NCBI GenBank assembly: GCA_945920185.1 | Contig: CAMEJP010000003.1 | Location: forward strand, 1 to 64,000 | Source: an uncultured Eubacterium sp. | Lineage (GTDB): Bacteria > Bacillota > Clostridia > Lachnospirales > Lachnospiraceae | Length of the DNA: 64,000 nucleotides | Direction: 5' to 3' | Part shown: positions 1 to 64,000 of the stretch, piece by piece | How positions within the stretch are numbered: the first letter of the stretch is position 1 | Layout of the letters: each line of letters opens with the position of its first letter | Translations under genes and position numbers: made by a program | The notes under the pieces: model-generated | What the model was told of the DNA's origin: nothing | Databases searched by the model: none | Seen by the model: the letters and a program-made list of their open reading frames with translations, nothing else

Positions 1-1
1 G

Positions 2-424
2 CTTGATGAAGTTTATGAACTGTGTGGTTTTACAAAAGAGAACATTATGATAGTCGGACGAATGACAGCCAAGGAAGCATTGAATAAAGGCGTGCGTGAT
101 GCTGTATCGTTTGGACCGGTGCTTATAGTGAATGGCGTTGTGTCAGAGTTTAGGGGTACGGGCGGAGGACTCAATCCCCGTACGGCAATAGGGCAGCGTG
201 AGGACGGTGCGGTACTTTTGCTTGTCATAGACGGAAGGCAGGCATCGACCTTTGGAGCTTCATATCAGGATGTGGCAAATATAATGTATCAGTATGGCGC
301 CGTAAATGCGTTTAATCTTGACGGAGGAAGCTCAAGCGCTCTGTTCTATGACGGAAAAATAATAAATTCTGTCTCTACGGGAGGAATGTTAAGAGACCTT
401 CCGACAGCCATTTTGGTAAAGTAA
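2..424 (+). CDS. phosphodiester glycosidase (NAGPA domain), C-terminal fragment cut by window edge
   Basis: The open frame runs in from the left edge, so only about 140 C-terminal residues are visible. The motifs GPVLIVNG, NPRTAIGQ, VIDGRQ and NLDGGSSS are those of the NAGPA family (PF09992), whose animal founder removes GlcNAc from a GlcNAc-1-phosphodiester. Bacterial members are mostly uncharacterised and linked to exopolysaccharide. The piece aligns closely with the C-terminus of the full-length protein at 16223-17479 (KEAL..GVRDAV, GPVL, NPRTAIGQR.DGA, VDGRQ, YGAVNA), so the two are paralogues. As in that copy, it is followed by a membrane protein of about 360-370 residues, 55 bp downstream. 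The family call is firm; the substrate is unknown. Confidence 0.85.
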   Translation, partial: LDEVYELCGFTKENIMIVGRMTAKEALNKGVRDAVSFGPVLIVNGVVSEFRGTGGGLNPRTAIGQREDGAVLLLVIDGRQASTFGASYQDVANIMYQYGAVNAFNLDGGSSSALFYDGKIINSVSTGGMLRDLPTAILVK

Positions 425-479
425 GAGTGAAAATTTTTCGACGCGTTCCTACGCTTACGCTTCGGAATACGAGGTAATT

Positions 480-1589
480 ATGAGAAGAAGAGTTAAAAAA
501 TTTAACGTGTTTATGCTTATATATATCTTTGTATGGATTGTCGGCATAATAAGTGTCTGCATATGGGTGTGGAAGGGGCTTTCACGCTATCAGAAGGATT
601 ATGATAAAGCACTGGAGGCTTCGCATCCTGAGATTTTTATGGACGAATGGATGGCTTCGCTTGATAAAGGAGCATTAATGGAGTATCTTGAGGAAGATAA
701 TACGATATCCTATACTCCGTATGAAACAAAAGAAGCTGTTTTGAAAAGTATATCAAAACAGCTTAATCTAAGCGGTTCATTTTCTTATGAAAAGCACGAA
801 AAATATAAGGACAATGCTCCCGTGTACGTTTTGAAGTCTGATAATAAGCCGATAGCCCTTATTTGTCTTAAACGTGAAATGAGGCTGGATCATAATGAAC
901 CTGACATATGGAGTATGAAGCAGATATGTTTCGGCAATTATGTAAGTGCCGATGAAAAATGTACAATACGTGTAAGAAAAGGTGATAAAGTTACCATAAA
1001 CGGTGTGTCTGTCAATGCTTCTGACTTAAAAAGCAGCAATGTATGTGAAAATGAGCTGCTGGCAGCTACTTCGGAGTTTAGCGGCGGCGAGTATATTGTC
1101 GAAGAGTATTCTGTGAGCGGCTTATATGAAAAACCTGTTGTAAATGCAGTAAGCAGTGACGGATATAAACTTTTGAATGAAGTTTATACACAAAATTTGT
1201 ATGACTACACTTCAGGTAATTATGAAGGCTTTAGCAGCACTGTGTATGAAATTGCAGTGAAAAGAGTTTTTGAGTATGCAGAATATTTTAACCTTAAAAT
1301 CCCTTATGAAGAGTATAGGGATACCCTAAAACCTGACACTCAGATGTGGCAGGTGGCGTTAAGTCTTAAACAGAGCATTAAGTGGAATGATGAGGCATTG
1401 GAAATGAGCAGTGACGAAGCGCGAATGGAAAATGTTATCAGAATAAATGACAACGTGTTTGCGGCAAATGTATATATGAAGATAACAATAGTCTGCGAGA
1501 AATTTACAAAGAAAGATGAACTTAATTACCGGTGTGTGTTTTATAGAGAAAACGGATGCTGGTATCTTATATATCTGAGTGTTATCTAG
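480..1589 (+). CDS. membrane-anchored partner protein of the NAGPA enzyme, unknown family
   Basis: This 369-residue protein has a basic N-terminus, one hydrophobic segment (about residues 9-31) and a long extracytoplasmic part, the topology of a type II membrane protein. A GAGG site lies 4 bases before the ATG. I do not recognise a named family. It is related along its length to the product of 17491-18561: both carry a VNGV segment near the middle, and both end in an FYREN/FVRKDG..WYL strand pattern typical of an NTF2-like or beta-sandwich fold. Both genes directly follow an NAGPA-domain gene, so a joint role in processing or displaying a phosphodiester-linked surface glycan is a reasonable inference, not shown. 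No catalytic motif is visible. Confidence 0.75.
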   Translation: MRRRVKKFNVFMLIYIFVWIVGIISVCIWVWKGLSRYQKDYDKALEASHPEIFMDEWMASLDKGALMEYLEEDNTISYTPYETKEAVLKSISKQLNLSGSFSYEKHEKYKDNAPVYVLKSDNKPIALICLKREMRLDHNEPDIWSMKQICFGNYVSADEKCTIRVRKGDKVTINGVSVNASDLKSSNVCENELLAATSEFSGGEYIVEEYSVSGLYEKPVVNAVSSDGYKLLNEVYTQNLYDYTSGNYEGFSSTVYEIAVKRVFEYAEYFNLKIPYEEYRDTLKPDTQMWQVALSLKQSIKWNDEALEMSSDEARMENVIRINDNVFAANVYMKITIVCEKFTKKDELNYRCVFYRENGCWYLIYLSVI

Positions 1590-1603
1590 TCATAAAACAT
1601 AAG

Positions 1604-1648
1604 ACTTCCTACTAAAATATTAATAGTATTTCAGTAGGGAGTTTTTTT
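1604..1648 (+). terminator. intrinsic terminator whose 3' arm contains the dacF ribosome site
   Basis: ACTTCCTACT (1604-1613) pairs with AGTAGGGAGT (1633-1642) with one G-U wobble, and seven T follow (1642-1648). The ATG of the carboxypeptidase gene is the next base. The only Shine-Dalgarno-like sequence for that gene, AGGGAG, lies inside the 3' arm. Confidence 0.8.
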
Positions 1649-2806
1649 ATGAAAAAATGTGTTTCCGTCATACTTGCCGCCATTCTTTTTACCTTAAGTT
1701 TTGGCGTGACAAGAGTTTATGCAGAAGATACCTTAAATTTAGATACCCCTTCTTATGTTCTTATGGAAGCCAAGACAGGAAAGGTAATATGCGAGAAAAA
1801 TTCAAGCGAGGAGCTGCATCCTGCCAGTGTGACAAAGATAATGACTCTTATTCTTATATTTGACGCATTACACAACGGTCAGATAAAGCTGACGGACGAG
1901 GTGACGGTATCTGCCTATGCTGCCGGTATGGGCGGAAGTCAGGTGTTTTTGGAGGAAAATGAAGTACAGACAGTTGAAACACTTATAAAATGTATAAGTG
2001 TAGCAAGTGCAAATGATGCATCGGTGGCTATGGCAGAGCATATCTGCGGAACGGAAAGTGCATTTGTGGAAAAGATGAATGAGAGGGCGGCAGGACTTGG
2101 AATGAAAAATACACATTTTGTAAACTGCTGCGGACTTGATGACGGTATGCATAAAATGAGTGCCATGGACGTAGCACTGATGAGCCGTGAACTTATAACA
2201 AAATATCCCGAGATACACAATTATTCTACCATATGGATGGATACGATAACTCATAATACGGCAAGGGGAAGCAGTGAATTCGGACTTTCAAACACAAACA
2301 AGCTCATAAAGCAGTATCAATGGGCAACGGGTTTAAAGACAGGCTCAACATCACTTGCAAAGTGCTGTCTCAGCGCAACGGCTAATAAGGACGGCACTGA
2401 GCTTATTGCGGTAGTTATGGCTGCACCTAACAGTAAGACACGTTTCGCTGACGCCATAAGTCTTCTTAATTACGGCTTTAGCGTATGTCATATATATGAG
2501 GATGAAGAGACACCCAAGCTTGATGTAAAGGTTTCGGGAGGAATAAAGGACAAAATAGAATGTGAGTACAGGGATAAGTTCAGCTATATGTTTACGGAAA
2601 ATTATGACCCTGCTTCCATAACAAAGACTTTAGAATACAGAAAAAATCTGTCTGCTCCCGTGAAGAAGGGAGAATGTGTAGGGCAATGCGTGTACAGATA
2701 TAAGGATACGGTAATCGGAAGTGTGGATATAATATCCAGAGAGAATATAAAGAAAGCTAATTTCGGGGATTTTTTCAAAAAATTGCTAGGAGAATATCGG
2801 ATATAA
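1649..2806 (+). CDS. dacF: D-alanyl-D-alanine carboxypeptidase (low-mass PBP, DacF-like)
   Basis: This 385-residue penicillin-binding protein of the S11 family trims the terminal D-Ala from peptidoglycan stem peptides outside the membrane. Residues about 1-25 form a signal peptide. All three active-site motifs are present: S60-V-T-K63, S120-A-N122 and K230-T-G232. The C-terminal PBP5-like domain follows, but no clear amphipathic anchor or membrane segment closes the protein. Length and order match DacF/DacB proteins of Firmicutes; whether it is vegetative or sporulation-specific cannot be told. The start codon directly abuts a terminator hairpin that also holds its ribosome site, so expression may depend on read-through or hairpin opening. 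Confidence 0.93.
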   Translation: MKKCVSVILAAILFTLSFGVTRVYAEDTLNLDTPSYVLMEAKTGKVICEKNSSEELHPASVTKIMTLILIFDALHNGQIKLTDEVTVSAYAAGMGGSQVFLEENEVQTVETLIKCISVASANDASVAMAEHICGTESAFVEKMNERAAGLGMKNTHFVNCCGLDDGMHKMSAMDVALMSRELITKYPEIHNYSTIWMDTITHNTARGSSEFGLSNTNKLIKQYQWATGLKTGSTSLAKCCLSATANKDGTELIAVVMAAPNSKTRFADAISLLNYGFSVCHIYEDEETPKLDVKVSGGIKDKIECEYRDKFSYMFTENYDPASITKTLEYRKNLSAPVKKGECVGQCVYRYKDTVIGSVDIISRENIKKANFGDFFKKLLGEYRI

Positions 2807-2831
2807 AGTGGTATGGTTAAAAAGTTTATAA

Positions 2832-2865
2832 GTGGATATATAAAAATATCCACAATTGGTATAAT
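2832..2865 (+). promoter_or_regulatory. extended -10 promoter with perfect inverted repeat in the -35 region
   Basis: TGGTATAAT (2857-2865) is an extended -10 element. Where a -35 should lie there is instead a perfect inverted repeat, GTGGATAT (2832-2839) and ATATCCAC (2846-2853) around a 6-base loop. It lies about 105 bp before the ECF S-component gene. A regulator site there is an inference. Confidence 0.5.
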
Positions 2866-2970
2866 ATGACTATACAGCAAAATGCTGATGAAGATGACGT
2901 CACCTCCCAAAAATAAAAAAATGTGAATACTGTGGCTTTTAGCGTACAGTCAACGGTTATGGAGGAAATC

Positions 2971-3480
2971 ATGAAAAAAAATACTATAAGAGATTTGGCT
3001 GTAATAGCTATATTTACTGCACTTACATATGTGTTTACCGCATTTGTCAACGTACGTCTTCCGATAGTTGCCAACGGCGGACTTATCCACTTGGGCAATG
3101 TTCCTTTGTTTATAGGTGCCATAATATTCGGAAAGAAAACAGGTACTATCGCAGGAGCTGTCGGAATGGGCTTGTTTGACCTTTTGTCAGGATGGACACT
3201 TTGGGCTCCGTTTACATTTGTCATTGTAGGACTTATGGGTTATCTTGTAGGACTTATAACTGAGAAGAAGAAAAATTATGTTACATATGGCATTGCCATG
3301 GTAGTGGCTTTGGCAGTAAAGATTGTCGGATACTATATAGCAGAAGGCATAATATACAAGAATTTTATAGTTCCTGTAAGCAGTATACCGGGTAATGTGG
3401 TACAGATAGTCGTTGCCGCAGTTATAGTACTTATCATTATTGAACCGTTAAAGAGAGCAGCAAATAAGATATTTGCATAG
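2971..3480 (+). CDS. ECF transporter substrate-binding (S) component
   Basis: This 169-residue integral membrane protein has about five to six hydrophobic segments and the typical S-component pattern of an N-terminal helix (DLAVIAIFTALTYV), then NGGLIHLGNVPLFIGAIIFG, then a Gly-rich turn. S components bind a vitamin or precursor and dock onto a shared EcfA/A'/T module, which is not encoded here, so this would be a group II system. The ATG at 2971 has GGAGG seven bases upstream; an upstream in-frame start lacks this. It resembles the HmpT / riboflavin-type S-component superfamily, but substrate cannot be read from sequence. The next gene is a PLP enzyme 32 bp on, which makes a vitamin B6 compound one possible cargo; that is a guess from context only. 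Confidence 0.8.
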   Translation: MKKNTIRDLAVIAIFTALTYVFTAFVNVRLPIVANGGLIHLGNVPLFIGAIIFGKKTGTIAGAVGMGLFDLLSGWTLWAPFTFVIVGLMGYLVGLITEKKKNYVTYGIAMVVALAVKIVGYYIAEGIIYKNFIVPVSSIPGNVVQIVVAAVIVLIIIEPLKRAANKIFA

Positions 3481-3512
3481 TAATATGTTTGGAAAGAAAG
3501 AGTGAAAGATTA

Positions 3513-4592
3513 ATGTACAAAATTATGACACCGGGACCTACTCAGGTAGCAGAAAATGTAAGGCTGGCAAGGAGTCTTCCGTGCACAAATCCTGATATTG
3601 ATGAGAGCTTTGTTGAATTTTACAAGCAAACCTGCGAGCTTATAAGCAGACTTTTATATACAAAGAATGAAACATTTATACTCAGCGGCGAGGGAATACT
3701 CGGACTTGAGGCAGCCTGCGCTTCGCTTACGGAGAAAGGCGACAGGGTTCTGGTGCTTGATAACGGCATATACGGAAAGGGTTTTGCTGATTTTGTTACG
3801 ATGTATGGCGGAGAAGCAGTGATTTATACTGATGATTATAAGCGCCCTATATCGGTTGAGAAGCTTGAAAAGTATCTTGAGAGCGACCACGGCTTTAAGT
3901 ATGCCACGGTTGTACATTGCGACACTCCAAGCGGTATGTTAAACGATATAAGCAGAATATGTCCGCTTCTTAAAAAATACGGAATTATGACGGTTGTAGA
4001 TTCAGTTTCGGCTATGTTCGGCGAAGAGGTAAGAGCCGATGAATTTGGCATAGATATATTATGCGGCGGCTCACAAAAGGCAGTATCAGCACCTCCGGGA
4101 CTTACCTTTGTAACGGTAAGTGATGATGCAAAATATGCCATAACACACAGGGAAACTCCTATTGCTTCATTTTATGCCAATCTTTCCGTGTTTTTTAACT
4201 ATTATGAGGAAAAATGGTTCCCTTATACCATGCCTATAAGTGACATATACGGACTCAGAGCAGCATTTGACAATATTGCGGCTGATAAGGATATGCTTGA
4301 ACGCCACAGAGAGGTTGCCGAATATACAAGAAAAGAAGTGGTGAGGATGGGTCTTAAGCTGCACCTTGAGGACGGCTTTTCAAATACCGTTACGGTGGTG
4401 GACGTACCTGATGGAATAGAGTGCGGTGAGATTTTGAAACGTATGCGTGATGAATATAACATTATGATAACAGGCTCATTCGGATATCTTGCCGGCAAGG
4501 TTCTCAGAATAGGTCATATGGGTGAGAATGCCACTATGGAAAATGTAAAGGAAACACTTCACGCACTTGAAGAGGTTCTTAAAACATTTTGA
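3513..4592 (+). CDS. class V PLP-dependent aminotransferase (alanine-glyoxylate / phosphonate aminotransferase-like)
   Basis: This 359-residue enzyme starts MYKIMTPGPT, the signature opening of the alanine-glyoxylate/serine-pyruvate aminotransferase group. The cofactor aspartate is D163 in VVDSVSA, and the Schiff-base lysine is K189 in GGSQKAVSAPPG. It would transfer an amino group between a small amino acid (Ala or Ser, or an aminophosphonate) and a 2-oxo acid in the cytoplasm. Exact donor and acceptor are not readable. The ATG at 3513 is preferred to the upstream TTG at 3489 because the family starts here, although its ribosome site is weak. It sits 32 bp after the ECF S component and is probably co-transcribed with it. 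Confidence 0.88.
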   Translation: MYKIMTPGPTQVAENVRLARSLPCTNPDIDESFVEFYKQTCELISRLLYTKNETFILSGEGILGLEAACASLTEKGDRVLVLDNGIYGKGFADFVTMYGGEAVIYTDDYKRPISVEKLEKYLESDHGFKYATVVHCDTPSGMLNDISRICPLLKKYGIMTVVDSVSAMFGEEVRADEFGIDILCGGSQKAVSAPPGLTFVTVSDDAKYAITHRETPIASFYANLSVFFNYYEEKWFPYTMPISDIYGLRAAFDNIAADKDMLERHREVAEYTRKEVVRMGLKLHLEDGFSNTVTVVDVPDGIECGEILKRMRDEYNIMITGSFGYLAGKVLRIGHMGENATMENVKETLHALEEVLKTF

Positions 4593-4620
4593 TTTAAAAC
4601 GTAAATAATACTTTTATCTT

Positions 4621-4650
4621 TTGGAGAAATGTGATAAAATTATTTATCAT
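4621..4650 (+). promoter_or_regulatory. possible promoter of the CAP-domain gene
   Basis: TTGGAG (4621-4626), 18 bp, TATCAT (4645-4650). The leader that follows carries a stem AACAGACAT (4660-4668) / ATGTCTGTT (4682-4690) with an inner CGC/GCG pair. The promoter match is moderate. Confidence 0.4.
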
Positions 4651-4736
4651 AGAGACAAGAACAGACATTTCGCGTTGCGTGATGTCTGTTTCTGCAATGA
4701 GAAGACAGGATTACACCTGAGAGGAAAGGAAAAGGT

Positions 4737-6008
4737 ATGAAACTCAAGTGTAAAAAAGCTTTTTTAAATACGGTTATATGTATGCTTACGGCAGTTATGG
4801 TAAGCATATGTCATATAAAATGTGCATCAGCGACAGATATGGTTTCGGGCACAATCAATTATGATTATGCTTATGAGGTTTTGCGCCTTGTAAATATAGA
4901 GAGAGCCAATGCAGGTCTTGAACCTCTTACAATGGACGCTGTGCTTATTGATGTGGCAAATGTGAGAAGTCCTGAGATAATAGTGAAGTTTTCTCACACA
5001 AGACCTGACGGAAGCAATTGTTTTACGGCATTTGTAAACAGAGGAGACGCTACTACCTGTGGGGAAAATATTGCGGCAGGTCACCGGACTCCGGAGGATG
5101 TGGTAAACGACTGGATGAACTCTGAGGTACACAGAGCCAATATACTCAATGCAAAGTTTACCAGAATAGGAATTTCCTGTGTGTATGTGGAAAACTCGGA
5201 TTATGGCTATTATTGGACACAGTTTTTTGCAAACGGTACGGCAAATGAGGTGTATCGGTCCGGAACGCAGGATATAAGCATTGATTTGAGTACAGGAGCA
5301 TCAACCGTAAACGGAGGACAGCTTCCGCAGCAGACACAAGCCGCTACGCAGCCGCCGACGGAGGAGCAGACCGTTGCACCGACGGAAAAGGAAACGCAAT
5401 CATCTGCTAACACACAGGAACAGACAAAGAATCCTGATTCCTCTGCAAATGGTACGCCTGCTGACGGCAATACCGGAATAAGCACTATAAATATAATGGT
5501 AATTACCATAAACGATATCCCTATAAGCGGCGTAAAGCTTAACAAGGGAGAAGTCTATGAAAACATAGGAGTAATGTGTGTTCCTTCTCAGGAAGAGAGT
5601 GTCGGGTATACTTTTGCATCTTCTGACGAGAACGTAATCAGATTTGAAGGGAACAGTATGAAGGTTGTCGGCTTCGGAAAGACAACTCTGACTGTAAAGG
5701 CATCTAACGGAGTGGTGAGAACATATGACATAGAGGTGCCTGAAGTGAATGAGGAGAACACTACAAAAAAGGTGTCTGAGAAGTCTTCTTTGGACAAACA
5801 GAATACTACCGGTAGTAAAAATGCAGAAAATTCTTTGAAACAAACTGACAATAATGGTAAAAATAGTAGTGATAAGCAGGGTAAGCTCTTTTCATTATCA
5901 ACAATTTTGATAATAGGTGGCTGTGCTGTTTTGGGTATTTTGGCAATTTGCCTAATTATTTTACTTATACTTTTTAAAAGGAGAAATAGGGAGAAAAATA
6001 ATTATTGA
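4737..6008 (+). CDS. CAP/SCP-domain surface protein with Ig-like domain and C-terminal anchor
   Basis: This 423-residue exported protein has a signal peptide (about 1-33). A CAP (SCP/YkwD) domain follows at about 45-165, with the pattern VNIERANAGLEPL, FSHTRPDG, CGENIAAG and WMNSEVHRANIL; the family's His and Glu residues are present. A Gln/Thr/Pro-rich linker (about 188-245) leads to a BIG2-like bacterial Ig domain (about 250-340). A polar spacer and a C-terminal membrane helix (about 385-410) with a basic tail finish it. It should stand on the outside of the membrane, reaching through the wall. CAP proteins of Firmicutes are widespread but their activity is unsettled. The nearest comparison in this window is the Ig-domain protein at 44235-45251. 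Confidence 0.88.
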   Translation: MKLKCKKAFLNTVICMLTAVMVSICHIKCASATDMVSGTINYDYAYEVLRLVNIERANAGLEPLTMDAVLIDVANVRSPEIIVKFSHTRPDGSNCFTAFVNRGDATTCGENIAAGHRTPEDVVNDWMNSEVHRANILNAKFTRIGISCVYVENSDYGYYWTQFFANGTANEVYRSGTQDISIDLSTGASTVNGGQLPQQTQAATQPPTEEQTVAPTEKETQSSANTQEQTKNPDSSANGTPADGNTGISTINIMVITINDIPISGVKLNKGEVYENIGVMCVPSQEESVGYTFASSDENVIRFEGNSMKVVGFGKTTLTVKASNGVVRTYDIEVPEVNEENTTKKVSEKSSLDKQNTTGSKNAENSLKQTDNNGKNSSDKQGKLFSLSTILIIGGCAVLGILAICLIILLILFKRRNREKNNY

Positions 6009-6035
6009 CACTTTTTGCCAATGGTTGCATACTTT
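6005..6035 (+). promoter_or_regulatory. possible promoter of the HPr-like gene
   Basis: TTGACA (6005-6010) overlaps the previous stop codon. TACTTT (6030-6035) lies 19 bp on. The spacing is long, so this is only a moderate call. Confidence 0.4.
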
Positions 6036-6084
6036 AAGTGTGAAACGATATGTTAAGTGTTTAAGAAAGAATGGAGTGGTTACT

Positions 6085-6348
6085 ATGGTAGAACCAATGA
6101 AAGTTACGTTATGTTTTAAGGATGTTGACTTTAGCAGTAAGGTCAGCGAGTTTGTAAGGATTTCATCAAAGGTAGACACAAGCGTTGATGTAGTAAGCGG
6201 AAGATACAGGGTTGACGGAAAGTCCATTATGGGAATTTTCAGTCTTGACCTTTCACAGCCGTTTACGGTAGAGGTTAATCCTATTGAAAAGCCTTTTATA
6301 GAAGAGATTAAGAAGGTATTTGCCGATAATGTTGTCGAAGAGGCTTGA
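6085..6348 (+). CDS. HPr-like protein lacking the phosphoacceptor histidine
   Basis: This 87-residue protein has the HPr fold signature in its second half: RYRVDGKSIMGIFSL matches the region around regulatory Ser46 of HPr, and the Ser is kept (S47). The first half lacks the GLHARPA motif; where His15 should be there is DFSSKVSEF. It therefore cannot take part in PTS phosphotransfer from enzyme I in the usual way, but could still be a target of HPr kinase or act as a regulatory Crh-like protein. Crh also lacks His15, but this sequence is more divergent. The ATG at 6085 has GGAG eight bases upstream. The pheS T-box promoter overlaps its stop codon. Confidence 0.72.
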   Translation: MVEPMKVTLCFKDVDFSSKVSEFVRISSKVDTSVDVVSGRYRVDGKSIMGIFSLDLSQPFTVEVNPIEKPFIEEIKKVFADNVVEEA

Positions 6349-6372
6349 CAACATTAAAAAATGTGATACAAT
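6345..6372 (+). promoter_or_regulatory. sigma-A promoter of the pheST T-box transcript
   Basis: TTGACA (6345-6350), 16 bp, TACAAT (6367-6372). The -35 overlaps the stop codon of the HPr-like gene. Transcription should start near 6379. Confidence 0.8.
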
Positions 6373-6378
6373 AAGCTT

Positions 6379-6640
6379 TAGTTAAATACAGCTAAAGCTG
6401 TTATATTAAAAGGCTGTGAATGTGTCAGTAGTCACATTAGCTTGCATATCAGAGAGTGGCAGTCATCGGCTGGAAGCTGCCTATGTATAAGAATGTGATG
6501 AATTTCCCACAGGAGCTGCGTCCTTGAATCAAGTAGGGGACGACGTAGATGTACGTTACACATATGAGTGCCTGCGTTTGCAGGAATTTGGGTGGTACCG
6601 CGGAATTTGACTTCGTCCCTTTTGGGATGAAGTTTTTTTG
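6379..6640 (+). promoter_or_regulatory. T-box riboswitch, tRNA-Phe specific, controlling pheST
   Basis: The leader holds the hallmark T-box sequence TGGGTGGTACCGCGG (6589-6603), which pairs with the uncharged tRNA acceptor end in the antiterminator. The base of stem I is CTGTG (6414-6418) / CACAG (6508-6512). The specifier position reads TTC at 6504-6506 (or TTT one base earlier); both are Phe codons, agreeing with the downstream genes. The competing terminator is ACTTCGTCCC (6610-6619) / GGGATGAAGT (6624-6633) with a T run to 6639. Uncharged tRNA-Phe should switch transcription on. Confidence 0.95.
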
Positions 6641-6730
6641 TTGTAAATGTTTGTATATTGACAATTGTTTTGCAGTCCACTTTAAGAGTAAAAGCATTTA
6701 AGCTAGAAAGATGGAGGAAATCAACAGGCT

Positions 6731-7750
6731 ATGAAAGAAAAATTGCAGCAAATCACACAGAAAGCGTTGGCTCAGATTTCAGAAGTCGAAAGTCTTGACA
6801 GACTTAATGAAATAAGAGTTGCATTTCTTGGAAAAAAGGGCGAACTGACCGAGGTTATGAAGGGAATGAGAGACGTTCCTGCTGAGGAAAGACCAAGCGT
6901 GGGTCAGTGGGTCAATGAGGCGAGAAGCAGCATAGAGGCAGCTTTGGAGAAGGTCAAAGAGAATATGACTGCCAAGCTAAGAGAAGCTAAACTTTTGTCA
7001 GAGGTTATAGATGTAACACTTCCTGCCAAGAAGAATAATGTAGGACACCGTCATCCGAATACCATCGCTCTTGAAGAAGTTGAAAGAATATTTGTCGGTA
7101 TGGGCTACGAAGTAGTCGAAGGACCTGAAGTAGAGTATGATTACTACAATTTTGAGGCACTCAACATACCTGCCAATCACCCTGCAAAGGATGAACAGGA
7201 TACATTCTACATAGGAAATGACATTCTTCTTAGAACACAGACTTCTCCTGTTCAGGTAAGAACCATGGAGAAGGGTAAACTCCCTATAAGAATGATAGCT
7301 CCGGGACGTGTATACAGACCCGCTGAACTACATGCCAAACATTCACCGTCTTTCCATCAGATAGAAGGACTTGTTATTGATAAGAATATAACATTTGCAG
7401 ACCTTAAGGGAACTCTGGCTCAGTTTGCGGTAGAACTTTTCGGACCTGACACAAAGGTTAAATTCAGACCTCATCACTTCCCATTTACCGAGCCGAGCGC
7501 AGAAGTTGATGTAACCTGCTTTAAATGCGGAGGCAAGGGTTGCAGAATGTGTAAGGGATCAGGCTGGATAGAGATACTTGGCTGCGGCATGGTTCATCCG
7601 CGGGTTCTTGAAATGAGCGGCATAAATCCTGATGAATATACGGGCTTTGCATTTGGTGTAGGCCTTGAGAGAATAGCACTGCTTAAATATGAGATTGACG
7701 ATATGCGTCTGTTGTACGAGAACGATACACGTTTCTTGAAGCAGTTTTAG
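6731..7750 (+). CDS. pheS: phenylalanyl-tRNA synthetase alpha subunit
   Basis: This 339-residue protein has the usual bacterial PheS length. The N-terminal coiled-coil (about 1-90) binds tRNA. The class II catalytic core follows, with motif 2 (PGRVYRPAELHAKHSPSFHQ) and motif 3 (FAFGVGLERIALLKY). The Cys cluster FKCGGKGCRMCKGSG is the family's glycyl-rich insert. With PheT it forms an alpha2beta2 enzyme that charges tRNA-Phe in the cytoplasm. Expression is governed by the T-box upstream. GGAGG at 6713-6717 is 13 bases from the ATG, longer than usual; no better in-frame start exists. pheT follows after 16 bp. Confidence 0.98.
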   Translation: MKEKLQQITQKALAQISEVESLDRLNEIRVAFLGKKGELTEVMKGMRDVPAEERPSVGQWVNEARSSIEAALEKVKENMTAKLREAKLLSEVIDVTLPAKKNNVGHRHPNTIALEEVERIFVGMGYEVVEGPEVEYDYYNFEALNIPANHPAKDEQDTFYIGNDILLRTQTSPVQVRTMEKGKLPIRMIAPGRVYRPAELHAKHSPSFHQIEGLVIDKNITFADLKGTLAQFAVELFGPDTKVKFRPHHFPFTEPSAEVDVTCFKCGGKGCRMCKGSGWIEILGCGMVHPRVLEMSGINPDEYTGFAFGVGLERIALLKYEIDDMRLLYENDTRFLKQF

Positions 7751-7766
7751 AATGGAGGAAATGTAG

Positions 7767-10184
7767 ATGAATACAGCATTATCATGGATTAAGGCATATG
7801 TTAAGGACCTTGACGTAACAGACCAGGAGTATACAGATGCCATGACTCTCACGGGTACTAAGGTAGAGGGCTTTGAAAAACTTGACGCTGACCTTGACAA
7901 AATTGTTATAGGTCAGATACTCAGTATAGAAAGACATCCTGACGCAGATAAGCTTGTTGTGTGTCAGGTAAATGTAGGAAATGAAACCGTACAGATAGTA
8001 ACAGGCGCAAAAAATGTTCTGGTTGGTCAGAAGGTACCTGTAGTCCTTGACGGCGGAAGGGTAGCAGGCGGTCATGACGGAAGTAAAACACCGGGCGGCA
8101 TCAGGATAAAGAAGGGCAAGCTCCGTGGTGTTGAGTCATGCGGTATGATGTGTTCCATAGAAGAACTTGGCTCTACAAGAGATTTCTATCCTAATGCACC
8201 TGAGGACGGAATATATATTCTTGACGAAGATGCTCCTGTGGGCGCAGATGCCATAGAGTATCTCGGTTTCAGGGATACGGTATTTGAGTATGAAATCACA
8301 TCAAACAGAGTGGACTGCTATTCTGTTTTGGGCATAGCAAGAGAGGCAGCGGCTACATTTGGCAAGGAATTTGTTCCTCCTGTCGTTAAGGAAACAGGAA
8401 ATGATGAAGATGTCAATACTATGATCAGCGCAGTTGTTGAGGATAAGGAACTTTGCAGCAGATATTGCCTTAGAATGGTAAAGGATGTAAAGATTGCCCC
8501 ATCTCCTGAATGGATGCAAAGACGTCTTGCAGCAAGCGGTATCAGGCCGATAAACAATCTTGTGGACATTACCAATTATGTTATGGAAGAGTACGGTCAG
8601 CCAATGCATGCTTATGATTATGATACCATTGCAGACAAAAAGATTGTTGTAAAGAGGGCTAAGGACGGCGACACCTTTATGACGCTTGACGGACAGGAAA
8701 GAAAGCTTGATTCTTCAATTCTTATGATAAATGACGGAGAGAAGCCGGTCGGTATAGCCGGTATCATGGGCGGTGAAAATTCTAAGATTACCGATGATGT
8801 AAAAACTCTTGTGTTTGAAGCTGCATGCTTTGACGGAACAAATATAAGACTTTCGGCTAAGAAGGTCGGACTCAGAACAGACGCGTCAGGAAAGTTTGAA
8901 AAGGGACTTGACCCTAATAATACTATCGAGGCCATGAACAGAGCCTGCCAGCTTATAGAGGAGCTGGGAGCAGGTACGGTTGTAGGCGGCGTTGTAGACA
9001 TTTATCCTGAGAAAAATGAAGAGAAGCGTGTAGCATTTGACTGGAAGAAAGTTAATGCACTTCTTGGAACAGACATTTCTAAGGAACAGATGATAAAGTA
9101 CTTTGAAAAGATTGACCTTAAGTATGATTATGACAAGGATGAGGTTATTGTGCCTACATTCAGACAGGATTTGCTTTGTAATGCAGACCTTGCTGAGGAA
9201 GTTGCCAGATTTTACGGATATGCCAATATTCCGGTATCTTTGCCTAGCGGCGAGGCTACCACAGGAAAACTTTCGTTCAAACTGAGAATTGAGGCTATTG
9301 CAAGGGATATAGCAGAGTACTGCGGTTTCTCACAGGCTATGACATACTCATTTGAAAGCCCTAAGGTATTTGATAAACTGCTTATACCTGAGGATTCAAG
9401 TCTTCGTAAGGTTATTACCATCGCAAATCCTCTCGGCGAGGATTACAGCATAATGAGAACGACTACGTTAAACGGTATGCTTACATCTCTTGCCACAAAC
9501 TATAACAGAAGAAATAAGGCTGTTAAGCTTTATGAGCTTGGAAATATATACATTCCTAAGGAACTTCCTCTTACAGAGCTTCCTGACGAGCGTATGCAGT
9601 TTATGCTTGGAATGTATGGTGACGGAGATTTCTTCACAATGAAAGGTGTTGTGGAAGAATTTTTGGAAAAACTGGGTCTCAGAAAGAAACCTGAGTACAA
9701 TCCTAAGGCAGGACTTACTTTCCTTCATCCGGGCAGACAGGCAAATATTGTATATGACGGAGAGGTAATAGGATATCTTGGCGAGGTGCATCCACAGGTA
9801 CTTGACAATTATGAGATAGGCGAAAGGGCATATATAATAAATATTGATATGCCGATGATTGTCGATAAGGCTACATTTGACAGAAAGTATACAGGAATAG
9901 CAAAATTCCCTGCCGTTACAAGAGATATAAGTATGGTTATGAAGAAGGAGATACTTGTAAGCGAGATAGAGAAGGTCATCGAGAAGCGTGGCGGAAATCT
10001 TCTTGAAAGTTATAAGCTCTTTGATATATATGAGGGAGCGCAGATTAAGGAAGGTTATAAGTCAGTAGCTTACACACTTTCATTCAGGTCGGCTGAAAGA
10101 ACTCTTGAGGATAAGGATATAGCTCCGGCTATGGAAAAAATTCTTAAGGATCTGGCGGCTATGGACATTGAACTCAGACAGTAA
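7767..10184 (+). CDS. pheT: phenylalanyl-tRNA synthetase beta subunit
   Basis: This 805-residue protein is of normal PheT length. In order it has an N-terminal OB-fold tRNA-binding domain (about 40-150), the B3/B4 editing domain (about 210-390, which hydrolyses mis-charged Tyr-tRNA), B5 (about 405-475), the catalytic-like core, and a C-terminal anticodon-binding FDX-ACB domain (about 710-805, opening near KYTGIAKFPAVTRDI). A GGAGG site precedes the ATG. It is co-transcribed with pheS under the T-box and ends at a good terminator about 85 bp downstream. Confidence 0.98.
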   Translation: MNTALSWIKAYVKDLDVTDQEYTDAMTLTGTKVEGFEKLDADLDKIVIGQILSIERHPDADKLVVCQVNVGNETVQIVTGAKNVLVGQKVPVVLDGGRVAGGHDGSKTPGGIRIKKGKLRGVESCGMMCSIEELGSTRDFYPNAPEDGIYILDEDAPVGADAIEYLGFRDTVFEYEITSNRVDCYSVLGIAREAAATFGKEFVPPVVKETGNDEDVNTMISAVVEDKELCSRYCLRMVKDVKIAPSPEWMQRRLAASGIRPINNLVDITNYVMEEYGQPMHAYDYDTIADKKIVVKRAKDGDTFMTLDGQERKLDSSILMINDGEKPVGIAGIMGGENSKITDDVKTLVFEAACFDGTNIRLSAKKVGLRTDASGKFEKGLDPNNTIEAMNRACQLIEELGAGTVVGGVVDIYPEKNEEKRVAFDWKKVNALLGTDISKEQMIKYFEKIDLKYDYDKDEVIVPTFRQDLLCNADLAEEVARFYGYANIPVSLPSGEATTGKLSFKLRIEAIARDIAEYCGFSQAMTYSFESPKVFDKLLIPEDSSLRKVITIANPLGEDYSIMRTTTLNGMLTSLATNYNRRNKAVKLYELGNIYIPKELPLTELPDERMQFMLGMYGDGDFFTMKGVVEEFLEKLGLRKKPEYNPKAGLTFLHPGRQANIVYDGEVIGYLGEVHPQVLDNYEIGERAYIINIDMPMIVDKATFDRKYTGIAKFPAVTRDISMVMKKEILVSEIEKVIEKRGGNLLESYKLFDIYEGAQIKEGYKSVAYTLSFRSAERTLEDKDIAPAMEKILKDLAAMDIELRQ

Positions 10185-10222
10185 ATGGTAAAATTATGTA
10201 CAAAGTGCCGTTTTTATAACGA

Positions 10223-10243
10223 GCAAATTGCGAAGCAATTCGC
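10223..10243. repeat. small imperfect hairpin after pheT
   Basis: GCAAATTGC and GCAATTCGC face each other around GAA with one mismatch. It lies before the true terminator and has no T run. Function unknown. Confidence 0.4.
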
Positions 10244-10268
10244 GAGTATTGACAAGACAGATTTATAG

Positions 10269-10302
10269 GGCTGTGGCGGATATATTTCCGTTGCAGCCTT
10301 TT
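10269..10302 (+). terminator. intrinsic terminator of pheST
   Basis: GGCTGTGGCGGA (10269-10280) pairs over 12 positions, three of them G-U, with TCCGTTGCAGCC (10287-10298). TTTT follows. Confidence 0.8.
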
Positions 10303-10380
10303 AATGTTATATTGTAAGGCGAAAATGGGAAATATATTCCGATATGTGAGAAAAGTACTAGAAATAGTACAAAAGTACAA

Positions 10381-10416
10381 TGGAAAAATGACATATTATG
10401 ATATATAATATATCAT
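10381..10416 (+). promoter_or_regulatory. possible queA promoter with palindrome over the -10
   Basis: TGGAAA (10381-10386), 17 bp, TATAAT (10404-10409). A perfect 19-bp palindrome (ATGATATAT, A, ATATATCAT; 10398-10416) covers the -10. Upstream there is also a GTACTA/TAGTAC hairpin near 10354-10369. AT-rich palindromes can arise by chance, so operator status is uncertain. Confidence 0.4.
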
Positions 10417-10493
10417 GAAGAAATAAGAGCATTCGGTCAGATATATCAATGACACCGTGATGTTCATAAATTGTGGTTAAAAGGAATACGGTA

Positions 10494-11600
10494 ATGAATG
10501 TACATGACTTTTATTTTGACCTTCCGCAGGAGTTGATTGCACAGGACCCTATTGAAGACAGATCAGCTTCAAGACTGCTTGTGCTTGATAAGAATACAGG
10601 TGAGGTCGAACATAAAATTTTCAGAGATATCCTTAATTATTTAAGACCGGGAGACTGTCTTGTAATCAACAATACAAAGGTTATACCGGCAAGGCTTTAC
10701 GGAGTTAAGGAAGATACAGGAGCAGGCATAGAAGTGCTTTTGCTTAAAAGACGTGAGAATGACATATGGGAAACCTTGGTAAAACCGGGTAAAAAGGCGA
10801 AAAAAGGGACCAGACTCTCATTCGGCGACGGACTTTTAAAGGCGACGGTAGTTGATGTTGTGGACGAGGGCAACAGGCTTATTCACTTTGAGTATCAGGG
10901 CATATTTGAAGAAATTCTTGACAAGCTCGGACAGATGCCTCTTCCTCCTTATATAACGCATGAACTTAAGGATAAGAACAGATACCAGACGGTATATGCC
11001 AAAAATGAGGGCAGTGCCGCAGCACCACCGAGATCTACACTCTTTCCCTACACGACGCTCTTCCGATCTTACGAAGGTTCGGCGGCGGCTCCTACGGCGG
11101 GCTTGCATTTTACCAAAGAACTTTTGGAAGAAATTGAAAAAAAAGGTGTATCCATTGCAAGTGTTACTCTCCATGTAGGTCTTGGAACATTCAGACCCGT
11201 GAAGGTTGAGAATGTGCTCGAGCATCATATGCATTCGGAATATTATAATATAGAGCAGTCTGAAGCAGATAAGATTAATTCAGCCAAAAGAAACGGCGGA
11301 AGAATAATATGCGTGGGAACTACAAGTACGCGTACACTGGAGTCTGTTGCGGACGAAAACGGATATGTAAAGGCGTGCAGCGGCAATACGGATATATTCA
11401 TTTATCCGGGTTATAAGTTTAAAATCGTGGATAATCTTATAACAAATTTTCATTTGCCGGAATCCACGCTGGTTATGCTGGTGTCAGCACTGGCAGGCAG
11501 GGAAAATGTGCTGAATGCCTATCAGAAGGCTATTGAAGAAAAATACAGATTTTTTAGTTTTGGTGATGCTATGTTTATAACAACCAAGGAGGAAAAGTAG
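10494..11600 (+). CDS. queA: S-adenosylmethionine:tRNA ribosyltransferase-isomerase, with sequencing-adapter insertion
   Basis: QueA moves the ribosyl group of S-adenosylmethionine onto preQ1 in tRNA, the penultimate stage of queuosine synthesis. The family features are clear ([17 protein letters not shown] at the start, [39 protein letters not shown]). The ATG at 10494 is chosen because AAGGAA lies about seven bases upstream; an upstream GTG at 10473 does not fit. The frame holds 368 residues, about 22 more than usual. The excess is [15 protein letters not shown] plus a second EGSAAAP, which is translated Illumina adapter and a duplicated motif. The real gene is presumably about 346 residues. 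The sequence between about 11007 and 11094 should not be trusted, and the two halves may not be from one genome. Confidence 0.9.
11024..11069 (+). other. Illumina sequencing adapter embedded in the assembly
   Basis: These 46 bases equal the 3' 46 bases of the 58-base Illumina universal (P5-side) adapter, ending in the familiar CTCTTCCGATCT. On the plus strand they translate to [12 protein letters not shown] and on the minus strand to [15 protein letters not shown], both recognisable contaminant peptides. They are not biological sequence. Confidence 0.99.
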
Positions 11601-11957
11601 ATGGGTGTTGAAAAGAGAAGATCAAGAAGATTAGAACTTAATGTAAAGGTTAAGGTAAGAAAAATAGATACCTATGAATACCTGATCCCTATTAAAGACG
11701 AGTTTGAAGTGGATGTGGTAAATGTATCTAAGGACGGTATTGCTTTTAAGAGTACCGAGAAAATGCTGCTTAATACATTTTATAATGTCGATGTAGTACT
11801 TTGGACAAAGGAGCGATTTGAGGCAGTAATTGAGATTATCAGAATGGAAAGCACTGATACTGATTATACCCTGTACGGTTGCCGCTTTGTGGGAATAAGC
11901 AGTGCTGACCAGTTTAAGATTGACGTATATCAGATTGTCAAAGATATGGAAATGTAA
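11601..11957 (+). CDS. PilZ-domain protein, probable c-di-GMP receptor
   Basis: This 118-residue stand-alone PilZ protein has the two c-di-GMP contact motifs in place: arginines in RRSRR at residues 6-10 (the RxxxR motif) and NVSKDG at 41-46 (the (D/N)xSxxG motif). The beta-barrel strands follow (GIAFKS, YNVDVVLW, YGCRFVGI). It has no output domain, so it would signal by binding a partner. The ATG comes directly after the queA stop with GGAGG within the queA end. It precedes a large membrane protein by 11 bp and heads what looks like a glycan operon, so c-di-GMP control of that locus is a plausible inference. Confidence 0.88.
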   Translation: MGVEKRRSRRLELNVKVKVRKIDTYEYLIPIKDEFEVDVVNVSKDGIAFKSTEKMLLNTFYNVDVVLWTKERFEAVIEIIRMESTDTDYTLYGCRFVGISSADQFKIDVYQIVKDMEM

Positions 11958-11968
11958 GGAAAGATAAT

Positions 11969-13921
11969 ATGCGGATATTGAGGAACTTGGCATTTACAGT
12001 GGCAATTGCACTGATTTTGGAATTGACTGTTTTCAATTTTCGATTCTATGAGAGTCTGTTTTTTAAGAATGTTGATTACAGATATAAATACGAAGACGGT
12101 ATAATTACAGTGTATGACGTGGATGCTGTTGTTAGAAATGTTCACATAGATATAGAGAATAAGAAAAAGGATTCCGCAGGCGTATACAAGGTAAAAATAT
12201 ATGCTTCCGATGAAGGTCATGCAAAGGAATATGGGCTTCCGGAAAGAGAAATATATCTTGATGTGAAAAAGAGTCATTATATTAATCTGGATCTTTCGGG
12301 AAAATGCAAGGGAATGACAATTAAACTGACTGATGCGGAGGGTGCAAAGACAGACCTTAATGAACTTGAGATAAATGTTACAAGACCGTTTGATTTTAAT
12401 GTTTTAAGAGTGTTTATCGTATTATGCGTGACGGGGCTTTTTCTTATATTGAGGAATGCAGGCAGCTTGCGTAACATAAAGGCGGATGCCAAAGATAAGA
12501 GAGCTTTAGCTGTAATTACGCTGTTTGCTACAGTTAATATTATGGCGGCTGTGCTTCTGTCGCAGTTAAATCTTATATTTAATCCTAATATTTTTGAACA
12601 TCATACACAGTATCAGGAGCTTGCAAAGGCTTTTTGTGAGGGTCATTTATATCTTGATGAAAAACCTCCGGCATATCTTGCCGAGATGGATAATCCTTAT
12701 GACTACAGTGCGAGGGAAAGTTATGCTGCAAAAACAGGAAAAGACTATATGTGGGATACGGCATATTTTGATGGAAAATATTATGTGTATTTCGGCGTTG
12801 TGCCTGTAATTTTAGTATATCTGCCGTTTTTGCTGATTACGGGAAAGTCAATAGAAAATTCAGTTGTGGTAGGAATTGCGGCTATATTTTTTGTACTTGC
12901 CGTAATGTGGTTTATATACAGTATGGTTAGGAGGTATTTCAAAAGAACATCCCTTCTTATGTATCTTGCCGTATGCGAGGGCGTTATTGTAAGCTCAGGC
13001 CTTTGGTATATGATGAAGCGGCCTGACTTTTATATAGTTCCTATAATATGCGGAGTTACATTTTCTCTCTTGGGTCTTTCTATGTGGGTATCCTCTGTCC
13101 GAAAGGATGGCAGCATAAATCTTTTTAAAATGTGTACAGCTTCGCTTTGTATGGCACTTGTGGCGGGTTGTCGTCCTCAGCTTGTGCTTGCTTCGGCTGC
13201 AGGTCTTGTGATATTTTGGAAGGTCTGGAAGAAAAAAAGAGAAGTAATATTGTTTTTTTTGCCATATGTGGTAGTCGCGGCGGCAATTCTGTGGTATAAT
13301 TATATGCGCTTTGGTTCGGTGCTTGATTTTGGAGCTTCATATAACCTGACCATTGATGATATGACGCATAGGGGAATATCCCTTAACAGGGTATTTTTAG
13401 GACTGTATGCCTATCTGATTCAGCCGTTGAGCCTTGATGTGAGATTTCCGTATATAAGGCGGAATACTTTGAATACTTATTATCAGGGTGTGACAAGCAT
13501 TGAAAATCCTTATGCGGGCATTTTTGTTGCAAATGTATTTTTAACGCTCAATTTTGCGCTATGGCGTGTGAAAAATTGGTTTAAGGATACACGCATTTTT
13601 GTGCTTACGGTACTGTTTGCCGTGACAGGAATATTGCTTGTGCTTGTGGATACGCAGCTTGGCGGTATATATATGAGATATACAAGCGATTTTTTGTGGG
13701 TATTTGCTCTTGGTGCGGCACTTACGGCTTTGGTTATATATGAACACACATATGATAATGCTAATTATAGCCGCTGGTTCAGAAATATTGTGTTTGTGCT
13801 TTTGTTTGTCACGGTATGTGTTCAGGGCTTTGCCGTATTTACGGACATAGATAATTCGATGAAGTACGGAAATGTTGATTTATATTATACAATTCTTCAT
13901 ACTGTGGAATTTTGGCTTTAA
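11969..13921 (+). CDS. large polytopic membrane protein, GT-C glycosyltransferase-like
   Basis: This 650-residue protein has one N-terminal membrane helix, an extracytoplasmic beta-rich stretch (about 30-140), then about ten hydrophobic helices. A conserved-looking segment between helices (about 205-290) reads HHTQYQELAKAF, then NPYD, then WDTAYFDGKYYVYFGVVPV and PFLLITGK. That layout, with acidic and aromatic residues in a loop followed by many helices, is typical of lipid-linked GT-C/GT39-like sugar transferases, but I cannot name a family. It lies between a PilZ protein and a GT2-GtrA gene, consistent with being the transferase that uses a lipid-linked sugar on the outside of the membrane. 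The role is inferred, not shown. Confidence 0.65.
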   Translation: MRILRNLAFTVAIALILELTVFNFRFYESLFFKNVDYRYKYEDGIITVYDVDAVVRNVHIDIENKKKDSAGVYKVKIYASDEGHAKEYGLPEREIYLDVKKSHYINLDLSGKCKGMTIKLTDAEGAKTDLNELEINVTRPFDFNVLRVFIVLCVTGLFLILRNAGSLRNIKADAKDKRALAVITLFATVNIMAAVLLSQLNLIFNPNIFEHHTQYQELAKAFCEGHLYLDEKPPAYLAEMDNPYDYSARESYAAKTGKDYMWDTAYFDGKYYVYFGVVPVILVYLPFLLITGKSIENSVVVGIAAIFFVLAVMWFIYSMVRRYFKRTSLLMYLAVCEGVIVSSGLWYMMKRPDFYIVPIICGVTFSLLGLSMWVSSVRKDGSINLFKMCTASLCMALVAGCRPQLVLASAAGLVIFWKVWKKKREVILFFLPYVVVAAAILWYNYMRFGSVLDFGASYNLTIDDMTHRGISLNRVFLGLYAYLIQPLSLDVRFPYIRRNTLNTYYQGVTSIENPYAGIFVANVFLTLNFALWRVKNWFKDTRIFVLTVLFAVTGILLVLVDTQLGGIYMRYTSDFLWVFALGAALTALVIYEHTYDNANYSRWFRNIVFVLLFVTVCVQGFAVFTDIDNSMKYGNVDLYYTILHTVEFWL

Positions 13922-13956
13922 AAGCATTTTGAGATATGCTTTGGAATGGAGATATA

Positions 13957-15111
13957 ATGGACAATTTTATATTTAATGCCAGAACAAAAATATATTTCGG
14001 AAAGGGACAGGTGGATAACCTTCCTGATATTTTAAATGAATTTGGAAAAAATGTGCTTCTTGTTTATGGCGGAAGCAGTATAAAGAAAAACGGGATATAC
14101 AATCAGATAACGGAAAGGCTTTCGGAATTTTCGGTTTGTGAGCTTTCGGGTGTAGAACCTAATCCTAAGATAGAATCCGTAAGAGCGGGTGCAGAGCTTG
14201 CAAAGAAGAAAAATGTTGACGTAGTGCTCGCTGTCGGAGGAGGAAGTGTTATCGATTGTGCTAAGTCCATAGCTGCCGGATATTACTATGACGGTGATCC
14301 GTGGGACTTTGTAAAGGATTCTTCCCTTATAGGAGACGTACTTCCGGTTGTAGCGGTTCTTACCATTGCCGCTACCGGATCTGAAATGAACAAAAATTCG
14401 GTTATTTCAAATATGGCTTCTAATGAAAAACTGTGTACGTCAAGCCTTAAATTTATACCGAGAGCAGCAATTCTTGACCCTACATATACATATACCGTCC
14501 CGGCTTATCATACGGCTGCGGGTGTGGCAGATATTATGTCGCATGTGTTTGAAAATTATTTCAAGTCAGATATGACTGCAGGCGTTCAGGACGGATTTTC
14601 AGAGGCTATTCTTAAAACCTGCATAAAGTATGCAAAGAAGGCAATAGATACTCCGGATGATTATGAGGCAAGAGCCAATCTTATGTGGGCAAGCACCATG
14701 GCACTTAACGGACTGTGTGGTGCAGGTAAGAGCGGAAGCTTTTCGTGCCATCCCATGGAGCATGAGCTTAGTGCATTTTATGATATAACTCATGGAGTAG
14801 GACTGGCGATTCTGACGCCGCGTTGGTTTAGATACATACTAAGTGAAAATACGGTGGATTTATTTTACAGATATGCCGTAAATGTATGGGGTATCTGTGA
14901 TGAGGACAAGTTTGCGGCTGCAGATAAAGCGATAGATGCCACTTATGCGTTTTTTGAAGGCCTTGGCATACCGATGAATTTGTCTAAGCTTGGAATAGAC
15001 GGCAACAAATTTGAAATTATGGCAAAAAAGGCATGCGCAAACGGTCTTTCAAATGCTTATGTTCCTCTTAGTGAAAATGATGTTGTCAATATATTTAATA
15101 TGTGCGTATAA
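13957..15111 (+). CDS. iron-containing alcohol dehydrogenase (BdhA/YugJ-like)
   Basis: This 384-residue group III alcohol dehydrogenase has the NAD(P)-binding pattern GGGSVIDCAKSIAAG and metal-binding histidines in HPMEHELSAFYDITHGVG and nearby. The opening NFIFNARTKIYFGKGQ is typical of the butanol-dehydrogenase BdhA/YugJ branch, which reduces small aldehydes with NAD(P)H in the cytoplasm. The ATG at 13957 is preferred (GGA about nine bases upstream, and the family starts here). The gene sits inside a glycan-type operon, 35 bp after the membrane protein and overlapping the next start, so its substrate may be a sugar-derived or polyol carbonyl rather than a fermentation aldehyde. That is open. 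Confidence 0.88.
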   Translation: MDNFIFNARTKIYFGKGQVDNLPDILNEFGKNVLLVYGGSSIKKNGIYNQITERLSEFSVCELSGVEPNPKIESVRAGAELAKKKNVDVVLAVGGGSVIDCAKSIAAGYYYDGDPWDFVKDSSLIGDVLPVVAVLTIAATGSEMNKNSVISNMASNEKLCTSSLKFIPRAAILDPTYTYTVPAYHTAAGVADIMSHVFENYFKSDMTAGVQDGFSEAILKTCIKYAKKAIDTPDDYEARANLMWASTMALNGLCGAGKSGSFSCHPMEHELSAFYDITHGVGLAILTPRWFRYILSENTVDLFYRYAVNVWGICDEDKFAAADKAIDATYAFFEGLGIPMNLSKLGIDGNKFEIMAKKACANGLSNAYVPLSENDVVNIFNMCV

Positions 15112-15122
15112 TGGAGAACTGT

Positions 15123-16199
15123 ATGTTACCTAAGGTTACGATAATTGTGCCGTCGTATAAGCCTGACGACAAGCTTATATCCGTGGTCAGCGGCTTGTGT
15201 GATGCCGGTTTTGATGATATAGTGGTTGTTGATGACGGCGGCAGGGAAGAATACAAGGCTGTGTTTGAGAAAGTCAGTCAATATCCGGGCTGTCATGTGC
15301 TTACACATGAGGTAAACAAAGGAAAAGGAAGAGCCTTAAAGACAGCTTTTGAATATATATCAGCCAACAGAAGCGGTATACTCGGAGTAATTACTGTTGA
15401 CGGTGATAACCAGCATACCGCTGAGGATATAGTAAAATGTGCCAACAGGCTTTCAGAGGCACCGGACAAGGTTGTCATAGGCTGCAGGGATTTTTCCGGA
15501 AAGGATGTGCCTGCAAGAAGCAAGTTTGGCAATAATATGACTAAATTTATATTTCGTGTAGGATGCGGAATAAAGATTTCCGATACCCAGACAGGACTCA
15601 GAGCCATACCGTTTGCAAGACTTCCTGAGTTTGCGGCTATGGAGGGAGAACGTTATGAGTATGAAACAAATATGCTTCTTGAAATGAAGCGTCTTGGAAT
15701 AGAGTTTGTGGAAGTTCCTATAAAGACTGTGTATATAGAAGAAAATGAGTCATCGCATTTTAACCCTGTTAAAGACTCCATAAAAATATATAAGGTTATA
15801 TTTAGGTATATATATAAATTTGTGCTTAGTTCTTTGTCTGCCACGCTGGTAGATATATCCGTGTTTAATGTGGTATTGTTCTTTGCAAAGAAGGTACTGT
15901 CTAAGGACAAAAGCATATTTGCTGCCACTGCGGTTGCAAGAGCAATCTCATCTCTGTTTAATTATACCATGAACAGGAAAGCCGTATTTGCTTCGGATGA
16001 ACCTGTCAGGTCATCCATAGTAAAATATTATGTGCTTGCAGCAGCACAGATTATTCTGTCATCAGGTTTTGTTACATTGATTACAACGTTGTTCAGGATT
16101 AATACACAGATAATGATTACCGTTATAAAGATGATAGTGGACACAACACTTTTCTTTGCAAGCTACAAGCTGCAGAAGAAATGGGTATTTAAAAAATAG
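15123..16199 (+). CDS. GT2 polyprenyl-phosphate glycosyltransferase fused to GtrA-type membrane domain
   Basis: Residues about 1-225 are a DPM1/GtrB-like GT-A domain (VTIIVPSYKPDDKL, VVVDDG, NKGKGRALKTAF, VDGDNQHTAEDI, QTGLRAIP). Residues about 240-359 are a four-helix GtrA domain (FVLSSLSATLVDISVFNVVLFF, RAISSLFNYTMNRKAVF, KKWVFKK). Such a protein makes undecaprenyl-phosphate sugar on the cytoplasmic side, and the GtrA part may flip or anchor it. The same fusion occurs in archaeal dolichol-phosphate mannose synthase. GGAG six bases before the ATG at 15123 fixes the start; an ATG at 15111 overlapping the previous stop (TAATG) is the alternative. Together with the 11969 membrane protein it suggests a three-function glycosylation system. 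Confidence 0.9.
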   Translation: MLPKVTIIVPSYKPDDKLISVVSGLCDAGFDDIVVVDDGGREEYKAVFEKVSQYPGCHVLTHEVNKGKGRALKTAFEYISANRSGILGVITVDGDNQHTAEDIVKCANRLSEAPDKVVIGCRDFSGKDVPARSKFGNNMTKFIFRVGCGIKISDTQTGLRAIPFARLPEFAAMEGERYEYETNMLLEMKRLGIEFVEVPIKTVYIEENESSHFNPVKDSIKIYKVIFRYIYKFVLSSLSATLVDISVFNVVLFFAKKVLSKDKSIFAATAVARAISSLFNYTMNRKAVFASDEPVRSSIVKYYVLAAAQIILSSGFVTLITTLFRINTQIMITVIKMIVDTTLFFASYKLQKKWVFKK

Positions 16200-16222
16200 A
16201 TTTCAGAAAGGAAGGTAAAATA

Positions 16223-17479
16223 ATGAAGGACGATAAAGATCTTTTTATAGACGTGTTTGATAATGATTCGGACAGTGAAAACAATAACGACAGCGGCATA
16301 AAGTACAATTCCTTCGGAGAACTGGAGGAAGATGAGTTTATACAGCTTGAAGATGTGTCAGTCAGTCCTGAAAAGCAGGAGAAGCAGTTGAAGGAGAAGG
16401 TTAAGAATAAGCATTCTTCGGAAGAGAATGACATATCTGAAGAAAAAACCGTAAAGACAAGAAAAACTAAAAAGAAAAACAAGGTATGGAATGTGGCAAG
16501 CAAAATTCTTATAACACTTCTTACCACAGTGATTATTCTTGTTGTATTTCTTTATGTGGTAATGTGGATTCTTGTAAAAGGACCTTCAGAAACTGCTAAG
16601 AATCAGTTCGTGTGTGCGGTTAACGAATCAAGTGCCATGGGATTTCTGGCAAATCTTTATCTCAGTAAGAGTGAGATTAAGCAGATAACATCAAGCAATC
16701 TTTTGCAGGAGCTTGATGACGGCGAAGTATCTGATACTGGTTTGGTTGTGATACCGTCGGGTGGAAATGAGGATGTTCCTGATATACAGCTTCTTGACAT
16801 TAAAGGAAAAACCTACCGTGGTAAGATGATTATCGTAAAAGACCCTTCGAGGGTGTCTGTAGGAACAATTGAAACCTTTTATGAAGGTCCGGGAAAGGTT
16901 GTTTCGGATATATGTGAAAGATACGGAGCAATAGCAGGTATCAACGGCGGTGAGTTTGTCGATATGGGAAGTTACAGCTATACCGCCATGCCTATCGGAT
17001 GTGTTATATCTCAAGGCGAGCATATCTTTGGTGACTTGTACAGCACTTACAATATCACGGGAATCACTAAAGAAAATAAGCTGGTTGTAGGCAAGATGAC
17101 CGTAAAGGAAGCCCTTGAAATGGGCGTCAGGGATGCAGTTCATACCGTACATACAACAGGTCCTGTACTTATATTTAACGGTGAGCCTATGACTGTGCCT
17201 GATACAACCGTATACGGAGGAGGTACAAATCCTCGTACTGCAATCGGACAGAGAGCGGACGGTGCCATTCTTCTTCTTGTCGTAGACGGAAGACAGGGCA
17301 ACAGTATAGGAGCAACTTTTGAGGATCTTATAGACATTATGGCTAAGTACGGAGCGGTAAATGCCAGCGCCATGGACGGCGGAACATCTACACAGATGGT
17401 ATACGAGGGCGAGGTTGTCAACAGCCCATACTCTCCGGCAGGACCGAGAAAATGTCCTACAGCTTGGATTGTAAAGTAG
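16223..17479 (+). CDS. membrane-anchored phosphodiester glycosidase (NAGPA domain)
   Basis: This 418-residue protein has an acidic then lysine-rich cytoplasmic head (about 1-90), one membrane helix (about 92-115) and an outside NAGPA domain (about 215-418). The motifs are GINGGEFVD, TGPVLIFNG, NPRTAIGQRADGA, VVDGRQG and SAMDGGTST. The family includes the mammalian uncovering enzyme that cleaves GlcNAc-1-phosphodiesters; bacterial members have few tested substrates. It is a full-length paralogue of the fragment at 2-424. It follows the GT2-GtrA gene by 23 bp and is followed by its partner gene, so it probably acts on the glycan made by this operon. AAAGGAAGG precedes the ATG. Confidence 0.9.
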   Translation: MKDDKDLFIDVFDNDSDSENNNDSGIKYNSFGELEEDEFIQLEDVSVSPEKQEKQLKEKVKNKHSSEENDISEEKTVKTRKTKKKNKVWNVASKILITLLTTVIILVVFLYVVMWILVKGPSETAKNQFVCAVNESSAMGFLANLYLSKSEIKQITSSNLLQELDDGEVSDTGLVVIPSGGNEDVPDIQLLDIKGKTYRGKMIIVKDPSRVSVGTIETFYEGPGKVVSDICERYGAIAGINGGEFVDMGSYSYTAMPIGCVISQGEHIFGDLYSTYNITGITKENKLVVGKMTVKEALEMGVRDAVHTVHTTGPVLIFNGEPMTVPDTTVYGGGTNPRTAIGQRADGAILLLVVDGRQGNSIGATFEDLIDIMAKYGAVNASAMDGGTSTQMVYEGEVVNSPYSPAGPRKCPTAWIVK

Positions 17480-17490
17480 GAGGACTTGTG

Positions 17491-18561
17491 ATGAAAAAGA
17501 AAAAAATATCTAAATTTAAAATGGGAATTATGATATATGCAGGCGTTTCGGTGCTGCTTATAGCTATATTTGCCGTTATTTTCTGGAATTTTATTGCTGA
17601 TTATGAGAAGTCTATGCCTCATCATGGCGTAGATAAGGTTCTTGCTGATATGAATGCTTCAGAATGGGATAAATATTTTGAAACCAAAACACAGGATGGA
17701 GCTTTTGAAAGTACTGACAAGATTAAGGAATATATCTTGGAAAAGTATGACGGCAAGAATATAACCAGTAAAAAGGCTAAGAGCTATACTGCTTCAAAGC
17801 CGGTGTTTGAACTTCTTGCCGATGGAAAGGCATTTGCAAGCGTTACGCTTAAGAAGACGGGAAAGAACAGAAGTAATTTCTCCGAGTGGGGATACGACTC
17901 CATATCTTATGAAGATTATATAAAATACGAGAAATATACGATTGAAGCTCCAAGTACTACCAAAGTAAGCGTAAACGGCGTGGAACTCTCGGATGAATAT
18001 AAGAAGGAAGAGAAGGAAATAGAAAGGCTGAGTCAGGCAGCTCTCTACACAACGGGACTTCCTAAAATGGCAGTGTACGAGGTAGAGCTGATAAATGAGC
18101 CGGATGTAACTGCCGTTGACTCAAAGGGTAATACGGTAGAAGCCGTAAAGGACAATAATACTTACACTTACACTATCGGCTTTGCCCCAAGCGATGACGT
18201 AGAGGCAGAGCATAAGGAATATGCACTTAAAGTATCAAGTGTATATGTAAAGAATTTCATCAATGTAAAGGAAGGCATATTGAAATATATTATGCCTGAT
18301 TCAGAACTTCGTGAGGCCGTGAGACTGTCGGATACATATTTCTATCCGGTAGAATATATGGCAGGATATGAGTTTTTGAAGCAGGAAGTAAAGAACTTCG
18401 TATATTACAGCGAAGACTGTTTTAGCTGTGATGTATATTACGAGGTAAACGTACTTTTCAGAGGCTGGTCTATTTCAAGTAAAGTCGAGGTCAGTGATAT
18501 CAATTATGTATTCGTCAGAAAGGACGGAACATGGTATCTTACAAGCCTTAGCTATAATTAA
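17491..18561 (+). CDS. membrane-anchored partner protein of the NAGPA enzyme, unknown family (paralogue of 480-1589)
   Basis: The product has 356 residues from the ATG at 17491, which has AGGAGG about seven bases upstream. An earlier in-frame ATG lies inside the previous gene and is less likely. A lysine-rich N-terminus and one membrane helix (about 10-32) are followed by an outside region rich in charged residues. It matches the 480-1589 product in the central VNGV segment and in the closing FVRKDGTWYLTSL pattern. I see no enzyme motif. The gene ends the operon; a terminator follows within 20 bp. The repeated pairing with NAGPA genes is the main clue to function. Confidence 0.78.
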   Translation: MKKKKISKFKMGIMIYAGVSVLLIAIFAVIFWNFIADYEKSMPHHGVDKVLADMNASEWDKYFETKTQDGAFESTDKIKEYILEKYDGKNITSKKAKSYTASKPVFELLADGKAFASVTLKKTGKNRSNFSEWGYDSISYEDYIKYEKYTIEAPSTTKVSVNGVELSDEYKKEEKEIERLSQAALYTTGLPKMAVYEVELINEPDVTAVDSKGNTVEAVKDNNTYTYTIGFAPSDDVEAEHKEYALKVSSVYVKNFINVKEGILKYIMPDSELREAVRLSDTYFYPVEYMAGYEFLKQEVKNFVYYSEDCFSCDVYYEVNVLFRGWSISSKVEVSDINYVFVRKDGTWYLTSLSYN

Positions 18562-18577
18562 AACCGGTCATTAAAAA

Positions 18578-18612
18578 CGGGCAGTGCAATTAAGTTTGCA
18601 CCGCCCGCTTTT
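18578..18612 (+). terminator. terminator of the glycan operon
   Basis: CGGGCAGTGCAA pairs with TTGCACCGCCCG (one bulge each side) and is followed by CTTTT. It separates this operon from the convergent ABC permease gene. Confidence 0.75.
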
Positions 18613-18637
18613 GATATATAAACCATTGCAGACATCA

Positions 18638-19291
18638 TCAAAATTCTTTCCTGTTCATTATGTGTGAACTGATAAGACCGGAGATGAAAGTGGCAATGAA
18701 TGAAAGCACAATGATTAGTATCATTGACTGTAGTTGGTTTTCGTTAAAAAATTTTATAATATTATCTACGTTAAGAGTACTCTTTTCAAGAAGCTTTACG
18801 GAAGCGTACACTGCTATTGCCACTATGCCGAAGAATAAAAACATGGCTATCCTTGCCTTATCACCGCCGAATTTTAACTGAAAAGGTACGATAATGTCCA
18901 TTATAATCAGTGTAAGCGGCAGATATATGATAGTGGCACACAGATATTCATAAAAATCAGGAAAACCCGTATTTCTGGCAATCGTCAGACCTAAGGATAT
19001 CAGGAAGCCTGCAAGCCATGCCGAGGCACTTAGTATAATGCCAAACAGGTATTTTGATTTTACATAATCACTTCTTCTGACCGGCAAAGTCATAAGGAAC
19101 GGATAAGAGTTGTCAAATTCGTCATAGCTTATGGTGCTGAGTACAAAGAATGCACATACGAATGTGAGGTACGCCATTGCAAATGTACTGTCGGAATTCA
19201 ATCCCATAATGATGGCAATAAAAACCAAAATCGCAAAAAAACGTTTTTGCTGTAAAAACAGCCGGAAATCTTTTATCAGAAGACCTGTCAT
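18638..19291 (-). CDS. ABC-2 type transporter permease (left YtrA-type module)
   Basis: This 217-residue protein has about six membrane helices and the ABC-2 opening MTGLLIKDFRLFLQQKRFF, followed by YDEFDNSYPFLMTLPVRRSDYVKSKYLFG, a loop typical of the BcrB/YtrC-like permeases. The gene overlaps the upstream ATPase gene by four bases, so they are translationally coupled and should form one exporter. Substrate is unknown; modules with YtrA-type regulators often answer to cell-wall-active antibiotics or peptides. Confidence 0.85.
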   Translation of the reverse strand: MTGLLIKDFRLFLQQKRFFAILVFIAIIMGLNSDSTFAMAYLTFVCAFFVLSTISYDEFDNSYPFLMTLPVRRSDYVKSKYLFGIILSASAWLAGFLISLGLTIARNTGFPDFYEYLCATIIYLPLTLIIMDIIVPFQLKFGGDKARIAMFLFFGIVAIAVYASVKLLEKSTLNVDNIIKFFNENQLQSMILIIVLSFIATFISGLISSHIMNRKEF

Positions 19292-20139
19292 ATTTTTTCT
19301 CCTCCAATCATCATTGTAATTACCGTATCAATATTGCTTTTTTCTATCACTGCATCCGGAAAATTTTCAAGATAGTATTGCCTTTCGTTTGTGAGGCAAC
19401 TGTATCCGAAAGATTCTTTCTTTTGCTGTATAATATATTTTTTGTCAAAATGTTCAAACTGTTGCGGTGACAGCTTTATGAGTGCATAGTTATTGAGGAG
19501 TACGTCTGTATCTTCGTGCAATATTATGCTGCCGTTATCAATCATATATATGTCGTCGCAAAGAGTTTCGAGGTCTGAGGAAATGTGCGAACTTATGAGG
19601 ATGGAGCGTGAATCATCTTCATCCATATAGTCGCGCAGAAGGTCAAGAAGCTCATTTCGTGCCATAACATCAAGCCCCAGTGTGGGTTCGTCAAGAATCA
19701 GCAACGAAGCATTGTGGCATATAGCTATCAGAAGCTTAAGACGTGCTTTCATACCTGTTGAAAATTCTTTGGCGCGTTTTTTTATCGGAAGCCTGAATTT
19801 ATCGCAAAGCCCGAAAAATCTGCTGCTGTCAAAGCTATCATAGGAATGTTTTAAAATATCAGCAATGTCTGAGATGCTTAGATAACTGCTGAAGCCCGAA
19901 TCCGAAAGAGCCACGCCTATGCGCTGTCTGTCTTTGGCGGTAAGTCTGGTATTATCCTTGCTAAATATTTTTATAGAACCGCCATCAGGATTTATAAGTC
20001 CGAGAATTGCCTTAAAAGCAGTGCTTTTTCCGGCACCGTTCTGACCAATCAGTCCTGTTACCGTTCCGGACGGAACGGATATGGAACAATTCAGGGTAAA
20101 GTTTTCATAACTTTTGGTAAGATTACTTACTTCAATCAT
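19288..20139 (-). CDS. ABC transporter ATP-binding protein (left YtrA-type module)
   Basis: This 283-residue ATPase has Walker A GLIGQNGAGKST, the signature FSTGMKARLKLL, Walker B LLILDEPTLGLDV and the switch His in LISSHISSD. The C-terminal extension (about 215-283) resembles BcrA/YtrB-type subunits. It pairs with the overlapping permease gene and follows the GntR gene by eight bases. It should power export or sensing at the membrane. Confidence 0.93.
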   Translation of the reverse strand: MIEVSNLTKSYENFTLNCSISVPSGTVTGLIGQNGAGKSTAFKAILGLINPDGGSIKIFSKDNTRLTAKDRQRIGVALSDSGFSSYLSISDIADILKHSYDSFDSSRFFGLCDKFRLPIKKRAKEFSTGMKARLKLLIAICHNASLLILDEPTLGLDVMARNELLDLLRDYMDEDDSRSILISSHISSDLETLCDDIYMIDNGSIILHEDTDVLLNNYALIKLSPQQFEHFDKKYIIQQKKESFGYSCLTNERQYYLENFPDAVIEKSNIDTVITMMIGGEKI

Positions 20140-20147
20140 ATTGAATA

Positions 20148-20519
20148 TTATTCCTCCATTATAATTTCAAATATTTCTCGAATTTCTTCGTTGCTTAATC
20201 CGTAGCGTCTTCCTTCTGAAACAGTATTTTCCATACTGAGTTCAAAACGTTTTTTTAGTTCCTCGTTAAGCAAATTTTGGCTTGCGGCTGCCACAAATGT
20301 ACCTTTGCCGTGTACCGTTACGGTAAAACCTTCTTCCTCTAAAGTGTCATAAGCCTTTTTGACAGTCAGAGCGCTTATTTTAAGCTCCTTTGACAGACTA
20401 CGCACAGAGGGCAGGGCTGTATCGGTTAAAAGTTCGCCGCTTATGATGGCAGATTTAATTTGATTTACAACCTGCTCGTAAATAGGTACCATGGATGAAT
20501 TGTTGATTATAATATGCAT
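20148..20519 (-). CDS. GntR-family regulator, YtrA subfamily (left module)
   Basis: This 123-residue protein is a winged helix (about residues 10-75: PIYEQVVNQIKSAIISGEL, SVRSLSKELKISALTVKKAYDTLEEEGF) plus a short two-helix dimerisation tail, which defines the YtrA group. It most likely represses its own operon. Its promoter lies in the shared intergenic region full of AACAGTATA / TATACTGTT repeats. The gene at 20694 encodes a paralogue facing the other way. Confidence 0.92.
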   Translation of the reverse strand: MHIIINNSSMVPIYEQVVNQIKSAIISGELLTDTALPSVRSLSKELKISALTVKKAYDTLEEEGFTVTVHGKGTFVAAASQNLLNEELKKRFELSMENTVSEGRRYGLSNEEIREIFEIIMEE

Positions 20520-20570
20520 ATTTCCTCACATTCTGCTGTGTAAGCGAAGATAAATTTATTCTTCTTGCAT

Positions 20571-20674
20571 AACAGTATATAACAGTATAGAACTGTTGTC
20601 AACTGTTTTATACTGTTATAAATAAAAAAGTTGTTGACACGAAACTGTATCTATTGTATAGTTACAGTAGTAAC
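20571..20674. promoter_or_regulatory. divergent promoters with overlapping operator-like repeats between two YtrA modules
   Basis: Leftward promoter: TTGACA, 17 bp, TATACT on the minus strand (plus-strand complements at 20597-20602 and 20574-20579). Rightward promoter: TTGACA (20634-20639), 17 bp, TATAGT (20657-20662). The left promoter is covered by AACAGTATA at 20571-20579 and 20581-20589, facing TATACTGTT at 20609-20617. The right one carries GTTAC (20661-20665) / GTAAC (20670-20674). The different motifs suggest one operator type per regulator. Confidence 0.8.
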
Positions 20675-20693
20675 ACGATAGGAGGTGATACAA

Positions 20694-21056
20694 ATGAACA
20701 TAAACATTTCCATGGTGTCACAAATTCCGATATATGAGCAGATAGAGACTCAGCTCAGAGAGAAAGTCCTTTCCGGAGAATTAAAATCCGGAGAATGTCT
20801 GCCTTCAATCCGTCTTATGGCAAAGGAATTGAGAGTAGGAATTATAACTGTGAAAAGAGCCTACGAGGACCTGTGTGCACAGGGTCTTCTGGTAAGCGTT
20901 CCGGGAAAAGGAGTGTTCGTGTCGGATATTGACTCTGATGCCGTCAAGGAGGCGCACCTTGCGGTTATAAGAGAACAGCTTATGGACATAGTGTCTTACG
21001 CTTCCGGTGTAGGCATTACAAAGCAGGAAATTATCAGGATATTGGAGGAAGAATAG
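20694..21056 (+). CDS. GntR-family regulator, YtrA subfamily (right module)
   Basis: This 120-residue winged-helix protein (PIYEQIETQLREKVLSGEL, SIRLMAKELRVGIITVKRAYEDLCAQG) has a short C-terminal dimerisation tail. The ATG at 20694 is chosen with GGAGGTG at 20681-20687; an upstream GTG at 20685 is inside that ribosome site. It is a paralogue of the leftward regulator but only moderately similar, in line with the different repeats on the two promoters. The ATPase gene starts at the next base after its stop. Confidence 0.92.
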   Translation: MNINISMVSQIPIYEQIETQLREKVLSGELKSGECLPSIRLMAKELRVGIITVKRAYEDLCAQGLLVSVPGKGVFVSDIDSDAVKEAHLAVIREQLMDIVSYASGVGITKQEIIRILEEE

Positions 21057-21788
21057 ATGGAAAATGCAATTACCGCAAACAGTCTGAGCGTAAACTTAGG
21101 CAAAAAGAACATTTTGAAAAATATAAACCTTAAAGTCCCTAAAGGAGTTATATTCGGACTTGTCGGAAAAAACGGAGCAGGAAAGACTACCCTCATAAAG
21201 ACCATAATGAATATTTACACGCCGTCGGCAGGATTCATAGATTACAACGGCTTAAAGGTATATGAGGATGAAGTTAAGGTTAAGGAAATGCTTAACTGTG
21301 TTTTTGATGATTTTTATGTAAATAAGAATCTTAAGCCAAAGAAGCTGGCAAAGCTTTTGAATATTTTTTATAAGAATTTTGACTATGATTTCTATAAAAA
21401 ATATATGGATATCTTTGGTCTTGATGAAAATATGAGAATACAAAAATGTTCTCTGGGCGTACAGAAGAAATTGAACATTGTGCTTACAATGGCTACAAGA
21501 CCGCAGATACTTATACTTGACGAACCTACGGCAAATCTTGACCCTACTTCAAGGGTACAGGTCTTGGATATGCTACTTGACTATATGCAGGATGAAAATC
21601 ATACGGTGATTTTTTCGACACATATAACAAGTGATCTTGACAAGGTAGCAGACTATGTGGCACTTATTGACAATGGCGAGATTGTATTCTCAAAGGATAA
21701 GAATGAACTGACAGACGAGTACACTAAGGTTATGGGGCATACGCCTACCATTGAGGATATAATGGTTCAGTACGAGGAGGAAAAGTGA
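21057..21788 (+). CDS. ABC transporter ATP-binding protein (right YtrA-type module)
   Basis: This 243-residue ATPase has Walker A GLVGKNGAGKTT, Walker B LILDEPTANLDP and switch His in FSTHITSD. The signature is CSLGVQKKLNIVL, with LG in place of the usual SG pair. It starts directly after the regulator stop and is followed within two bases by the permease gene, so the three are one operon. It is shorter than the left-module ATPase, lacking the long C-terminal extension, and belongs to a different branch. Confidence 0.93.
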   Translation: MENAITANSLSVNLGKKNILKNINLKVPKGVIFGLVGKNGAGKTTLIKTIMNIYTPSAGFIDYNGLKVYEDEVKVKEMLNCVFDDFYVNKNLKPKKLAKLLNIFYKNFDYDFYKKYMDIFGLDENMRIQKCSLGVQKKLNIVLTMATRPQILILDEPTANLDPTSRVQVLDMLLDYMQDENHTVIFSTHITSDLDKVADYVALIDNGEIVFSKDKNELTDEYTKVMGHTPTIEDIMVQYEEEK

Positions 21789-21789
21789 T

Positions 21790-22464
21790 ATGAAGAAAAT
21801 GAATGCATTATGGCAGTTCGGAGTGAATAATTCAGGAAATCAGATTATAGCCGCAGTATTTCTGTGTGTTTTAGGAAGTCAGGTGAGCGGCGGAATAATA
21901 AGCGCGGCAACAGACCTTGAAATATACGGCGGATGGTTTATTTTATACCTGTTTTCCTATGTTGCGGCTGTATCAATGTTATATTTAACATCAGATAAAA
22001 ACTATATAACTGTTCTTCCTGTTTCAAGCAAAAGAAGAGTAATGTCAATAGTGGTATTTGTGTTAGAGTGCATTGCTGTTTTTGTTGTTGTGTATATTGC
22101 ACTTATGATAGTCATTGTGGTGGCAGTATCGATAGCAGCACACTTTTTGGATAATGTTTCCTTGACCGAAGAAATTTTTGAAGACGATTATGTTATAAAG
22201 GATACGCTTATTAAGCTTGGACTTGGAATAGTTCTTTGGGGAATATCGCTTATATCCTTCAGCATAAAGAAAACGCTTGCAAGAGTGCTTGCGGTCATAA
22301 CAGGATTTACGGTCTTTAGTATAGCGTCAAGTGCATTGCTTTGTGTGCTGACGGACGATTGGATAAGAATTGCCGTAATATTTGCGATGGCTTTTGCCGT
22401 CAGTGTAGTGGCACTTGTCTACATTTATAATATGATACGGCCTAAAAAGCCGGCTCAGGCTTAA
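21790..22464 (+). CDS. ABC transporter permease (right YtrA-type module)
   Basis: This 224-residue membrane protein has about six helices (for example IIAAVFLCVLGSQVSGGII, ECIAVFVVVYIALMIVIVV, IAVIFAMAFAVSVVALVYIYNMI) and a TVLPVSSKRRVMSIVV cytoplasmic loop typical of ABC-2-like permeases. It ends the rightward operon; a strong terminator follows at 22483. Substrate unknown. Confidence 0.82.
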   Translation: MKKMNALWQFGVNNSGNQIIAAVFLCVLGSQVSGGIISAATDLEIYGGWFILYLFSYVAAVSMLYLTSDKNYITVLPVSSKRRVMSIVVFVLECIAVFVVVYIALMIVIVVAVSIAAHFLDNVSLTEEIFEDDYVIKDTLIKLGLGIVLWGISLISFSIKKTLARVLAVITGFTVFSIASSALLCVLTDDWIRIAVIFAMAFAVSVVALVYIYNMIRPKKPAQA

Positions 22465-22482
22465 AATACAGGAAAAACGAAA

Positions 22483-22519
22483 GGGTTTTGCACCTTACAC
22501 GGGTGCAAAACTCTTTTTT
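22483..22519 (+). terminator. terminator of the right YtrA module
   Basis: GGGTTTTGCACC (22483-22494) pairs with GGTGCAAAACTC (22502-22513), followed by TTTTTT. Confidence 0.9.
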
Positions 22520-22528
22520 AATTCGCAC

Positions 22529-22557
22529 TTGAAAAATCAAGAGTCATTTTGTATAAT
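22529..22557 (+). promoter_or_regulatory. sigma-A promoter of tgt
   Basis: TTGAAA (22529-22534), 17 bp, TATAAT (22552-22557), a near-consensus promoter. Transcription should start about 22564, right at the first of three tandem palindromes. Confidence 0.85.
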
Positions 22558-22564
22558 AAGAATG

Positions 22565-22632
22565 TTATACTTCGTATAAATTCTCGAATGTTATACTTCG
22601 TATAAAATTCCCGAATGTTATACTTCGTATAA
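22565..22632. repeat. three tandem 15-bp palindromes in the tgt leader
   Basis: TTATACTTCGTATAA occurs three times, at 22565-22579, 22591-22605 and 22618-22632, with starts 26 and 27 bp apart. Each is a perfect 6-bp inverted repeat around TTC, and each is preceded by AATG. They fill the space between the transcription start and the tgt ribosome site (22643). They could be operators placed on about every 2.5 helical turns, or small RNA hairpins. Confidence 0.9.
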
Positions 22633-22652
22633 AATTTTTTATGGAGGAAGTT

Positions 22653-23789
22653 ATGTACAACATTCTCACTACGGACGGAAGTGCCAAGAGAGCTGAATTT
22701 AAAACTGTGCATGGAACGGTGCAGACGCCGGTATTTATGAATGTCGGTACCATAGCTGCCATAAAGGGAGCGGTGGCTACCACTGATTTGCAGGAAATAG
22801 GTACGCAGATAGAACTGTCGAACACTTATCATCTTCACGTAAGACCTGGTGATGAAGTTGTGAAAAAGCTTGGAGGACTTCATAAGTTTATGGTTTGGGA
22901 CAAGCCTATACTTACGGATTCCGGAGGGTTTCAGGTATTCTCCCTCAGTACTTTGAGAAAGATAAAGGAAGAGGGCGTGTATTTTAATTCACACGTGGAC
23001 GGCAGAAAGATATTTATGGGACCTGAGGAAAGTATGACAATACAGTCAAACCTTGCTTCTACCCTAGCCATGGCATTTGACGAGTGCCCTCCGCATCCGG
23101 CAACGAGAGAATATATGCAAAATTCCGTTGACAGAACGACGAGATGGCTTGTCCGCTGTAAGAACAAAATGCGTGAGCTTAATTCACTTCCCGACACCAT
23201 CAACAAGGAACAGATGCTTTTTGGCATCAATCAGGGAGGTACATTTTCTGATATAAGAATTGAACACGCAAAGACGATATCAGAGCTTGAACTCGACGGT
23301 TATGCACTTGGAGGACTTGCGGTCGGCGAGAGTCACGGTGAAATGTATGACATTATAGAAAAGACGGTACCGTATCTTCCTAAAAATAAGCCTACCTATC
23401 TTATGGGAGTTGGAACACCTTCAAACATACTGGAAGCGGTAGGAAGAGGAATTGACTTTTTTGACTGTGTATACCCGTCAAGAAACGGACGGCACGGTCA
23501 TGTATATACCAACAGAGGTAAAATGAACCTCTTTAACGCTCAGTTTGAAACAGATAATGAGCCGATAGAAGAGGGCTGCAAGTGTCCTGCGTGCAGAACA
23601 TACAGCAGGGCATATATCAGACATTTGCTTAAGGCTAAGGAAATGCTGGGTATGAGACTTTGTGTGCTTCACAATCTGTATTTCTACAATCACATTATGG
23701 AGGAGATAAGAAACGCGATTGATGAACATAAATATGAACAATTCAAGCAAAATAAGCTTGAAGGTTTTAAAGAATTAGGAGGAAATTAA
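22653..23789 (+). CDS. tgt: tRNA-guanine transglycosylase
   Basis: This 378-residue enzyme swaps guanine 34 of GUN-anticodon tRNAs for preQ1 (bacterial type), leading to queuosine. The active-site features are present: DSGGFQVFSLS, the nucleophile region DFFDCVYPSRNGRHG, and the zinc site CKCPACRTYSRAYIRHLL...LHNLYFYNH. The ATG at 22653 has GGAGG five bases upstream; the ATG at 22641 is part of that ribosome site. The first step partner queA is at 10494 in this window (if both halves belong together). yajC follows directly, as in many bacteria. Confidence 0.97.
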   Translation: MYNILTTDGSAKRAEFKTVHGTVQTPVFMNVGTIAAIKGAVATTDLQEIGTQIELSNTYHLHVRPGDEVVKKLGGLHKFMVWDKPILTDSGGFQVFSLSTLRKIKEEGVYFNSHVDGRKIFMGPEESMTIQSNLASTLAMAFDECPPHPATREYMQNSVDRTTRWLVRCKNKMRELNSLPDTINKEQMLFGINQGGTFSDIRIEHAKTISELELDGYALGGLAVGESHGEMYDIIEKTVPYLPKNKPTYLMGVGTPSNILEAVGRGIDFFDCVYPSRNGRHGHVYTNRGKMNLFNAQFETDNEPIEEGCKCPACRTYSRAYIRHLLKAKEMLGMRLCVLHNLYFYNHIMEEIRNAIDEHKYEQFKQNKLEGFKELGGN

Positions 23790-23790
23790 T

Positions 23791-24093
23791 ATGACATTAT
23801 TGTTAGGTGCAGGAAACGGTTCTTCCGTTACGGCTATGATTGTGTGGCTGGTCATTATGTTTGCATTTATGTATTTCATAATATTAAGACCGCAGAAAAA
23901 ACAGCAGAAACAGCATGACGCTATGATGGAAGCTATGGAGGTTGGAGACAGCGTTCTTACAACAAGCGGTTTCTACGGAACAGTTATTGATATAACAGAG
24001 GATACGGTTATTGTGGAGTTCGGTAACAAAAATTGCAGAATTCCTATGCAAAAGAGTGCAATTGCAGATATTGAAAAAGCTAATCAGGATTAA
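23791..24093 (+). CDS. yajC: preprotein translocase subunit YajC
   Basis: This 100-residue single-pass membrane protein has a helix at about residues 10-32 ([23 protein letters not shown]) followed by the conserved [33 protein letters not shown]. YajC associates with SecDF and the Sec translocon. It is one base after tgt, the classic tgt-yajC order, and shares its transcript. AGGAGG lies within the tgt end. Confidence 0.96.
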
Positions 24094-24113
24094 ATAAAAT
24101 AGAGGAAAAGAAA

Positions 24114-25196
24114 ATGGAATTTAATATTGCAGTTATCAAAGGCGACGGAATAGGCCCTGAGATAGTCACTGAGGCTATGAAGGTGCTTGATGCCGTGGCT
24201 TCAAAATACGGTCATAAGTTTAACTATACTCAGATACTTATGGGAGGCTGTTCAATAGACGCTTATGGAGTTCCTTTGACAGAAGAGGCACTTAATACGG
24301 CAAAGAACAGTGATTCGGTACTGCTTGGAGCGGTAGGAGGAAACGTCGGCAATTCAAAGTGGTATGATGTAGCTCCGAATTTAAGACCGGAGGCAGGACT
24401 TCTTGCCATAAGAAAAGGGCTTGAACTTTTTGCAAATATAAGACCGGCGTATCTGTTTGACGAGCTTAAGAGTGCATGTCCTTTAAAGGAAGATGTCATA
24501 GGCGAAGGTTTTGATATGGTTATTATGCGTGAGCTTACAGGAGGCATTTACTTCGGAGAGAGACATACCGAAGAAGTGAACGGCGTTCTCAAGGCTACGG
24601 ATATGCTGACATATGATGAAAATGAAATCAGAAGAATAGCTGTTAAGGCATTTGAAATAGCCATGAAGAGAAATAAACGCATTGTCAGTGTCGACAAGGC
24701 AAATGTCCTTGATTCTTCAAGACTTTGGAGAAAGGTGGTCAGGGAGGTTGCAAAGGATTATCCTGAAGTCACCGTAACGGATATGCTCGTGGATAATTGC
24801 GCTATGCAGCTTGTCATGAATCCGGGACAGTTTGATGTTATACTTACCGAGAATATGTTCGGTGACATTTTGTCAGACGAAGCAAGCATGATTACAGGTT
24901 CTATCGGAATGCTGTCATCTGCAAGCCTTGGAAGCACCAAGCTTGGATTATATGAGCCAAGTCATGGCTCTGCGCCTGATATAGCGGGAAAGAACATAGC
25001 TAATCCGATAGCTACGATATTGTCAGCAGCTATGATGCTTAGATATTCTTTTGACCTTGATACTGAGGCTGACGCTGTGGAAGCAGCAGTAAGAAAGGTA
25101 TTAAAGGAAGGTTACAGAACCGTTGACATTATGTCAGAGGGCTGCACACAGGTAAGTACTACCGAAATGGGCGATTTAATTTCTGCAAGAGTTTAG
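24114..25196 (+). CDS. leuB: 3-isopropylmalate dehydrogenase
   Basis: This 360-residue enzyme oxidises and decarboxylates 3-isopropylmalate to 2-oxoisocaproate in leucine synthesis, using NAD. Family motifs are clear: [34 protein letters not shown] (here MRELTGG), the metal/substrate region [16 protein letters not shown] and the NAD loop [18 protein letters not shown]. It stands alone: leuA, leuC and leuD are not in the window. It lies between yajC and ilvD in a run of closely spaced genes, so it is probably on the tgt transcript or a longer branched-chain operon. Confidence 0.97.
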
Positions 25197-25208
25197 GAGG
25201 AAATTTTG

Positions 25209-26879
25209 ATGAAAAGTGATACAGTTTTGAGAGGTACACAGCAGGCACCTCACAGGTCATTGTTTAATGCACTTGGTTTCACAAAGGAAGAAATGGAGAA
25301 ACCGCTTGTCGGTATAGTAAGTTCATATAATGAAATCGTTCCGGGTCATATGAACATCGATAAGATTGTCGAGGCAGTAAAGCTCGGAGTTGCGATGGCG
25401 GGCGGTACACCTGTTGTATTTCCTGCAATAGCAGTATGCGATGGTATAGCAATGGGACATGTGGGAATGAAGTATTCTCTTGTTACAAGGGATCTGATAG
25501 CTGATTCCACGGAGTGTATGGCTACGGCACATCAGTTTGACGCACTTGTAATGGTGCCTAACTGCGACAAGAATGTGCCGGGACTTCTTATGGCAGCAGC
25601 AAGAGTAAATGTCCCTACAGTATTTGTCAGCGGCGGACCGATGCTTGCAGGTAAGGTTAAAGGCTGTAAAACATCGCTTTCAAGTATGTTTGAGGCTGTG
25701 GGAGCATTTGCGGCCGGAAAGATTACACAGGAAGAGCTTGACGAGTATGAGAACAAAACATGTCCTACATGCGGTTCATGTTCGGGAATGTATACCGCTA
25801 ACAGTATGAACTGTCTTACTGAGGCACTTGGTATGGGACTTCAGGGCAACGGAACGATTCCTGCCGTATATTCTGAAAGAATTAAGCTTGCAAAGCATGC
25901 CGGCATGAAGGTTATGGAACTTCTTGAAAAGAATATACGACCAAGAGATATTATGACTGAAAAGGCATTTATGAATGCTCTTACGGTAGATATGGCACTC
26001 GGCTGTTCAACCAACAGTATGCTTCATCTTCCTGCAATAGCAAGAGAGGCAGGCGTTGAGCTGAATGTTGATATAGCAAATGCAATAAGTGCAAAGACAC
26101 CTAACCTTTGTCACCTTGCTCCTGCCGGACATACATATATTGAGGAACTTAACGAGGCTGGCGGCGTATATGCCGTTATGAACGAGCTTAACAAGAAAGG
26201 TCTTCTGTATACGGATATTATTACGGCTACAGGAAAAACAGTCGGAGAAAATATTGAAGGCTGCGTAAACAAAAATCCTGAGGTCATAAGACCGATAGAA
26301 AATCCATATAGTGAAACAGGTGGAATTGCGGTTCTTAAAGGTAACCTTGCTCCTGATTCAGGCGTTGTAAAGCGTTCGGCAGTTGTTCCTGAAATGATGG
26401 TTCATGAAGGACCTGCAAGAGTATTCGACTGTGAAGAGGATGCTATTGCAGCAATAAAGTCAGGAAAGATTGTAGCAGGTGATGTTGTCGTTATAAGATA
26501 TGAAGGACCGAAGGGCGGACCGGGAATGAGAGAGATGCTTAATCCTACATCTGCCATTGCAGGTATGGGACTTGGTTCAAGTGTTGCACTTATCACGGAC
26601 GGACGTTTCTCGGGTGCATCACGAGGCGCTTCTATCGGACATGTGTCACCTGAGGCAGCAGTAGGCGGTCCTATTGCTTTGGTTCGTGAGGGCGACATTA
26701 TCAAGATTAACATTCCTGAGAATACGCTTAACGTGGACATTTCCGATGAAGAAATGGAAGCAAGAAGAAAAGAGTGGAAGCCTAGAGAACCAAAGGTTAC
26801 AACCGGTTATCTTGCCAGATACGCATCTATGGTTACATCAGCCAACAAGGGTGCGGTATTGGAAATTAAGAACAATTAG
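25209..26879 (+). CDS. ilvD: dihydroxy-acid dehydratase
   Basis: This 556-residue iron-sulfur dehydratase makes 2-oxo acids for valine and isoleucine. The cluster cysteines are in PNCDKNVPG and [17 protein letters not shown]; the Mg/substrate region includes [12 protein letters not shown] and [11 protein letters not shown]. The ATG at 25209 has AGGAGG at the right distance; the TTG three bases earlier is not needed. leuB is 12 bp upstream and ilvB 15 bp downstream, so they form one unit. Confidence 0.98.
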
Positions 26880-26894
26880 AAAAAGAGGTGCGAT

Positions 26895-28577
26895 ATGCAG
26901 TTAACAGGCGCAGAAATAGTTATTGAATGTTTGAAAGAACAAAATGTAGATACAATATTTGGTTATCCGGGCGGTACCATACTGAATATCTATGATGCTT
27001 TGTATAAGCACCAGGATGAAATAACACATATACTTACATCGCACGAGCAGGGTGCTTCTCACGCTGCCGACGGATATGCAAGGGCAACCGGAAAGGTCGG
27101 AGTATGCTTTGCTACAAGCGGTCCTGGTGCAACCAATCTTGTAACAGGTATTGCAACAGCTTATATGGATTCTATTCCTTTGGTGGCAATTACCTGTAAT
27201 GTAGGCGTAAGCCTTCTTGGAAAAGATACGTTTCAGGAGATTGATATTGCAGGCGTGACAATGCCTATCACAAAGCATAACTTTATTGTAAAGGATGTTA
27301 CAAAGCTGGCTGATACAATAAGACGTGCATTTGCCATTGCAAAGACCGGAAGACCGGGTCCTGTTCTTATCGATATTACAAAGGATGTTACATCCAATGT
27401 GACAGAGTATACAAGAGTTACACCAAAGCCAATAGAGAGAATTACGGAGACGATAAAGGAAGCTGATATCGAGGAAGCGGTAAGACTCATAAGCGAGTCA
27501 AAGAAGCCTTTCGTATTTGTGGGAGGTGGCGTTATCGCGTCAGGTGCTTCTGAAGAACTCAGAAAGTTTGTTAAGAAGGTTGACGCACCTGTTACAGACA
27601 CTCTTATGGGCAAGGGTGCATATGATGGTAGTGATGACTATTATATGGGCATGCTTGGTATGCACGGTACCAAGGCTGCTAACTTAGGCGTTACAAAATG
27701 TGACCTCTTAATTACTGTCGGCGCAAGATTTTCTGACCGTGTTACAGGAAACACAAGTCAGTTTGCAAACAATGCAAAGGTGCTGCAGTTTGATGTGGAC
27801 CCTGCTGAAATCAATAAAAACATTATGACAAATGCCAGCGTAATAGGCGATGTCAGAGAAATATTAAAGAGAGTAAACGGAAGACTTGAGCAACAGAAGC
27901 ATACTGAATGGGTAGAAGAGGTAAAGGCACTTTCTGAAAAGTTCCCGTTAAAGTATGACACTTCAATACTTACAGGTCCTTATATTATGGAAAAAATATA
28001 CGAGGTTACAAACGGTGATGCCATTATTACTACCGATGTAGGACAGCATCAGATGTGGGCAGCCCAGTATTACAGGTATAAGGAGCCAAGAACCTTCCTG
28101 TCATCAGGCGGACTCGGAACAATGGGTTACGGACTTGGTGCGTGCATAGGTGCTAAGGTTGGAAGAAAGGATAAAACTGTTATCAATATAGCCGGTGACG
28201 GATGTTTCAGAATGAATATGAATGAGATTGCTACGGCTACAAGATACAATATACCTATTATTCAGGTTATATTTAATAACCACGTTTTGGGTATGGTAAG
28301 GCAGTGGCAGACTTTATTCTACGGAAAGAGATATTCTTCAACAATACTTGAGGACAGCGTTGATTTTGTAAAGCTTTCAGAGGCTATGGGAGCGAAGGCT
28401 TACAGAGTTACCACAAAAGAGGAACTTGAGCCTGTACTTAGAGAGGCGATAGATCTTAATATTCCTGTTGTTATCGAGTGCGTAATCGATAAAGATGACA
28501 AGGTATTTCCAATGGTATCTCCTGGCGGAGCCATTGAAAAAGCATTTGACGCTGATGATTTGAAGAATAACAATTAA
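26895..28577 (+). CDS. ilvB: acetolactate synthase large (catalytic) subunit
   Basis: This 560-residue thiamine-diphosphate enzyme condenses pyruvate with pyruvate or 2-oxobutyrate. Motifs: FGYPGGTILNIYDAL, the catalytic Glu in SHEQGASHAADGYAR, the FAD-binding middle domain, and the TPP/Mg motif GDGCFRMNMNEIATATRYNIPIIQVIFNNH. It has normal length. Unlike most ilvB genes it is not followed by the regulatory subunit gene ilvN: the next gene, after a promoter, is serC. The small subunit must be elsewhere or absent. Confidence 0.97.
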   Translation: MQLTGAEIVIECLKEQNVDTIFGYPGGTILNIYDALYKHQDEITHILTSHEQGASHAADGYARATGKVGVCFATSGPGATNLVTGIATAYMDSIPLVAITCNVGVSLLGKDTFQEIDIAGVTMPITKHNFIVKDVTKLADTIRRAFAIAKTGRPGPVLIDITKDVTSNVTEYTRVTPKPIERITETIKEADIEEAVRLISESKKPFVFVGGGVIASGASEELRKFVKKVDAPVTDTLMGKGAYDGSDDYYMGMLGMHGTKAANLGVTKCDLLITVGARFSDRVTGNTSQFANNAKVLQFDVDPAEINKNIMTNASVIGDVREILKRVNGRLEQQKHTEWVEEVKALSEKFPLKYDTSILTGPYIMEKIYEVTNGDAIITTDVGQHQMWAAQYYRYKEPRTFLSSGGLGTMGYGLGACIGAKVGRKDKTVINIAGDGCFRMNMNEIATATRYNIPIIQVIFNNHVLGMVRQWQTLFYGKRYSSTILEDSVDFVKLSEAMGAKAYRVTTKEELEPVLREAIDLNIPVVIECVIDKDDKVFPMVSPGGAIEKAFDADDLKNNN

Positions 28578-28580
28578 GTA

Positions 28581-28609
28581 TTGACTTTAGTTTAATGAAG
28601 TAATAAAAT
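28581..28609 (+). promoter_or_regulatory. promoter of the serC operon
   Basis: TTGACT (28581-28586), 17 bp, TAAAAT (28604-28609). In the leader, CGAAGAA (28640-28646) and TTCTTCG (28650-28656) form a short hairpin just ahead of the GGAGG site. Confidence 0.75.
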
Positions 28610-28670
28610 TAAGTGTATTGATAAAAATATAACATATGACGAAGAAAAATTCTTCGGAATGGAGGAAGAA

Positions 28671-29753
28671 ATGGCAAGAGTTTATAATTTTTCAGCCGGT
28701 CCGGCTGTATTACCGGAAGAGGTTTTGAAAGAAGCTGCGGCAGAAATGCTTGATTACAATGGTACAGGTATGTCTGTTATGGAGATGAGCCACAGATCAA
28801 AGGCTTATCAGCAGATAATTGATGATGCAGAAAAGGACCTCAGGGAGCTTATGAATATACCTGACAATTACAAGGTACTATTCTTGCAGGGTGGAGCTTC
28901 ACAGCAGTTTGCTATGATTCCAATGAATCTTATGAAGAATAAGAAGGCTGCCTATATTATTACAGGTCAGTGGGCAAAGAAAGCATATCAGGAGGCACAG
29001 AAGTATGGTGATGCAAAGGCAGTAGCTTCATCAGCAGATAAGACATTCTCTTATATTCCTGACTGCAGCGACCTTGATATTGATGATGATACAGATTATG
29101 TATATATATGTGAGAATAACACAATTTACGGTACAAAGTATAAGGAACTTCCTAACACTAAAGGAAAGATTCTTGTATCAGATGTGTCTTCCTGCTTCCT
29201 TTCTGAGCCGGTAGACGTTACAAAGTACGGAGTAATATATGGCGGTGTTCAGAAGAATATCGGACCTGCCGGTGTGGTTATAGTTATTATCCGCGAGGAC
29301 CTCATAACAGAGGATGTGCTTCCGGGAACACCAACCATGCTTCAGTATAAGACTCATGCAGATAACGGTTCTATGTACAATACTCCTCCATGCTATGGTA
29401 TATATATTTGCGGCAAGGTGTTCAAGTGGATTAAGAAGCAGGGCGGTCTTGAAGCTATGAAAGAGCGCAATGAAAAGAAAGCTAAGATTCTCTATGATTT
29501 CCTTGATTCAAGCAAACTTTTCAAGGGTACGGTAGTACCTAAGGATCGTTCTCTTATGAATGTTCCTTTTGTTACGGGAAATGAAGAACTTGACGCTAAG
29601 TTTGTTAAGGAAGCTAAAGAAGCAGGCTTTGAGAACCTTAAGGGTCACAGAACAGTCGGCGGTATGAGAGCCAGCATTTACAATGCTATGCCTATTGAAG
29701 GCGTAGAGAAGCTTGTTGAGTTTATGAAGAAGTTTGAAGCTGAAAATATGTAA
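28671..29753 (+). CDS. serC: phosphoserine aminotransferase
   Basis: This 360-residue class V aminotransferase makes O-phosphoserine from 3-phosphohydroxypyruvate and glutamate. The opening RVYNFSAGPAVLPEEVL is diagnostic of SerC, and the PLP lysine lies in YGGVQKNIGPAG. The ATG at 28671 has GGAGG five bases upstream; the ATG at 28659 belongs to that ribosome site. serA follows 16 bp on and DUF1015 next, the common clostridial serine cluster. Phosphoserine phosphatase (serB) is not seen here. Confidence 0.98.
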   Translation: MARVYNFSAGPAVLPEEVLKEAAAEMLDYNGTGMSVMEMSHRSKAYQQIIDDAEKDLRELMNIPDNYKVLFLQGGASQQFAMIPMNLMKNKKAAYIITGQWAKKAYQEAQKYGDAKAVASSADKTFSYIPDCSDLDIDDDTDYVYICENNTIYGTKYKELPNTKGKILVSDVSSCFLSEPVDVTKYGVIYGGVQKNIGPAGVVIVIIREDLITEDVLPGTPTMLQYKTHADNGSMYNTPPCYGIYICGKVFKWIKKQGGLEAMKERNEKKAKILYDFLDSSKLFKGTVVPKDRSLMNVPFVTGNEELDAKFVKEAKEAGFENLKGHRTVGGMRASIYNAMPIEGVEKLVEFMKKFEAENM

Positions 29754-29769
29754 TAGTCGGAGGCATAAA

Positions 29770-30933
29770 ATGTATAAGTACAATTGTTTAAATCCTATCG
29801 CAGGTGTAGGTCTTAATCTTTTAACAGATGAGTATACAAAGGTTGAAGATTTGTCAGAGGCAGATGCAGTTCTTGTAAGAAGTGCCAAGATGCATGATAT
29901 GGAGCTCCCTGATAAGCTTCTTGCAGTTGCAAGAGCAGGAGCCGGAGTTAACAACATCCCTCTTGATGAGTGTGCAAAGAAAGGTATTGTAGTATTCAAT
30001 ACACCGGGTGCAAATGCCAATGGTGTAAAGGAGCTTGTTATAGCAGGTATGCTTCTTGCTTCAAGAGATATTACAGGAGGTATCAACTGGGTTGCTTCAC
30101 AGGCAGGAAGCGAGACTATAGCTGCTGATGCAGAAAAGGAAAAGAAGAAATTTGCCGGATGTGAGATTAAGGGCAAGACTCTTGGCGTTATCGGACTTGG
30201 AGCCATAGGCGTTCTGGTTGCAAATGCTGCAATAGAGCTTGGCATGAATGTGTATGGTTATGACCCATATCTTTCTGTAAATGCTGCGTGGAACCTTTCA
30301 AGCGAAGTTAAGTATGCAAAGACTTTGGATGATATATATGCAAACAGTGATTATATTACAATCCACGTTCCTCTTCTTGATTCTACAAAGGAAATGATTA
30401 ACGAAGAAGCCATAGGAAAGATGAAGGACGGAGTCGTAGTTCTTAACTTTGCAAGAGATATTCTTGTTGATGAGCCTGCTATGCTCAAGGCACTTGAGGC
30501 TAAGAAGGTTAAGAAGTATGTTTCAGATTTCCCTAATACTACGACAGTATGCAAAGAGGGTACGATTGTCATACCACACCTTGGAGCTTCTACTGAGGAG
30601 TCAGAAGATAACTGTGCAGTGATGGCAGTTAAGGAAATAAGAAATTACATTGAAAACGGTAATATCGTAAATTCCGTAAATTATCCTGCATGCGATATGG
30701 GTGTCTGCACAAAGGCAGGACGTATAGCAATATGCCATAAAAACATTCCTAATATTATAAGCCAGTTCACAACAGCAGTAGCTGAGGCAGGCATCAATAT
30801 TTCGGATATGGTAAACAAGAGCAGAGGCGATTATGCATATTCAATGTTAGACCTTGACCACGAGGCTACAAAGGATTTGGCTGATAAGATTTCTGCTATT
30901 GACGGAGTTATCAAGGCAAGAATTATAAAGTAA
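29770..30933 (+). CDS. serA: D-3-phosphoglycerate dehydrogenase with ACT domain (short form)
   Basis: This 387-residue enzyme makes 3-phosphohydroxypyruvate, the first step to serine. The Rossmann motif is GVIGLGAIGVLVA. The catalytic Arg sits in LNFARDILVDE (the residue after it is Asp rather than the usual Gly), the Glu lies in the following region and the His is in IPHLGASTEESEDN. A C-terminal ACT domain (about 315-387, KNIPNIISQFTTAVAEAGINI) likely binds serine for feedback control. The ATG at 29770 has GGAGG upstream. It is the compact SerA type common in Clostridia and Bacteroides. Confidence 0.96.
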   Translation: MYKYNCLNPIAGVGLNLLTDEYTKVEDLSEADAVLVRSAKMHDMELPDKLLAVARAGAGVNNIPLDECAKKGIVVFNTPGANANGVKELVIAGMLLASRDITGGINWVASQAGSETIAADAEKEKKKFAGCEIKGKTLGVIGLGAIGVLVANAAIELGMNVYGYDPYLSVNAAWNLSSEVKYAKTLDDIYANSDYITIHVPLLDSTKEMINEEAIGKMKDGVVVLNFARDILVDEPAMLKALEAKKVKKYVSDFPNTTTVCKEGTIVIPHLGASTEESEDNCAVMAVKEIRNYIENGNIVNSVNYPACDMGVCTKAGRIAICHKNIPNIISQFTTAVAEAGINISDMVNKSRGDYAYSMLDLDHEATKDLADKISAIDGVIKARIIK

Positions 30934-30970
30934 TATATCAGATTAAGATATTTTAAGAATCTGCAAATTA

Positions 30971-31004
30971 AAAAGGCTTTCAGGACAATATCTGAAAGCC
31001 TTTT
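30971..31004 (+). terminator. terminator or attenuator between serA and the DUF1015 gene
   Basis: AAAAGGCTTTCAG (30971-30983) pairs perfectly with CTGAAAGCCTTTT (30992-31004). The next gene starts 29 bp on with no clear promoter between, so some read-through is likely. Confidence 0.8.
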
Positions 31005-31032
31005 ATAAACCGAAAGAAAAGGAGATAAAAGT

Positions 31033-32271
31033 ATGGCAATAGTAAAACCGTTTGTATGTATAAGACCAAATGAAGAAGTGGCAAGCCGTGTTGCAGCATT
31101 ACCATATGATGTGTACAACAGAAAGGAAGCCTGCAAGGTAGTAGCAGGGGAGCCGTTGTCATTTTTAAAGATTGACAGGGCAGAAACACAGTTTGATGAC
31201 AGTGTTGACACATATGATGCGAGAGTGTATGCAAAGGCACGCCAGATGCTTGATGAAGAGATTGCTGACGGAACATTTATCACCGATACGGATAAGGCTT
31301 ACTATATATATGAGCTTACCATGAACGGAAGGGTTCAGACCGGCATAGTAGCTTGTTCATCAATAGACGATTATCAGAATGATGTTATTAAAAAGCACGA
31401 GAAGACCCGTGCTGATAAGGAAGTAGACAGAATCAATCATGTCGATGTGTGCAGCGCACAGACAGGACCTATTTTCCTGGCTTACAGGGCAAATGAGGTG
31501 ATTAATGCCACTATAGAAAAGGTAAGACAGAATAAGCCTCTGTATGATTTTGAGTCTGATGACGGCATAAGACATACCGTATGGAAGATTGGAAATCCGC
31601 AGGATGTTTCAACTATAGAAAATGCTTTCTTAAACGTAGAAGCTACATATATAGCCGACGGACATCACAGGGCAGCTTCCGCTGTCAAGGTCGGATTAAA
31701 GAGAAGAGAAGAAAATCCGGGATATACCGGTAATGAAGAATTTAACTTCTTTTTATCTGTCCTTTTCCCTGACGAACAGCTTATGATAATGGATTATAAC
31801 AGAGTGGTAAAGGACCTTAACAAAAATACGTCAAGCGAATTTATCAAAAAAGTTTCTGAGGCTGGCTTTACGGTAAATGAAATTGGAAAGCAGGAGTACA
31901 AACCTCAGCGTAAAGGCACATTCGGAATGTTTCTTGATGGCGTATGGTATGAGCTTGTGGCAAATGACAGTTTGAAGAGTGATGACCCTGTAGAGGGACT
32001 TGATGTAGCCATACTTCAGAATAATCTGCTCACACCCGTACTTGGCATAGGTGACCCTAAGACTGATAAGCGAATTGATTTTGTCGGAGGAATAAGGGGA
32101 CTGACAGAGCTTGAAAGACGCTGCAACGAAGATATGAGAGTGGCATTTTCAATGTATCCTACCTCAATAGCCGAGCTTTTTGCTGTTGCAGACGCAGGAC
32201 TTTTGATGCCTCCAAAATCTACATGGTTTGAACCAAAGCTTAGAAGCGGATTGTTTATTCACAGAATATAG
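31033..32271 (+). CDS. DUF1015 family protein of the serine cluster
   Basis: This 412-residue protein belongs to DUF1015 (PF06245), with the characteristic VRPNEEVASRVAALPYDVYN-type opening (here CIRPNEEVASRVAALPYD) and the conserved ADGHHRAASA motif in the middle. It has no signal peptide or membrane helix, so it is cytoplasmic. Its biochemical role is not established as far as I know, but it recurs next to serC and serA in clostridia, suggesting a link to serine or phosphoserine metabolism. Here it lies 99 bp after serA behind a terminator-like hairpin, and a strong terminator follows it. Confidence 0.88.
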   Translation: MAIVKPFVCIRPNEEVASRVAALPYDVYNRKEACKVVAGEPLSFLKIDRAETQFDDSVDTYDARVYAKARQMLDEEIADGTFITDTDKAYYIYELTMNGRVQTGIVACSSIDDYQNDVIKKHEKTRADKEVDRINHVDVCSAQTGPIFLAYRANEVINATIEKVRQNKPLYDFESDDGIRHTVWKIGNPQDVSTIENAFLNVEATYIADGHHRAASAVKVGLKRREENPGYTGNEEFNFFLSVLFPDEQLMIMDYNRVVKDLNKNTSSEFIKKVSEAGFTVNEIGKQEYKPQRKGTFGMFLDGVWYELVANDSLKSDDPVEGLDVAILQNNLLTPVLGIGDPKTDKRIDFVGGIRGLTELERRCNEDMRVAFSMYPTSIAELFAVADAGLLMPPKSTWFEPKLRSGLFIHRI

Positions 32272-32300
32272 TTATATCTCATATAGAAATAAAAAGAATA

Positions 32301-32337
32301 AGCTGAGAAGAATTGTTGATGTTCTTCTCAGCTTTTT
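32301..32337 (+). terminator. terminator of the serine cluster
   Basis: AGCTGAGAAGAA (32301-32312) pairs perfectly with TTCTTCTCAGCT (32322-32333) and is followed by TTTT. Confidence 0.92.
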
Positions 32338-32388
32338 GCATCTCACGGAAAATCGTATATTTTATCCGGTTAAATCAGAAGAATGTAT

Positions 32389-33222
32389 TTATAGCCTGTC
32401 AGCCCAGTTTTTAAACATATCTATCCAGCAGGCATTTTCCGGCTGAATTTTTGTACCATCCTTTGTGTTTGTTTCCTGTGTACAAAGAGCAAGACCGTGA
32501 GATCCTCTCGGGAAAACATGGTATTCAAAAGGAATATTGTGGGCGCGAAGCGCCTGTGCCATAAGAAGAGAGTTCTCAAGAGGAACTGAATTGTCTTCAA
32601 AAGTATGCCACATAAAAGTCTTAGGAGTGTACTCATTTACCCTGTTCTCTATGGATACTTCTTCTAAAAGCCCGTTGTAATTGCTGCCAAGAAGTCGTAA
32701 GAAAGAGTCCCTGTGTGCAAACTGTCCCGAAGTTATTACAGGGTATCCGAGAAGAAGACCGTTTGGCTTTAAAAGCTCTTTTTCAATATTAAGGGAAGAA
32801 GATATGTAATCGTCATGCCACATGGTTCCAAGACATGCTGCTAAGTGACCACCGGCAGAAAAGCCTGCAACGATTATCTTGTCAGGATTGCATTTGAAAA
32901 TTTTAGCGTTTGCTCTTATGAAGGATATTGCACATGCAAGTTCAAAAAGCTGGCACGGAAATGCGTTTGGAACAAGGCTGTACCTTAATACGCAGGCATT
33001 GTATCCAAGACTGTTCATTCTGATGGCAACAGGTTCACCCTCTCTGAATGAAAGGTGTCCGTATCCGCCGCCGGGACATATGAGAATGAGAGGTCTGTCA
33101 TATGTACCCATAAGATCCTCATCCCTGTCCAATATGTATGATGTAAGTGTAGCACGTGTATCGTCATGCGGTATATTAAGCGCGGCATAATCAAGATTGA
33201 TTTCCATCGTTTCGTGAAGCAT
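32389..33222 (-). CDS. alpha/beta hydrolase, acetyl-xylan-esterase-like (BD-FAE group)
   Basis: This 277-residue cytoplasmic esterase has no signal peptide. It has the oxyanion segment ICPGGGYGHLS, the nucleophile in GFSAGGHLA, and candidate triad acid and base in EDNSVP and GSHGLAL. The layout matches small intracellular acetyl-xylan or feruloyl esterases of gut Firmicutes that remove acetyl groups from imported oligosaccharides. GGAGG lies about eight bases before the start on the minus strand. It is a single gene facing its neighbours; a minus-strand promoter with TTGTGT, 18 bp, TACAAT fits at 33285-33256. Confidence 0.88.
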   Translation of the reverse strand: MLHETMEINLDYAALNIPHDDTRATLTSYILDRDEDLMGTYDRPLILICPGGGYGHLSFREGEPVAIRMNSLGYNACVLRYSLVPNAFPCQLFELACAISFIRANAKIFKCNPDKIIVAGFSAGGHLAACLGTMWHDDYISSSLNIEKELLKPNGLLLGYPVITSGQFAHRDSFLRLLGSNYNGLLEEVSIENRVNEYTPKTFMWHTFEDNSVPLENSLLMAQALRAHNIPFEYHVFPRGSHGLALCTQETNTKDGTKIQPENACWIDMFKNWADRL

Positions 33223-33255
33223 TTTTGTTCCTCCGAGTCAAATTTATCTGCCATA

Positions 33256-33285
33256 ATTGTACTAAAAAAAAAATGTAAAACACAA
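33256..33285 (-). promoter_or_regulatory. possible promoter of the esterase gene
   Basis: On the minus strand TTGTGT (33285-33280), 18 bp, TACAAT (33261-33256). Confidence 0.4.
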
Positions 33286-33308
33286 GGGTTTTAAAGCGAT
33301 TTTATTTG

Positions 33309-33317
33309 TGCTATAAT
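33309..33317 (+). promoter_or_regulatory. extended -10 promoter of glgB
   Basis: TGCTATAAT ends at 33317, an extended -10 element. No good -35 is present (TTTTAA at the right distance). Confidence 0.55.
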
Positions 33318-33352
33318 GTATCTGTAAAATATGCAGAGAAATGAGGTAGCCT

Positions 33353-35569
33353 ATGACAGATAAGTTGTATGAATTGATGGACTGGCCTGCGATAGAGGGT
33401 ATTGTATATTCAGAGGAAGACAGACCGGACAAGCTCTTAGGTGCACATGTCGTAAAGAGCGGTATTTTGGTGCAGTACTTTATGCCGGGCGCAGTAAGCG
33501 TTACGCTTGTGAAAAAGAAGCCGGTAAAAAGGTATGAGATGGAACTTGCCGATGAAGCAGGTTTTTTTGCTGTACTGGTTCCGGGCAAGCGGGTATTTGA
33601 ATACGAATTTGAAGTTACCATGGAAGACGGAAGAACTTTCGTAAGAGAAGATACTTATGCTTACGGCACTACCATAGCTGAGGAAGATATTAAGGCTTTC
33701 AATGCAGGTGTCAATTATGAAGTATATAATATGTTGGGTGCACACAGATGCGAAGTAAGAAGCGTGTCCGGTAATACAACTTTTGGAACACGTTTTGCCG
33801 TATGGGCTCCTAATGCCTTGAGAGTAAGCATTGTCGGAGATTTTAATGACTGGGACGGAAGAGTATACCAGATGGTAAGACGAAACGGCGGTGTTTTTGA
33901 GCTGTTTATACCGGAGGATTTGTCGGGACAGTGCTACAAGTATGAGATTAAGAACAAGGCGGGTATAGCTTTTCTAAAGGCAGACCCTTATGCTTTTGAG
34001 AGTGAATTAAGACCTGACACTGCTTCTATGGTATGTGATTTGGATGGATTTTTGTGGAAGGATGAAAAGTGGCTTTCAAAAAGGGCTGATAAAAGCTTTG
34101 AAAATGAACCGATGTCGGTTTATGAGCTTCATCTTGGTACTTTTATGAAACCTAAGGACGGACGGGAATTCTATACATACACAGAGCTTGCACCTATGGT
34201 TATTGACTATGTCAAAAAAATGAATTATACCCATGTTGAGCTTATGCCGATTACGGAACATCCCTATGACGGCTCGTGGGGCTATCAGGTAACCGGATAT
34301 TATGCTCCTACGAAAAGATATGGCACACCAAAGGATTTTATGAACTTTGTGGACGAACTACACAGGGCTGGAATCGGTGTTATTATGGACTGGGTTCCTG
34401 CACATTTTCCAAAGGATGCCTTTGGACTGGCATGGTTTGACGGAAGCTGTCTTTATGAGTATTCAGACCCCCGCATAGGCGAACATAAGGAATGGGGAAC
34501 TCTCGTATTTGACTACGGAAGAAATGAAGTGAAGAATTTCCTTATAGGAAGTGCATTGTTCTTTATTGATAAGTATCACATTGACGGCATAAGAATGGAT
34601 GCCGTAGCGTCAATGCTTTACAGGGATTATTCGAGAAGACCGGGAGAATGGATAGCGAACATATACGGCGGCAACGAGCATCTTGAAGCGTGTGAGTTCT
34701 TAAAACATATAAACTCAATTATTAAAAAGCGTGTACCTGATGTATGCCTTATTGCGGAGGAATCAACAGCTTATCCTATGATTACGGGCAATGTAAAAGA
34801 AGGCGGACTTGGTTTTGATATGAAATGGAATATGGGCTTTATGAATGATTTCATTTCATTTATGAGTCTTGACCCTCTGTATAGAAAATATCATTACGGA
34901 GAACTTCTTTTCAGCATGATATACGCATACAGTGAAAAGTTTATGCTTGCATTTTCACATGACGAGGTAGTACACGGAAAAGCTTCCATGATAGGAAAAA
35001 TGCCGGGAGACACTCATGGGCTCAAATTCGCAAATTTAAGAGTACTTTACGGATATATGTTTATGCATCCGGGAAAGAAAATGCTGTTCATGGGTCAGGA
35101 TTTCGGACAGTTTGATGAATGGAATGAAAGTGAAGAACTGCAATGGGGGCTTTTAAAGTATGACGAGCATGCCAAAATGCAAAAGTACGTTGCAGACCTC
35201 AATAAGTTTTATACGGATAATGCACCTCTCTATGAGCTTGATTATACTACAGACGGTTTCGAATGGATTAACAACATATCGGCAAACGAGGTAATTACCG
35301 TATTCTTAAGAAAAGACTCAAAGGGCAATAATCTCCTTGTTGTTGCCAATTTCACTCCTGTGGCACGGGCAAATTATAAGATTGGAGTTCCGTTTGCAGG
35401 CAAATATAAAGAAATATTCAACAGCGATAGCGAGGCTTACGGAGGAAACGGATATATCAACAGGAGAGTTAAAACTTCCAAAAAGGACGAGTGCGACGGA
35501 CGTGAGGATTCCATACGAATAACGGTTCCGCCACTTGGAATATCCGTATTCAGGTGCACGGAAGAATAG
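33353..35569 (+). CDS. glgB: 1,4-alpha-glucan branching enzyme
   Basis: This 738-residue GH13 enzyme makes alpha-1,6 branches in glycogen. The N-terminal part (about 1-110) is an extra beta domain, followed by CBM48 (about 120-220, FAVWAPNALRVSIVGDFNDWDGR). The catalytic barrel (about 245-620) has DGIRMDAVASMLYRDY (nucleophile Asp), IAEESTAYP (acid Glu) and FSHDEVVHGK (Asp). A C-terminal all-beta domain follows. No other glycogen gene is adjacent; the phosphoglucomutase at 52144 could supply glucose-1-phosphate. GAGG lies about seven bases before the ATG. Confidence 0.97.
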   Translation: MTDKLYELMDWPAIEGIVYSEEDRPDKLLGAHVVKSGILVQYFMPGAVSVTLVKKKPVKRYEMELADEAGFFAVLVPGKRVFEYEFEVTMEDGRTFVREDTYAYGTTIAEEDIKAFNAGVNYEVYNMLGAHRCEVRSVSGNTTFGTRFAVWAPNALRVSIVGDFNDWDGRVYQMVRRNGGVFELFIPEDLSGQCYKYEIKNKAGIAFLKADPYAFESELRPDTASMVCDLDGFLWKDEKWLSKRADKSFENEPMSVYELHLGTFMKPKDGREFYTYTELAPMVIDYVKKMNYTHVELMPITEHPYDGSWGYQVTGYYAPTKRYGTPKDFMNFVDELHRAGIGVIMDWVPAHFPKDAFGLAWFDGSCLYEYSDPRIGEHKEWGTLVFDYGRNEVKNFLIGSALFFIDKYHIDGIRMDAVASMLYRDYSRRPGEWIANIYGGNEHLEACEFLKHINSIIKKRVPDVCLIAEESTAYPMITGNVKEGGLGFDMKWNMGFMNDFISFMSLDPLYRKYHYGELLFSMIYAYSEKFMLAFSHDEVVHGKASMIGKMPGDTHGLKFANLRVLYGYMFMHPGKKMLFMGQDFGQFDEWNESEELQWGLLKYDEHAKMQKYVADLNKFYTDNAPLYELDYTTDGFEWINNISANEVITVFLRKDSKGNNLLVVANFTPVARANYKIGVPFAGKYKEIFNSDSEAYGGNGYINRRVKTSKKDECDGREDSIRITVPPLGISVFRCTEE

Positions 35570-35646
35570 TATGAGCCGTCGGCAGATACTTAATGTTCCG
35601 TAAATTACCGCATAATGAAATCACTAAAATAACAGAAAGGAAAAGT

Positions 35647-35685
35647 ATGTGTCTGACCTTTAGAAGACATCATACAAAAAAATAA
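35647..35685 (+). CDS. candidate 12-residue leader peptide before mscS
   Basis: ATG at 35647 has an excellent ribosome site (AGAAAGG, six-base spacer) and opens a 12-codon frame, MCLTFRRHHTKK, that stops at 35685. After a single A comes the mscS ATG, which has no ribosome site of its own, only A-rich sequence. Translational coupling would explain this arrangement. Whether the peptide itself matters is unknown. Confidence 0.4.
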   Translation: MCLTFRRHHTKK

Positions 35686-35686
35686 A

Positions 35687-36511
35687 ATGAATGATTTGGT
35701 AAATGTAATAAAAAATCTTTGGGACATCGCAAGTCCCATAGTGCTTCCGCTACTTCTTGCTTTGATTGTATGGGTTGTAGGAAGCAAGGTAATAAAATGT
35801 TTTCAGAAATTTCTTGCAAAAGCGTTTGCAAGAACAAATATGGATATCAGCGTAAGCAAGTTCTTACAGTCCTTGTTAGTGTTTATAGCCAAAGCAGTTC
35901 TTATAATCGCAATCATAGATATACTTGGCATACCTACAACAGGAATAATCACTATAATAGGTTCATTGGGACTGACAATAGGTCTTGCTCTTCAGGGAAG
36001 CCTCTCAAACTTTGCAGGCGGCGTTCTGATACTTCTTTTTAAGCCTTTTAAGGTAAATGATTATATTGTTGAGGATTCTCACAAGAACGAGGGTACCGTG
36101 CTTGCAATAGACCTTTTGTATACTAAACTTTTAACGGTGGATAATAAGACCGTGATTATACCTAACGGTACTCTTGCAAATTCAAGTCTCACAAATGTTA
36201 CACAGCAGGCTGTAAGGCGTCTTGACATAGAGATTGGCATAAGTTACAAGGCAGACCTTTTGAAGGCAAAAAAAGTGCTTGAACAGGTTATAGCCGGCAA
36301 TGATAAAATAATGCATAATAAGGATGTAAGCGTATTTGTAAAAAGCCTTGATGATGACTGCGTAACTCTTGAAACAAGAGTATGGGTTTTGGGAGCGGAT
36401 TATTGGGATACAAAATGGAAGCTCCTGGAGGACTATAAGCTGACATTCGATAAAGAAGGTATTGAAATACCATTCAGACAGGTTGACGTCCATGTGGACG
36501 GCAATGCATAG
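35687..36511 (+). CDS. MscS-family mechanosensitive channel
   Basis: This 274-residue protein is of the small-conductance channel family. It has three N-terminal membrane helices (about 18-40, 60-85, 88-118); the third is the pore helix with GSLGLTIGLALQGSLSNFAGG. The soluble beta and C-terminal domain follows (PFKVNDYIVED, VDNKTVIIPNGTLANSSLTNVT). It releases solutes on hypo-osmotic shock. The start has no ribosome site and may be coupled to the short upstream frame at 35647. An earlier start is excluded by the frame. nfo follows by 15 bp. Confidence 0.93.
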   Translation: MNDLVNVIKNLWDIASPIVLPLLLALIVWVVGSKVIKCFQKFLAKAFARTNMDISVSKFLQSLLVFIAKAVLIIAIIDILGIPTTGIITIIGSLGLTIGLALQGSLSNFAGGVLILLFKPFKVNDYIVEDSHKNEGTVLAIDLLYTKLLTVDNKTVIIPNGTLANSSLTNVTQQAVRRLDIEIGISYKADLLKAKKVLEQVIAGNDKIMHNKDVSVFVKSLDDDCVTLETRVWVLGADYWDTKWKLLEDYKLTFDKEGIEIPFRQVDVHVDGNA

Positions 36512-36526
36512 GAAAGGAGCTTTGAG

Positions 36527-37357
36527 ATGTTTGTTATAGGCTGTCATTTGTCTTCATCCAAAGGATATATGCATATGGCAAAGGAAGCGCTTAGCATAGG
36601 CGCAAACACATTTCAGTTTTTTACAAGAAATCCCAGAGGCGGTGCAGCAAAACCGATAGATGAAGCAGATGTAAGAGAGTTTCTTACATTTTCAAAAGAA
36701 AACGGTATAGACGTAATACTTGCTCACGCTCCTTATACTTTAAACGGCTGTTCAAAGGATGCCGACATAAGGAAATTTGCACTTGAAACCATGGCTGATG
36801 ACATAAGACGAATGGAGTATACTCCCCATAACTACTATAATTTTCATCCGGGAAGCCATGTGGGTCAGGGTGAGGAGGCCGGCATAGACTATATAGCCGA
36901 TATGCTTAACACCATACTTTATAGGGAAATGACCACCACAGTGCTTCTGGAAACTATGGCGGGCAAGGGAAGCGAGATTGGCAGAAGCTTTGAGGAAATC
37001 AGAGCCATTATAGACAAGGTAGAGCTTAAAGACAAACTTGGCGTTTGCCTTGATACATGTCATGTTTATGATGCCGGTTATGATATAGTGGGAGAACTTG
37101 ACAGGGTACTTACCGAATTTGACAGCGTTCTTGGATTGAAACGCCTCAAAGCGGTACACCTTAACGATTCAAAAAATCCTTTTGCAAGTCATAAGGACAG
37201 GCATGAAAAGATAGGCGAGGGTTCTATCGGAATTGAGGCAATCACAGAGATAATCAACGACAAGCGCTTGAGAAATCTTCCGTTTTACCTTGAAACGCCA
37301 AATGAACTTAGCGGATATGAAAGAGAGATTGCACTTTTAAAAACACTCAGAAAATAA
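36527..37357 (+). CDS. nfo: endonuclease IV (AP endonuclease)
   Basis: This 276-residue enzyme cuts DNA 5' to abasic sites in base-excision repair. The opening [35 protein letters not shown] and zinc ligands in [35 protein letters not shown] and [23 protein letters not shown] place it firmly in the family. GGAG precedes the ATG. It shares a bidirectional terminator with the convergent DNA polymerase IV gene, so two DNA-damage functions sit side by side. Confidence 0.97.
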
Positions 37358-37415
37358 AAATCAGCAGATAGACGGTAACATATAAATATCAGGTTACTGT
37401 TTATCTGCTTTTTTA
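37357..37415. terminator. bidirectional terminator between nfo and dinB
   Basis: AGCAGATA (37364-37371) pairs with TATCTGCT (37403-37410), with an inner GGTAAC/GTTACT pairing. T6 follows on the plus strand and A-rich sequence precedes it for the minus strand. The arm overlaps the dinB 3' end. Confidence 0.8.
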
Positions 37416-38605
37416 AAATTGCTTCCGCGTGTGACGGCATTTTCACCGTATTTTGTTTTGATACTGTCAAGAGCTTTTGAAAGCTTTTCCTGTTTGATGA
37501 AATCCTGCTCGCTGTAATCAAATATGGAGTATTGTAAAGGCTCATCGTAAATTATATGTGATGTGGCAACGCCGAGAAGCCTTAGAGGAGTTATTTTGTC
37601 CCATAGTTCAGAAAGCAGGGATATGGCTGTGTCATATATTTCATCAAATGCATCGGTTGATGCGGAAAGGGTACGTTGCTTTGACGTATCACAAAAATCG
37701 GTATCCCTTATGGTGACGCTTATACACATAGCCTTGGCAGAATCTTTTTTTAAACGCCTGCTTACGCTTTCACTTAATTCCTTGATGATAAGCGCTGCAG
37801 TATCCATATCGGTTACGTCAAACGGCACGGTAGTCGAGTTTCCGTAACCTTTTGGCTTTTCTTTCTCGGATTTTACAGGCGACGGGTCTATACCGTTGGC
37901 ATATTCATAAAGCAAAGCACCATGTTTTTTGAGAAGCCTGCCGATAAGCTTGGGGTCAGAGTGGGCAAGCTCGCCTATGGTCGTTATGCCTATATTTTTT
38001 AATTTGCTCTCTGTCTGTTTGCCGACAAAGAATAAATCTCTTACAGGAAGATTCCACATTTTCTTTTCAATTTCATCAGGAAAAAGAGTGTGAATCCTGT
38101 CAGGTTTTGTGAAGTCACTTGCCATTTTTGACAAAACCTTGTTGGATGAGATGCCTATGTTGACCGTAAAATTAAGTTCGTTCCTTATACGGTTTTTTAT
38201 GGTATTGGCAAGCGAAATTGCCTCTTCCCTGCTGTTTACAAGCTCTGTGACATCGCACCACGCCTCATCTATCGAAAACTGTTCCACTACATTGGTATAT
38301 TGGCGGAGTATGGCAATAAATGCGTCAGAATATTTTCTATAGATTGAAAAATCAGTTCTGCACAAAAGCAGTGTAGGACATTTTTTTAAAGCATGTACAA
38401 TGGGTTCGCCAGTGGTTATTCCAAGTGCTTTGGCAGGAGCGGACTTGGCAACAACTACGCCGTGCCTATTGTTAATATCGCCTCCGACAACCGCGGGGAT
38501 ATTTCTTATATCGGGAGCATTTTTGTCAAGACTCAGCCTGTGGCAGGCTTCCCACGATAAAAATGCACTGTTTACGTCTATATGAAAAATATATCGTGAA
38601 ATCAT
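37394..38605 (-). CDS. dinB: DNA polymerase IV (Y family)
   Basis: This 403-residue translesion polymerase has palm motifs RYIFHIDVNSAFLSWEA (first metal Asp) and VVEQFSIDEAWCDVT (catalytic SIDE, with the usual E). Fingers, thumb with helix-hairpin-helix (LKNIGITTIGELAHSDPKLIGRLL) and a C-terminal little-finger domain follow. A cgaggtg ribosome site fixes the ATG at 38605; the frame upstream is not used. A minus-strand promoter TTGTAT, 18 bp, TATAAT lies at 38669-38640. I see no obvious LexA box. Confidence 0.95.
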   Translation of the reverse strand: MISRYIFHIDVNSAFLSWEACHRLSLDKNAPDIRNIPAVVGGDINNRHGVVVAKSAPAKALGITTGEPIVHALKKCPTLLLCRTDFSIYRKYSDAFIAILRQYTNVVEQFSIDEAWCDVTELVNSREEAISLANTIKNRIRNELNFTVNIGISSNKVLSKMASDFTKPDRIHTLFPDEIEKKMWNLPVRDLFFVGKQTESKLKNIGITTIGELAHSDPKLIGRLLKKHGALLYEYANGIDPSPVKSEKEKPKGYGNSTTVPFDVTDMDTAALIIKELSESVSRRLKKDSAKAMCISVTIRDTDFCDTSKQRTLSASTDAFDEIYDTAISLLSELWDKITPLRLLGVATSHIIYDEPLQYSIFDYSEQDFIKQEKLSKALDSIKTKYGENAVTRGSNFKKADKQ

Positions 38606-38639
38606 TTTTGCACCTCGTATGATAATTGTGCTTAAACAT

Positions 38640-38669
38640 ATTATATACCTAAAACACATAAAAATACAA
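38640..38669 (-). promoter_or_regulatory. promoter of dinB
   Basis: On the minus strand TTGTAT (38669-38664), 18 bp, TATAAT (38645-38640). Confidence 0.55.
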
Positions 38670-38783
38670 TTATGAATAACCGCTCTTTTAAAGGACATAA
38701 TAAGTCAAAAAGATTTTAGTGATATGCTTTGTAATAACAGACAGGCATAACAGGCTGCACTAGAATTTCGGAAGGAGAAAGAT

Positions 38784-39419
38784 ATGGACAGAGAGGATAT
38801 TAAAGAATTAGGCGAGGTTGATGAAAACGGTATATATATGCTTAATATTATCGGAGAGATAGAAGGACATGAAAATCTTCCTCAAAGCAGTAAGACTACA
38901 AAATATGAGCATGTGATTCCAAGGCTTGCACAGATAGAGGAGGATAAAAAAGTAAAGGGTGTGCTGTTTATCATAAATTCCCAAGGAGGAGATGTGGCGG
39001 CGGGACTTGCCATAGCCGAGATGATATCCAGTTTAAGTAAGCCTACCATATCGCTTGTTATCGGAGATTCTCACTCTATAAGCGTACCTCTGGCTGTGGC
39101 GAGCGATTATTCATTTATAGTTCCGAGTGCAACCATGATTATACATCCGGTAAGACTGAACGGAACCGTAATAGGTGCACGCCAGACGTATGATTATTTT
39201 AAGATAATCGAAGACAGAATACTTACTTTTATAGAGGCTCACAGTAAGGTGTCAAAGGAAAGACTTTCGCAGCTTATGACTAATACCCAAATGCTTGCCA
39301 AGGATTTGGGAACAATTCTTGTCGGAAGTCAGGCGGTTGACGAGGGGCTTATATGTGAACTCGGCGGCATTGACAAGGCAATCAGAAAAATGCACGAAAT
39401 GATTGAAAAATCTTTATAA
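38784..39419 (+). CDS. ClpP-like serine protease of the TepA group
   Basis: This 211-residue ClpP-fold protein has INSQGGDVAAGLAIAEMI (the oxyanion Gly pair), a candidate nucleophile Ser in VIGDSHSISVPLA and a His in MIIHPVRLNGTVIGARQTYDY. The sequence follows TepA (translocation-enhancing protein, YmfB) of Bacillus rather than the true ClpP, and no Clp ATPase is nearby. No signal peptide, so it is cytoplasmic. In B. subtilis TepA acts on protein export and spore formation. The ribosome site GGAAGGAG is strong. Confidence 0.85.
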   Translation: MDREDIKELGEVDENGIYMLNIIGEIEGHENLPQSSKTTKYEHVIPRLAQIEEDKKVKGVLFIINSQGGDVAAGLAIAEMISSLSKPTISLVIGDSHSISVPLAVASDYSFIVPSATMIIHPVRLNGTVIGARQTYDYFKIIEDRILTFIEAHSKVSKERLSQLMTNTQMLAKDLGTILVGSQAVDEGLICELGGIDKAIRKMHEMIEKSL

Positions 39420-39471
39420 CTGTTATACCATTAGATAAAGGATTTTTTTGAGAGAAACATAGGAAAAGTAT

Positions 39472-40458
39472 ATGGAAGAAAAGATAAAGTTCATAGAGTA
39501 TAATGACGGGAAAGACACGTCAATACGTTATGTCAGCGATAATAAATACAAAAATAATACGGAAAAAAGATACAGAGTTTTAAGGCGCAGGGACGAAGCG
39601 GGTGATATTGCCGTTCCGGGTCTTGAAAGTACAAATGTATGCGGAAGGTTATGCACTACAATGGCACCGCAGGGACATACTGTCACAGATAAGTATATAC
39701 TTGTTTCTGCGTATGATTTTACGGGGCAGTTTGAGAGCGTTGTGTATATTGTGGGAAGACAGGATGTCAATAAGGTGGCTACCCTGATTTTGCCTGACAG
39801 AATACATGCCGGAGGCATTGCTTTCGGAAAAAGTGCCGGAAAAAATTATCTTTTTGTATGTGATTACAGTCTGTCAGATAATCGTAACAGGATAGTTGCC
39901 ATAGAAGAAAATGTATTGGACACGGTTTACGGATTGTGTGGCAAGGGCGTAAAATCCGTCAGACTTTCGGGGTATTCTCAGATATTTACGGGACTTCTTC
40001 CTGACAATCACGCTTCGTGCTGCTGTTATTTTGAAGGAAAGCTTTGGGTTGGAACATTTGACGGTAAAAAATGCGGAGTGATAGGCGTATATGATTTTGC
40101 GGAGGAAAAGAAGAACAGTCTTAAGTTGTCCTTTTCCTTGAAAGCCCCGAAAAAGCTTCAGGGCATTTCTGTGTGGCGGGAGGGAGGCATCCTTCAGATA
40201 GCCACGTCTTCGTCATATGGAAAAAGCTCGTCCGTTCTTAACAGGTATTTTGTAAAAAAGAGAGGGACGGAGTTCGTTTTAGCCAAAAGGTGTAGGCGTA
40301 TCAAACTGCCGCCGTATCTTGAAGAAATATTTTTTGACGGGAAGGAAAGACGCATAAGTATGGTATTTGAGTCTTCAGCAGCAAAGTACAACCGCACGCC
40401 TTTTGAGGTTGACAGGATTGTACATATTCCTGCAAAAAGAATTTGGAAAGATTTTTAA
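39472..40458 (+). CDS. unknown protein, beta-propeller-like
   Basis: I do not recognise this 328-residue protein. It has no signal peptide or membrane helix. Its many short strands with repeated aromatic and hydrophobic blocks (KYILVSAYDF, NYLFVCDYSL, GKLWVGTFDGKKCGVIGVYDF, GISVWREGGILQIATSSSYG) look like a six- or seven-bladed propeller. It is rich in Lys and Arg. Several cysteines cluster in HASCCCYF. It follows the TepA gene by 52 bp with a weak GGAAAAG site. Its stop codon overlaps that of the convergent MocR gene within TTAA (40455-40458). No function can be assigned. Confidence 0.75.
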   Translation: MEEKIKFIEYNDGKDTSIRYVSDNKYKNNTEKRYRVLRRRDEAGDIAVPGLESTNVCGRLCTTMAPQGHTVTDKYILVSAYDFTGQFESVVYIVGRQDVNKVATLILPDRIHAGGIAFGKSAGKNYLFVCDYSLSDNRNRIVAIEENVLDTVYGLCGKGVKSVRLSGYSQIFTGLLPDNHASCCCYFEGKLWVGTFDGKKCGVIGVYDFAEEKKNSLKLSFSLKAPKKLQGISVWREGGILQIATSSSYGKSSSVLNRYFVKKRGTEFVLAKRCRRIKLPPYLEEIFFDGKERRISMVFESSAAKYNRTPFEVDRIVHIPAKRIWKDF

Positions 40459-41855
40459 GTGCTTTCACATATGGCTTTTGTCAGGCGTCGTACGGTTTCT
40501 TCTATGCGTTCCATATGTACTCCGCAGTAATTTATTATTATGGTATGGGTATCGTTGCTGCCGGAAATAATATATTCTGACATTGTGGCAACATCTATGT
40601 CGGCTGCCTTTGTCCGTGTTGCAATCGTATCATCCGGCAAAGACGTGTTAAGTTTGAGCAAGAAGTATGTTCCGGAATTGGCTTCCTCAATTGTTGAAAT
40701 ATCGTTCAGAGGGGAAGCCTTTATTGCATTTATAAAGCTGTTTCTTATGTTTTTGTAATAATTTCTCATATGGTTTAAATGTCGCTCAAAGTATCCTTCC
40801 GATATAAAGCGTGCAAGCGTGTATTGTTCTATGCTTGAAACGGTGCCTGAATAAAAACTGAGCTCTTCTTTGTAGCGTTCCATAAGTGATGGAGGAAGTA
40901 CCATATAACTTATACGAAGGGAAGGGATTAGCGTTTTGGAAAAGGTGTTCATATAAATTACCTTTCCGCTGTTATCCATGCTGTAAAGCGGTGCTATGGC
41001 GGCACCTGAATACCTGAATTCACTGTCATAATCATCTTCCAATATATAACGACTGTCCTCCTGCATAGCCCATGATAAAAGTTCCTGACGGCGTTTGACA
41101 GGCATAACCGTACCTGTCGGAAAATGATTTGCGGGGGATACATGCAGCACGTTACATCCGCTTTTGTTAAGAACATTCGGACTGAGTCCGTATTCATCAC
41201 CTGAAACATATTTCCATGAAGCATTATACATATTGTAAATGCCTGTGATTTTCTGGTTGCCTGTACTTTCAACAGCCCATATGCTGTCTCTTCCCAAAAG
41301 TCTTATAAGGCGGCTGTAAAGGTATTCAGTTCCGGAGCCTATTATAATCTGTGAAGGCTGAACATTCATGCCGCGGTATTCATGAAGAAATTCTGCCAAA
41401 GCAAGGCGCAGCTCATAAATTCCGTTATAGGGAACTGTTTTTAAAAGCATTTCGTTATGAGAGGATACGGTATCGCGAAGGAGTCTTGCCCATGTAGAGA
41501 AAGGAAAGTTGTTTCGGCGTATTCTGTTAGAACGAAGGTCGGCAAAGAAGGAGTATTCAAATTCTTCTTCATCGACAGCCTGCTTAATCATACAGCTTGC
41601 TTTTTCAGTGTGTTCAAGCTTCATGACAAAATATCCGCTTTTTTCCACCGGCTCAATATATCCCTCAAGCGAAAGCTGGGCATAAGCATTTTCTATGGTT
41701 ACTATGCTTACATTGAGATGCTTGGCAAGGGTCCGCTTAGACGGAAGTTTATCTCCTGCTTTTATATTTCCTGATAAAATATCATCACGTATACATCTGT
41801 ACAGATAATCGTACAAAGGAATTTTGCCTCTGTTTTCTAAATTGTAAGTAAGCAT
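40455..41855 (-). CDS. MocR/GabR-type regulator (GntR DNA-binding domain fused to aminotransferase fold)
   Basis: This 466-residue protein is a winged helix at about 1-75 (IPLYDYLYRCIRDDILSGNI, KRTLAKHLNVSIVTIENAYAQLSLEGYI). An aminotransferase-like domain follows, with the PLP lysine in TFSKTLIPSLRISY and the substrate-binding pattern LEDDYDSEFRY. Such proteins use PLP adducts with amino compounds as signals, usually activating a neighbouring divergent gene and repressing themselves. Here the divergent operon is the SDR/SnoaL pair. The ATG at 41855 has GGAGGT upstream; the frame beyond it is not used. Confidence 0.94.
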   Translation of the reverse strand: MLTYNLENRGKIPLYDYLYRCIRDDILSGNIKAGDKLPSKRTLAKHLNVSIVTIENAYAQLSLEGYIEPVEKSGYFVMKLEHTEKASCMIKQAVDEEEFEYSFFADLRSNRIRRNNFPFSTWARLLRDTVSSHNEMLLKTVPYNGIYELRLALAEFLHEYRGMNVQPSQIIIGSGTEYLYSRLIRLLGRDSIWAVESTGNQKITGIYNMYNASWKYVSGDEYGLSPNVLNKSGCNVLHVSPANHFPTGTVMPVKRRQELLSWAMQEDSRYILEDDYDSEFRYSGAAIAPLYSMDNSGKVIYMNTFSKTLIPSLRISYMVLPPSLMERYKEELSFYSGTVSSIEQYTLARFISEGYFERHLNHMRNYYKNIRNSFINAIKASPLNDISTIEEANSGTYFLLKLNTSLPDDTIATRTKAADIDVATMSEYIISGSNDTHTIIINYCGVHMERIEETVRRLTKAICEST

Positions 41856-41961
41856 ATTACCTCCATCTGGTATTAAAAAAAAATTGAAAATTGAACATTT
41901 TAATAATATCAAATATAAGTATAATAATCAATAGATATAAAACAAACCAGGAGGTACATAT
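41856..41961. promoter_or_regulatory. divergent promoter region between MocR regulator and SDR operon
   Basis: A rightward -10 TATAAT lies at 41920-41925 without a good -35, as expected for an activated promoter. Two similar direct repeats, ATCAAATATA (41908-41917) and ATCAATAGATA (41927-41937), start 19 bp apart and straddle the -10. Direct repeats are the usual target of MocR proteins. Confidence 0.4.
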
Positions 41962-42750
41962 ATGGGAATTTATGCAATCACAGGAGCATCTAGCGGTATC
42001 GGTGCAACAGCAGCGCAGATACTTAGGGAACAGGGTAATCAGGTAATCAACATTGATGTTAAGGATGGAGATATTACCGTAAATCTTGCTACACCGGAGG
42101 GCAGACAGTATGCGGTGGACAAACTCCATGAGATGTGTCCGGACGGCCTTGACGGAATTATATGCAATGCAGGCGTTTCAGGAACATGCGGTAACCTTAA
42201 GCTTGTGGTGTCCCTTAATTATTTCGGAACAATTCGTCTGGCAAAGGGTGTGTTTGACCTTCTTGAGAAGAAGAAGGGAAGCTGTCTTGTTACGGCGTCT
42301 AATACCATTTCTTCTGATGCGGTAAGAATGGATTTGGTAGATTTGCTCAACAATATCGGTGACGAGCAGAGAATTTTAAATCTTGTATCGCAGATTGACG
42401 CTACAAATTTGAGCCTTCAGCAGCAGGTATATGCTACAACAAAGTATGCACTGGCAAGATACGTAAGAAGAGTATCTTCTTCATGGGCAGCAAGAGGAGT
42501 AAGAATCAATGCGATCGCTCCGGGAAATGTAAGAACGGCAATGACGGCAAATATGAGTGATATGGCAAAATATGCACTTAATGCACTTCCTATTCCTACA
42601 AAGTATGGTATGGAATCACTTATGGATCCTGAGGAAATCGGCGAGGTAATGGCATTTTTGGTTTCTAAGCATGCAAGAGGAATTAACGGAAATGTTGTCT
42701 TTGTTGACGGCGGAACAGATGCGTTACTTAACTCAGAAAAGGTATATTAG
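41962..42750 (+). CDS. short-chain dehydrogenase of the 3-alpha-hydroxysteroid dehydrogenase/carbonyl reductase type
   Basis: This 262-residue SDR has the NAD(P) motif TGASSGIGA, an NAG strand end (CNAGVSG), a Ser in VTASNTISS and the catalytic pair Y..K in [14 protein letters not shown]. The features [39 protein letters not shown] and [12 protein letters not shown] resemble the HsdA 3-alpha-HSD/carbonyl reductase branch. It has Asp in INIDVKDGD after strand 2, which favours NAD over NADP. A steroid, bile acid or other bulky ketone is possible, but the natural substrate is unknown. AGGAGG is ideal; it is divergent from the MocR gene and paired with a SnoaL-like gene 12 bp on. Confidence 0.85.
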
Positions 42751-42762
42751 GAGGTAGATATT

Positions 42763-43095
42763 ATGTCAGCTATAGAAAAATTTGTTAAGGCTATGGAAAA
42801 TAAAGATTTTGCCGGACTTGCGGAGCTTTTTGTAAAGGACGGAACAATAAGTGATTACTGTTCAAACGGTACGGCTCAGTCAGAGTACCATGTTTATGGA
42901 AAAGAAGCCATAAATATGTTTTTCAGAAACAAATTTACATTTGGAAAATGCTCTATTTCGGAAGCACAGGTAGTAAATGATACACAGGCAGAGTATGTGG
43001 CTAACTACGGCGGTTATCTTGTTATGGCTATTGCCACGGTAAGAAGAACGGATGAAAACGGTCTCATAGAAAGACTTACCGTAAGACCTAAGTAA
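42763..43095 (+). CDS. SnoaL/NTF2-like small protein
   Basis: This 110-residue protein has the cone-shaped NTF2-like pattern: a helical start (IEKFVKAMENKDFAGLAELFVKDG), then strands ending TVRRTDENGLIERLTVR. Members include polyketide cyclases, ketosteroid isomerase relatives and small-molecule binding proteins. An Asp/His-type active pair cannot be assigned with certainty. AGGAGG overlaps the stop of the SDR gene, so the two are one operon. With the SDR it suggests modification of a hydrophobic carbonyl compound. A terminator follows. Confidence 0.8.
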   Translation: MSAIEKFVKAMENKDFAGLAELFVKDGTISDYCSNGTAQSEYHVYGKEAINMFFRNKFTFGKCSISEAQVVNDTQAEYVANYGGYLVMAIATVRRTDENGLIERLTVRPK

Positions 43096-43130
43096 TTTAT
43101 ATATGCAAAATAGTGCGTAATATCAGAAAG

Positions 43131-43167
43131 AAGCTTGGAAATTCGTAAAGATTTTCAAGCTTTTTTT
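43131..43167 (+). terminator. terminator of the SDR operon
   Basis: AAGCTTGGAAAT (43131-43142) pairs with ATTTTCAAGCTT (43151-43162) with one G-U pair, followed by a T run to 43167. Confidence 0.88.
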
Positions 43168-43174
43168 AGTGACA

Positions 43175-43233
43175 TTGTGAGGTTGATGTGATAAGATAAA
43201 ATATGAGTAGTTATATCTGTTTTAAACAGATAT
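43175..43233 (+). promoter_or_regulatory. promoter with 21-bp palindrome just downstream (epimerase gene)
   Basis: TTGTGA (43175-43180), 16 bp, TAAAAT (43197-43202). From 43213 to 43233 lies a perfect palindrome, ATATCTGTTT, T, AAACAGATAT, at about +5 to +25. Farther on, an 8-bp stem TGCGACGC (43235-43242) / GCGTCGCA (43282-43289) encloses a 39-base loop ahead of the start codon. Operator or RNA structure are both possible. Confidence 0.55.
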
Positions 43234-43304
43234 TTGCGACGCGTAAACCGCAGACATAATCTTTTGATGATATGCACAAGAGCGTCGCAGAATGTGAGGA
43301 AAAA

Positions 43305-44195
43305 GTGAAAATTCTTGTTCTTGGCGGAAGCTACTTTCTTGGCAAAACATTTGTCAGACTGGCGGCTGAATGCAATGAAATATATGTGCTAAACAGAGGA
43401 AATCAGCCTCTTTATGAAGAAAATGTAATAGAGTATGTTATGGACAGGCATGATATTGAAGCTATATCAGGTATTTCTGAGAAGGATTTTGATGTGGTGG
43501 TTGATTTTTGCGGCTACAATGCAGGAGACATAAAGCTTATATTTGATAATCTCAAGGCTTCATTTTCACAGTATGTGTTTGTGAGTACATGCGATGTGTA
43601 CAGGAGAGGAAGCGGTAAGCTTCTTGATGAGAACGCACCTTTTGAAGAACGGTATTTTGGAGGTCCGGCAGGTGACTATATAAGCGGCAAGGTGGCTCTT
43701 GAAAAAGAACTGAAAGAGTGCTGTATGGAGAAAAATACAGCCTATACCTCGATACGCCCTGCTTTTATATATGGTCCCGATAATTATGCACCGAGAGAAA
43801 GTATGTATTTTAACTGGATTGTAAATGCGGGACAGATTATACATCCATATGACGCCACGGGACATTTTCAGATGGCGTTTGTGCTTGATGTGGCAAAAGC
43901 AATACTTCTTGTATGCGGCAATAAGGCAGCATACAACAGGGCATATAATATTTGCGACAGTGAGTTTATGACGTATGAAAGCTTTGCGGACCTTATGGAG
44001 GAAGTGCTTAATATGCAGTTTGAAAGGCTTGAGATGAGCGTCGAAGATGTGGTTGCCAGGAATATTATGCTGCCTTTTCCGTTGACGAAAGAGGAGGCAG
44101 AAAGCTATGACGGGACAGCCATAAAAGAGCTTGGCTTTTCGTATACGCCTATCGAACAGGGAATGGCGGTTACGGCTGATTATTATATGTCATAA
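43305..44195 (+). CDS. NAD-dependent epimerase/dehydratase family protein
   Basis: This 296-residue protein is an extended SDR. The nucleotide-binding start is KILVLGGSYFLGKTFVRLA, an atypical GG..FLG pattern seen in the isoflavone-reductase-like and chloroplast RNA-binding-type branch. VFVSTCDVYR and the Y..K pair in GDYISGKVALEKEL follow, then RPAFIYGPDNYAPRESMYFNW. A nucleotide-sugar or similar substrate is likely, but not defined. The GTG at 43305 is preferred, with GAGGA just upstream and the fold starting there; an ATG at 43272 lies inside a stem-loop and adds an unrelated tail. Confidence 0.82.
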   Translation: MKILVLGGSYFLGKTFVRLAAECNEIYVLNRGNQPLYEENVIEYVMDRHDIEAISGISEKDFDVVVDFCGYNAGDIKLIFDNLKASFSQYVFVSTCDVYRRGSGKLLDENAPFEERYFGGPAGDYISGKVALEKELKECCMEKNTAYTSIRPAFIYGPDNYAPRESMYFNWIVNAGQIIHPYDATGHFQMAFVLDVAKAILLVCGNKAAYNRAYNICDSEFMTYESFADLMEEVLNMQFERLEMSVEDVVARNIMLPFPLTKEEAESYDGTAIKELGFSYTPIEQGMAVTADYYMS

Positions 44196-44234
44196 TCGGA
44201 AGTTTTGGGATAAAATTTTGAATGTGAGGAACAT

Positions 44235-45251
44235 ATGGCTAAAAGGACACAGAAAAAACTTAAAAAAGAAGTAAAATATATATTGGCAGCAGCAGGAGTG
44301 GCTTTGCTTGCAGGAGTTATCGTATTGCTTGTAAGTCTTGTGCCGAAAAAGGAGACGAAATCAGAACCTACAACTTCGCCGTATCTGTCTGACAAAGAGG
44401 TTCAGGATATATTATCTGCATCGGATAAAACCGAGTTTAACATGAATGATTTTAAGATACCTCAGGGCGAACAGATAATAGTTACCACAAACGGAGGAAG
44501 CGGTAACGGACTCATATATTCTTCAAGCAATGAAGCCGTGGTTATCATTGACAGCGACGGAACAGTGACGGCGGTGGGCGAGGGAATTGCTTCCATAACC
44601 GTTACGGACGGAAACAGGTCTGATTCCATTGTTGTTGAAGTCACGGCTGACGTTGATGATCCGGGTGAAATTGACCTTCCGATATACAGTGAAGCCGTAA
44701 AGGATGATAACACTTCAGGTGGAAATCAGGGTGGAAGCTCGCAGAGCGGCAGTCAGGAAAGTACATCGCAGAGCGGCATTCAGGAAAGTACATCGCATGG
44801 CGGAAATCAAGGTGGAAGCTCGCAGGGCGGCAGTCAGGAAAGCAACAGTCAGAAGGAAACACAGAGCGCTTATCAGCCTGAAACAGGCACTCCTTCAACT
44901 CCTTCCGGGAATAAAGATGCCCTTACGAGTGAGGACCTTTACGGAAGACTTGAAGCCTTCGGATTTTCAAAGAAGGTAGCAAATGCATTTGTATATGAGT
45001 CTGACGGCGTTTATCTTGGTCAGATAATATTGGAAAGCAAATGTGTCCATATATATTCAAAAAGTGACAGTGATGAGTATAACAGAGCTGTTCTTGAGGT
45101 GCTTAAACTTATTACTCCTACGGGATATGACAATGTGATGAGCATTTACAGGAATGCTTCTTCAGATAAAGCCGTATCGGTGGACGGAAAGAAAATACAG
45201 ATTATAGTCGGAAAAAATGATGTTCACAAGCAATTAATTGTATATAATTAG
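44235..45251 (+). CDS. membrane-anchored protein with bacterial Ig-like (BIG2) domain, unknown function
   Basis: This 338-residue protein has a basic head, one membrane helix (about 15-36), then a BIG2 domain (about 65-140: VTTNGGSGNGLIYSSSNEAVVIIDSDGTVTAVGEG is the usual pattern). A Gly/Ser/Gln-rich linker (about 160-220) follows, with short repeats of the type GGNQGGSSQSGSQEST. A final domain (about 230-338) is not recognised. The linker is encoded by near-direct repeats of 27-33 bases between 44716 and 44850, a site for length variation. It precedes two further unknown membrane genes and cdaA. Confidence 0.8.
   Translation: MAKRTQKKLKKEVKYILAAAGVALLAGVIVLLVSLVPKKETKSEPTTSPYLSDKEVQDILSASDKTEFNMNDFKIPQGEQIIVTTNGGSGNGLIYSSSNEAVVIIDSDGTVTAVGEGIASITVTDGNRSDSIVVEVTADVDDPGEIDLPIYSEAVKDDNTSGGNQGGSSQSGSQESTSQSGIQESTSHGGNQGGSSQGGSQESNSQKETQSAYQPETGTPSTPSGNKDALTSEDLYGRLEAFGFSKKVANAFVYESDGVYLGQIILESKCVHIYSKSDSDEYNRAVLEVLKLITPTGYDNVMSIYRNASSDKAVSVDGKKIQIIVGKNDVHKQLIVYN
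44716..44850 (+). repeat. in-frame short repeats encoding a Gly/Ser/Gln linker
   Basis: Near-repeated blocks such as GGTGGAAGCTCGCAG and GGCAGTCAGGAAAG recur inside the 44235 gene and encode GGSSQ and SQES units. Likely to vary in number between strains. Confidence 0.7.
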
Positions 45252-45280
45252 TGGAAAAACCCACAAAATTATGATATACT
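45252..45280 (+). promoter_or_regulatory. possible promoter of the 45316 gene cluster
   Basis: TGGAAA (45252-45257), 17 bp, TATACT (45275-45280). It may serve the two membrane genes and cdaA/cdaR. Confidence 0.45.
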
Positions 45281-45315
45281 AATAATAATGTCCAAAAAGA
45301 ACGGAGATTACAGCA

Positions 45316-45723
45316 ATGTTGAATGAAAGTAAAATAAAGATGATGACAAAAATGGCTGCCTATGAAAAGCATGAAGGCAGAGAAGACATCGCTATATGCA
45401 GATATTTCAAAAGTGATTATGTAAGCCTTGGTGTTTTAAAGACCGGTATTGCCATAACATTGGCATATCTGGTATGTGCCGCATTGTACTTTGTGTGCCA
45501 TATAGATGAATATTTAAGAAATCTGGCTAATCTTGATTTCAACAGTATAGTGGTAGGCTTGGGAAAATATTATATCATAACTTTGATTATATTTTCGGTT
45601 ATAGCCTTTGTAATATACTATGTCAGATATGAAAAAGCCAAGAAAAATATAAGGGCATATGAGAAACGTCTTAAAAAGCTTGAGAAGTTTTACAAGAATG
45701 AAGAAAGAAATAAGGAAAGGTAA
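45316..45723 (+). CDS. small two-helix membrane protein, unknown
   Basis: This 135-residue protein has a soluble head (about 1-38), two membrane helices (about 43-65 and 82-103) and a strongly basic, helical tail (KAKKNIRAYEKRLKKLEKFYK) likely to be cytoplasmic. GGAG precedes the ATG by about eight bases. I do not recognise it. It lies eight bases before the next membrane gene and in the same run as cdaA, so an envelope role linked to that cluster is possible. Confidence 0.7.
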   Translation: MLNESKIKMMTKMAAYEKHEGREDIAICRYFKSDYVSLGVLKTGIAITLAYLVCAALYFVCHIDEYLRNLANLDFNSIVVGLGKYYIITLIIFSVIAFVIYYVRYEKAKKNIRAYEKRLKKLEKFYKNEERNKER

Positions 45724-45731
45724 TGTAAGCT

Positions 45732-46781
45732 ATGATGATGAATTTATTGGTATTGAAAGAAAAATGCAAGCAGATATACGGGAAGTATGATAAATATATA
45801 GTTCCTGCATTTAAGTTTATCTTTGCTTTTCTGACATTTACTGTTATAAATGCAAATGTAGGATTTATGACAAAGCTTAAAAGTCCGCTGGTGTCATTAC
45901 TGTTGTCAGTTGTGTGTGCATTTTTGCCAAGCGGAGCGGTAGTAGCGTTTGCGGCACTTATCATACTGGGACATATAGCATCTTCTTCACTGGAACTGGC
46001 ACTTGTGGTATTTGTGGTATTTTTTGTGCTTTTATGTGCATATTTCAGATTTGCGCCAAAGGGAGCGTATATGGCAGTTCTTACTCCGGTGCTGTTTGCA
46101 CTCAAGGTTCCTTATCTTGCTCCGTTTATTGCGGGACTTACCATGAACGTATTTTCATTTATACCTGTTGCAATCGGCGTATTTTCATACTATCTGTTAA
46201 AGTTTGCTTCCGGATATGACAAAAAACTTGGCGAGATGACTACCACAAACATTATGGAAAATGTGAACTATATAATGGACGGATTGTTTAACAATAAAGC
46301 TATGCTGGTGTATATGCTGGTATTTTCGGTATCTGCCATTATAATATACATTGTTAGAAAGATGGCACTGGACTATGCGTGGCTTATAGCTTCTGTTGTC
46401 GGTGCACTTGTCAATCTGGTGCTTATGATTATCGGAAAGTTTGCACTTGGCGCAGATATTAACATTTTTGGTATTATTATAGGCAATATTCTTGGACTTG
46501 TTATAGCATTTTTTCTGTATGTTCTGGTATTTTCGGGAGACTATACACGAACTGAAAATGTGCAGTTTGAAGATGATGACTATTATTATTATGTAAAAGC
46601 TGTACCTAAGGTTTCCGTATCCACAAAGGATGTGCGGGTAAAGAAAATCAATGCTCACAAGGCAAGGCGTACTGCGGCTTCACCGGCAGTACGTGATGAC
46701 AGAGAAACCAAGGATTATGATGATTATCAGGAGTCTTACGAGAACGAAGAAGATAGAAGTGAAGAATTTATAGACCTGTAA
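45732..46781 (+). CDS. polytopic membrane protein, unknown, upstream of cdaA
   Basis: This 349-residue protein has about eight hydrophobic helices between residues 20 and 275, for example SPLVSLLLSVVCAFLPSGAVVAFAALIILGHI and NIFGIIIGNILGLVIAFFLYVLVF. A charged cytoplasmic tail (about 285-349) is rich in Asp, Glu, Tyr and Arg. I cannot name a family. The ATG has only a moderate ribosome site. It ends 35 bp before cdaA, and the same order with the 45316 gene suggests a functional unit worth testing. Confidence 0.7.
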   Translation: MMMNLLVLKEKCKQIYGKYDKYIVPAFKFIFAFLTFTVINANVGFMTKLKSPLVSLLLSVVCAFLPSGAVVAFAALIILGHIASSSLELALVVFVVFFVLLCAYFRFAPKGAYMAVLTPVLFALKVPYLAPFIAGLTMNVFSFIPVAIGVFSYYLLKFASGYDKKLGEMTTTNIMENVNYIMDGLFNNKAMLVYMLVFSVSAIIIYIVRKMALDYAWLIASVVGALVNLVLMIIGKFALGADINIFGIIIGNILGLVIAFFLYVLVFSGDYTRTENVQFEDDDYYYYVKAVPKVSVSTKDVRVKKINAHKARRTAASPAVRDDRETKDYDDYQESYENEEDRSEEFIDL

Positions 46782-46816
46782 TTGAATACTATGACGAAAG
46801 GAAGTGACGACAGGCA

Positions 46817-47692
46817 ATGATAAGTAATTTTATTGAGGAATATCTGTCAAAGATATATATTCCGAAAATTTCAATAGGTGATATTATCGAGATAATAATC
46901 ATCGCTTTCATAATATACTACGTTATGGTGTGGATTAAAGATACAAGAGCCTGGTCGCTGCTTAAGGGTATTGCTATAATTGCAGCATTTGCCATTATAG
47001 CCGTCATACTTAATCTGAATACCATTCTATGGATTGCTTCAAAGACACTGAGCGTCGGAATTATAGCCCTTGTTATCATATTTCAGCCGGAACTCAGAAA
47101 GGCTTTAGAGCAGCTTGGAAGGAAGAAAATATTCTCGCAGATTACTCTTTTTGATGACAATAAGGATAAAACTGAGCGGTTCAGTGACAAGACCGTTAAT
47201 GAGCTTGTTAAAGCTTCTTTTGAACTTGGAAAGGCAAAGACGGGTGCGCTTATTGTTATTGAACAGGATATGGTTCTCACAGAGTATGAGAGAACAGGAA
47301 TAGATGTGGACGGTATTGTAACCAGTCAGCTTCTTATAAACATATTTGAACACAATACTCCGCTTCACGACGGAGCAGTACTTATAAGAGGAAACAGGGT
47401 GGTAGCTGCCACCTGTTATCTGCCGCTTTCGGACAATATGGAGCTGAGTAAGGAATTAGGCACACGTCACAGAGCCGGTGTCGGAATAAGTGAGGTAACG
47501 GATTCTCTTACCATTATAGTGTCTGAAGAAACGGGTAAAGTATCAATAGCGGTAGGAGGAAAGCTCATAAGAAATGTCGGAGAAGATTCTCTTCGCAACA
47601 AACTGGTATATCTTCAAAAGAAAAATATAGATGTTAAGGCATTTAAGTTATGGAAAGGAAGGCTTAAGAATGAAAAAAAAGCTGCTGAATAA
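46817..47692 (+). CDS. cdaA: diadenylate cyclase CdaA
   Basis: This 291-residue membrane enzyme makes c-di-AMP from two ATP. Three N-terminal helices (about 20-100) are followed by the DisA_N catalytic domain with both hallmark motifs: LHDGAVLIRG (DGA) and LGTRHRAGVG (RHR). c-di-AMP controls potassium and osmolyte uptake and wall balance in Firmicutes. The gene overlaps its regulator gene cdaR by 23 bases, as is common. glmM, which often follows, is not here. Confidence 0.96.
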   Translation: MISNFIEEYLSKIYIPKISIGDIIEIIIIAFIIYYVMVWIKDTRAWSLLKGIAIIAAFAIIAVILNLNTILWIASKTLSVGIIALVIIFQPELRKALEQLGRKKIFSQITLFDDNKDKTERFSDKTVNELVKASFELGKAKTGALIVIEQDMVLTEYERTGIDVDGIVTSQLLINIFEHNTPLHDGAVLIRGNRVVAATCYLPLSDNMELSKELGTRHRAGVGISEVTDSLTIIVSEETGKVSIAVGGKLIRNVGEDSLRNKLVYLQKKNIDVKAFKLWKGRLKNEKKAAE

Positions 47693-48953
47693 CTATGGTC
47701 TTAAACTTCTGTCTATACTTTGTGCAATTATTTTATGGATAGCCATTGTCAATACAAATGACCCATATGACAAAGTGACCATTACGAGAGTCCCTGTGAT
47801 ACTTCTGAATACGGAAGTGCTTACGGACAGCGGTTATCTGTATGAGATTATAGACGGAACGGATTATGTGACTTTGACCGTAAAAGGTCCGAGATCCATT
47901 GTGGAAAATTTAAAGAATACGGATTTTAAGGCAGAAGCAAAGATTATAAGTGAATTTTCTGAAACTGCGAAAATAGATGTTGAATGTATCAAGTCTAATA
48001 TAGATTATGATAATCTGACTATTACCATGGCAAAGGACGAGGTTAAGCTCGATATTCAGAACAGAACATCTAAGACATTTGATGTCATTGCCGTTATAGA
48101 CGGTACGCCTGCAAACGGATATTATACTGATGAAACGCTTGTGAGTATATCGCCGTCCACCATAAAGATATCAGGACCGGAAAATATTATAGAACAGATT
48201 GACAGTGTAAAGGTAAATATAGGTGTAACGGGTGAAAATGCAAATATAACCACAAATATTACACCTACGCTTTATAATGCTGCCGGAGGCAGGATAAATT
48301 CTTCAAAGCTTACATTTTCTAAGGAACAGATAACATGTAAACTTGATGTCATAAAGCAGAAGACAGTTGATGTCAACTATGCCGTTACCGGAAATGTTGA
48401 GGAAGGCTACAGATATACTTCTATCAATACTACTCTTCCGAAGGTGGTTATAGCAGGAACAGACAGTGAGCTGGCAAAGATAAATTCCATAGATATACCT
48501 GCAAATCTTATAGATCTTACAGGTCTTACAGGTGATAAGACATACAGCATACGTGTATCTCAGTATGTACCGAATACGGTGAAGTATATTACTTCAGATA
48601 CTTATGCGTCGGTAACCGTTACGGTTGAACAGTTAAAGTCAAAATCAGTAAATCTGCTTAATTCAAATATTACGGTTAAAAATCTTGCCACCGGATACAA
48701 GCTTGAGTTTGCAGATAATTCAATTAATCTTGTAAGTGTGAAAGGTATAGAGGCAGACCTTGAAAAATTTACCTCTGATGACTTGAATGCAGAGATAGAT
48801 TTGACAGGACTTAAGGAAGGAACACATTCCGTACAGATAAAGATTACATCGAAGAAGGATGTAGAAATTGTAGGTAATTACAAGGTCAATGTCAAAGTTA
48901 CACAGGATATGACAAAGTCGGAAGTATCTACAGTGCCGGATGAAGACGAATAG
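47670..48953 (+). CDS. cdaR: CdaA regulatory protein with YbbR domains
   Basis: This 427-residue protein has an N-terminal membrane helix (about 8-27: LKLLSILCAIILWIAIVN) and several tandem YbbR repeats outside the membrane, spaced about 85 residues (for example VTLTVKGPRSIVENL, IKISGPENIIEQI, KVVIAGTDSELAKI, LVSVKGIEADLEKF). CdaR tunes CdaA. The true start is the ATG at 47670 within the end of cdaA; the frame upstream is not part of it. A short acidic tail closes the protein. Confidence 0.94.
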   Translation: MKKKLLNNYGLKLLSILCAIILWIAIVNTNDPYDKVTITRVPVILLNTEVLTDSGYLYEIIDGTDYVTLTVKGPRSIVENLKNTDFKAEAKIISEFSETAKIDVECIKSNIDYDNLTITMAKDEVKLDIQNRTSKTFDVIAVIDGTPANGYYTDETLVSISPSTIKISGPENIIEQIDSVKVNIGVTGENANITTNITPTLYNAAGGRINSSKLTFSKEQITCKLDVIKQKTVDVNYAVTGNVEEGYRYTSINTTLPKVVIAGTDSELAKINSIDIPANLIDLTGLTGDKTYSIRVSQYVPNTVKYITSDTYASVTVTVEQLKSKSVNLLNSNITVKNLATGYKLEFADNSINLVSVKGIEADLEKFTSDDLNAEIDLTGLKEGTHSVQIKITSKKDVEIVGNYKVNVKVTQDMTKSEVSTVPDEDE

Positions 48954-49005
48954 ATAAGACTACCGGTATTTGTAAAATTTGAAACAGGCATTTTGGGGGT
49001 GCACC

Positions 49006-50589
49006 ATGGGAAATATGTATTCTGAAGAAATGGTTGAATTTCTTAAGAAGAATTCGTTGTACAAAGAATATAATCCAAAAGCATATATAAGAAAGATGGT
49101 TTTACAGAAGGAACTTGGATACATAGATGAATCTATAAAAACTACAATGTCTGTGAAACCATCGGAGAAGAGTATAAAAGAACATAAAGGTATGAAATTT
49201 TCCATAGAACCTTCTTACGGTGTGGTAGTGTGCATCAGAAATACGAATGAGGATTATCTGAGGCAGATGATAGAATCGGTCCTTTCACAGACTTATGAGA
49301 AGCTTACTCTGTATATTGTGGATTATTCAGATCGTGCTCATGCATATATTGCAAATGTATGTACGGATTATGATGACACAAGAGTGGTATACAGAAAGCT
49401 TAAAGATGGTCAGAGCGTGTGTTGGGACTATTTTGTGTGTGATTATATAGTTTTTATGAATGAGGTGGATGCTTTAAGTCCCATTGCTCTTACCGAATGT
49501 ACAAAAGCCATTGAGCAGACCAATGCTGACCTTTTGTATGCTGACAGTGCAGTGTTTAAAAAGAAAAAGTATAATGTATCCAAGTGCATATTAAAGCCTG
49601 ATTATGCGCCTGAGGATTTGGATACATATAATTATATAGGCGATTTTTGGGTAGTAAAGCGACTCAATATTGATATGTCGTCAGAATTTGCGCTTAACAG
49701 TCAGAGCGGAGCATCATATGAACTGTTGAAATCTATGACGGAATTTTCAAAACAGATTTTCCATATAAATAAGGTGCTTTACCTTGAAAATATACTGAAG
49801 AATTACAAATTAAAGATAAACAAGTGCGGTAAGATGCCGGACGATAAGCCTCTTGTATCCATAATTATCAGAAGTGCAGATGATATAGAAGCACTGTCGC
49901 GCGTGGTAAATTCTATTCTTATGATGACCACATATCAGAATTATGAGATAATTATTGTGGAGAGCAGTGTCGGAGGAAGCAAAAATGCTTTGGTATACAG
50001 GTATTATAAACTTTTGTCGGGGATAAAAAATGTTCGTTTTCTGCGTTGGACCGGAGAGGAAAACGTAAGCAAAATATATAATTATGCCGCTACAAAGGTA
50101 TCCGGAGATTATATCGTATTTATTGATGATTTTATGGAGATATCAAGCTATGAGTGGCTTGAAGAAATGCTTTGGTGTGCTTCAAAGCCAAGAACAGGGC
50201 TGGTATCGCCTAAAGTTTACCGTAATGTGAATGATATGGAATATTGTGGTGCCGTATTCAACTTTAAGAGAAAGAATGTTTTTAAAAGCCAGACAGATAA
50301 AAATATGGATTTTACCAGAAATGTGTCTCTTGCATCCAAGTATTGTTGCATGATAAATAAACAGAAATTTTTTGAAATTGGCGGATTTGACGAAAGTTTT
50401 TCAAAGACGGCGTATGTGGCGGATTTATCATTTTCAGCTATGGCAAACGGATATTACAACGTATATACGTCATATGCCAATGTGATTGCGTACGGAGATA
50501 AGGAAAAATCCGATGCGGATACGATTAAAAAAATTAAAGAAAAGTGGAGCGGACAGTTTCCTTACGACAGATATAATGTGAAGAAATAG
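49006..50589 (+). CDS. protein with two tandem GT2-type glycosyltransferase domains
   Basis: This 527-residue protein starts at the ATG at 49006 (GGGGG site six bases upstream). Domain 1 (about 60-250) has YGVVVCIRNTNEDYLRQMIESVLSQTYEKLTLYIVD; the DXD region is changed to FMNEVDALSP. Domain 2 (about 285-500) has PLVSIIIRSADDIEALSRVVNSIL, then YIVFIDDFMEI, and the acceptor-side KYCCMINKQKFFEIGGFDESFS. It has no membrane helix. It is followed by another two-domain GT2 protein 20 bp on. They probably build a wall-linked polysaccharide; the sugar is unknown. Domain 1 may be poorly active. Confidence 0.85.
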   Translation: MGNMYSEEMVEFLKKNSLYKEYNPKAYIRKMVLQKELGYIDESIKTTMSVKPSEKSIKEHKGMKFSIEPSYGVVVCIRNTNEDYLRQMIESVLSQTYEKLTLYIVDYSDRAHAYIANVCTDYDDTRVVYRKLKDGQSVCWDYFVCDYIVFMNEVDALSPIALTECTKAIEQTNADLLYADSAVFKKKKYNVSKCILKPDYAPEDLDTYNYIGDFWVVKRLNIDMSSEFALNSQSGASYELLKSMTEFSKQIFHINKVLYLENILKNYKLKINKCGKMPDDKPLVSIIIRSADDIEALSRVVNSILMMTTYQNYEIIIVESSVGGSKNALVYRYYKLLSGIKNVRFLRWTGEENVSKIYNYAATKVSGDYIVFIDDFMEISSYEWLEEMLWCASKPRTGLVSPKVYRNVNDMEYCGAVFNFKRKNVFKSQTDKNMDFTRNVSLASKYCCMINKQKFFEIGGFDESFSKTAYVADLSFSAMANGYYNVYTSYANVIAYGDKEKSDADTIKKIKEKWSGQFPYDRYNVKK

Positions 50590-50609
50590 TTGGCAGAAGG
50601 TGAGTCAAT

Positions 50610-52064
50610 ATGACAGGATTTAAAAATACAGGAGTAATGCATTCTATAAAGAGGGCTCTTGAGTCGGCAAGAATAGAAAACTATGATTACAGCGCATATC
50701 TCGAAGAAAAAAATGTAACTGAGGAAGAATTAAACAGACAAAAGAATACGGGCTTTTTCTATGAACCGCTTATAAGCGTCATTACCCAGATTGGAAATGA
50801 ACCTGTAAAATATCTTGATAAAATGATAGAATCTGTAAGTTCTCAGTCTTATGCGTTTTATGAGTTGTGTATAGCAGATAATTCTGCGGGCGAGCAGGCA
50901 GGAAACGTAATTTCTCAGTATATAAATAAAAATCCACGCATAAGATATGTGCGTACAAAAGCTTCAAACGGTCTGGGAGCCAATCTTGAGGAAGCACTCA
51001 ATATGGCTGACGGAGATTACGTTGTCTATGTGAGAGCCAATGACGAGCTGTCGCCAAATGCCTTATATGAGCTTGTAAGGGCTATTAACAGGCGTGACAG
51101 GGTGGATGTGGTGTACGCTGACGAGGACAGTATAGCTGCAGGGCGAAAGCAGTACGAGAAGCCTGTATTTAAACCTAATATCAACTATGATTTACTTAGA
51201 ACCAACAACTACATAGGACATCCGATGTTAGTGAGAAAGAAACTCGCGAAGCGCATAGGCGGATTTTCAGACAGGTTCATAGGCGCACAGGAGTATGACT
51301 TTACATTAAGATGCATAGAGGGAAGCGACAAAGTTATCCACGTATCAAAAATGCTTTATCACAGCAGAGATATTTATGAAAATGATTTTGACGCTGACGA
51401 GATGATAAATGCCCTTAACGCACATTTTGAGAGAACAGGAATAATAGCTGACATACGTCCGCTTGACTGTCCGGGATACTTCAGAATAAATTATCATATG
51501 GAATCTACTCCGCATGTCACAATAATCATAAATGACCTTTACGGTGAAAAGCAGCTCAAGAAATGTGTGGATTCCATAAGAGGAAAAACAATATATCGGG
51601 AATATGACATTATTGTAAGAAAAAATAGCAGTAAAATACCGCGTGAACACATTGCCGGGACATATGTTATAGCTATTGACAGCAATATGACGGTTCTTTC
51701 AAATAATTTTATAGAAAAAATGCTGGCAAGGATGTCACAGGGCGATGTGTCTGTTGTATGTTCAAAGATAATCGACAGACATAAAAAAATATTACATGCA
51801 GGCATAAAAAATACAAAATCAGGACTGAAGTATATGTTTGAGGGAATGCCGTCATGGCAGTACGGCTACGGACTAAGGGCAATACTTCAGCAAAATGTCG
51901 ATGCATTTCCTGTTATGGGTATAATGCTAAAAACCGAAGATTATCTTGCCATAGATTATGAAAATCCCGAGAATGGCATAGACATAGAGCTTTGTGAGCT
52001 TATGAGACAGAACGGCAAGATGATAACATATGAACCTGACGTATTATTTGAAAAAGGAAGATGA
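50610..52064 (+). CDS. second protein with tandem GT2-type domains
   Basis: This 484-residue protein is related to the previous gene. Domain 1 (about 50-285) is well preserved: PLISVITQIGNEPVKYLDKMIESV, YVVYVRANDELSPNAL (metal Asp kept), VVYADEDSI and GAQEYDFTLRCIE. Domain 2 (about 295-480) has PHVTIIINDLYGEKQLKKCVDSI and then AIDSNMTVLSNNF, a weak match with the DXD region reduced. It may be a regulatory or broken copy. Together the two genes give four GT-A modules. Confidence 0.85.
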   Translation: MTGFKNTGVMHSIKRALESARIENYDYSAYLEEKNVTEEELNRQKNTGFFYEPLISVITQIGNEPVKYLDKMIESVSSQSYAFYELCIADNSAGEQAGNVISQYINKNPRIRYVRTKASNGLGANLEEALNMADGDYVVYVRANDELSPNALYELVRAINRRDRVDVVYADEDSIAAGRKQYEKPVFKPNINYDLLRTNNYIGHPMLVRKKLAKRIGGFSDRFIGAQEYDFTLRCIEGSDKVIHVSKMLYHSRDIYENDFDADEMINALNAHFERTGIIADIRPLDCPGYFRINYHMESTPHVTIIINDLYGEKQLKKCVDSIRGKTIYREYDIIVRKNSSKIPREHIAGTYVIAIDSNMTVLSNNFIEKMLARMSQGDVSVVCSKIIDRHKKILHAGIKNTKSGLKYMFEGMPSWQYGYGLRAILQQNVDAFPVMGIMLKTEDYLAIDYENPENGIDIELCELMRQNGKMITYEPDVLFEKGR

Positions 52065-52143
52065 CTTTTTGACAAAAGTATGATAAAATATAGACAAAGG
52101 TATGGGACCCAACCCAAATATTCAGGAAAAGAGGATTATACAT

Positions 52144-53871
52144 ATGGAATTTATGAATGTGTACAAGGAATGGTGTGAAAACGAATACTTTTCCGAAGAA
52201 ACACGCAAAGAATTATTATCTATTAAGGATAATGTTGCAGAGATTGAGGATAGGTTTTACAAGGATTTGGAATTTGGTACAGGCGGTCTTAGAGGCGTTA
52301 TCGGTAACGGAACAAACAGAATGAACATTTACACTGTAAGAAAGGCTACGCAGGGACTTGCCAATTTTATTATCAAGGAAAATGCAGCTGACAGAGGTGT
52401 TGCGATTGCCTACGATTCAAGAAGAATGTCTCCTGAATTTGCTGACTGTGCGGCACTCTGCCTTAATGCAAACGGCATCAAGGCGTACGTGTTCCCTTCA
52501 TTAAGACCTACTCCGGAGCTTTCATTTGCGGTAAGAGAGCTCAACTGTATAGCAGGTATCGTGGTTACGGCAAGCCACAATCCTCCGGAATATAATGGTT
52601 ACAAGGTATACTGGGAGGACGGTGCACAGGTTACAAGTCCTAAGGACGTTATGATTATTGATGAGGTTAAGGCAGTTACCGACTTTAACAATGTGCTTAC
52701 AATGGACAAGGACGAGGCTGTTGCAAATGGACTTTACAATGTCATAGGTCCTGATCTTGACGACAAATATATTGCAAAGCTTAAAGAGCAGGTGCTTAAT
52801 CCGGAGATTATTAAAGAAGTGGGTAAGGATTTGAAGATAGTCTATACACCGCTTCACGGAACAGGAAATATACCTGCAAGACGTGTGCTTAAAGAGCTTG
52901 GCTTTGAAAATGTATATGTAGTTCCACAGCAGGAGCTTCCTGATTCAGAATTTTCAACGGTAGGTTATCCTAATCCGGAAGACCCTAAGGCATTTGCTTT
53001 AGCTCTTGAACTCGCAAAGGAAGTTGACGCAGATGTTGTACTGGCAACTGACCCTGATGCAGACAGACTCGGTGTATACGCAAAGGATTCAAAAACCGGC
53101 GAGTATATGTCATTTACCGGAAATATGTCAGGCATGCTTATTGCCGAGTATCTTCTTTCACAGAGAAAGGCAAAGGGAAAGCTTCATTCAAACGGTGCAT
53201 TTATAAAGACTATCGTATCAACAAATATGGCAGATGCCATTGCAAACGAGTACAACCTTAAACTTATAGAAGTACTGACAGGCTTTAAGTACATAGGCGA
53301 GCAGATTAAGTGGTTTGAGCAGCAGGGTACTTATGAGTACGAATTTGGTTTTGAGGAAAGCTACGGCTGCCTTATCGGTACACATGCAAGAGATAAGGAT
53401 GCTATTGTTGCCGTTATGGCTTTATGTGAGGCTGCTGCCTACTATAAGAAGCAGGGTCTTACCCTCTGGGATCAGATGCTCAATATATTTGAAAAGTACG
53501 GCTATTACAGAGAGGGTCTTAAGTCTATCACACTTAAAGGTGTTGAGGGCGTGGCAAAGATTCAAAAGATGCTTGACGATTTGAGAGCTAATCCGCCAAA
53601 GCAGCTTGGAAGCTACAAGGTACTGGCAGTACGCGATTACAAGCTTGATACCGTTACAAATATGGAAACAGGTGAGGTGACAAGCACGGGTCTTCCTGCT
53701 TCAAACGTACTTTACTATGACCTTACGGACAATGCATGGTGCTGTGCAAGACCATCCGGAACGGAGCCTAAGATTAAGTTCTATATGGGCGTAAAGGGCA
53801 AGAGCTTTGAGGATGCAAACGCACTTCTTTCAATGCTTACCGACGAGGTTATGAAGGTAGTCGGAGAATAG
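52144..53871 (+). CDS. pgcA: phosphoglucomutase (phosphohexomutase family)
   Basis: This 575-residue enzyme interconverts glucose-6-phosphate and glucose-1-phosphate. The phospho-serine loop is VTASHNPPEYNGYKVYW, the metal loop is DPDADRLG, the sugar loop is EESYGCLIG and the phosphate loop is RPSGTEPKIKFY. The ATG at 52144 is chosen from the family start EFMNVYKEW with GAGG nine bases upstream. It can feed both glycogen (glgB) and UDP-glucose for the neighbouring glycosyltransferases. A terminator follows at 53951. Confidence 0.96.
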   Translation: MEFMNVYKEWCENEYFSEETRKELLSIKDNVAEIEDRFYKDLEFGTGGLRGVIGNGTNRMNIYTVRKATQGLANFIIKENAADRGVAIAYDSRRMSPEFADCAALCLNANGIKAYVFPSLRPTPELSFAVRELNCIAGIVVTASHNPPEYNGYKVYWEDGAQVTSPKDVMIIDEVKAVTDFNNVLTMDKDEAVANGLYNVIGPDLDDKYIAKLKEQVLNPEIIKEVGKDLKIVYTPLHGTGNIPARRVLKELGFENVYVVPQQELPDSEFSTVGYPNPEDPKAFALALELAKEVDADVVLATDPDADRLGVYAKDSKTGEYMSFTGNMSGMLIAEYLLSQRKAKGKLHSNGAFIKTIVSTNMADAIANEYNLKLIEVLTGFKYIGEQIKWFEQQGTYEYEFGFEESYGCLIGTHARDKDAIVAVMALCEAAAYYKKQGLTLWDQMLNIFEKYGYYREGLKSITLKGVEGVAKIQKMLDDLRANPPKQLGSYKVLAVRDYKLDTVTNMETGEVTSTGLPASNVLYYDLTDNAWCCARPSGTEPKIKFYMGVKGKSFEDANALLSMLTDEVMKVVGE

Positions 53872-53950
53872 GATTTTCCGTCAAACAGGAAATGTCAGTA
53901 AAGCTGAACCGAATCCGGTGCCAAGACTTTCGAGCGAGTCTTGAATATCA

Positions 53951-53983
53951 GGACATACATCTTTTTGGGTGTATGTCCTTTTT
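53951..53983 (+). terminator. terminator after phosphoglucomutase
   Basis: GGACATACA (53951-53959) pairs perfectly with TGTATGTCC (53970-53978) and is followed by TTTTT. A smaller AAGACT/AGTCTT hairpin sits just before it near 53924-53943. Confidence 0.9.
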
Positions 53984-54047
53984 ACTTTTCGTAACATTAT
54001 CGTGCTTTTCACATAAGATATATCAAAATGTATATATGGTGATTTTT

Positions 54048-55010
54048 ATGGAAAGGACGATTGTGATAGACGCAGGTCATGGCGGAGCAGATCCCGGAGC
54101 CACCTATGAAGGCAGACAGGAAAAGGACGACGCACTCAGGCTTGCAATGGCAGTTGGAAAGATTCTTGAAAATAACGGAATTAATGTAATATACACAAGA
54201 ACTACGGATGAGTACGAAACGCCTTTTAAAAAGGCTACGGAGGGTAATCAGGCAGGAGCGGATTTCTTTATATCAATACACAGAAATTCATCGGTGCGCC
54301 CTGAACTTTATAACGGATTTGAAACGCTGGTGTATGATGATTCAGGAGTTAAAGCCATAATGGCAAGAAATATTAACGCCAATATGGAAAAGATAGGGTT
54401 TAAGAACAATGGTGTTACGGAAAGACCAAATCTTGTGGTTCTGAAAAGAACGCAGATGCCGGCATTGCTCCTGGAGGTGGGGTTTATTAACAGCTCCAAA
54501 GATAATGCAATATTTGACAACAACTTTGATGCCATAGCGCAGGGCATAGCAGACGGTATTCTTGATACTTTATCTGCCAATGAAACCGCAAAGGCTTCAG
54601 CAAAGGATGTTGTGAGCAGCAATGTGTATTCTGATGTTATGACAGACAGAGATGACAGGGATAGAGACGACAGTATGCGAGATGACAGGGATAGAGATAG
54701 GTCTGACAGGATTTCGGGCGACGGAATGTCAAACAACGGAATGACAGATGATAACCGAAACGGTATGTATGACGATGACCATAACAGAACTGACAGAAAA
54801 CTTTATCGTGTTCAGGTAGGAGCATACAGAAATAAGGATTCTGCCGAAAGAATGTTAAATTCCCTGCTTATGGAGGGATTTCCTGCATTTGTTATATATG
54901 ATGACGGACTGTACAAGGTTCAGGTGGGAGCATTTGAATTTCTGGCAAATGCAGTAGCTATGGAAAAGAAACTGAGAAGTTACAGATACAATACTTATAT
55001 TACGGTGTGA
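54048..55010 (+). CDS. N-acetylmuramoyl-L-alanine amidase with SPOR domain (CwlC-like)
   Basis: This 320-residue amidase cuts the bond between muramic acid and the stem peptide. The Amidase_3 domain (about 1-185) has the zinc residues in VIDAGHGGADPG, GRQEKDD, ISIHRNSS and LLEVGFIN. A very polar Asp/Arg/Met/Asn linker (about 195-250) with repeated DRDDRDRDD units is followed by a SPOR domain (about 250-320: LYRVQVGAYRNKDSAERML, LYKVQVGAFE) that binds peptide-free glycan. The ATG at 54048 gives no signal peptide, as in mother-cell lysis amidases. An alternative at 53973 would start inside a terminator and add a hydrophobic tail. Confidence 0.88.
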   Translation: MERTIVIDAGHGGADPGATYEGRQEKDDALRLAMAVGKILENNGINVIYTRTTDEYETPFKKATEGNQAGADFFISIHRNSSVRPELYNGFETLVYDDSGVKAIMARNINANMEKIGFKNNGVTERPNLVVLKRTQMPALLLEVGFINSSKDNAIFDNNFDAIAQGIADGILDTLSANETAKASAKDVVSSNVYSDVMTDRDDRDRDDSMRDDRDRDRSDRISGDGMSNNGMTDDNRNGMYDDDHNRTDRKLYRVQVGAYRNKDSAERMLNSLLMEGFPAFVIYDDGLYKVQVGAFEFLANAVAMEKKLRSYRYNTYITV

Positions 55011-55068
55011 AACTGTAGTATGGATTCGGATAAGTCTTGATTTTTAATGAGAGGAAGAGTGAAAATAC

Positions 55069-55120
55069 GCATAAAGTGAAATTAGCCTGAGAGTGATTCT
55101 CAGGCTAATTTCACTTATGC
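55069..55120. terminator. long hairpin between the amidase and SpoIID-like genes, likely bidirectional terminator
   Basis: A stem of about 23 pairs centred on AGCCTGAGA (55084-55092) / TCTCAGGCT (55098-55106). If only the GC-rich core forms first, AATTT and AAATT flank it on either strand as weak T runs. It separates two convergent genes. Confidence 0.65.
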
Positions 55121-55126
55121 GGACAT

Positions 55127-56362
55127 TTACTCAAGCTCGGCTATGCGTGACAGTCTTACATACATATCAGATATTTTGTACCATGTCGGGAAGTCTACAA
55201 TTCCGGTTTGCGGCAAATTAAAAATCTGTTGGAATTTTCGTACTGCCTCAGCAGTTCTTTCGCCATATATTCCGTCTTCAGCTATTTTCGGTATGGCATT
55301 AAAGTTATCACTTATTCTGTTTAACTGTTCCTGAAGCTGTCGTATTTTACTGCCGCTTGAACCTATTTCAAGGTTGTAACCCGGCCATGATGCAGGAATA
55401 CCTGATATTTCTTCGGCACTGTTTATGTACATATCGTCGCCGTAATAGTATTGAATGATTTCAATGTCAGAATAATTCTGCTCGCCAAGTGCCTTTGAAC
55501 CCCATTGACTCATCCAGTTCGGACATGACACCCTTTTTCCGTCACAGTATTGGGTAAGTATAGGCTGTTTGACGTTAGGACGGGACAGATATTGGTTAAA
55601 AATGTCATCTACAACAAGTGAAATGCTTTCAAAAATGTTTCTTCCCGATATCCATTTGTGGTCATAGGCGGTTGAAGAGGTGATAGTGAAATCATAGCCC
55701 TGATTGCGATACCATTCAGTGTACACACGGTTCATGGTAAATGACATAATGGCCAGTATATTTGCCCTTAGGGTAGATTCAGGCCATGTGGAATATATTT
55801 CGCTGGAGGCAACATTTTTTATGTAATCGCGGTAGCGTACATAGTGGTTGGTTGCTGAACTGTCAGTCGGCGGACCGTCATGAACTACTACATATTCCGG
55901 AACTACCACACGGCTTAATACTATTTCTCCTGTTTCATTTGTAGGCTTTATCTCGCTTTCGGCTATCTTAGGCGGAAAGTCGCCAAACAGGGTGTTTGCA
56001 GGAATAACGAAAACATAAGGCTCAGAAATGGCACTAAGCGGTGTGAGAACAGAAGGCAGAATGGAGGTTTCTCCTGACATAACCTGTGCGTCATACACCG
56101 ATACATCCTCAAAGCCCGGCATGGTGATTTTGATATTGTATTGAGCGTAAGGCTCATTCTCTGAAGGAGCCATACTGTATTCAACGGGCGGAGTCCTAAG
56201 AGTTACGGCTTCTGTCTGACCTGAAGAGTCCGTCTTTAGAACTTCGATGGGAGTGGAACTGTCCGGATATGAGATTTCGACAGTGGCGTCTTCAATGGGA
56301 GAACCGTCCATTCGTGATGTCAGACTTATCTTTAGTAAACCTGTGTCTAAATAATCATCCAT
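55127..56362 (-). CDS. SpoIID-like protein with peptidoglycan-binding domain
   Basis: This 411-residue protein has no signal peptide. A prealbumin/carboxypeptidase-regulatory-like beta domain is at about 10-95. A SpoIID/LytB-like region at about 160-310 has YRDYIKNVASSEIYSTWPESTLRANIL, then SQWGSKALGEQNYSDIEIIQYYYG. A PG_binding_1 domain at about 330-395 has SSGSKIRQLQEQLNRI, EDGIYGERTAEAVRKFQ and TGIVDFPTWYKI. Such proteins act on spore or septal wall in clostridia. It is convergent with a CwlC-like amidase. The usual SpoIID catalytic Glu may be that in ASSEIY. Confidence 0.82.
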   Translation of the reverse strand: MDDYLDTGLLKISLTSRMDGSPIEDATVEISYPDSSTPIEVLKTDSSGQTEAVTLRTPPVEYSMAPSENEPYAQYNIKITMPGFEDVSVYDAQVMSGETSILPSVLTPLSAISEPYVFVIPANTLFGDFPPKIAESEIKPTNETGEIVLSRVVVPEYVVVHDGPPTDSSATNHYVRYRDYIKNVASSEIYSTWPESTLRANILAIMSFTMNRVYTEWYRNQGYDFTITSSTAYDHKWISGRNIFESISLVVDDIFNQYLSRPNVKQPILTQYCDGKRVSCPNWMSQWGSKALGEQNYSDIEIIQYYYGDDMYINSAEEISGIPASWPGYNLEIGSSGSKIRQLQEQLNRISDNFNAIPKIAEDGIYGERTAEAVRKFQQIFNLPQTGIVDFPTWYKISDMYVRLSRIAELE

Positions 56363-56428
56363 AAAATACCTAAAAATATATTTTTAACAGTATATGTATG
56401 TAACTTCCTCAATATGAAAAGTAGCTGT

Positions 56429-56457
56429 TTGACGTTTAGGTGGTCTTGTGTTACAAT
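56429..56457 (+). promoter_or_regulatory. promoter of argS
   Basis: TTGACG (56429-56434), 17 bp, TACAAT (56452-56457). Confidence 0.75.
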
Positions 56458-56494
56458 GTAGTGTACGTTATGAATGACAGGAGATGTTTGTATT

Positions 56495-58267
56495 ATGAAG
56501 AAAATGATAGAGCTAATAGGCGATGAGCTTGTTAGAGCCTTTGAACAGTGTAGCTATGACAGCAAATATGCTAAGGTAAGTATTTCTAACAGACCCGATT
56601 TGTGTGAGTATCAGTGTAACGGTGCCATGGCATGCGCAAAGGAATACAGAAAAGCGCCTATTGTTATAGCGCAAGAGGTGGTTGAGGTTCTTAAGGATAA
56701 TGATATATTTGATGCTGTTGAAGCCGTCGCTCCGGGTTTTATCAATATGAAGCTTTCCGGAAAGTTTGTATCTGACTACATAGAGGGAATGAGAACGAGC
56801 GGAAAATTCGGCATGGAGGAGAATAAAAATCCTCAGACGATTATAGTTGATTATGGCGGAGCTAATGTGGCTAAGCCTCTTCATATAGGACATCTTCGTT
56901 CTGCCATTATCGGCGAGTGCGTTAAGAGAATGGGAAGGTTCTTAGGAAATAAGGTAATCGGTGATGTACATCTTGGTGACTGGGGACTGCAGATGGGACT
57001 TATAATAGAGGAACTCAGATGCCGTAAGCCTGAGCTGTCATATTTTGATGAGAGCTTTACGGGCGAATATCCAAAAGAGGCACCGTTTACCATATCAGAG
57101 CTTGAGGAAATATATCCGGCAGCTTCAAAGAAAGCTAAAGAGAATGAGGAATTTGCCAAGAAAGCACACGAGGCTACACTTAAGCTTCAAAGCGGAGACA
57201 GGGCATTTACGGCTATATGGAAGCACATAATAGCAGTATCAGTTGCCGACCTTAAAGTAAATTACGGCAATTTAAATGTTGAATTTGATTTGTGGAAGGG
57301 CGAGTCTGACGCACAACCTTACATTGAGGATATGATTAACGATATGATTGCGAAGGGATATGCTTACGAAAGTCAGGGAGCGACGGTAATAGACGTATCT
57401 CTTCCTGATGACAAAAAGGAAATACCTCCTTGCATTATAAGAAAGTCTGACGGTGCGGCATTATATGCCACATCCGATTTGGCTACCATTATAGAAAGAG
57501 AAAAGCTGTACAGCCCTGACAGATACATTTATCTTACGGACAAAAGACAGGAACTGCATTTTGTTCAGGTGTTCAGAGCTGCAAGAAAGACAAAGCTTGT
57601 AAAGGAAAGCACAAGCCTTGAACATCTTGGCTTCGGAACGATGAACGGCAAGGACGGACAGCCGTTTAAGACGAGGTCGGGCGGAGTTATGCGTCTTGAA
57701 TATCTTATAAAGGAAGTCAACGATGCAGTAAAAGCGCGTCTTGAAGAAAGCGGTAAGATAGTGGGACAGGAAGCGGAGGACACAGCAAGAATCATAGGAC
57801 TTGCGGCGATTAAGTACGGTGACCTTTCAAATCAGGCTTCAAAGGATTATGTGTTTGATATTGACAGATTTACTTCTTTTGAAGGAAATACGGGTCCGTA
57901 CATTTTGTACACAATAGTAAGAATAAAGTCTATACTGGCAAAATTTTCACAGGAAAATTCGATGTCAGACATAGGAGGATTTAAACTTCTGCCTGCAGCG
58001 ACTGCTGAGGAAAAGAGGCTGATGCTTACACTTCTCAAATTTGTGGATGTCATGGAAAATGCTTTTGCCGAGATAGCACCGCACAAAATATGTCAGTTTG
58101 TATATGAGGTGACGGACGCTTTCAGTACGTTTTATAATTCTGTAAAGATACTGTCGGAGGAGGATACGGCAAGAAAGCAGAGCTATATAGCGCTTATAAG
58201 CTATACCAAAGAGATACTTGAAGCGGCAATTGACGTGCTTGGATTTGAGGCACCGGAGAGAATGTAA
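56495..58267 (+). CDS. argS: arginyl-tRNA synthetase
   Basis: This 590-residue class I enzyme charges tRNA-Arg. The N-terminal Add-1 domain (about 1-95) is followed by the HIGH box in PLHIGHLRSAIIGE, the core, and the C-terminal DALR anticodon domain (about 470-590). The KMSKS position reads GQPFKTRSGGVM, the loosened form usual for ArgRS. The ATG at 56495 is preferred over an ATG at 56474; GGAG lies 11 bases upstream, somewhat far. It has its own promoter and a strong terminator. Confidence 0.96.
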   Translation: MKKMIELIGDELVRAFEQCSYDSKYAKVSISNRPDLCEYQCNGAMACAKEYRKAPIVIAQEVVEVLKDNDIFDAVEAVAPGFINMKLSGKFVSDYIEGMRTSGKFGMEENKNPQTIIVDYGGANVAKPLHIGHLRSAIIGECVKRMGRFLGNKVIGDVHLGDWGLQMGLIIEELRCRKPELSYFDESFTGEYPKEAPFTISELEEIYPAASKKAKENEEFAKKAHEATLKLQSGDRAFTAIWKHIIAVSVADLKVNYGNLNVEFDLWKGESDAQPYIEDMINDMIAKGYAYESQGATVIDVSLPDDKKEIPPCIIRKSDGAALYATSDLATIIEREKLYSPDRYIYLTDKRQELHFVQVFRAARKTKLVKESTSLEHLGFGTMNGKDGQPFKTRSGGVMRLEYLIKEVNDAVKARLEESGKIVGQEAEDTARIIGLAAIKYGDLSNQASKDYVFDIDRFTSFEGNTGPYILYTIVRIKSILAKFSQENSMSDIGGFKLLPAATAEEKRLMLTLLKFVDVMENAFAEIAPHKICQFVYEVTDAFSTFYNSVKILSEEDTARKQSYIALISYTKEILEAAIDVLGFEAPERM

Positions 58268-58272
58268 AGTAT

Positions 58273-58321
58273 AAAAAAAGCAGTTTATTTGATGGGATTT
58301 CCCGTAAATAAACTGCTTTTA
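58273..58321. terminator. bidirectional terminator between argS and the OFA gene
   Basis: AAAAGCAGTTTATTT (58276-58290) pairs perfectly with AAATAAACTGCTTTT (58306-58320). T and A runs on the two sides fit both strands. Confidence 0.9.
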
Positions 58322-58343
58322 TCATATCTGTTTCCTGATAAGG

Positions 58344-59726
58344 CTAAGCGTTCTGCTTGGCTGCTTTTTTTGCCTTTTTTGCTTCGAGAGCTTTATCGGT
58401 AGGCTTTACCATAACAAGACATATAACAAGTGCTATGATGTAAAGTGCCAATGTTGCGTACAATACATACTGATAACCGGTCGGATTTACCATAATTGTT
58501 TCAACAGTACCGTCAGCAAGTGTATGCTCTATAGGAACTTCTTTTCCGAATGTCTTAACAATCCATGATGCCATCTGGTTTCCTGTAAGACCTGCAAAGC
58601 CCCATGCCGATAAAGTGATACCGTGAATTGCACTTATGCTTCCCATTCCGTAATGGTCTGAAAGGAGGGTAGGCACATTTGAGAAGCCTCCGCCGTAGCC
58701 TGCATTAACAACAAATATAAGTGAAAGCGAAAGGACTGTGAGAAGCATGTTGCCTTCGCCGTTCTTGATTCCGTTTGTCAGCATAATGACGGCAGTAAAT
58801 GCTATGGACATAATGAATATGAGCTTGTAAATTGTATTTCTGTCTTTCATTGTATCTGCCCATGCAGAAAATCCGAGACGTCCGCCTGCGTTAAAGAGTG
58901 CGGAAACTGTAGAAATAATTCCGACAATACCGGCAAGTCCGAGACATTTTACAATCATTTTCTCCTGTGATATAAGAGCAAGACCACATGTAATATTTAT
59001 GTAGAACATTAACCATATTCCGATATAGTTTGTCAGTGGTTTTGTCTTAAGTACTGACATAATTGAAGGCTTATTTTCGTGTGAAGGTTCGTGCCAGCCT
59101 TCAGGCTTTTTGAGCAGAAGATGGCCGGTGAACATCATTACGAAATATACGCCTGCAAGTATGATGAACATTTTGTATATTCCGCCCTTGCCAAGGTTGT
59201 CAAGCATAGCCTGCATGATAGGACTTGCGATGGCTTTTGCGGAACCAAAACCTGCAACGGCAAGACCGGTTGCAAGACCCTTTCTGTCCTCAAACCAGAG
59301 CATCAATGTCTTTACAGGTGAAAGATAACCTGTTCCGAGTCCGATACCCATTATAAAACCGTAACATATGTAGATTCCGATTAGTGCGAGTGCACTTCCT
59401 TTATGTGCTCCGCCGTACCATATGAAGAAACCTGTACCTGCCATGCCGACGGCAAAGCATATAGCGGCAATAAGAGAAGCTTTGTGAATGTCCTTTTCAA
59501 CAACATTTCCAAGAAATGCTGCGGACATGCCTAAGAAGAATATCGCAAAGCTGAATGCCCATTCGGTTGCACTTTTTGAAAAACCTATGTAGTCAGCTAT
59601 TTCCTGACTAAAGATTGACCAGCAGTATACGGTACCTATGCTGCAATGAAGGAGTAATGCCGGTATCGCAGCGCGAAACCATTTGTTATTACGCCAGCTT
59701 GCTTTTTTCTTTTCCTTTGTTTCCAT
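58344..59726 (-). CDS. MFS transporter, OFA (oxalate/formate antiporter-like) family
   Basis: This 460-residue protein has 12 membrane helices and a Lys/Ala-rich cytoplasmic tail. The opening WFRAAIPALLLHCSIGTVYCWSIF, the loop GFIMGIGLGTGYLSPVKTLMLWFEDRKGLATGLAVAGFG and the second-half NAGGRLGFSAWADTMKDRN pattern are typical of the OFA branch. Family members carry monocarboxylates such as oxalate, formate, lactate or pyruvate, but most are untested. Its minus-strand promoter has an inverted repeat over the start site. Confidence 0.9.
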   Translation of the reverse strand: METKEKKKASWRNNKWFRAAIPALLLHCSIGTVYCWSIFSQEIADYIGFSKSATEWAFSFAIFFLGMSAAFLGNVVEKDIHKASLIAAICFAVGMAGTGFFIWYGGAHKGSALALIGIYICYGFIMGIGLGTGYLSPVKTLMLWFEDRKGLATGLAVAGFGSAKAIASPIMQAMLDNLGKGGIYKMFIILAGVYFVMMFTGHLLLKKPEGWHEPSHENKPSIMSVLKTKPLTNYIGIWLMFYINITCGLALISQEKMIVKCLGLAGIVGIISTVSALFNAGGRLGFSAWADTMKDRNTIYKLIFIMSIAFTAVIMLTNGIKNGEGNMLLTVLSLSLIFVVNAGYGGGFSNVPTLLSDHYGMGSISAIHGITLSAWGFAGLTGNQMASWIVKTFGKEVPIEHTLADGTVETIMVNPTGYQYVLYATLALYIIALVICLVMVKPTDKALEAKKAKKAAKQNA

Positions 59727-59758
59727 GAGTTGTCTCCCTTTAGATTTTTTAAATAATA

Positions 59759-59807
59759 TTTGGTAAAAATACCAAAGCCATTATACACCTTTTAAAGTTT
59801 TTTGCAA
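59759..59807 (-). promoter_or_regulatory. promoter of the OFA gene with inverted repeat at the start site
   Basis: On the minus strand TTGCAA (59807-59802), 16 bp, TATAAT (59785-59780). TTTGGTA (59759-59765) and TACCAAA (59770-59776) form a perfect 7-bp inverted repeat around AAAA, right over the predicted start near 59773. A repressor site is likely. Confidence 0.7.
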
Positions 59808-59852
59808 GTACAAATATTAAAGATTGTGCTGATTGTGTACGGAAAAAAGATA

Positions 59853-59881
59853 TTGCATTTTTATATGAATACATATATAAT
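59853..59881 (+). promoter_or_regulatory. promoter of the cpsBCD genes
   Basis: TTGCAT (59853-59858), 17 bp, TATAAT (59876-59881). Confidence 0.75.
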
Positions 59882-59916
59882 AGGTGAAGTATATTGTTTA
59901 CAAAAGGAAACGGATA

Positions 59917-60642
59917 ATGGATAAATTTATAGATGTGCATTGTCATGTGCTTCCGTCTGTTGATGACGGCTCAAAGAGTATGGAACAGTCTTTAAATATG
60001 GTGAAGATAGCGGCAGAGGAGAATATCGGTGCCATGATACTCACTCCCCATTATCATCCGGCTAAAGGAAGCCATAACATAGAAAATTGGCGTGATACTT
60101 TGGAGTTTTTGAAAAAGGAAACGTGCCGTGTCGGTATTGATATGGAATTTTACCTCGGAACAGAGATTTTTTATACGCAGGACGTACCTGACAATATACT
60201 GAACGGAAAAGTTATTACCATGGCAGGCAGTGATTATGTTCTTGTTGAGTTTCGGACGGAAACCGAGTACAGTTATATAAAATCAGCAGTATATGATATA
60301 ATTTCTTCGGGAAAGACGCCGATAATTGCCCATATAGAGCGGTATATGTGCCTTTTGGACAAAGCAGAGCGCATTGAAGAACTTAGGGATAAGGGTGCGG
60401 TTATTCAGGTAAATGCTTCAAGCATTATCGGAGATATGGGATTTTCAGTCAAAAGATTTTTAAAGAAACTTTTGAAAAAAGGATTTATAGATCTCATAGG
60501 AACTGACGCACACAGTGACAATCACAGAGCACCGCATATGCTTGATTGTTTTAAATATATTTCAAAGAAATTTGATGAAGATTATGCGTATGAGCTTATG
60601 AGGTATAATGCTTTGAAGCTTATCGCAAATGAAGAAATATAG
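59917..60642 (+). CDS. cpsB: tyrosine-protein phosphatase of the CpsB/YwqE (PHP) type
   Basis: This 241-residue metal-dependent phosphatase removes phosphate from the tyrosine tail of the BY-kinase. Motifs: DVHCHVLPSVDDGSK, LTPHYHPAKG, YLGTEIFY, VLVEFRTE, IAHIERY and GTDAHSDNHRAP. The ATG at 59917 has GGAAAC-type ribosome site upstream and the family starts here. It leads the three-gene set with CpsC and CpsD. In streptococci and bacilli this set controls capsule or exopolysaccharide chain length. Confidence 0.95.
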   Translation: MDKFIDVHCHVLPSVDDGSKSMEQSLNMVKIAAEENIGAMILTPHYHPAKGSHNIENWRDTLEFLKKETCRVGIDMEFYLGTEIFYTQDVPDNILNGKVITMAGSDYVLVEFRTETEYSYIKSAVYDIISSGKTPIIAHIERYMCLLDKAERIEELRDKGAVIQVNASSIIGDMGFSVKRFLKKLLKKGFIDLIGTDAHSDNHRAPHMLDCFKYISKKFDEDYAYELMRYNALKLIANEEI

Positions 60643-60661
60643 TACGGAGGATGGTTGTATT

Positions 60662-61396
60662 ATGGAAAATAATAATACTGAAACAGAGATTGACCTTAAA
60701 GAGATAGCGTTTGTGCTCTTGGACAAGATATGGCTTATTATCGCGTCTACAGTGCTTGTCGGGCTGATTGCACTTCTGATAACCAAGACGATTGTTACGC
60801 CTATGTATACATCGGATACAAGTATGTATGTTATGAATAAAGATAGCGGAGGCAGTATTACATCTTCGGATATTCAGGTATCGACATATCTTACAAATGA
60901 TTATCTGAATCTCGTAAAGTCAAGAACAGTGCTTGAAAAGGTTATCAGCAATCTTAATCTTGATATGACGGTCAATGAGCTTAAAGGAAGAATAACGGTT
61001 ACAACTCCTACAAATACACGTATTATACAGATAGCCGTAACTGATGAGGATGCCTTCAGGGCAAAGAAGATAGCCGATACAGTTGCAGAGTATTCAAGTG
61101 CAAGAATAGTCGAGATTATGAAGACAGAGCAGGTAAATATATATGACCCTGCAAATGTGCCTACAAGACCGTCGTCACCGAGCACGGTCAGAAACGTACT
61201 GATTGGTGCGCTTGTCGGTTTTATATTATCGGTTGCGGTTGTAATCATCAGATTTATTCTGGATGACTCCGTTAAGACTGAGGACGATATTGAAAAATAT
61301 CTCGGATGTCCTATGCTTGCAGCCATTCCGTATGCCGAGATACTCGATGATTCGACTGCAAAGAAGAAAAAGAACAGAAAGAAAAAGGGCAAGTAA
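60662..61396 (+). CDS. cpsC: polysaccharide co-polymerase (Wzz/CpsC-like) BY-kinase activator
   Basis: This 244-residue protein has two membrane helices (about 21-42 and 177-199) enclosing an outside Wzz domain. Typical features are EIDLKEIAFVLLDKIWLIIASTVLVGLIALL at the start and PANVPTRPSSPSTVRNVLIGALVGF before the second helix, with the Pro-rich element. The C-terminal cytoplasmic tail activates CpsD. The ATG at 60662 has GGAGG 12 bases upstream, a long spacer; an ATG at 60629 overlaps cpsB and is the alternative. Confidence 0.93.
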   Translation: MENNNTETEIDLKEIAFVLLDKIWLIIASTVLVGLIALLITKTIVTPMYTSDTSMYVMNKDSGGSITSSDIQVSTYLTNDYLNLVKSRTVLEKVISNLNLDMTVNELKGRITVTTPTNTRIIQIAVTDEDAFRAKKIADTVAEYSSARIVEIMKTEQVNIYDPANVPTRPSSPSTVRNVLIGALVGFILSVAVVIIRFILDDSVKTEDDIEKYLGCPMLAAIPYAEILDDSTAKKKKNRKKKGK

Positions 61397-61411
61397 AGGC
61401 AGGTGCTAAAA

Positions 61412-62128
61412 ATGCAGAGAATTAATATAGATAAGTTAAAGCAGTCTGATTATGCAAGTGATGAGGCGTTTAAAAGGCTTCGTACAAATATACAGTTTTC
61501 GGGAAGCGACAACAAGGTGATAGCCATTACAAGCTGTACGCCAAATGACGGTAAGTCAGTAGTATCTTTCAATCTGGCAGCTTCCCTTGCCGAAACGGGA
61601 AAGAAGGTTCTTTTCATAGATGCAGACCTTAGAAAATCCGTACTTATAGGAAGATATAAACTGAATAAGCAGAATCAGGGATTTTCACATTTCCTTTCAG
61701 GTATGGCTTCATTTGATGAAGTGGTATGTGCTACAAATATCGAAAGACTGCATGTGGTATTTTCAGGTCCTGTACCGCCTAATCCGGCTGAGCTTCTGGG
61801 AAACAAGTACTTCAAGGCACTTATAAAGCAGTTAAGAGATGTGTATGATTATGTGATTATAGATACGCCTCCTTTGGGAAGTGTTGTTGATGCTCTGATT
61901 ATTGCAAAGGAATGTGACGGTGTTGCCCTTGTGGTGGAAGCCAATGAAACAAGCTATAAGTTTGCAAGAAAGATAAAAGACCAGATAGAGAGGAACGATA
62001 TTAAGTTTCTCGGCGTAATCCTTAACAAAGTAACGATAGGCAAAAAGCGTTATGGATACGGAAAATATTACAGCAGTTATTACAGCAATTATGAACAGTA
62101 CGAAAATTCCGAAAATGATACGGAATAG
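61412..62128 (+). CDS. cpsD: bacterial tyrosine kinase (CpsD/YwqD-like)
   Basis: This 238-residue BY-kinase has Walker A TPNDGKSVVSFNLA, Walker A' VLFIDADLRKS and Walker B YVIIDTPPLG. The C-terminus has a Tyr-rich autophosphorylation cluster (about residues 212-233: YGYGKYYSSYYSNYEQY). It works with CpsC at the membrane and is reset by CpsB. The ATG at 61412 is used rather than a GTG at 61403. The usual glycosyltransferases, flippase and polymerase of a capsule locus do not follow; a terminator does. Confidence 0.95.
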   Translation: MQRINIDKLKQSDYASDEAFKRLRTNIQFSGSDNKVIAITSCTPNDGKSVVSFNLAASLAETGKKVLFIDADLRKSVLIGRYKLNKQNQGFSHFLSGMASFDEVVCATNIERLHVVFSGPVPPNPAELLGNKYFKALIKQLRDVYDYVIIDTPPLGSVVDALIIAKECDGVALVVEANETSYKFARKIKDQIERNDIKFLGVILNKVTIGKKRYGYGKYYSSYYSNYEQYENSENDTE

Positions 62129-62140
62129 CAGATAAATGAA

Positions 62141-62171
62141 ACGTCGATGTCAAAAGCATCGGCGTTTTTTA
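62141..62171 (+). terminator. terminator of cpsBCD
   Basis: ACGTCGATG (62141-62149) pairs with CATCGGCGT (62158-62166) with one G-U wobble, followed by TTTTT. Confidence 0.85.
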
Positions 62172-62427
62172 ATATCCCAGGAGCGAGAATAGGACTTGCA
62201 CGCTTTATTTTAAAAATATGAATATTGCAGAATTGGTGAAAGTGTATTTTTTTGCCAAAAGTATACACAATTATCCTTAAAACGACACAATAATGAGAAA
62301 AATGCGAAAAAATCTAACAATAATGTGAATAAAACTGTGGATTATGTGGAAAAGTGCGGAATATACAGCGCATAGCATTGTTTTTGTCAGAATGAGTTTA
62401 AGTATTGAAAATAGTACAAGGGAGCTA
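62171..62427. other. AT-rich intergenic region with no gene seen
   Basis: About 257 bp of A-rich sequence. I find no open frame of note, no tRNA and no clear hairpin. A few sequences one base from a DnaA box occur (for example GTATACACA and TGTGGATTA), too few to suggest an origin. Confidence 0.6.
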
Positions 62428-62464
62428 TTGACACTAATTGTATAATTGTATACAATTATACAAT
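62428..62464 (+). promoter_or_regulatory. promoter fully covered by a 28-bp perfect palindrome
   Basis: TTGACA (62428-62433), 17 bp, TACAAT (62451-62456). A perfect palindrome with 14-base arms (ATTGTATAATTGTA and its complement, 62437-62464) covers the spacer and the -10. It contains the half-site ATTGTA at 62437 and 62445 and TACAAT at 62451 and 62459. The downstream GntR-type gene is the natural candidate to bind it. Confidence 0.88.
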
Positions 62465-62500
62465 AATACGATTAGAAGTGAAGAAACGGAGGAAGCATAT

Positions 62501-63901
62501 ATGGATAACAGGAAAGTATATATGAATGAGAAGACTAATTTATTGCAGCTTGAGGAGCATTTCTATCATTTGGTGGATACGGATGAACCAAATGTGTTCA
62601 GAAATCTTTTTCCTTATGATGAAGTGCCTAAAATTGCATTTAACGACAGAGTAGTTCCGCACAATCTTCCAAAGGAAATCTGGATTACCGATACGACATT
62701 CAGAGACGGACAGCAGTCAAGAGCCCCTTATCTTCCTGAGCAGATTGTTACAATGTATGACTATTTTCATAAATTGGGCGGTCCAAAGGGAATTATCCGT
62801 GCAAGCGAATTTTTTCTATACAGCAAGAAGGACAGAGATGCTGTATATAAGTGTATGGAGAGAGGATATGAGTTTCCTCAGATTACAAGCTGGATTCGTG
62901 CCAGCAAAAAGGATTTTGAACTTGTAAAGGATCTTGGAATGCCGGAAACAGGTATTCTTGTAAGCTGTTCGGATTATCATATATTTTATAAAATGAAGAT
63001 GACCAGAAAAGAGTGTATGGAGCATTATCTTAGCGTGGTAAGAGAATGTCTTGAGACAGGTATAAGCGCAAGATGTCATCTTGAGGATATTACACGTGCA
63101 GATATTTACGGTTTTGTAATTCCTTTCTGTCTTGAACTTATGAAACTTCAGGATGAGTATGGTATACCTGTTAAGATAAGAGCCTGCGATACCATGGGAT
63201 ATGGCGTGAATTTCTCAGGTGCGGTTATTCCGCGTTCTGTTCAGGGTATCATATACGGACTCACCACTCACGGAAATGTTCCTTCGGAAAATCTTGAGTG
63301 GCATGGACACAATGATTTTTACAAGGCAGTGGTAAATGCCACTACAGCGTGGCTGTATGGTGCGTCAGGAGTAAACTGTTCACTTTTTGGTATAGGAGAG
63401 AGAACCGGAAATACTCCTCTTGAAGCCATGGTTTTTGAGTATGCACAGCTTAAAGGTACGCTTGACGGCATGGATCCTACTGTCATCACGGAACTTGCAG
63501 AGTATTATCAGAAGGAGATTGGCTATAAGATTCCGTCAAGAACTCCGTTTGTAGGAAGCAATTTCAATGTCACAAGAGCAGGTATTCATGCAGACGGTCT
63601 TCTCAAAAATGAAGAGATATACAATATTTTTGATACCGAGAAGATACTTAACAGACCTGTGCTGGTATCAGTTTCAAATACATCCGGTCTTGCAGGAATT
63701 GCACACTGGATCAATCAATATTTTGGACTGAAGGAGGACGCAGATAAGGTCGATAAGAACAGTGAACTTGTAAAACTGGTAAAAGAATGGGTTGACGAGG
63801 AATACGAAGGCGGACGTGTTACTGTGCTTACGGATAAGGAACTTCTGGAAGTGATAGACGCTTCCTGCAATAAGCTTGGCATAAGCCTTATCAAGAAGTA
63901 A
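62501..63901 (+). CDS. Re-citrate synthase-like / HMGL-family acyltransferase (isopropylmalate-homocitrate synthase superfamily)
   Basis: This 466-residue DRE-TIM enzyme condenses an acyl-CoA with a 2-oxo acid. The metal and base motif is ITDTTFRDGQQSRAPYLPEQIV, then HLEDITRADIYGF, then ACDTMGYGV, LEWHGHNDFYKAVVNATTAWLYGA and GIGERTGNTPLEAMV. The C-terminal part has no LeuA leucine-binding domain. The DTTFRDGQQ..PY form is that of the clostridial Re-face citrate synthase (as in Clostridium kluyveri), which would feed 2-oxoglutarate and glutamate synthesis; homocitrate or isopropylmalate synthase are alternatives. Public annotation often misnames this family. The ATG at 62501 has GGAGG upstream. 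A GntR gene follows. Confidence 0.75.
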   Translation: MDNRKVYMNEKTNLLQLEEHFYHLVDTDEPNVFRNLFPYDEVPKIAFNDRVVPHNLPKEIWITDTTFRDGQQSRAPYLPEQIVTMYDYFHKLGGPKGIIRASEFFLYSKKDRDAVYKCMERGYEFPQITSWIRASKKDFELVKDLGMPETGILVSCSDYHIFYKMKMTRKECMEHYLSVVRECLETGISARCHLEDITRADIYGFVIPFCLELMKLQDEYGIPVKIRACDTMGYGVNFSGAVIPRSVQGIIYGLTTHGNVPSENLEWHGHNDFYKAVVNATTAWLYGASGVNCSLFGIGERTGNTPLEAMVFEYAQLKGTLDGMDPTVITELAEYYQKEIGYKIPSRTPFVGSNFNVTRAGIHADGLLKNEEIYNIFDTEKILNRPVLVSVSNTSGLAGIAHWINQYFGLKEDADKVDKNSELVKLVKEWVDEEYEGGRVTVLTDKELLEVIDASCNKLGISLIKK

Positions 63902-63915
63902 AGAAGGTTTATTGT

Positions 63916-64000
63916 ATGAACGGTTTTGACACACATTCTGAAAATACTGAAAAATATTCTCTGAGAGGAAGAGTGTTCAATACTATCAGAGAAAATATAC
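63916..64000 (+). CDS. GntR-family regulator, 5' fragment cut by window edge
   Basis: From the ATG at 63916 the frame runs open to the edge, 28 codons: MNGFDTHSENTEKYSLRGRV, then FNTIRENI. YSLRGRVFNTIRENI is the first helix of a GntR winged-helix domain (compare the usual LxxxVxxxIRxxIL). Only the start is visible, so FadR/FCD type cannot be proved. AGAAGG lies nine bases upstream. Being 14 bp after the citrate-synthase-like gene, it probably regulates that operon through the palindrome at 62437. Confidence 0.65.
   Translation, partial: MNGFDTHSENTEKYSLRGRVFNTIRENI

Follow-up and report, generated by a model that had tools for sequence, protein, structure and literature searches.

Among the closest described counterparts of the locus analysed here is multi-component (three-component) transmembrane glycosylation of the CsbB/GtcA/YfhO type in Gram-positive bacteria, as presented in the accessible portion of a review (PMC8035078). 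In the mycobacterial and corynebacterial PpgS galactosamine pathway, a PpgS-type GT2 takes part in placing an amino sugar on a wall glycan, according to the accessible part of PMC9671496, and for Bacillus subtilis UshA (YqjL) a role in releasing carrier lipid from UndP-linked sugars is proposed in the accessible text of PMC11898649. In the window, the whole stretch of 64,000 nucleotides that was analysed, six ORFs at 11601 to 18561 had been read from the sequence as one candidate c-di-GMP-linked glycosylation operon. The ORFs lie at the positions given in that sequence-only reading, and their tight spacing on one strand is confirmed: all are on the + strand with intergenic gaps of no more than 23 bases, and from the PilZ gene to the last gene the spacings are 11, 14, –1, 23, and 11 bases, the negative value reflecting a TAATG overlap between the dehydrogenase stop and the GT2-GtrA start. 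The PilZ start follows the queA stop at the very next base. Promoter-like sites are no more frequent than in shuffled sequence; terminator-like sites outnumber those in shuffles and give no clear break between genes. Composition on either side of the adapter within queA gave no sign of a chimera.

The first gene (11601 to 11957, +) encodes a single-domain PilZ protein (PF07238, 27.5 bits; cut-off, 22.5). PilZ domains that bind c-di-GMP carry the motifs RxxxR and (D/N)xSxxG, the latter including the form NxSxxG. The stretches RRSRR and NVSKDG in the translation fit these motifs and mark the protein as a candidate c-di-GMP receptor; together with the tight one-strand spacing and possible cotranscription in its own genome, they would suit a six-gene operon in which c-di-GMP sensing by PilZ controls a GT-C enzyme supplied by GT2-GtrA. 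The neighborhoods of its relatives argue against such an operon. Of 30 loci fetched, the own locus counted, 20 have queA next to the PilZ relative, which places the gene in a pheT-queA-PilZ neighborhood, whereas PilZ relatives were found in none of 93 fetched regions around NAGPA and none of 26 regions around GT-C relatives, and 9 of 28 genomes bearing the core described below or its near kin have no PilZ match. As a member of the queA neighborhood, the PilZ gene is a bystander outside the core; the presumed conservation with the glycan genes, and with it the c-di-GMP link, was not borne out.

The second gene (11969 to 13921, +) encodes a multipass membrane protein of 650 residues with 11 predicted transmembrane segments; an N-terminal segment lies between membrane spans 1 and 2. 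No Pfam family exceeds its cut-off in this protein, PF09586 included, and PDB sequence searches with the protein and its family (A1) gave no real match, nor did a viral scan find relatives; the structure model from single-sequence input reached a pLDDT of 42. Profile comparison supports its earlier description as GT-C-like: hhalign aligned family A1 distantly to PMT_2 (96%, E value of 3e-9) and YfhO (82%), against control values of 87% for YfhO to PMT_2 and 0.6% for PST. This controlled run is the one relied on, rather than an earlier run with option -glob 0 (YfhO, 96.7%; PMT_2, 98.4%). GT-C relatives never lie beside NAGPA, GtrA, or the dehydrogenase across the 26 GT-C regions and the NAGPA regions; the absence of A1 relatives from NAGPA regions also speaks against the c-di-GMP operon. 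Only 1 of 92 NAGPA loci has a member of A1, YfhO, or PMT_2 nearby. A GT-C relative directly adjoins a CsbB-like GT2 gene in 2 of the 26 regions (L036 and L038), too few for a claim. Judged by these three families, a GT-C transferase is not part of the conserved unit, and one encoded elsewhere in the genome is possible; the own genome has two YfhO genes elsewhere, and the 650-residue protein itself may act as a GT-C partner in this genome only. The third gene (13936 to 15111, +) encodes an iron-containing alcohol dehydrogenase (PF00465, 161.9 bits; PF25137, 124.8 bits), relatives of which were not found in NAGPA or GT-C loci. Because PilZ follows queA in relatives and the GT-C-like and dehydrogenase genes are only local neighbors, the six-gene operon is unsupported, and we regard c-di-GMP control of all six genes as very improbable.

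When co-conservation of the six genes was looked for, only the last three recurred in relatives. The first of these (15111 to 16199, +) encodes a fusion, as had been read from the sequence, with both Pfam domains in one chain. The N-terminal GT2 domain (PF00535, 60.4 bits) has a DPM-like architecture and appears to be a GT-A polyprenyl-phosphate sugar synthase of the DPM/AglJ/PpgS-like type, and the C-terminal GtrA/DPMS transmembrane domain (about 15816 to 16190; PF04138, 43.3 bits; cut-off, 26.1) is a putative GtrA-type flippase. The best NCBIfam models, AglJ (81.6 bits) and PpgS (68.4 bits), both score far below their cut-offs. Since the accessible text of the Pyrococcus DPM synthase paper (PMC5526996) makes no mention of GtrA, the fused architecture is known by the name of the Pfam model alone.

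The NAGPA pair proposed earlier is borne out by a PF09992 match of 142.5 bits (cut-off, 25) and a partner gene directly downstream. The phosphodiester glycosidase (16223 to 17479, +) is membrane anchored, with a transmembrane segment at about residues 95 to 113 by hydropathy and a catalytic domain (about 16922 to 17473) predicted by the positive-inside rule to face outside. Profile matches to the solved mammalian NAGPA have E values of 7.7e-13 to 1.4e-12, and the NGG, RTAxG, DG, and LDGGxS stretches align between the two. The partner (17491 to 18561, +; an alternative upstream start at 17452 is possible) is likewise membrane anchored, with one transmembrane helix followed by NTF2-like and beta domains predicted to lie outside. 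It is recognized by its predicted structure (AF2 model from 40 sequences; pLDDT, 92.6), by Foldseek, whose top matches are NTF2-like proteins, and by linkage to NAGPA; no Pfam family exceeds its cut-off. Matches to VWD and HRG, and to TcaA_5th in one relative, were weak and were not used. A second pair lies at the contig start, which cuts the NAGPA gene so that only its C-terminal part is present (2 to 424, +; placed in the NAGPA tree); its partner (480 to 1589, +) matches profile A4 at G000:C3:486-1577 (E value of 2.5e-48), and the visible sequence there has no trace of GT2-GtrA.

Among 80 similarity-selected loci (the best 80 of 573), the partner lies directly 3' of NAGPA in 74 and the fused GT2-GtrA directly 5' in 20. 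Because these loci were fetched with an alignment (A3) built from NAGPA genes already adjoining a partner, and are the best of 573, 74 of 80 is no population rate; the misses include a locus without a callable NAGPA (L118) and two whose sequence stops no more than 150 bases from the gene. Among NAGPA loci ranked by Pfam score, the partner occurs in only 7 of 30 (own locus counted). Neighbor clustering over 92 loci, run blind to the expected families, recovered the partner in 86 (82 times at +1), GT2-GtrA in 28 (26 times at –1), and PIG-L in 11 (7 times at –2); no other family kept a constant position in more than seven loci. Linked rows make up 29 of 97 in the NAGPA tree and are scattered, requiring 15 changes, of which at least 11 are forced by well-supported branches; linkage of NAGPA to GT2-GtrA extends to Synergistota. 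In Lachnospira multipara ATCC 19207 (loci L129 and L305), the GT2-GtrA fusion, NAGPA, the partner, and a PST-type flippase gene follow one another.

The association is also seen at the genome level. In a class sample of 291 genomes, GT2-GtrA (E value up to 1e-40) is present in 21 of 23 genomes with the partner and in 28 of 268 without it (Fisher test, uncorrected for kinship). The two counted as misses are G509, with none, and G540, where GT2-GtrA is present only as a fragment at a contig end, adjoining the partner. The 28 genomes with GT2-GtrA and no partner indicate that GT2-GtrA has other uses, and of the 10 genomes sampled from its own family, 8 carry GT2-GtrA but only 2 the partner. All 30 genomes chosen from loci without GT2-GtrA adjacent to NAGPA have it elsewhere (three were already known to be linked via another locus); of these 30 places, 16 were fetched, and in 10 of them NAGPA adjoins GT2-GtrA. 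We estimate a probability of about 55% that GT2-GtrA, NAGPA, and the NTF2-like partner form a three-gene core that functions as a unit, rather than all six genes doing so.

Gene order, domains, recurrent linkage, and genome-level co-occurrence form the direct basis of the core model, from which we infer a direction of flipping, a sugar, a NAGPA substrate, and a role for the partner. The GT2 domain would load a sugar, most likely N-acetylhexosamine, onto polyprenyl phosphate, and the fused GtrA domain would carry the sugar-loaded lipid across to the outer side of the membrane; PIG-L, PAP2, and MurJ/PST-type genes recur next to the core, and the PIG-L deacetylase in some relatives points to N-acetylhexosamine. 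The sugar may then enter an envelope glycan, in this genome perhaps through the adjacent GT-C-like protein or by way of a YfhO-type enzyme encoded at another site. With its partner holding or assisting it, NAGPA would cleave or transfer a sugar-1-phosphodiester that arises in the pathway or is supplied by it. Most likely, then, flipped polyprenyl-phosphate-HexNAc feeds envelope glycans, and NAGPA would cut or move a phosphodiester of this kind within the pathway.

GT2 enzymes of this type are expected to give beta-linked lipid phosphate sugars, and the substrates of mammalian NAGPA are alpha-GlcNAc-1-phosphodiesters. Because of this mismatch, the unchanged lipid intermediate is probably not the NAGPA substrate unless specificity differs. 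The mismatch weighs against a clean-up role, in which NAGPA hydrolyses flipped, unused polyprenyl-phosphate-sugar and returns the carrier lipid, as do the conserved NTF2-like partner, which such a role leaves unexplained, and the many NAGPA pairs without adjacent GT2-GtrA among the best 80 of 573 loci. Polyprenyl-phosphate sugars are nevertheless sugar-1-phosphodiesters, PAP2 genes adjoin the core in four loci, and the need exists, since UshA, of which NAGPA would be the outside counterpart, is proposed in the accessible text of PMC11898649 to free carrier lipid in the cytoplasm; we consider this role unlikely. Of similarly low probability is that NAGPA replaces GT-C as a transglycosidase acting directly on flipped polyprenyl-phosphate-HexNAc, with the NTF2-like partner bringing the envelope acceptor; if true, a lipid monophosphate would serve as sugar donor outside the cytoplasm with no GT-C fold involved.

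Mammalian NAGPA cuts GlcNAc-alpha-1-P-6-Man, a bond similar to GlcNAc-1-P-6-MurNAc in the wall. This likeness favors a wall-trimming reading, in which NAGPA cuts alpha-GlcNAc-1-phosphate linkages, for instance, those joining a secondary wall polymer to peptidoglycan, and GT2-GtrA decorates the same polymer, so that a common polymer, and not a common lipid intermediate, ties the genes together. That most NAGPA pairs in the best 80 of 573 loci have no adjacent GT2-GtrA suits a remodelling enzyme, and five loci have a MurJ/PST-type gene two positions further along; however, repeated coupling to one GT2-GtrA subfamily exceeds what a shared polymer needs, and wall trimming is possible but on balance doubtful.

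In the literature searched, subscription papers and preprints aside, nothing was found joining phosphodiester glycosidase and GtrA, on GtrA with phosphodiester, glycosidase, and undecaprenyl, or, more broadly for NAGPA and DUF2233, on the core gene set; the word phosphodiester is absent from the text of review PMC8035078, and the literature found states no role for membrane-anchored bacterial NAGPA proteins. Tying a large NAGPA group to one lipid-sugar synthase provides a concrete candidate substrate class. Should this link hold, clostridial multi-component glycosylation gains a cutting or transferring step, plus an outside deacetylase in some lineages, with a bearing on carrier-lipid recovery and on the wall dressing of gut bacteria.

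The core NAGPA shares its domain family with the mammalian uncovering enzyme and bacterial NAGPA/DUF2233 proteins; unlike the mammalian enzyme, it is bacterial, membrane anchored, and linked genetically with both a lipid-sugar synthase and a partner. UshA is a cytoplasmic alpha-beta hydrolase according to the accessible text of PMC11898649, whereas NAGPA belongs to another fold family and is predicted to act outside. The PpgS pathway and the core have a PpgS-type GT2 in common, and PIG-L near some cores suggests de-N-acetylation too; however, GT2-GtrA scores 68.4 against an NCBIfam PpgS cut-off of 370, the accessible part of PMC9671496 names no NAGPA, and a different acceptor is expected. With the CsbB/GtcA/YfhO type, as far as the accessible portion of PMC8035078 describes it, the core appears to share a GT-A type polyprenyl-phosphate-sugar synthase and a GtrA-type flippase in an envelope setting. 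Lipid-carrier glycosylation as a general idea therefore seems right, with putative synthase and flippase domains in one chain; of the more specific resemblance first proposed, the fused synthase/flippase and the GT-C-like profile match stand, and membership of the GT-C protein in the conserved unit does not. Because GT2-GtrA is fused and the 650-residue protein does not match PF09586, these genes do not appear to be CsbB/GtcA/YfhO orthologues. Compared with that type, the core has its synthase and flippase fused, has a GT-C of the three tested families near NAGPA in just the one locus of 92, and adds a phosphodiester glycosidase with an NTF2-like partner; we classify it as a variant of multi-component transmembrane glycosylation.

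The six open reading frames lie at 11601 to 18561 on one strand, as the sequence-only reading had placed them, and are separated by gaps of −1 to 23 bases. Pfam confirmed the domains of the PilZ protein, the iron-dependent alcohol dehydrogenase, and NAGPA, as well as the proposed fusion, in which GT2 and a GtrA/DPMS transmembrane domain occur within one chain; the 650-residue protein and the partner encoded just after NAGPA match no Pfam family above the cut-off. The host assembly comprises 2.09 Mb in 82 contigs, and the genome is the sole member of its genus among those compared. The closest named relatives of the window NAGPA (best 80 of 573 loci) are mostly from Lachnospiraceae.

Three of these genes, GT2-GtrA (15111 to 16199), NAGPA (16223 to 17479), and the partner (17491 to 18561), form a core whose domains and order recur in repeated linkage. 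Of 195 related genomes, 12 carry relatives of the partner; NAGPA adjoins the partner gene in all 13 regions fetched around these relatives, and GT2-GtrA is located upstream of the pair in 6 of the 13, with the gene split in one (L085). In a search with NAGPA against named genomes, the partner lies just after NAGPA in 74 and the fused GT2-GtrA just before it in 20 of the best 80 of 573 loci. Clustering of all neighbors at 92 loci, with no prior on families, recovered the partner in 86, GT2-GtrA in 28 (directly upstream 26 times), and a PIG-L family protein in 11; of six PIG-L neighbors scanned, four exceeded the 28.2-bit Pfam cut-off, and the other two, at 27.5 and 23.4 bits, fell short of it. 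PAP2 genes occur in the vicinity of 4 cores, and 5 have a MurJ/PST-type flippase nearby. When the search starts from GT2-GtrA, 9 of the 30 top-ranked loci (own counted) have NAGPA or the partner adjacent, and the remainder have other neighbors; thus, the synthase family is not exclusive to the core. With the Pfam NAGPA model as the start, the partner is present in 7 of 30 loci (own counted).

A second NAGPA, cut at the contig start, is encoded with its own partner gene at 2 to 1589, 15 kb upstream of the first, and falls in a separate part of the NAGPA tree. At seven loci from Oscillospiraceae and kin (L132, L145, L146, L149, L152, L157, and L166), a protein of ~1100 residues follows the NAGPA pair. 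Clostridium-type NAGPA genes (L242 to L253) mostly adjoin a ~345-residue protein with a hydrophobic start, which does not match the partner profile and is perhaps a second partner family.

Several counts address whether the GT2-GtrA link is real or reflects shared ancestry. Among 97 NAGPA sequences placed in a tree, the 29 linked ones, including two from Synergistaceae, require 15 changes versus 25 for shuffled labels, and at least 11 of the 15 are forced by well-supported branches. Across a class sample of 291 genomes, GT2-GtrA (E up to 1e-40) occurs in 21 of 23 genomes with the partner versus 28 of 268 others (Fisher p 1.6e-16, uncorrected for kinship). All 30 genomes picked for a NAGPA without adjacent GT2-GtrA carry GT2-GtrA elsewhere, with no more than a fragment at the edge of a contig in G583 and with linkage at another locus known beforehand for G278, G279, and G285; NAGPA adjoins GT2-GtrA in 10 of 16 places fetched from them (L303 to L309, L313 to L315).

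The partner model, built from 40 sequences, is confident (pLDDT 92.6) and shows a long N-terminal helix followed by two regions of helix plus sheet that flank a beta region. The top Foldseek matches are NTF2-like, including a conjugation protein and an S1C-NTF2 bi-domain, yet overall TM-scores are low; the modeled fold thus makes the NTF2-like domain call a good one, with an overall arrangement that, as modeled, is its own.

The 650-residue protein, with 11 predicted membrane segments, is likely of GT-C kinship. Its family (24 members in alignment A1; 22 of 200 family genomes) gave 96% (E 3e-9) against PMT_2 and 82% against YfhO in profile comparison, where the reference pair YfhO and PMT_2 gave 87% and a MurJ/PST control 0.6%; the single-sequence structure model has a pLDDT of 42. 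In genome G004, its relatives stand in one row with YfhO genes. Among 26 regions (10 to 19 kb) around such relatives, 2 place the relative directly beside a GT2 protein whose C-terminus carries two membrane segments; PilZ, the dehydrogenase, GtrA, and NAGPA have matches in none. The proposed tie to the other genes is not supported. PilZ, the dehydrogenase, queA, and the window's GT-C family are likewise absent from all 93 NAGPA regions (13 fetched via partner relatives, 80 via the named-genome search).

The six genes had been read as one candidate c-di-GMP-linked glycosylation operon; neither PilZ membership nor a c-di-GMP link to the glycan genes was borne out, and PilZ goes with queA. PilZ matches occur in 77 of 200 family genomes, and queA adjoins in 20 of 30 fetched loci (own counted; flanks of only ~1.5 kb), frequently preceded by pheT, an arrangement that the window shares. 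Where queA is not adjacent, pheT lies directly upstream in L227, and the flank of L238 holds a GT2-like ORF fragment. Of 28 genomes that carry the core or a close relative of it, a PilZ domain occurs somewhere in 19 and is lacking in 9. The window PilZ protein may well bind c-di-GMP, because it retains both sequence motifs associated with such binding. Upstream of pheS/pheT is a T-box leader (6407 to 6623; Rfam RF00230, 127 bits). An exact copy of the common Illumina sequencing adapter lies in frame at 11037 to 11069 within the queA ORF (10473 to 11600), bounded by two EGSAAAP stretches differing in codons; it is an assembly artefact and possibly marks a join of two sources, and composition is similar on both sides.

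In the mechanism we propose for the core, the GT2 domain would form a polyprenyl-phosphate sugar, GtrA would carry it outside, and NAGPA would act there on a sugar-1-phosphodiester from this pathway. HexNAc is our guess for the sugar, from three weak pointers: a PpgS-like score, the substrate of mammalian NAGPA, and the PIG-L neighbor, which has a signal-like start and looks secreted. Three GT-C families were tested, and a member was near NAGPA at 1 of 92 loci (L106); the GT-C would therefore be encoded elsewhere, two YfhO genes being present in the host genome, or the outside step would be done by NAGPA itself. Direct action of NAGPA on the flipped lipid-linked sugar seems unlikely, because that sugar is expected to be beta-linked and mammalian NAGPA cuts an alpha linkage. 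L310 and L106, one locus, unite PIG-L, GT2-GtrA, a PMT_2-type GT-C, and NAGPA over two strands and offer a good site for asking how GT-C and NAGPA share work.

Of the suggested likeness to CsbB/GtcA/YfhO-type lipid-carrier glycosylation, GT2 and GtrA hold, but GT-C stands outside the conserved unit. We place the window core within multi-component transmembrane glycosylation, with incomplete membership because the unit lacks GT-C. The papers found, including PMC8035078, PMC11898649, PMC9671496, PMC11488536, and PMC5526996, do not name the combination. The parts of the core are known, and their combination, GT2-GtrA with NAGPA and the partner, is new to that literature.

Follow-up and report, generated by a model that had tools for sequence, protein, structure and literature searches.

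Three tandem palindromes in the tgt leader of an uncultured Eubacterium sp. look like a local duplication

The tgt gene of an uncultured Eubacterium sp. carries three exact copies of the palindrome TTATACTTCGTATAA in tandem between its promoter and its ribosome site, as the first-pass annotation of the window (the whole stretch of 64,000 nucleotides that was analysed) had described. The units are real and were seen nowhere else in the sequences searched, and they therefore look like a local tandem duplication and not like a shared regulatory switch. The reading that we hold with moderate confidence is that a palindromic segment of the leader was duplicated in tandem in this particular lineage, and that any effect is exerted in cis via RNA structure; at most, the array looks like an addition of structure to the start of the tgt mRNA. 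The features of the locus are as follows.

22480-22516, + strand: inverted repeat with TTTTTT behind it, which probably terminates the upstream GntR/ABC operon and sets it apart from tgt (arms 22480-22494 and 22502-22516, 93% complementary; T run read directly)
22529-22557, + strand: sigma-70/sigma-A type promoter TTGAAA-N17-TATAAT, 11/12 (promoter scan; predicted +1 at G22564)
22560-22636, + strand: tandem array of unit GAATGTTATACTTCGTATAAAATTCCC, 2.9 copies, 26/27 spacing (Tandem Repeats Finder score 140; repeat search)
22565-22579, no strand assigned: palindrome 1, TTATAC-TTC-GTATAA (exact match)
22591-22605, no strand assigned: palindrome 2, with wider arms GAAT..ATTC at 22586-22610 and one mismatch (exact match; inverted repeat with 11-bp arms)
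22618-22632, no strand assigned: palindrome 3, closest to the ribosome site (exact match)
22643-22647, + strand: Shine-Dalgarno sequence GGAGG (read directly)
22653-23789, + strand: tgt, tRNA guanosine(34) transglycosylase (TIGR00430, 487 bits; PF01702)

Exact matching in the window gave steps of 26 and then 27 bp between successive copies of TTATACTTCGTATAA, in agreement with the 26-27 bp claimed earlier. The copies are the cores of a wider repeated unit, GAATGTTATACTTCGTATAAAATTCCC. This unit, too, is palindromic, though imperfectly, and its arms are 11 bp long (GAAT-G-TTATAC-TTC-GTATAA-A-ATTC), so that pairing between adjacent units across the joints is also possible. Tandem Repeats Finder reported this one array, with a period of 27 and 96% matches, and such head-to-tail units of about 10-60 bp and high identity are those of a minisatellite. 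All 20 core bases are invariant across the three copies, and the full units differ solely at the joint between palindromes (ATTCTC or AAATTCCC). Exact cores and differences restricted to the joints fit a recent duplication; the invariance of the core bases may be a hint of selection or may reflect mere recency. Single palindromes are ordinary in this genome: 1.59 Mb of its sequence contain 94 inverted repeats in which 11-bp arms, with no more than one mismatch, flank a loop of 3 bases. It is the exact triplication, not the lone palindrome, that goes beyond chance: the match count of the window was reached in 0 of 100 shuffles, which bears out the earlier remark that such regularity is not expected by chance. 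Sixty-three arrays scoring at least 60 were found in 1.59 Mb, 14 of them classed as non-coding, and three non-coding arrays score above 140; the tgt array is masked in this coding/non-coding table by a spurious antisense ORF. Elsewhere in the window, positions 44739-44842 hold a tandem repeat of the 27-bp unit TCGCAGAGCGGCAGTCAGGAAAGTACA, with 3.9 copies and 75% matches.

The terminator-like hairpin at 22480-22516 closes the upstream ABC operon, and the leader thus belongs to tgt, which is followed by yajC. From the position of the promoter, transcription would start at about G22564, one base 5' of palindrome 1, and the earlier placing of the array at the predicted transcription start was accordingly retained. 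A promoter like TTGAAA-N16-18-TATACT (within two mismatches) is present in 34 of 108 tgt leaders including this one, with 17 exact matches. In relatives across the Lachnospiraceae, TTGAAA-N17-TATACT is often followed by TGTAAT (for example in leaders L035, L042, L045 and L066), and the non-consensus C of the -10 element is present in most of their tgt promoters. What is common to the relatives is the tgt promoter, and neither the repeat unit nor excess leader structure. An origin of the unit as a copy of the conserved -10 sequence in the relatives' tgt promoters (TATACTTGTAAT) was dropped from consideration, because the unit aligned to their leaders no better than shuffled units did (p 0.35).

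The unit is absent from about 107 other distinct tgt leaders of relatives, a set that comprises leaders from outside the genus of this organism and in which the closest Tgt is 83% identical; the search of relatives' leaders proposed in the first-pass annotation thus came back empty at that distance. No array was found in 298 other genomes of the family, where a search for the 20-mer with up to two mismatches gave five isolated matches, each with one or two mismatches. Viral contigs yielded none with two spaced half-site pairs, phages gave no meaningful match (one weak match of 36 bases, E 0.2), and there were no plasmid matches. A few other tgt leaders do have tandem arrays of unrelated sequence (among them L006/L040 with a score of 95, L020 with 67 and L059 with 61), as would be expected from sporadic slippage. 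The L006/L040 array, from Anaerocolumna aminovalerica, lies at about 2907-2981 of L040, and has a period of about 13-14 or 27 bp and an unrelated sequence.

On the duplication reading, the 5' end of the tgt leader would at first have had one short palindromic stretch; two tandem duplications in this lineage would then have produced a minisatellite with three units of 26-27 bp, located between +1 and the ribosome site. In the tgt mRNA the array would make up the first ~70 nt, and could fold either into one long rod, with units 1 and 3 paired and the hairpin of unit 2 enclosed by them, or into three small hairpins. Such a structured 5' end might slow 5'-end-dependent decay and modestly tune access to GGAGG. 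The predicted folding energies of the single units are -4.1, -4.7 and -2.3 kcal/mol, the value of -4.7 belonging to unit 2 (22586-22611). Together the three units prefer the rod, at -16.7 kcal/mol (z -3.6, better than 200 of 200 shuffles). The chain of RNA hairpins suggested earlier is therefore feasible in structural terms, in that each unit is predicted to fold by itself, but the units in combination favour a single rod. For the leader from +1 up to, but not including, the start codon, z is -2.3, about 97% of shuffles having a less stable fold. The predicted rod at 22564-22637 has an energy of -15.8 kcal/mol, and a rival predicted fold with the Shine-Dalgarno region would free the first bases of the mRNA. 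When the calculation was begun further downstream, so that fewer units were included, the predicted pairing and accessibility of the Shine-Dalgarno sequence shifted only modestly as the leader was shortened from three units to one. A repeated palindrome produces such a fold automatically, and the fold is therefore not independent evidence of function. A general tendency of tgt leaders towards structure was not supported, the relatives' mean z being -0.18 (p 0.38 against shuffles).

The first-pass annotation had also offered an operator with multiple sites, bound by a repressor that might be queuosine-related or of another kind. A dimeric repressor would bind TTATAC-N3-GTATAA at three sites immediately downstream of +1 and block RNA polymerase. 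The half sites are symmetric, 6 bp long and exactly repeated, and the sites span +1 to about +69, a normal location for a roadblock repressor. We nevertheless consider this reading unlikely, as the support does not extend beyond the symmetry and placing. No other exact copy of the unit exists in the 2.09 Mb of the organism's own genome, and a search with one mismatch added a single isolated copy. TTATAC-N3-GTATAA with up to one mismatch occurs 13 times per strand, compared with 25 for the reversed control, and together with the lone one-mismatch copy this leaves no regulon visible. The whole-genome search proposed earlier for the unit thus revealed neither enrichment nor a second array. For a regulator using this site, tgt would be the only target in evidence, and the regulator's own gene would have no such site; the scattered one-mismatch places, not above control, disclosed no autoregulated regulator and no target sharing the site. 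Nothing is conserved in the relatives' leaders at the distances compared. Nor does the array resemble REP-type dispersed palindromes, which have many intergenic copies, since it occupies one place in the genome. The centre spacing of 26/27 bp, about 2.5 helical turns, turns adjacent sites towards nearly opposite sides of the DNA and disfavours repressor binding on the same face. The adjacent GntR regulators have an intergenic palindrome of their own, ACTGTATCTATTGTATAGTTACAGT, which is built differently, and these PmtR-like neighbours were rejected as binders of the array because the palindromes of their intergenic region are of another kind. That region, 20560-20668, is flanked by two divergent operons, each with a PmtR-like GntR regulator and ABC genes, and contains palindromes such as ACTGTATCTATTGTATAGTTACAGT together with repeated AACAGTATA; these are probably operators of the GntR regulators themselves.

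The array could also be a minisatellite that is neutral and leaves tgt unaffected. Its restriction to this lineage, its lack of conservation and the unrelated arrays in other tgt leaders agree with neutrality, but a leader with so much predicted pairing beside the ribosome site would hardly be entirely inert, and the position of the array coincides exactly with +1; complete neutrality is accordingly regarded as doubtful. Some form of dedicated tgt switch, whether a multi-site operator for a queuosine-responsive regulator or an RNA that alternates between a rod and a hairpin chain, with or without translation of a peptide MLYFV, is thought very unlikely. The peptide derives from three tandem mini-ORFs, AUG UUA UAC UUC GUA UAA, one in every unit (starting at 22562, 22588 and 22615), through which tgt might respond to how well the Tyr codon UAC is decoded; the tRNA reading that codon is a substrate of Tgt. 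None of the mini-ORFs is preceded by a Shine-Dalgarno sequence, however, the first AUG is no further downstream than +1, and the peptide is dictated by the palindrome. Leader-peptide sensing was also rejected on the relatives' short leader ORFs, in which NAY codons are not enriched (13.2% against 14.6% in shuffled sequences), and we give this reading almost no credence. Finally, an assembly artefact is highly improbable. An Illumina adapter lies inside queA on the same contig, showing that the assembly of the contig is not clean, but the units differ at their joints, the whole 77-bp array fits within one short read, and no adapter is near it. The draft genome contains at least two adapter remnants: the one in queA, at 11024-11069 (...ACACTCTTTCCCTACACGACGCTCTTCCGATCT), is in frame, and a second copy is at positions 36-48 of contig C67. 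The flanks of the queA adapter encode EGSAAAP twice in different codons, so that this join looks chimeric.

The literature searched yielded no report of tandem palindromes in the leader of tgt and no described operator for this gene. Targets of preQ1 riboswitches named in a review are queCDEF, queT and yhhQ (PMC11625349). The tgt array resembles these riboswitches in being in the leader of a queuosine-pathway gene, but differs in having no Rfam match: the preQ1-I covariance model (RF00522) matched neither the tgt leader nor the genome, and Rfam gave only chance matches, all below the gathering score. Intergenic minisatellites (VNTRs) of bacteria are similar in that they also consist of a few near-identical head-to-tail units at a single genomic place and are lineage-restricted; the tgt unit differs from them in being a palindrome and in being placed from +1 inside a leader. 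If functional, the array would represent an unusual dedicated control of tgt, and the number of units would be a simple handle on queuosine levels. The main lesson is that even a striking pattern, when seen in one genome, can have arisen by local duplication; among the relatives compared, the nearest of which has a Tgt 83% identical, shared use was not apparent.

Stem-loops at the 5' terminus, of the ompA type, reportedly stabilise mRNA (Emory et al. 1992, listed among the references of PMC2777011). The predicted rod would be similar in that its pairing starts one base past the predicted +1, whereas the array has three repeated units with weak, A-U-rich predicted stems and is not conserved. 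The ACTTCGTATA portion of the unit is presumably also present in an arm of loxP. loxP has 13-bp arms and an 8-bp spacer, in contrast to the 6-bp arms around 3 bases of the tgt palindrome, and the match is probably due to chance.
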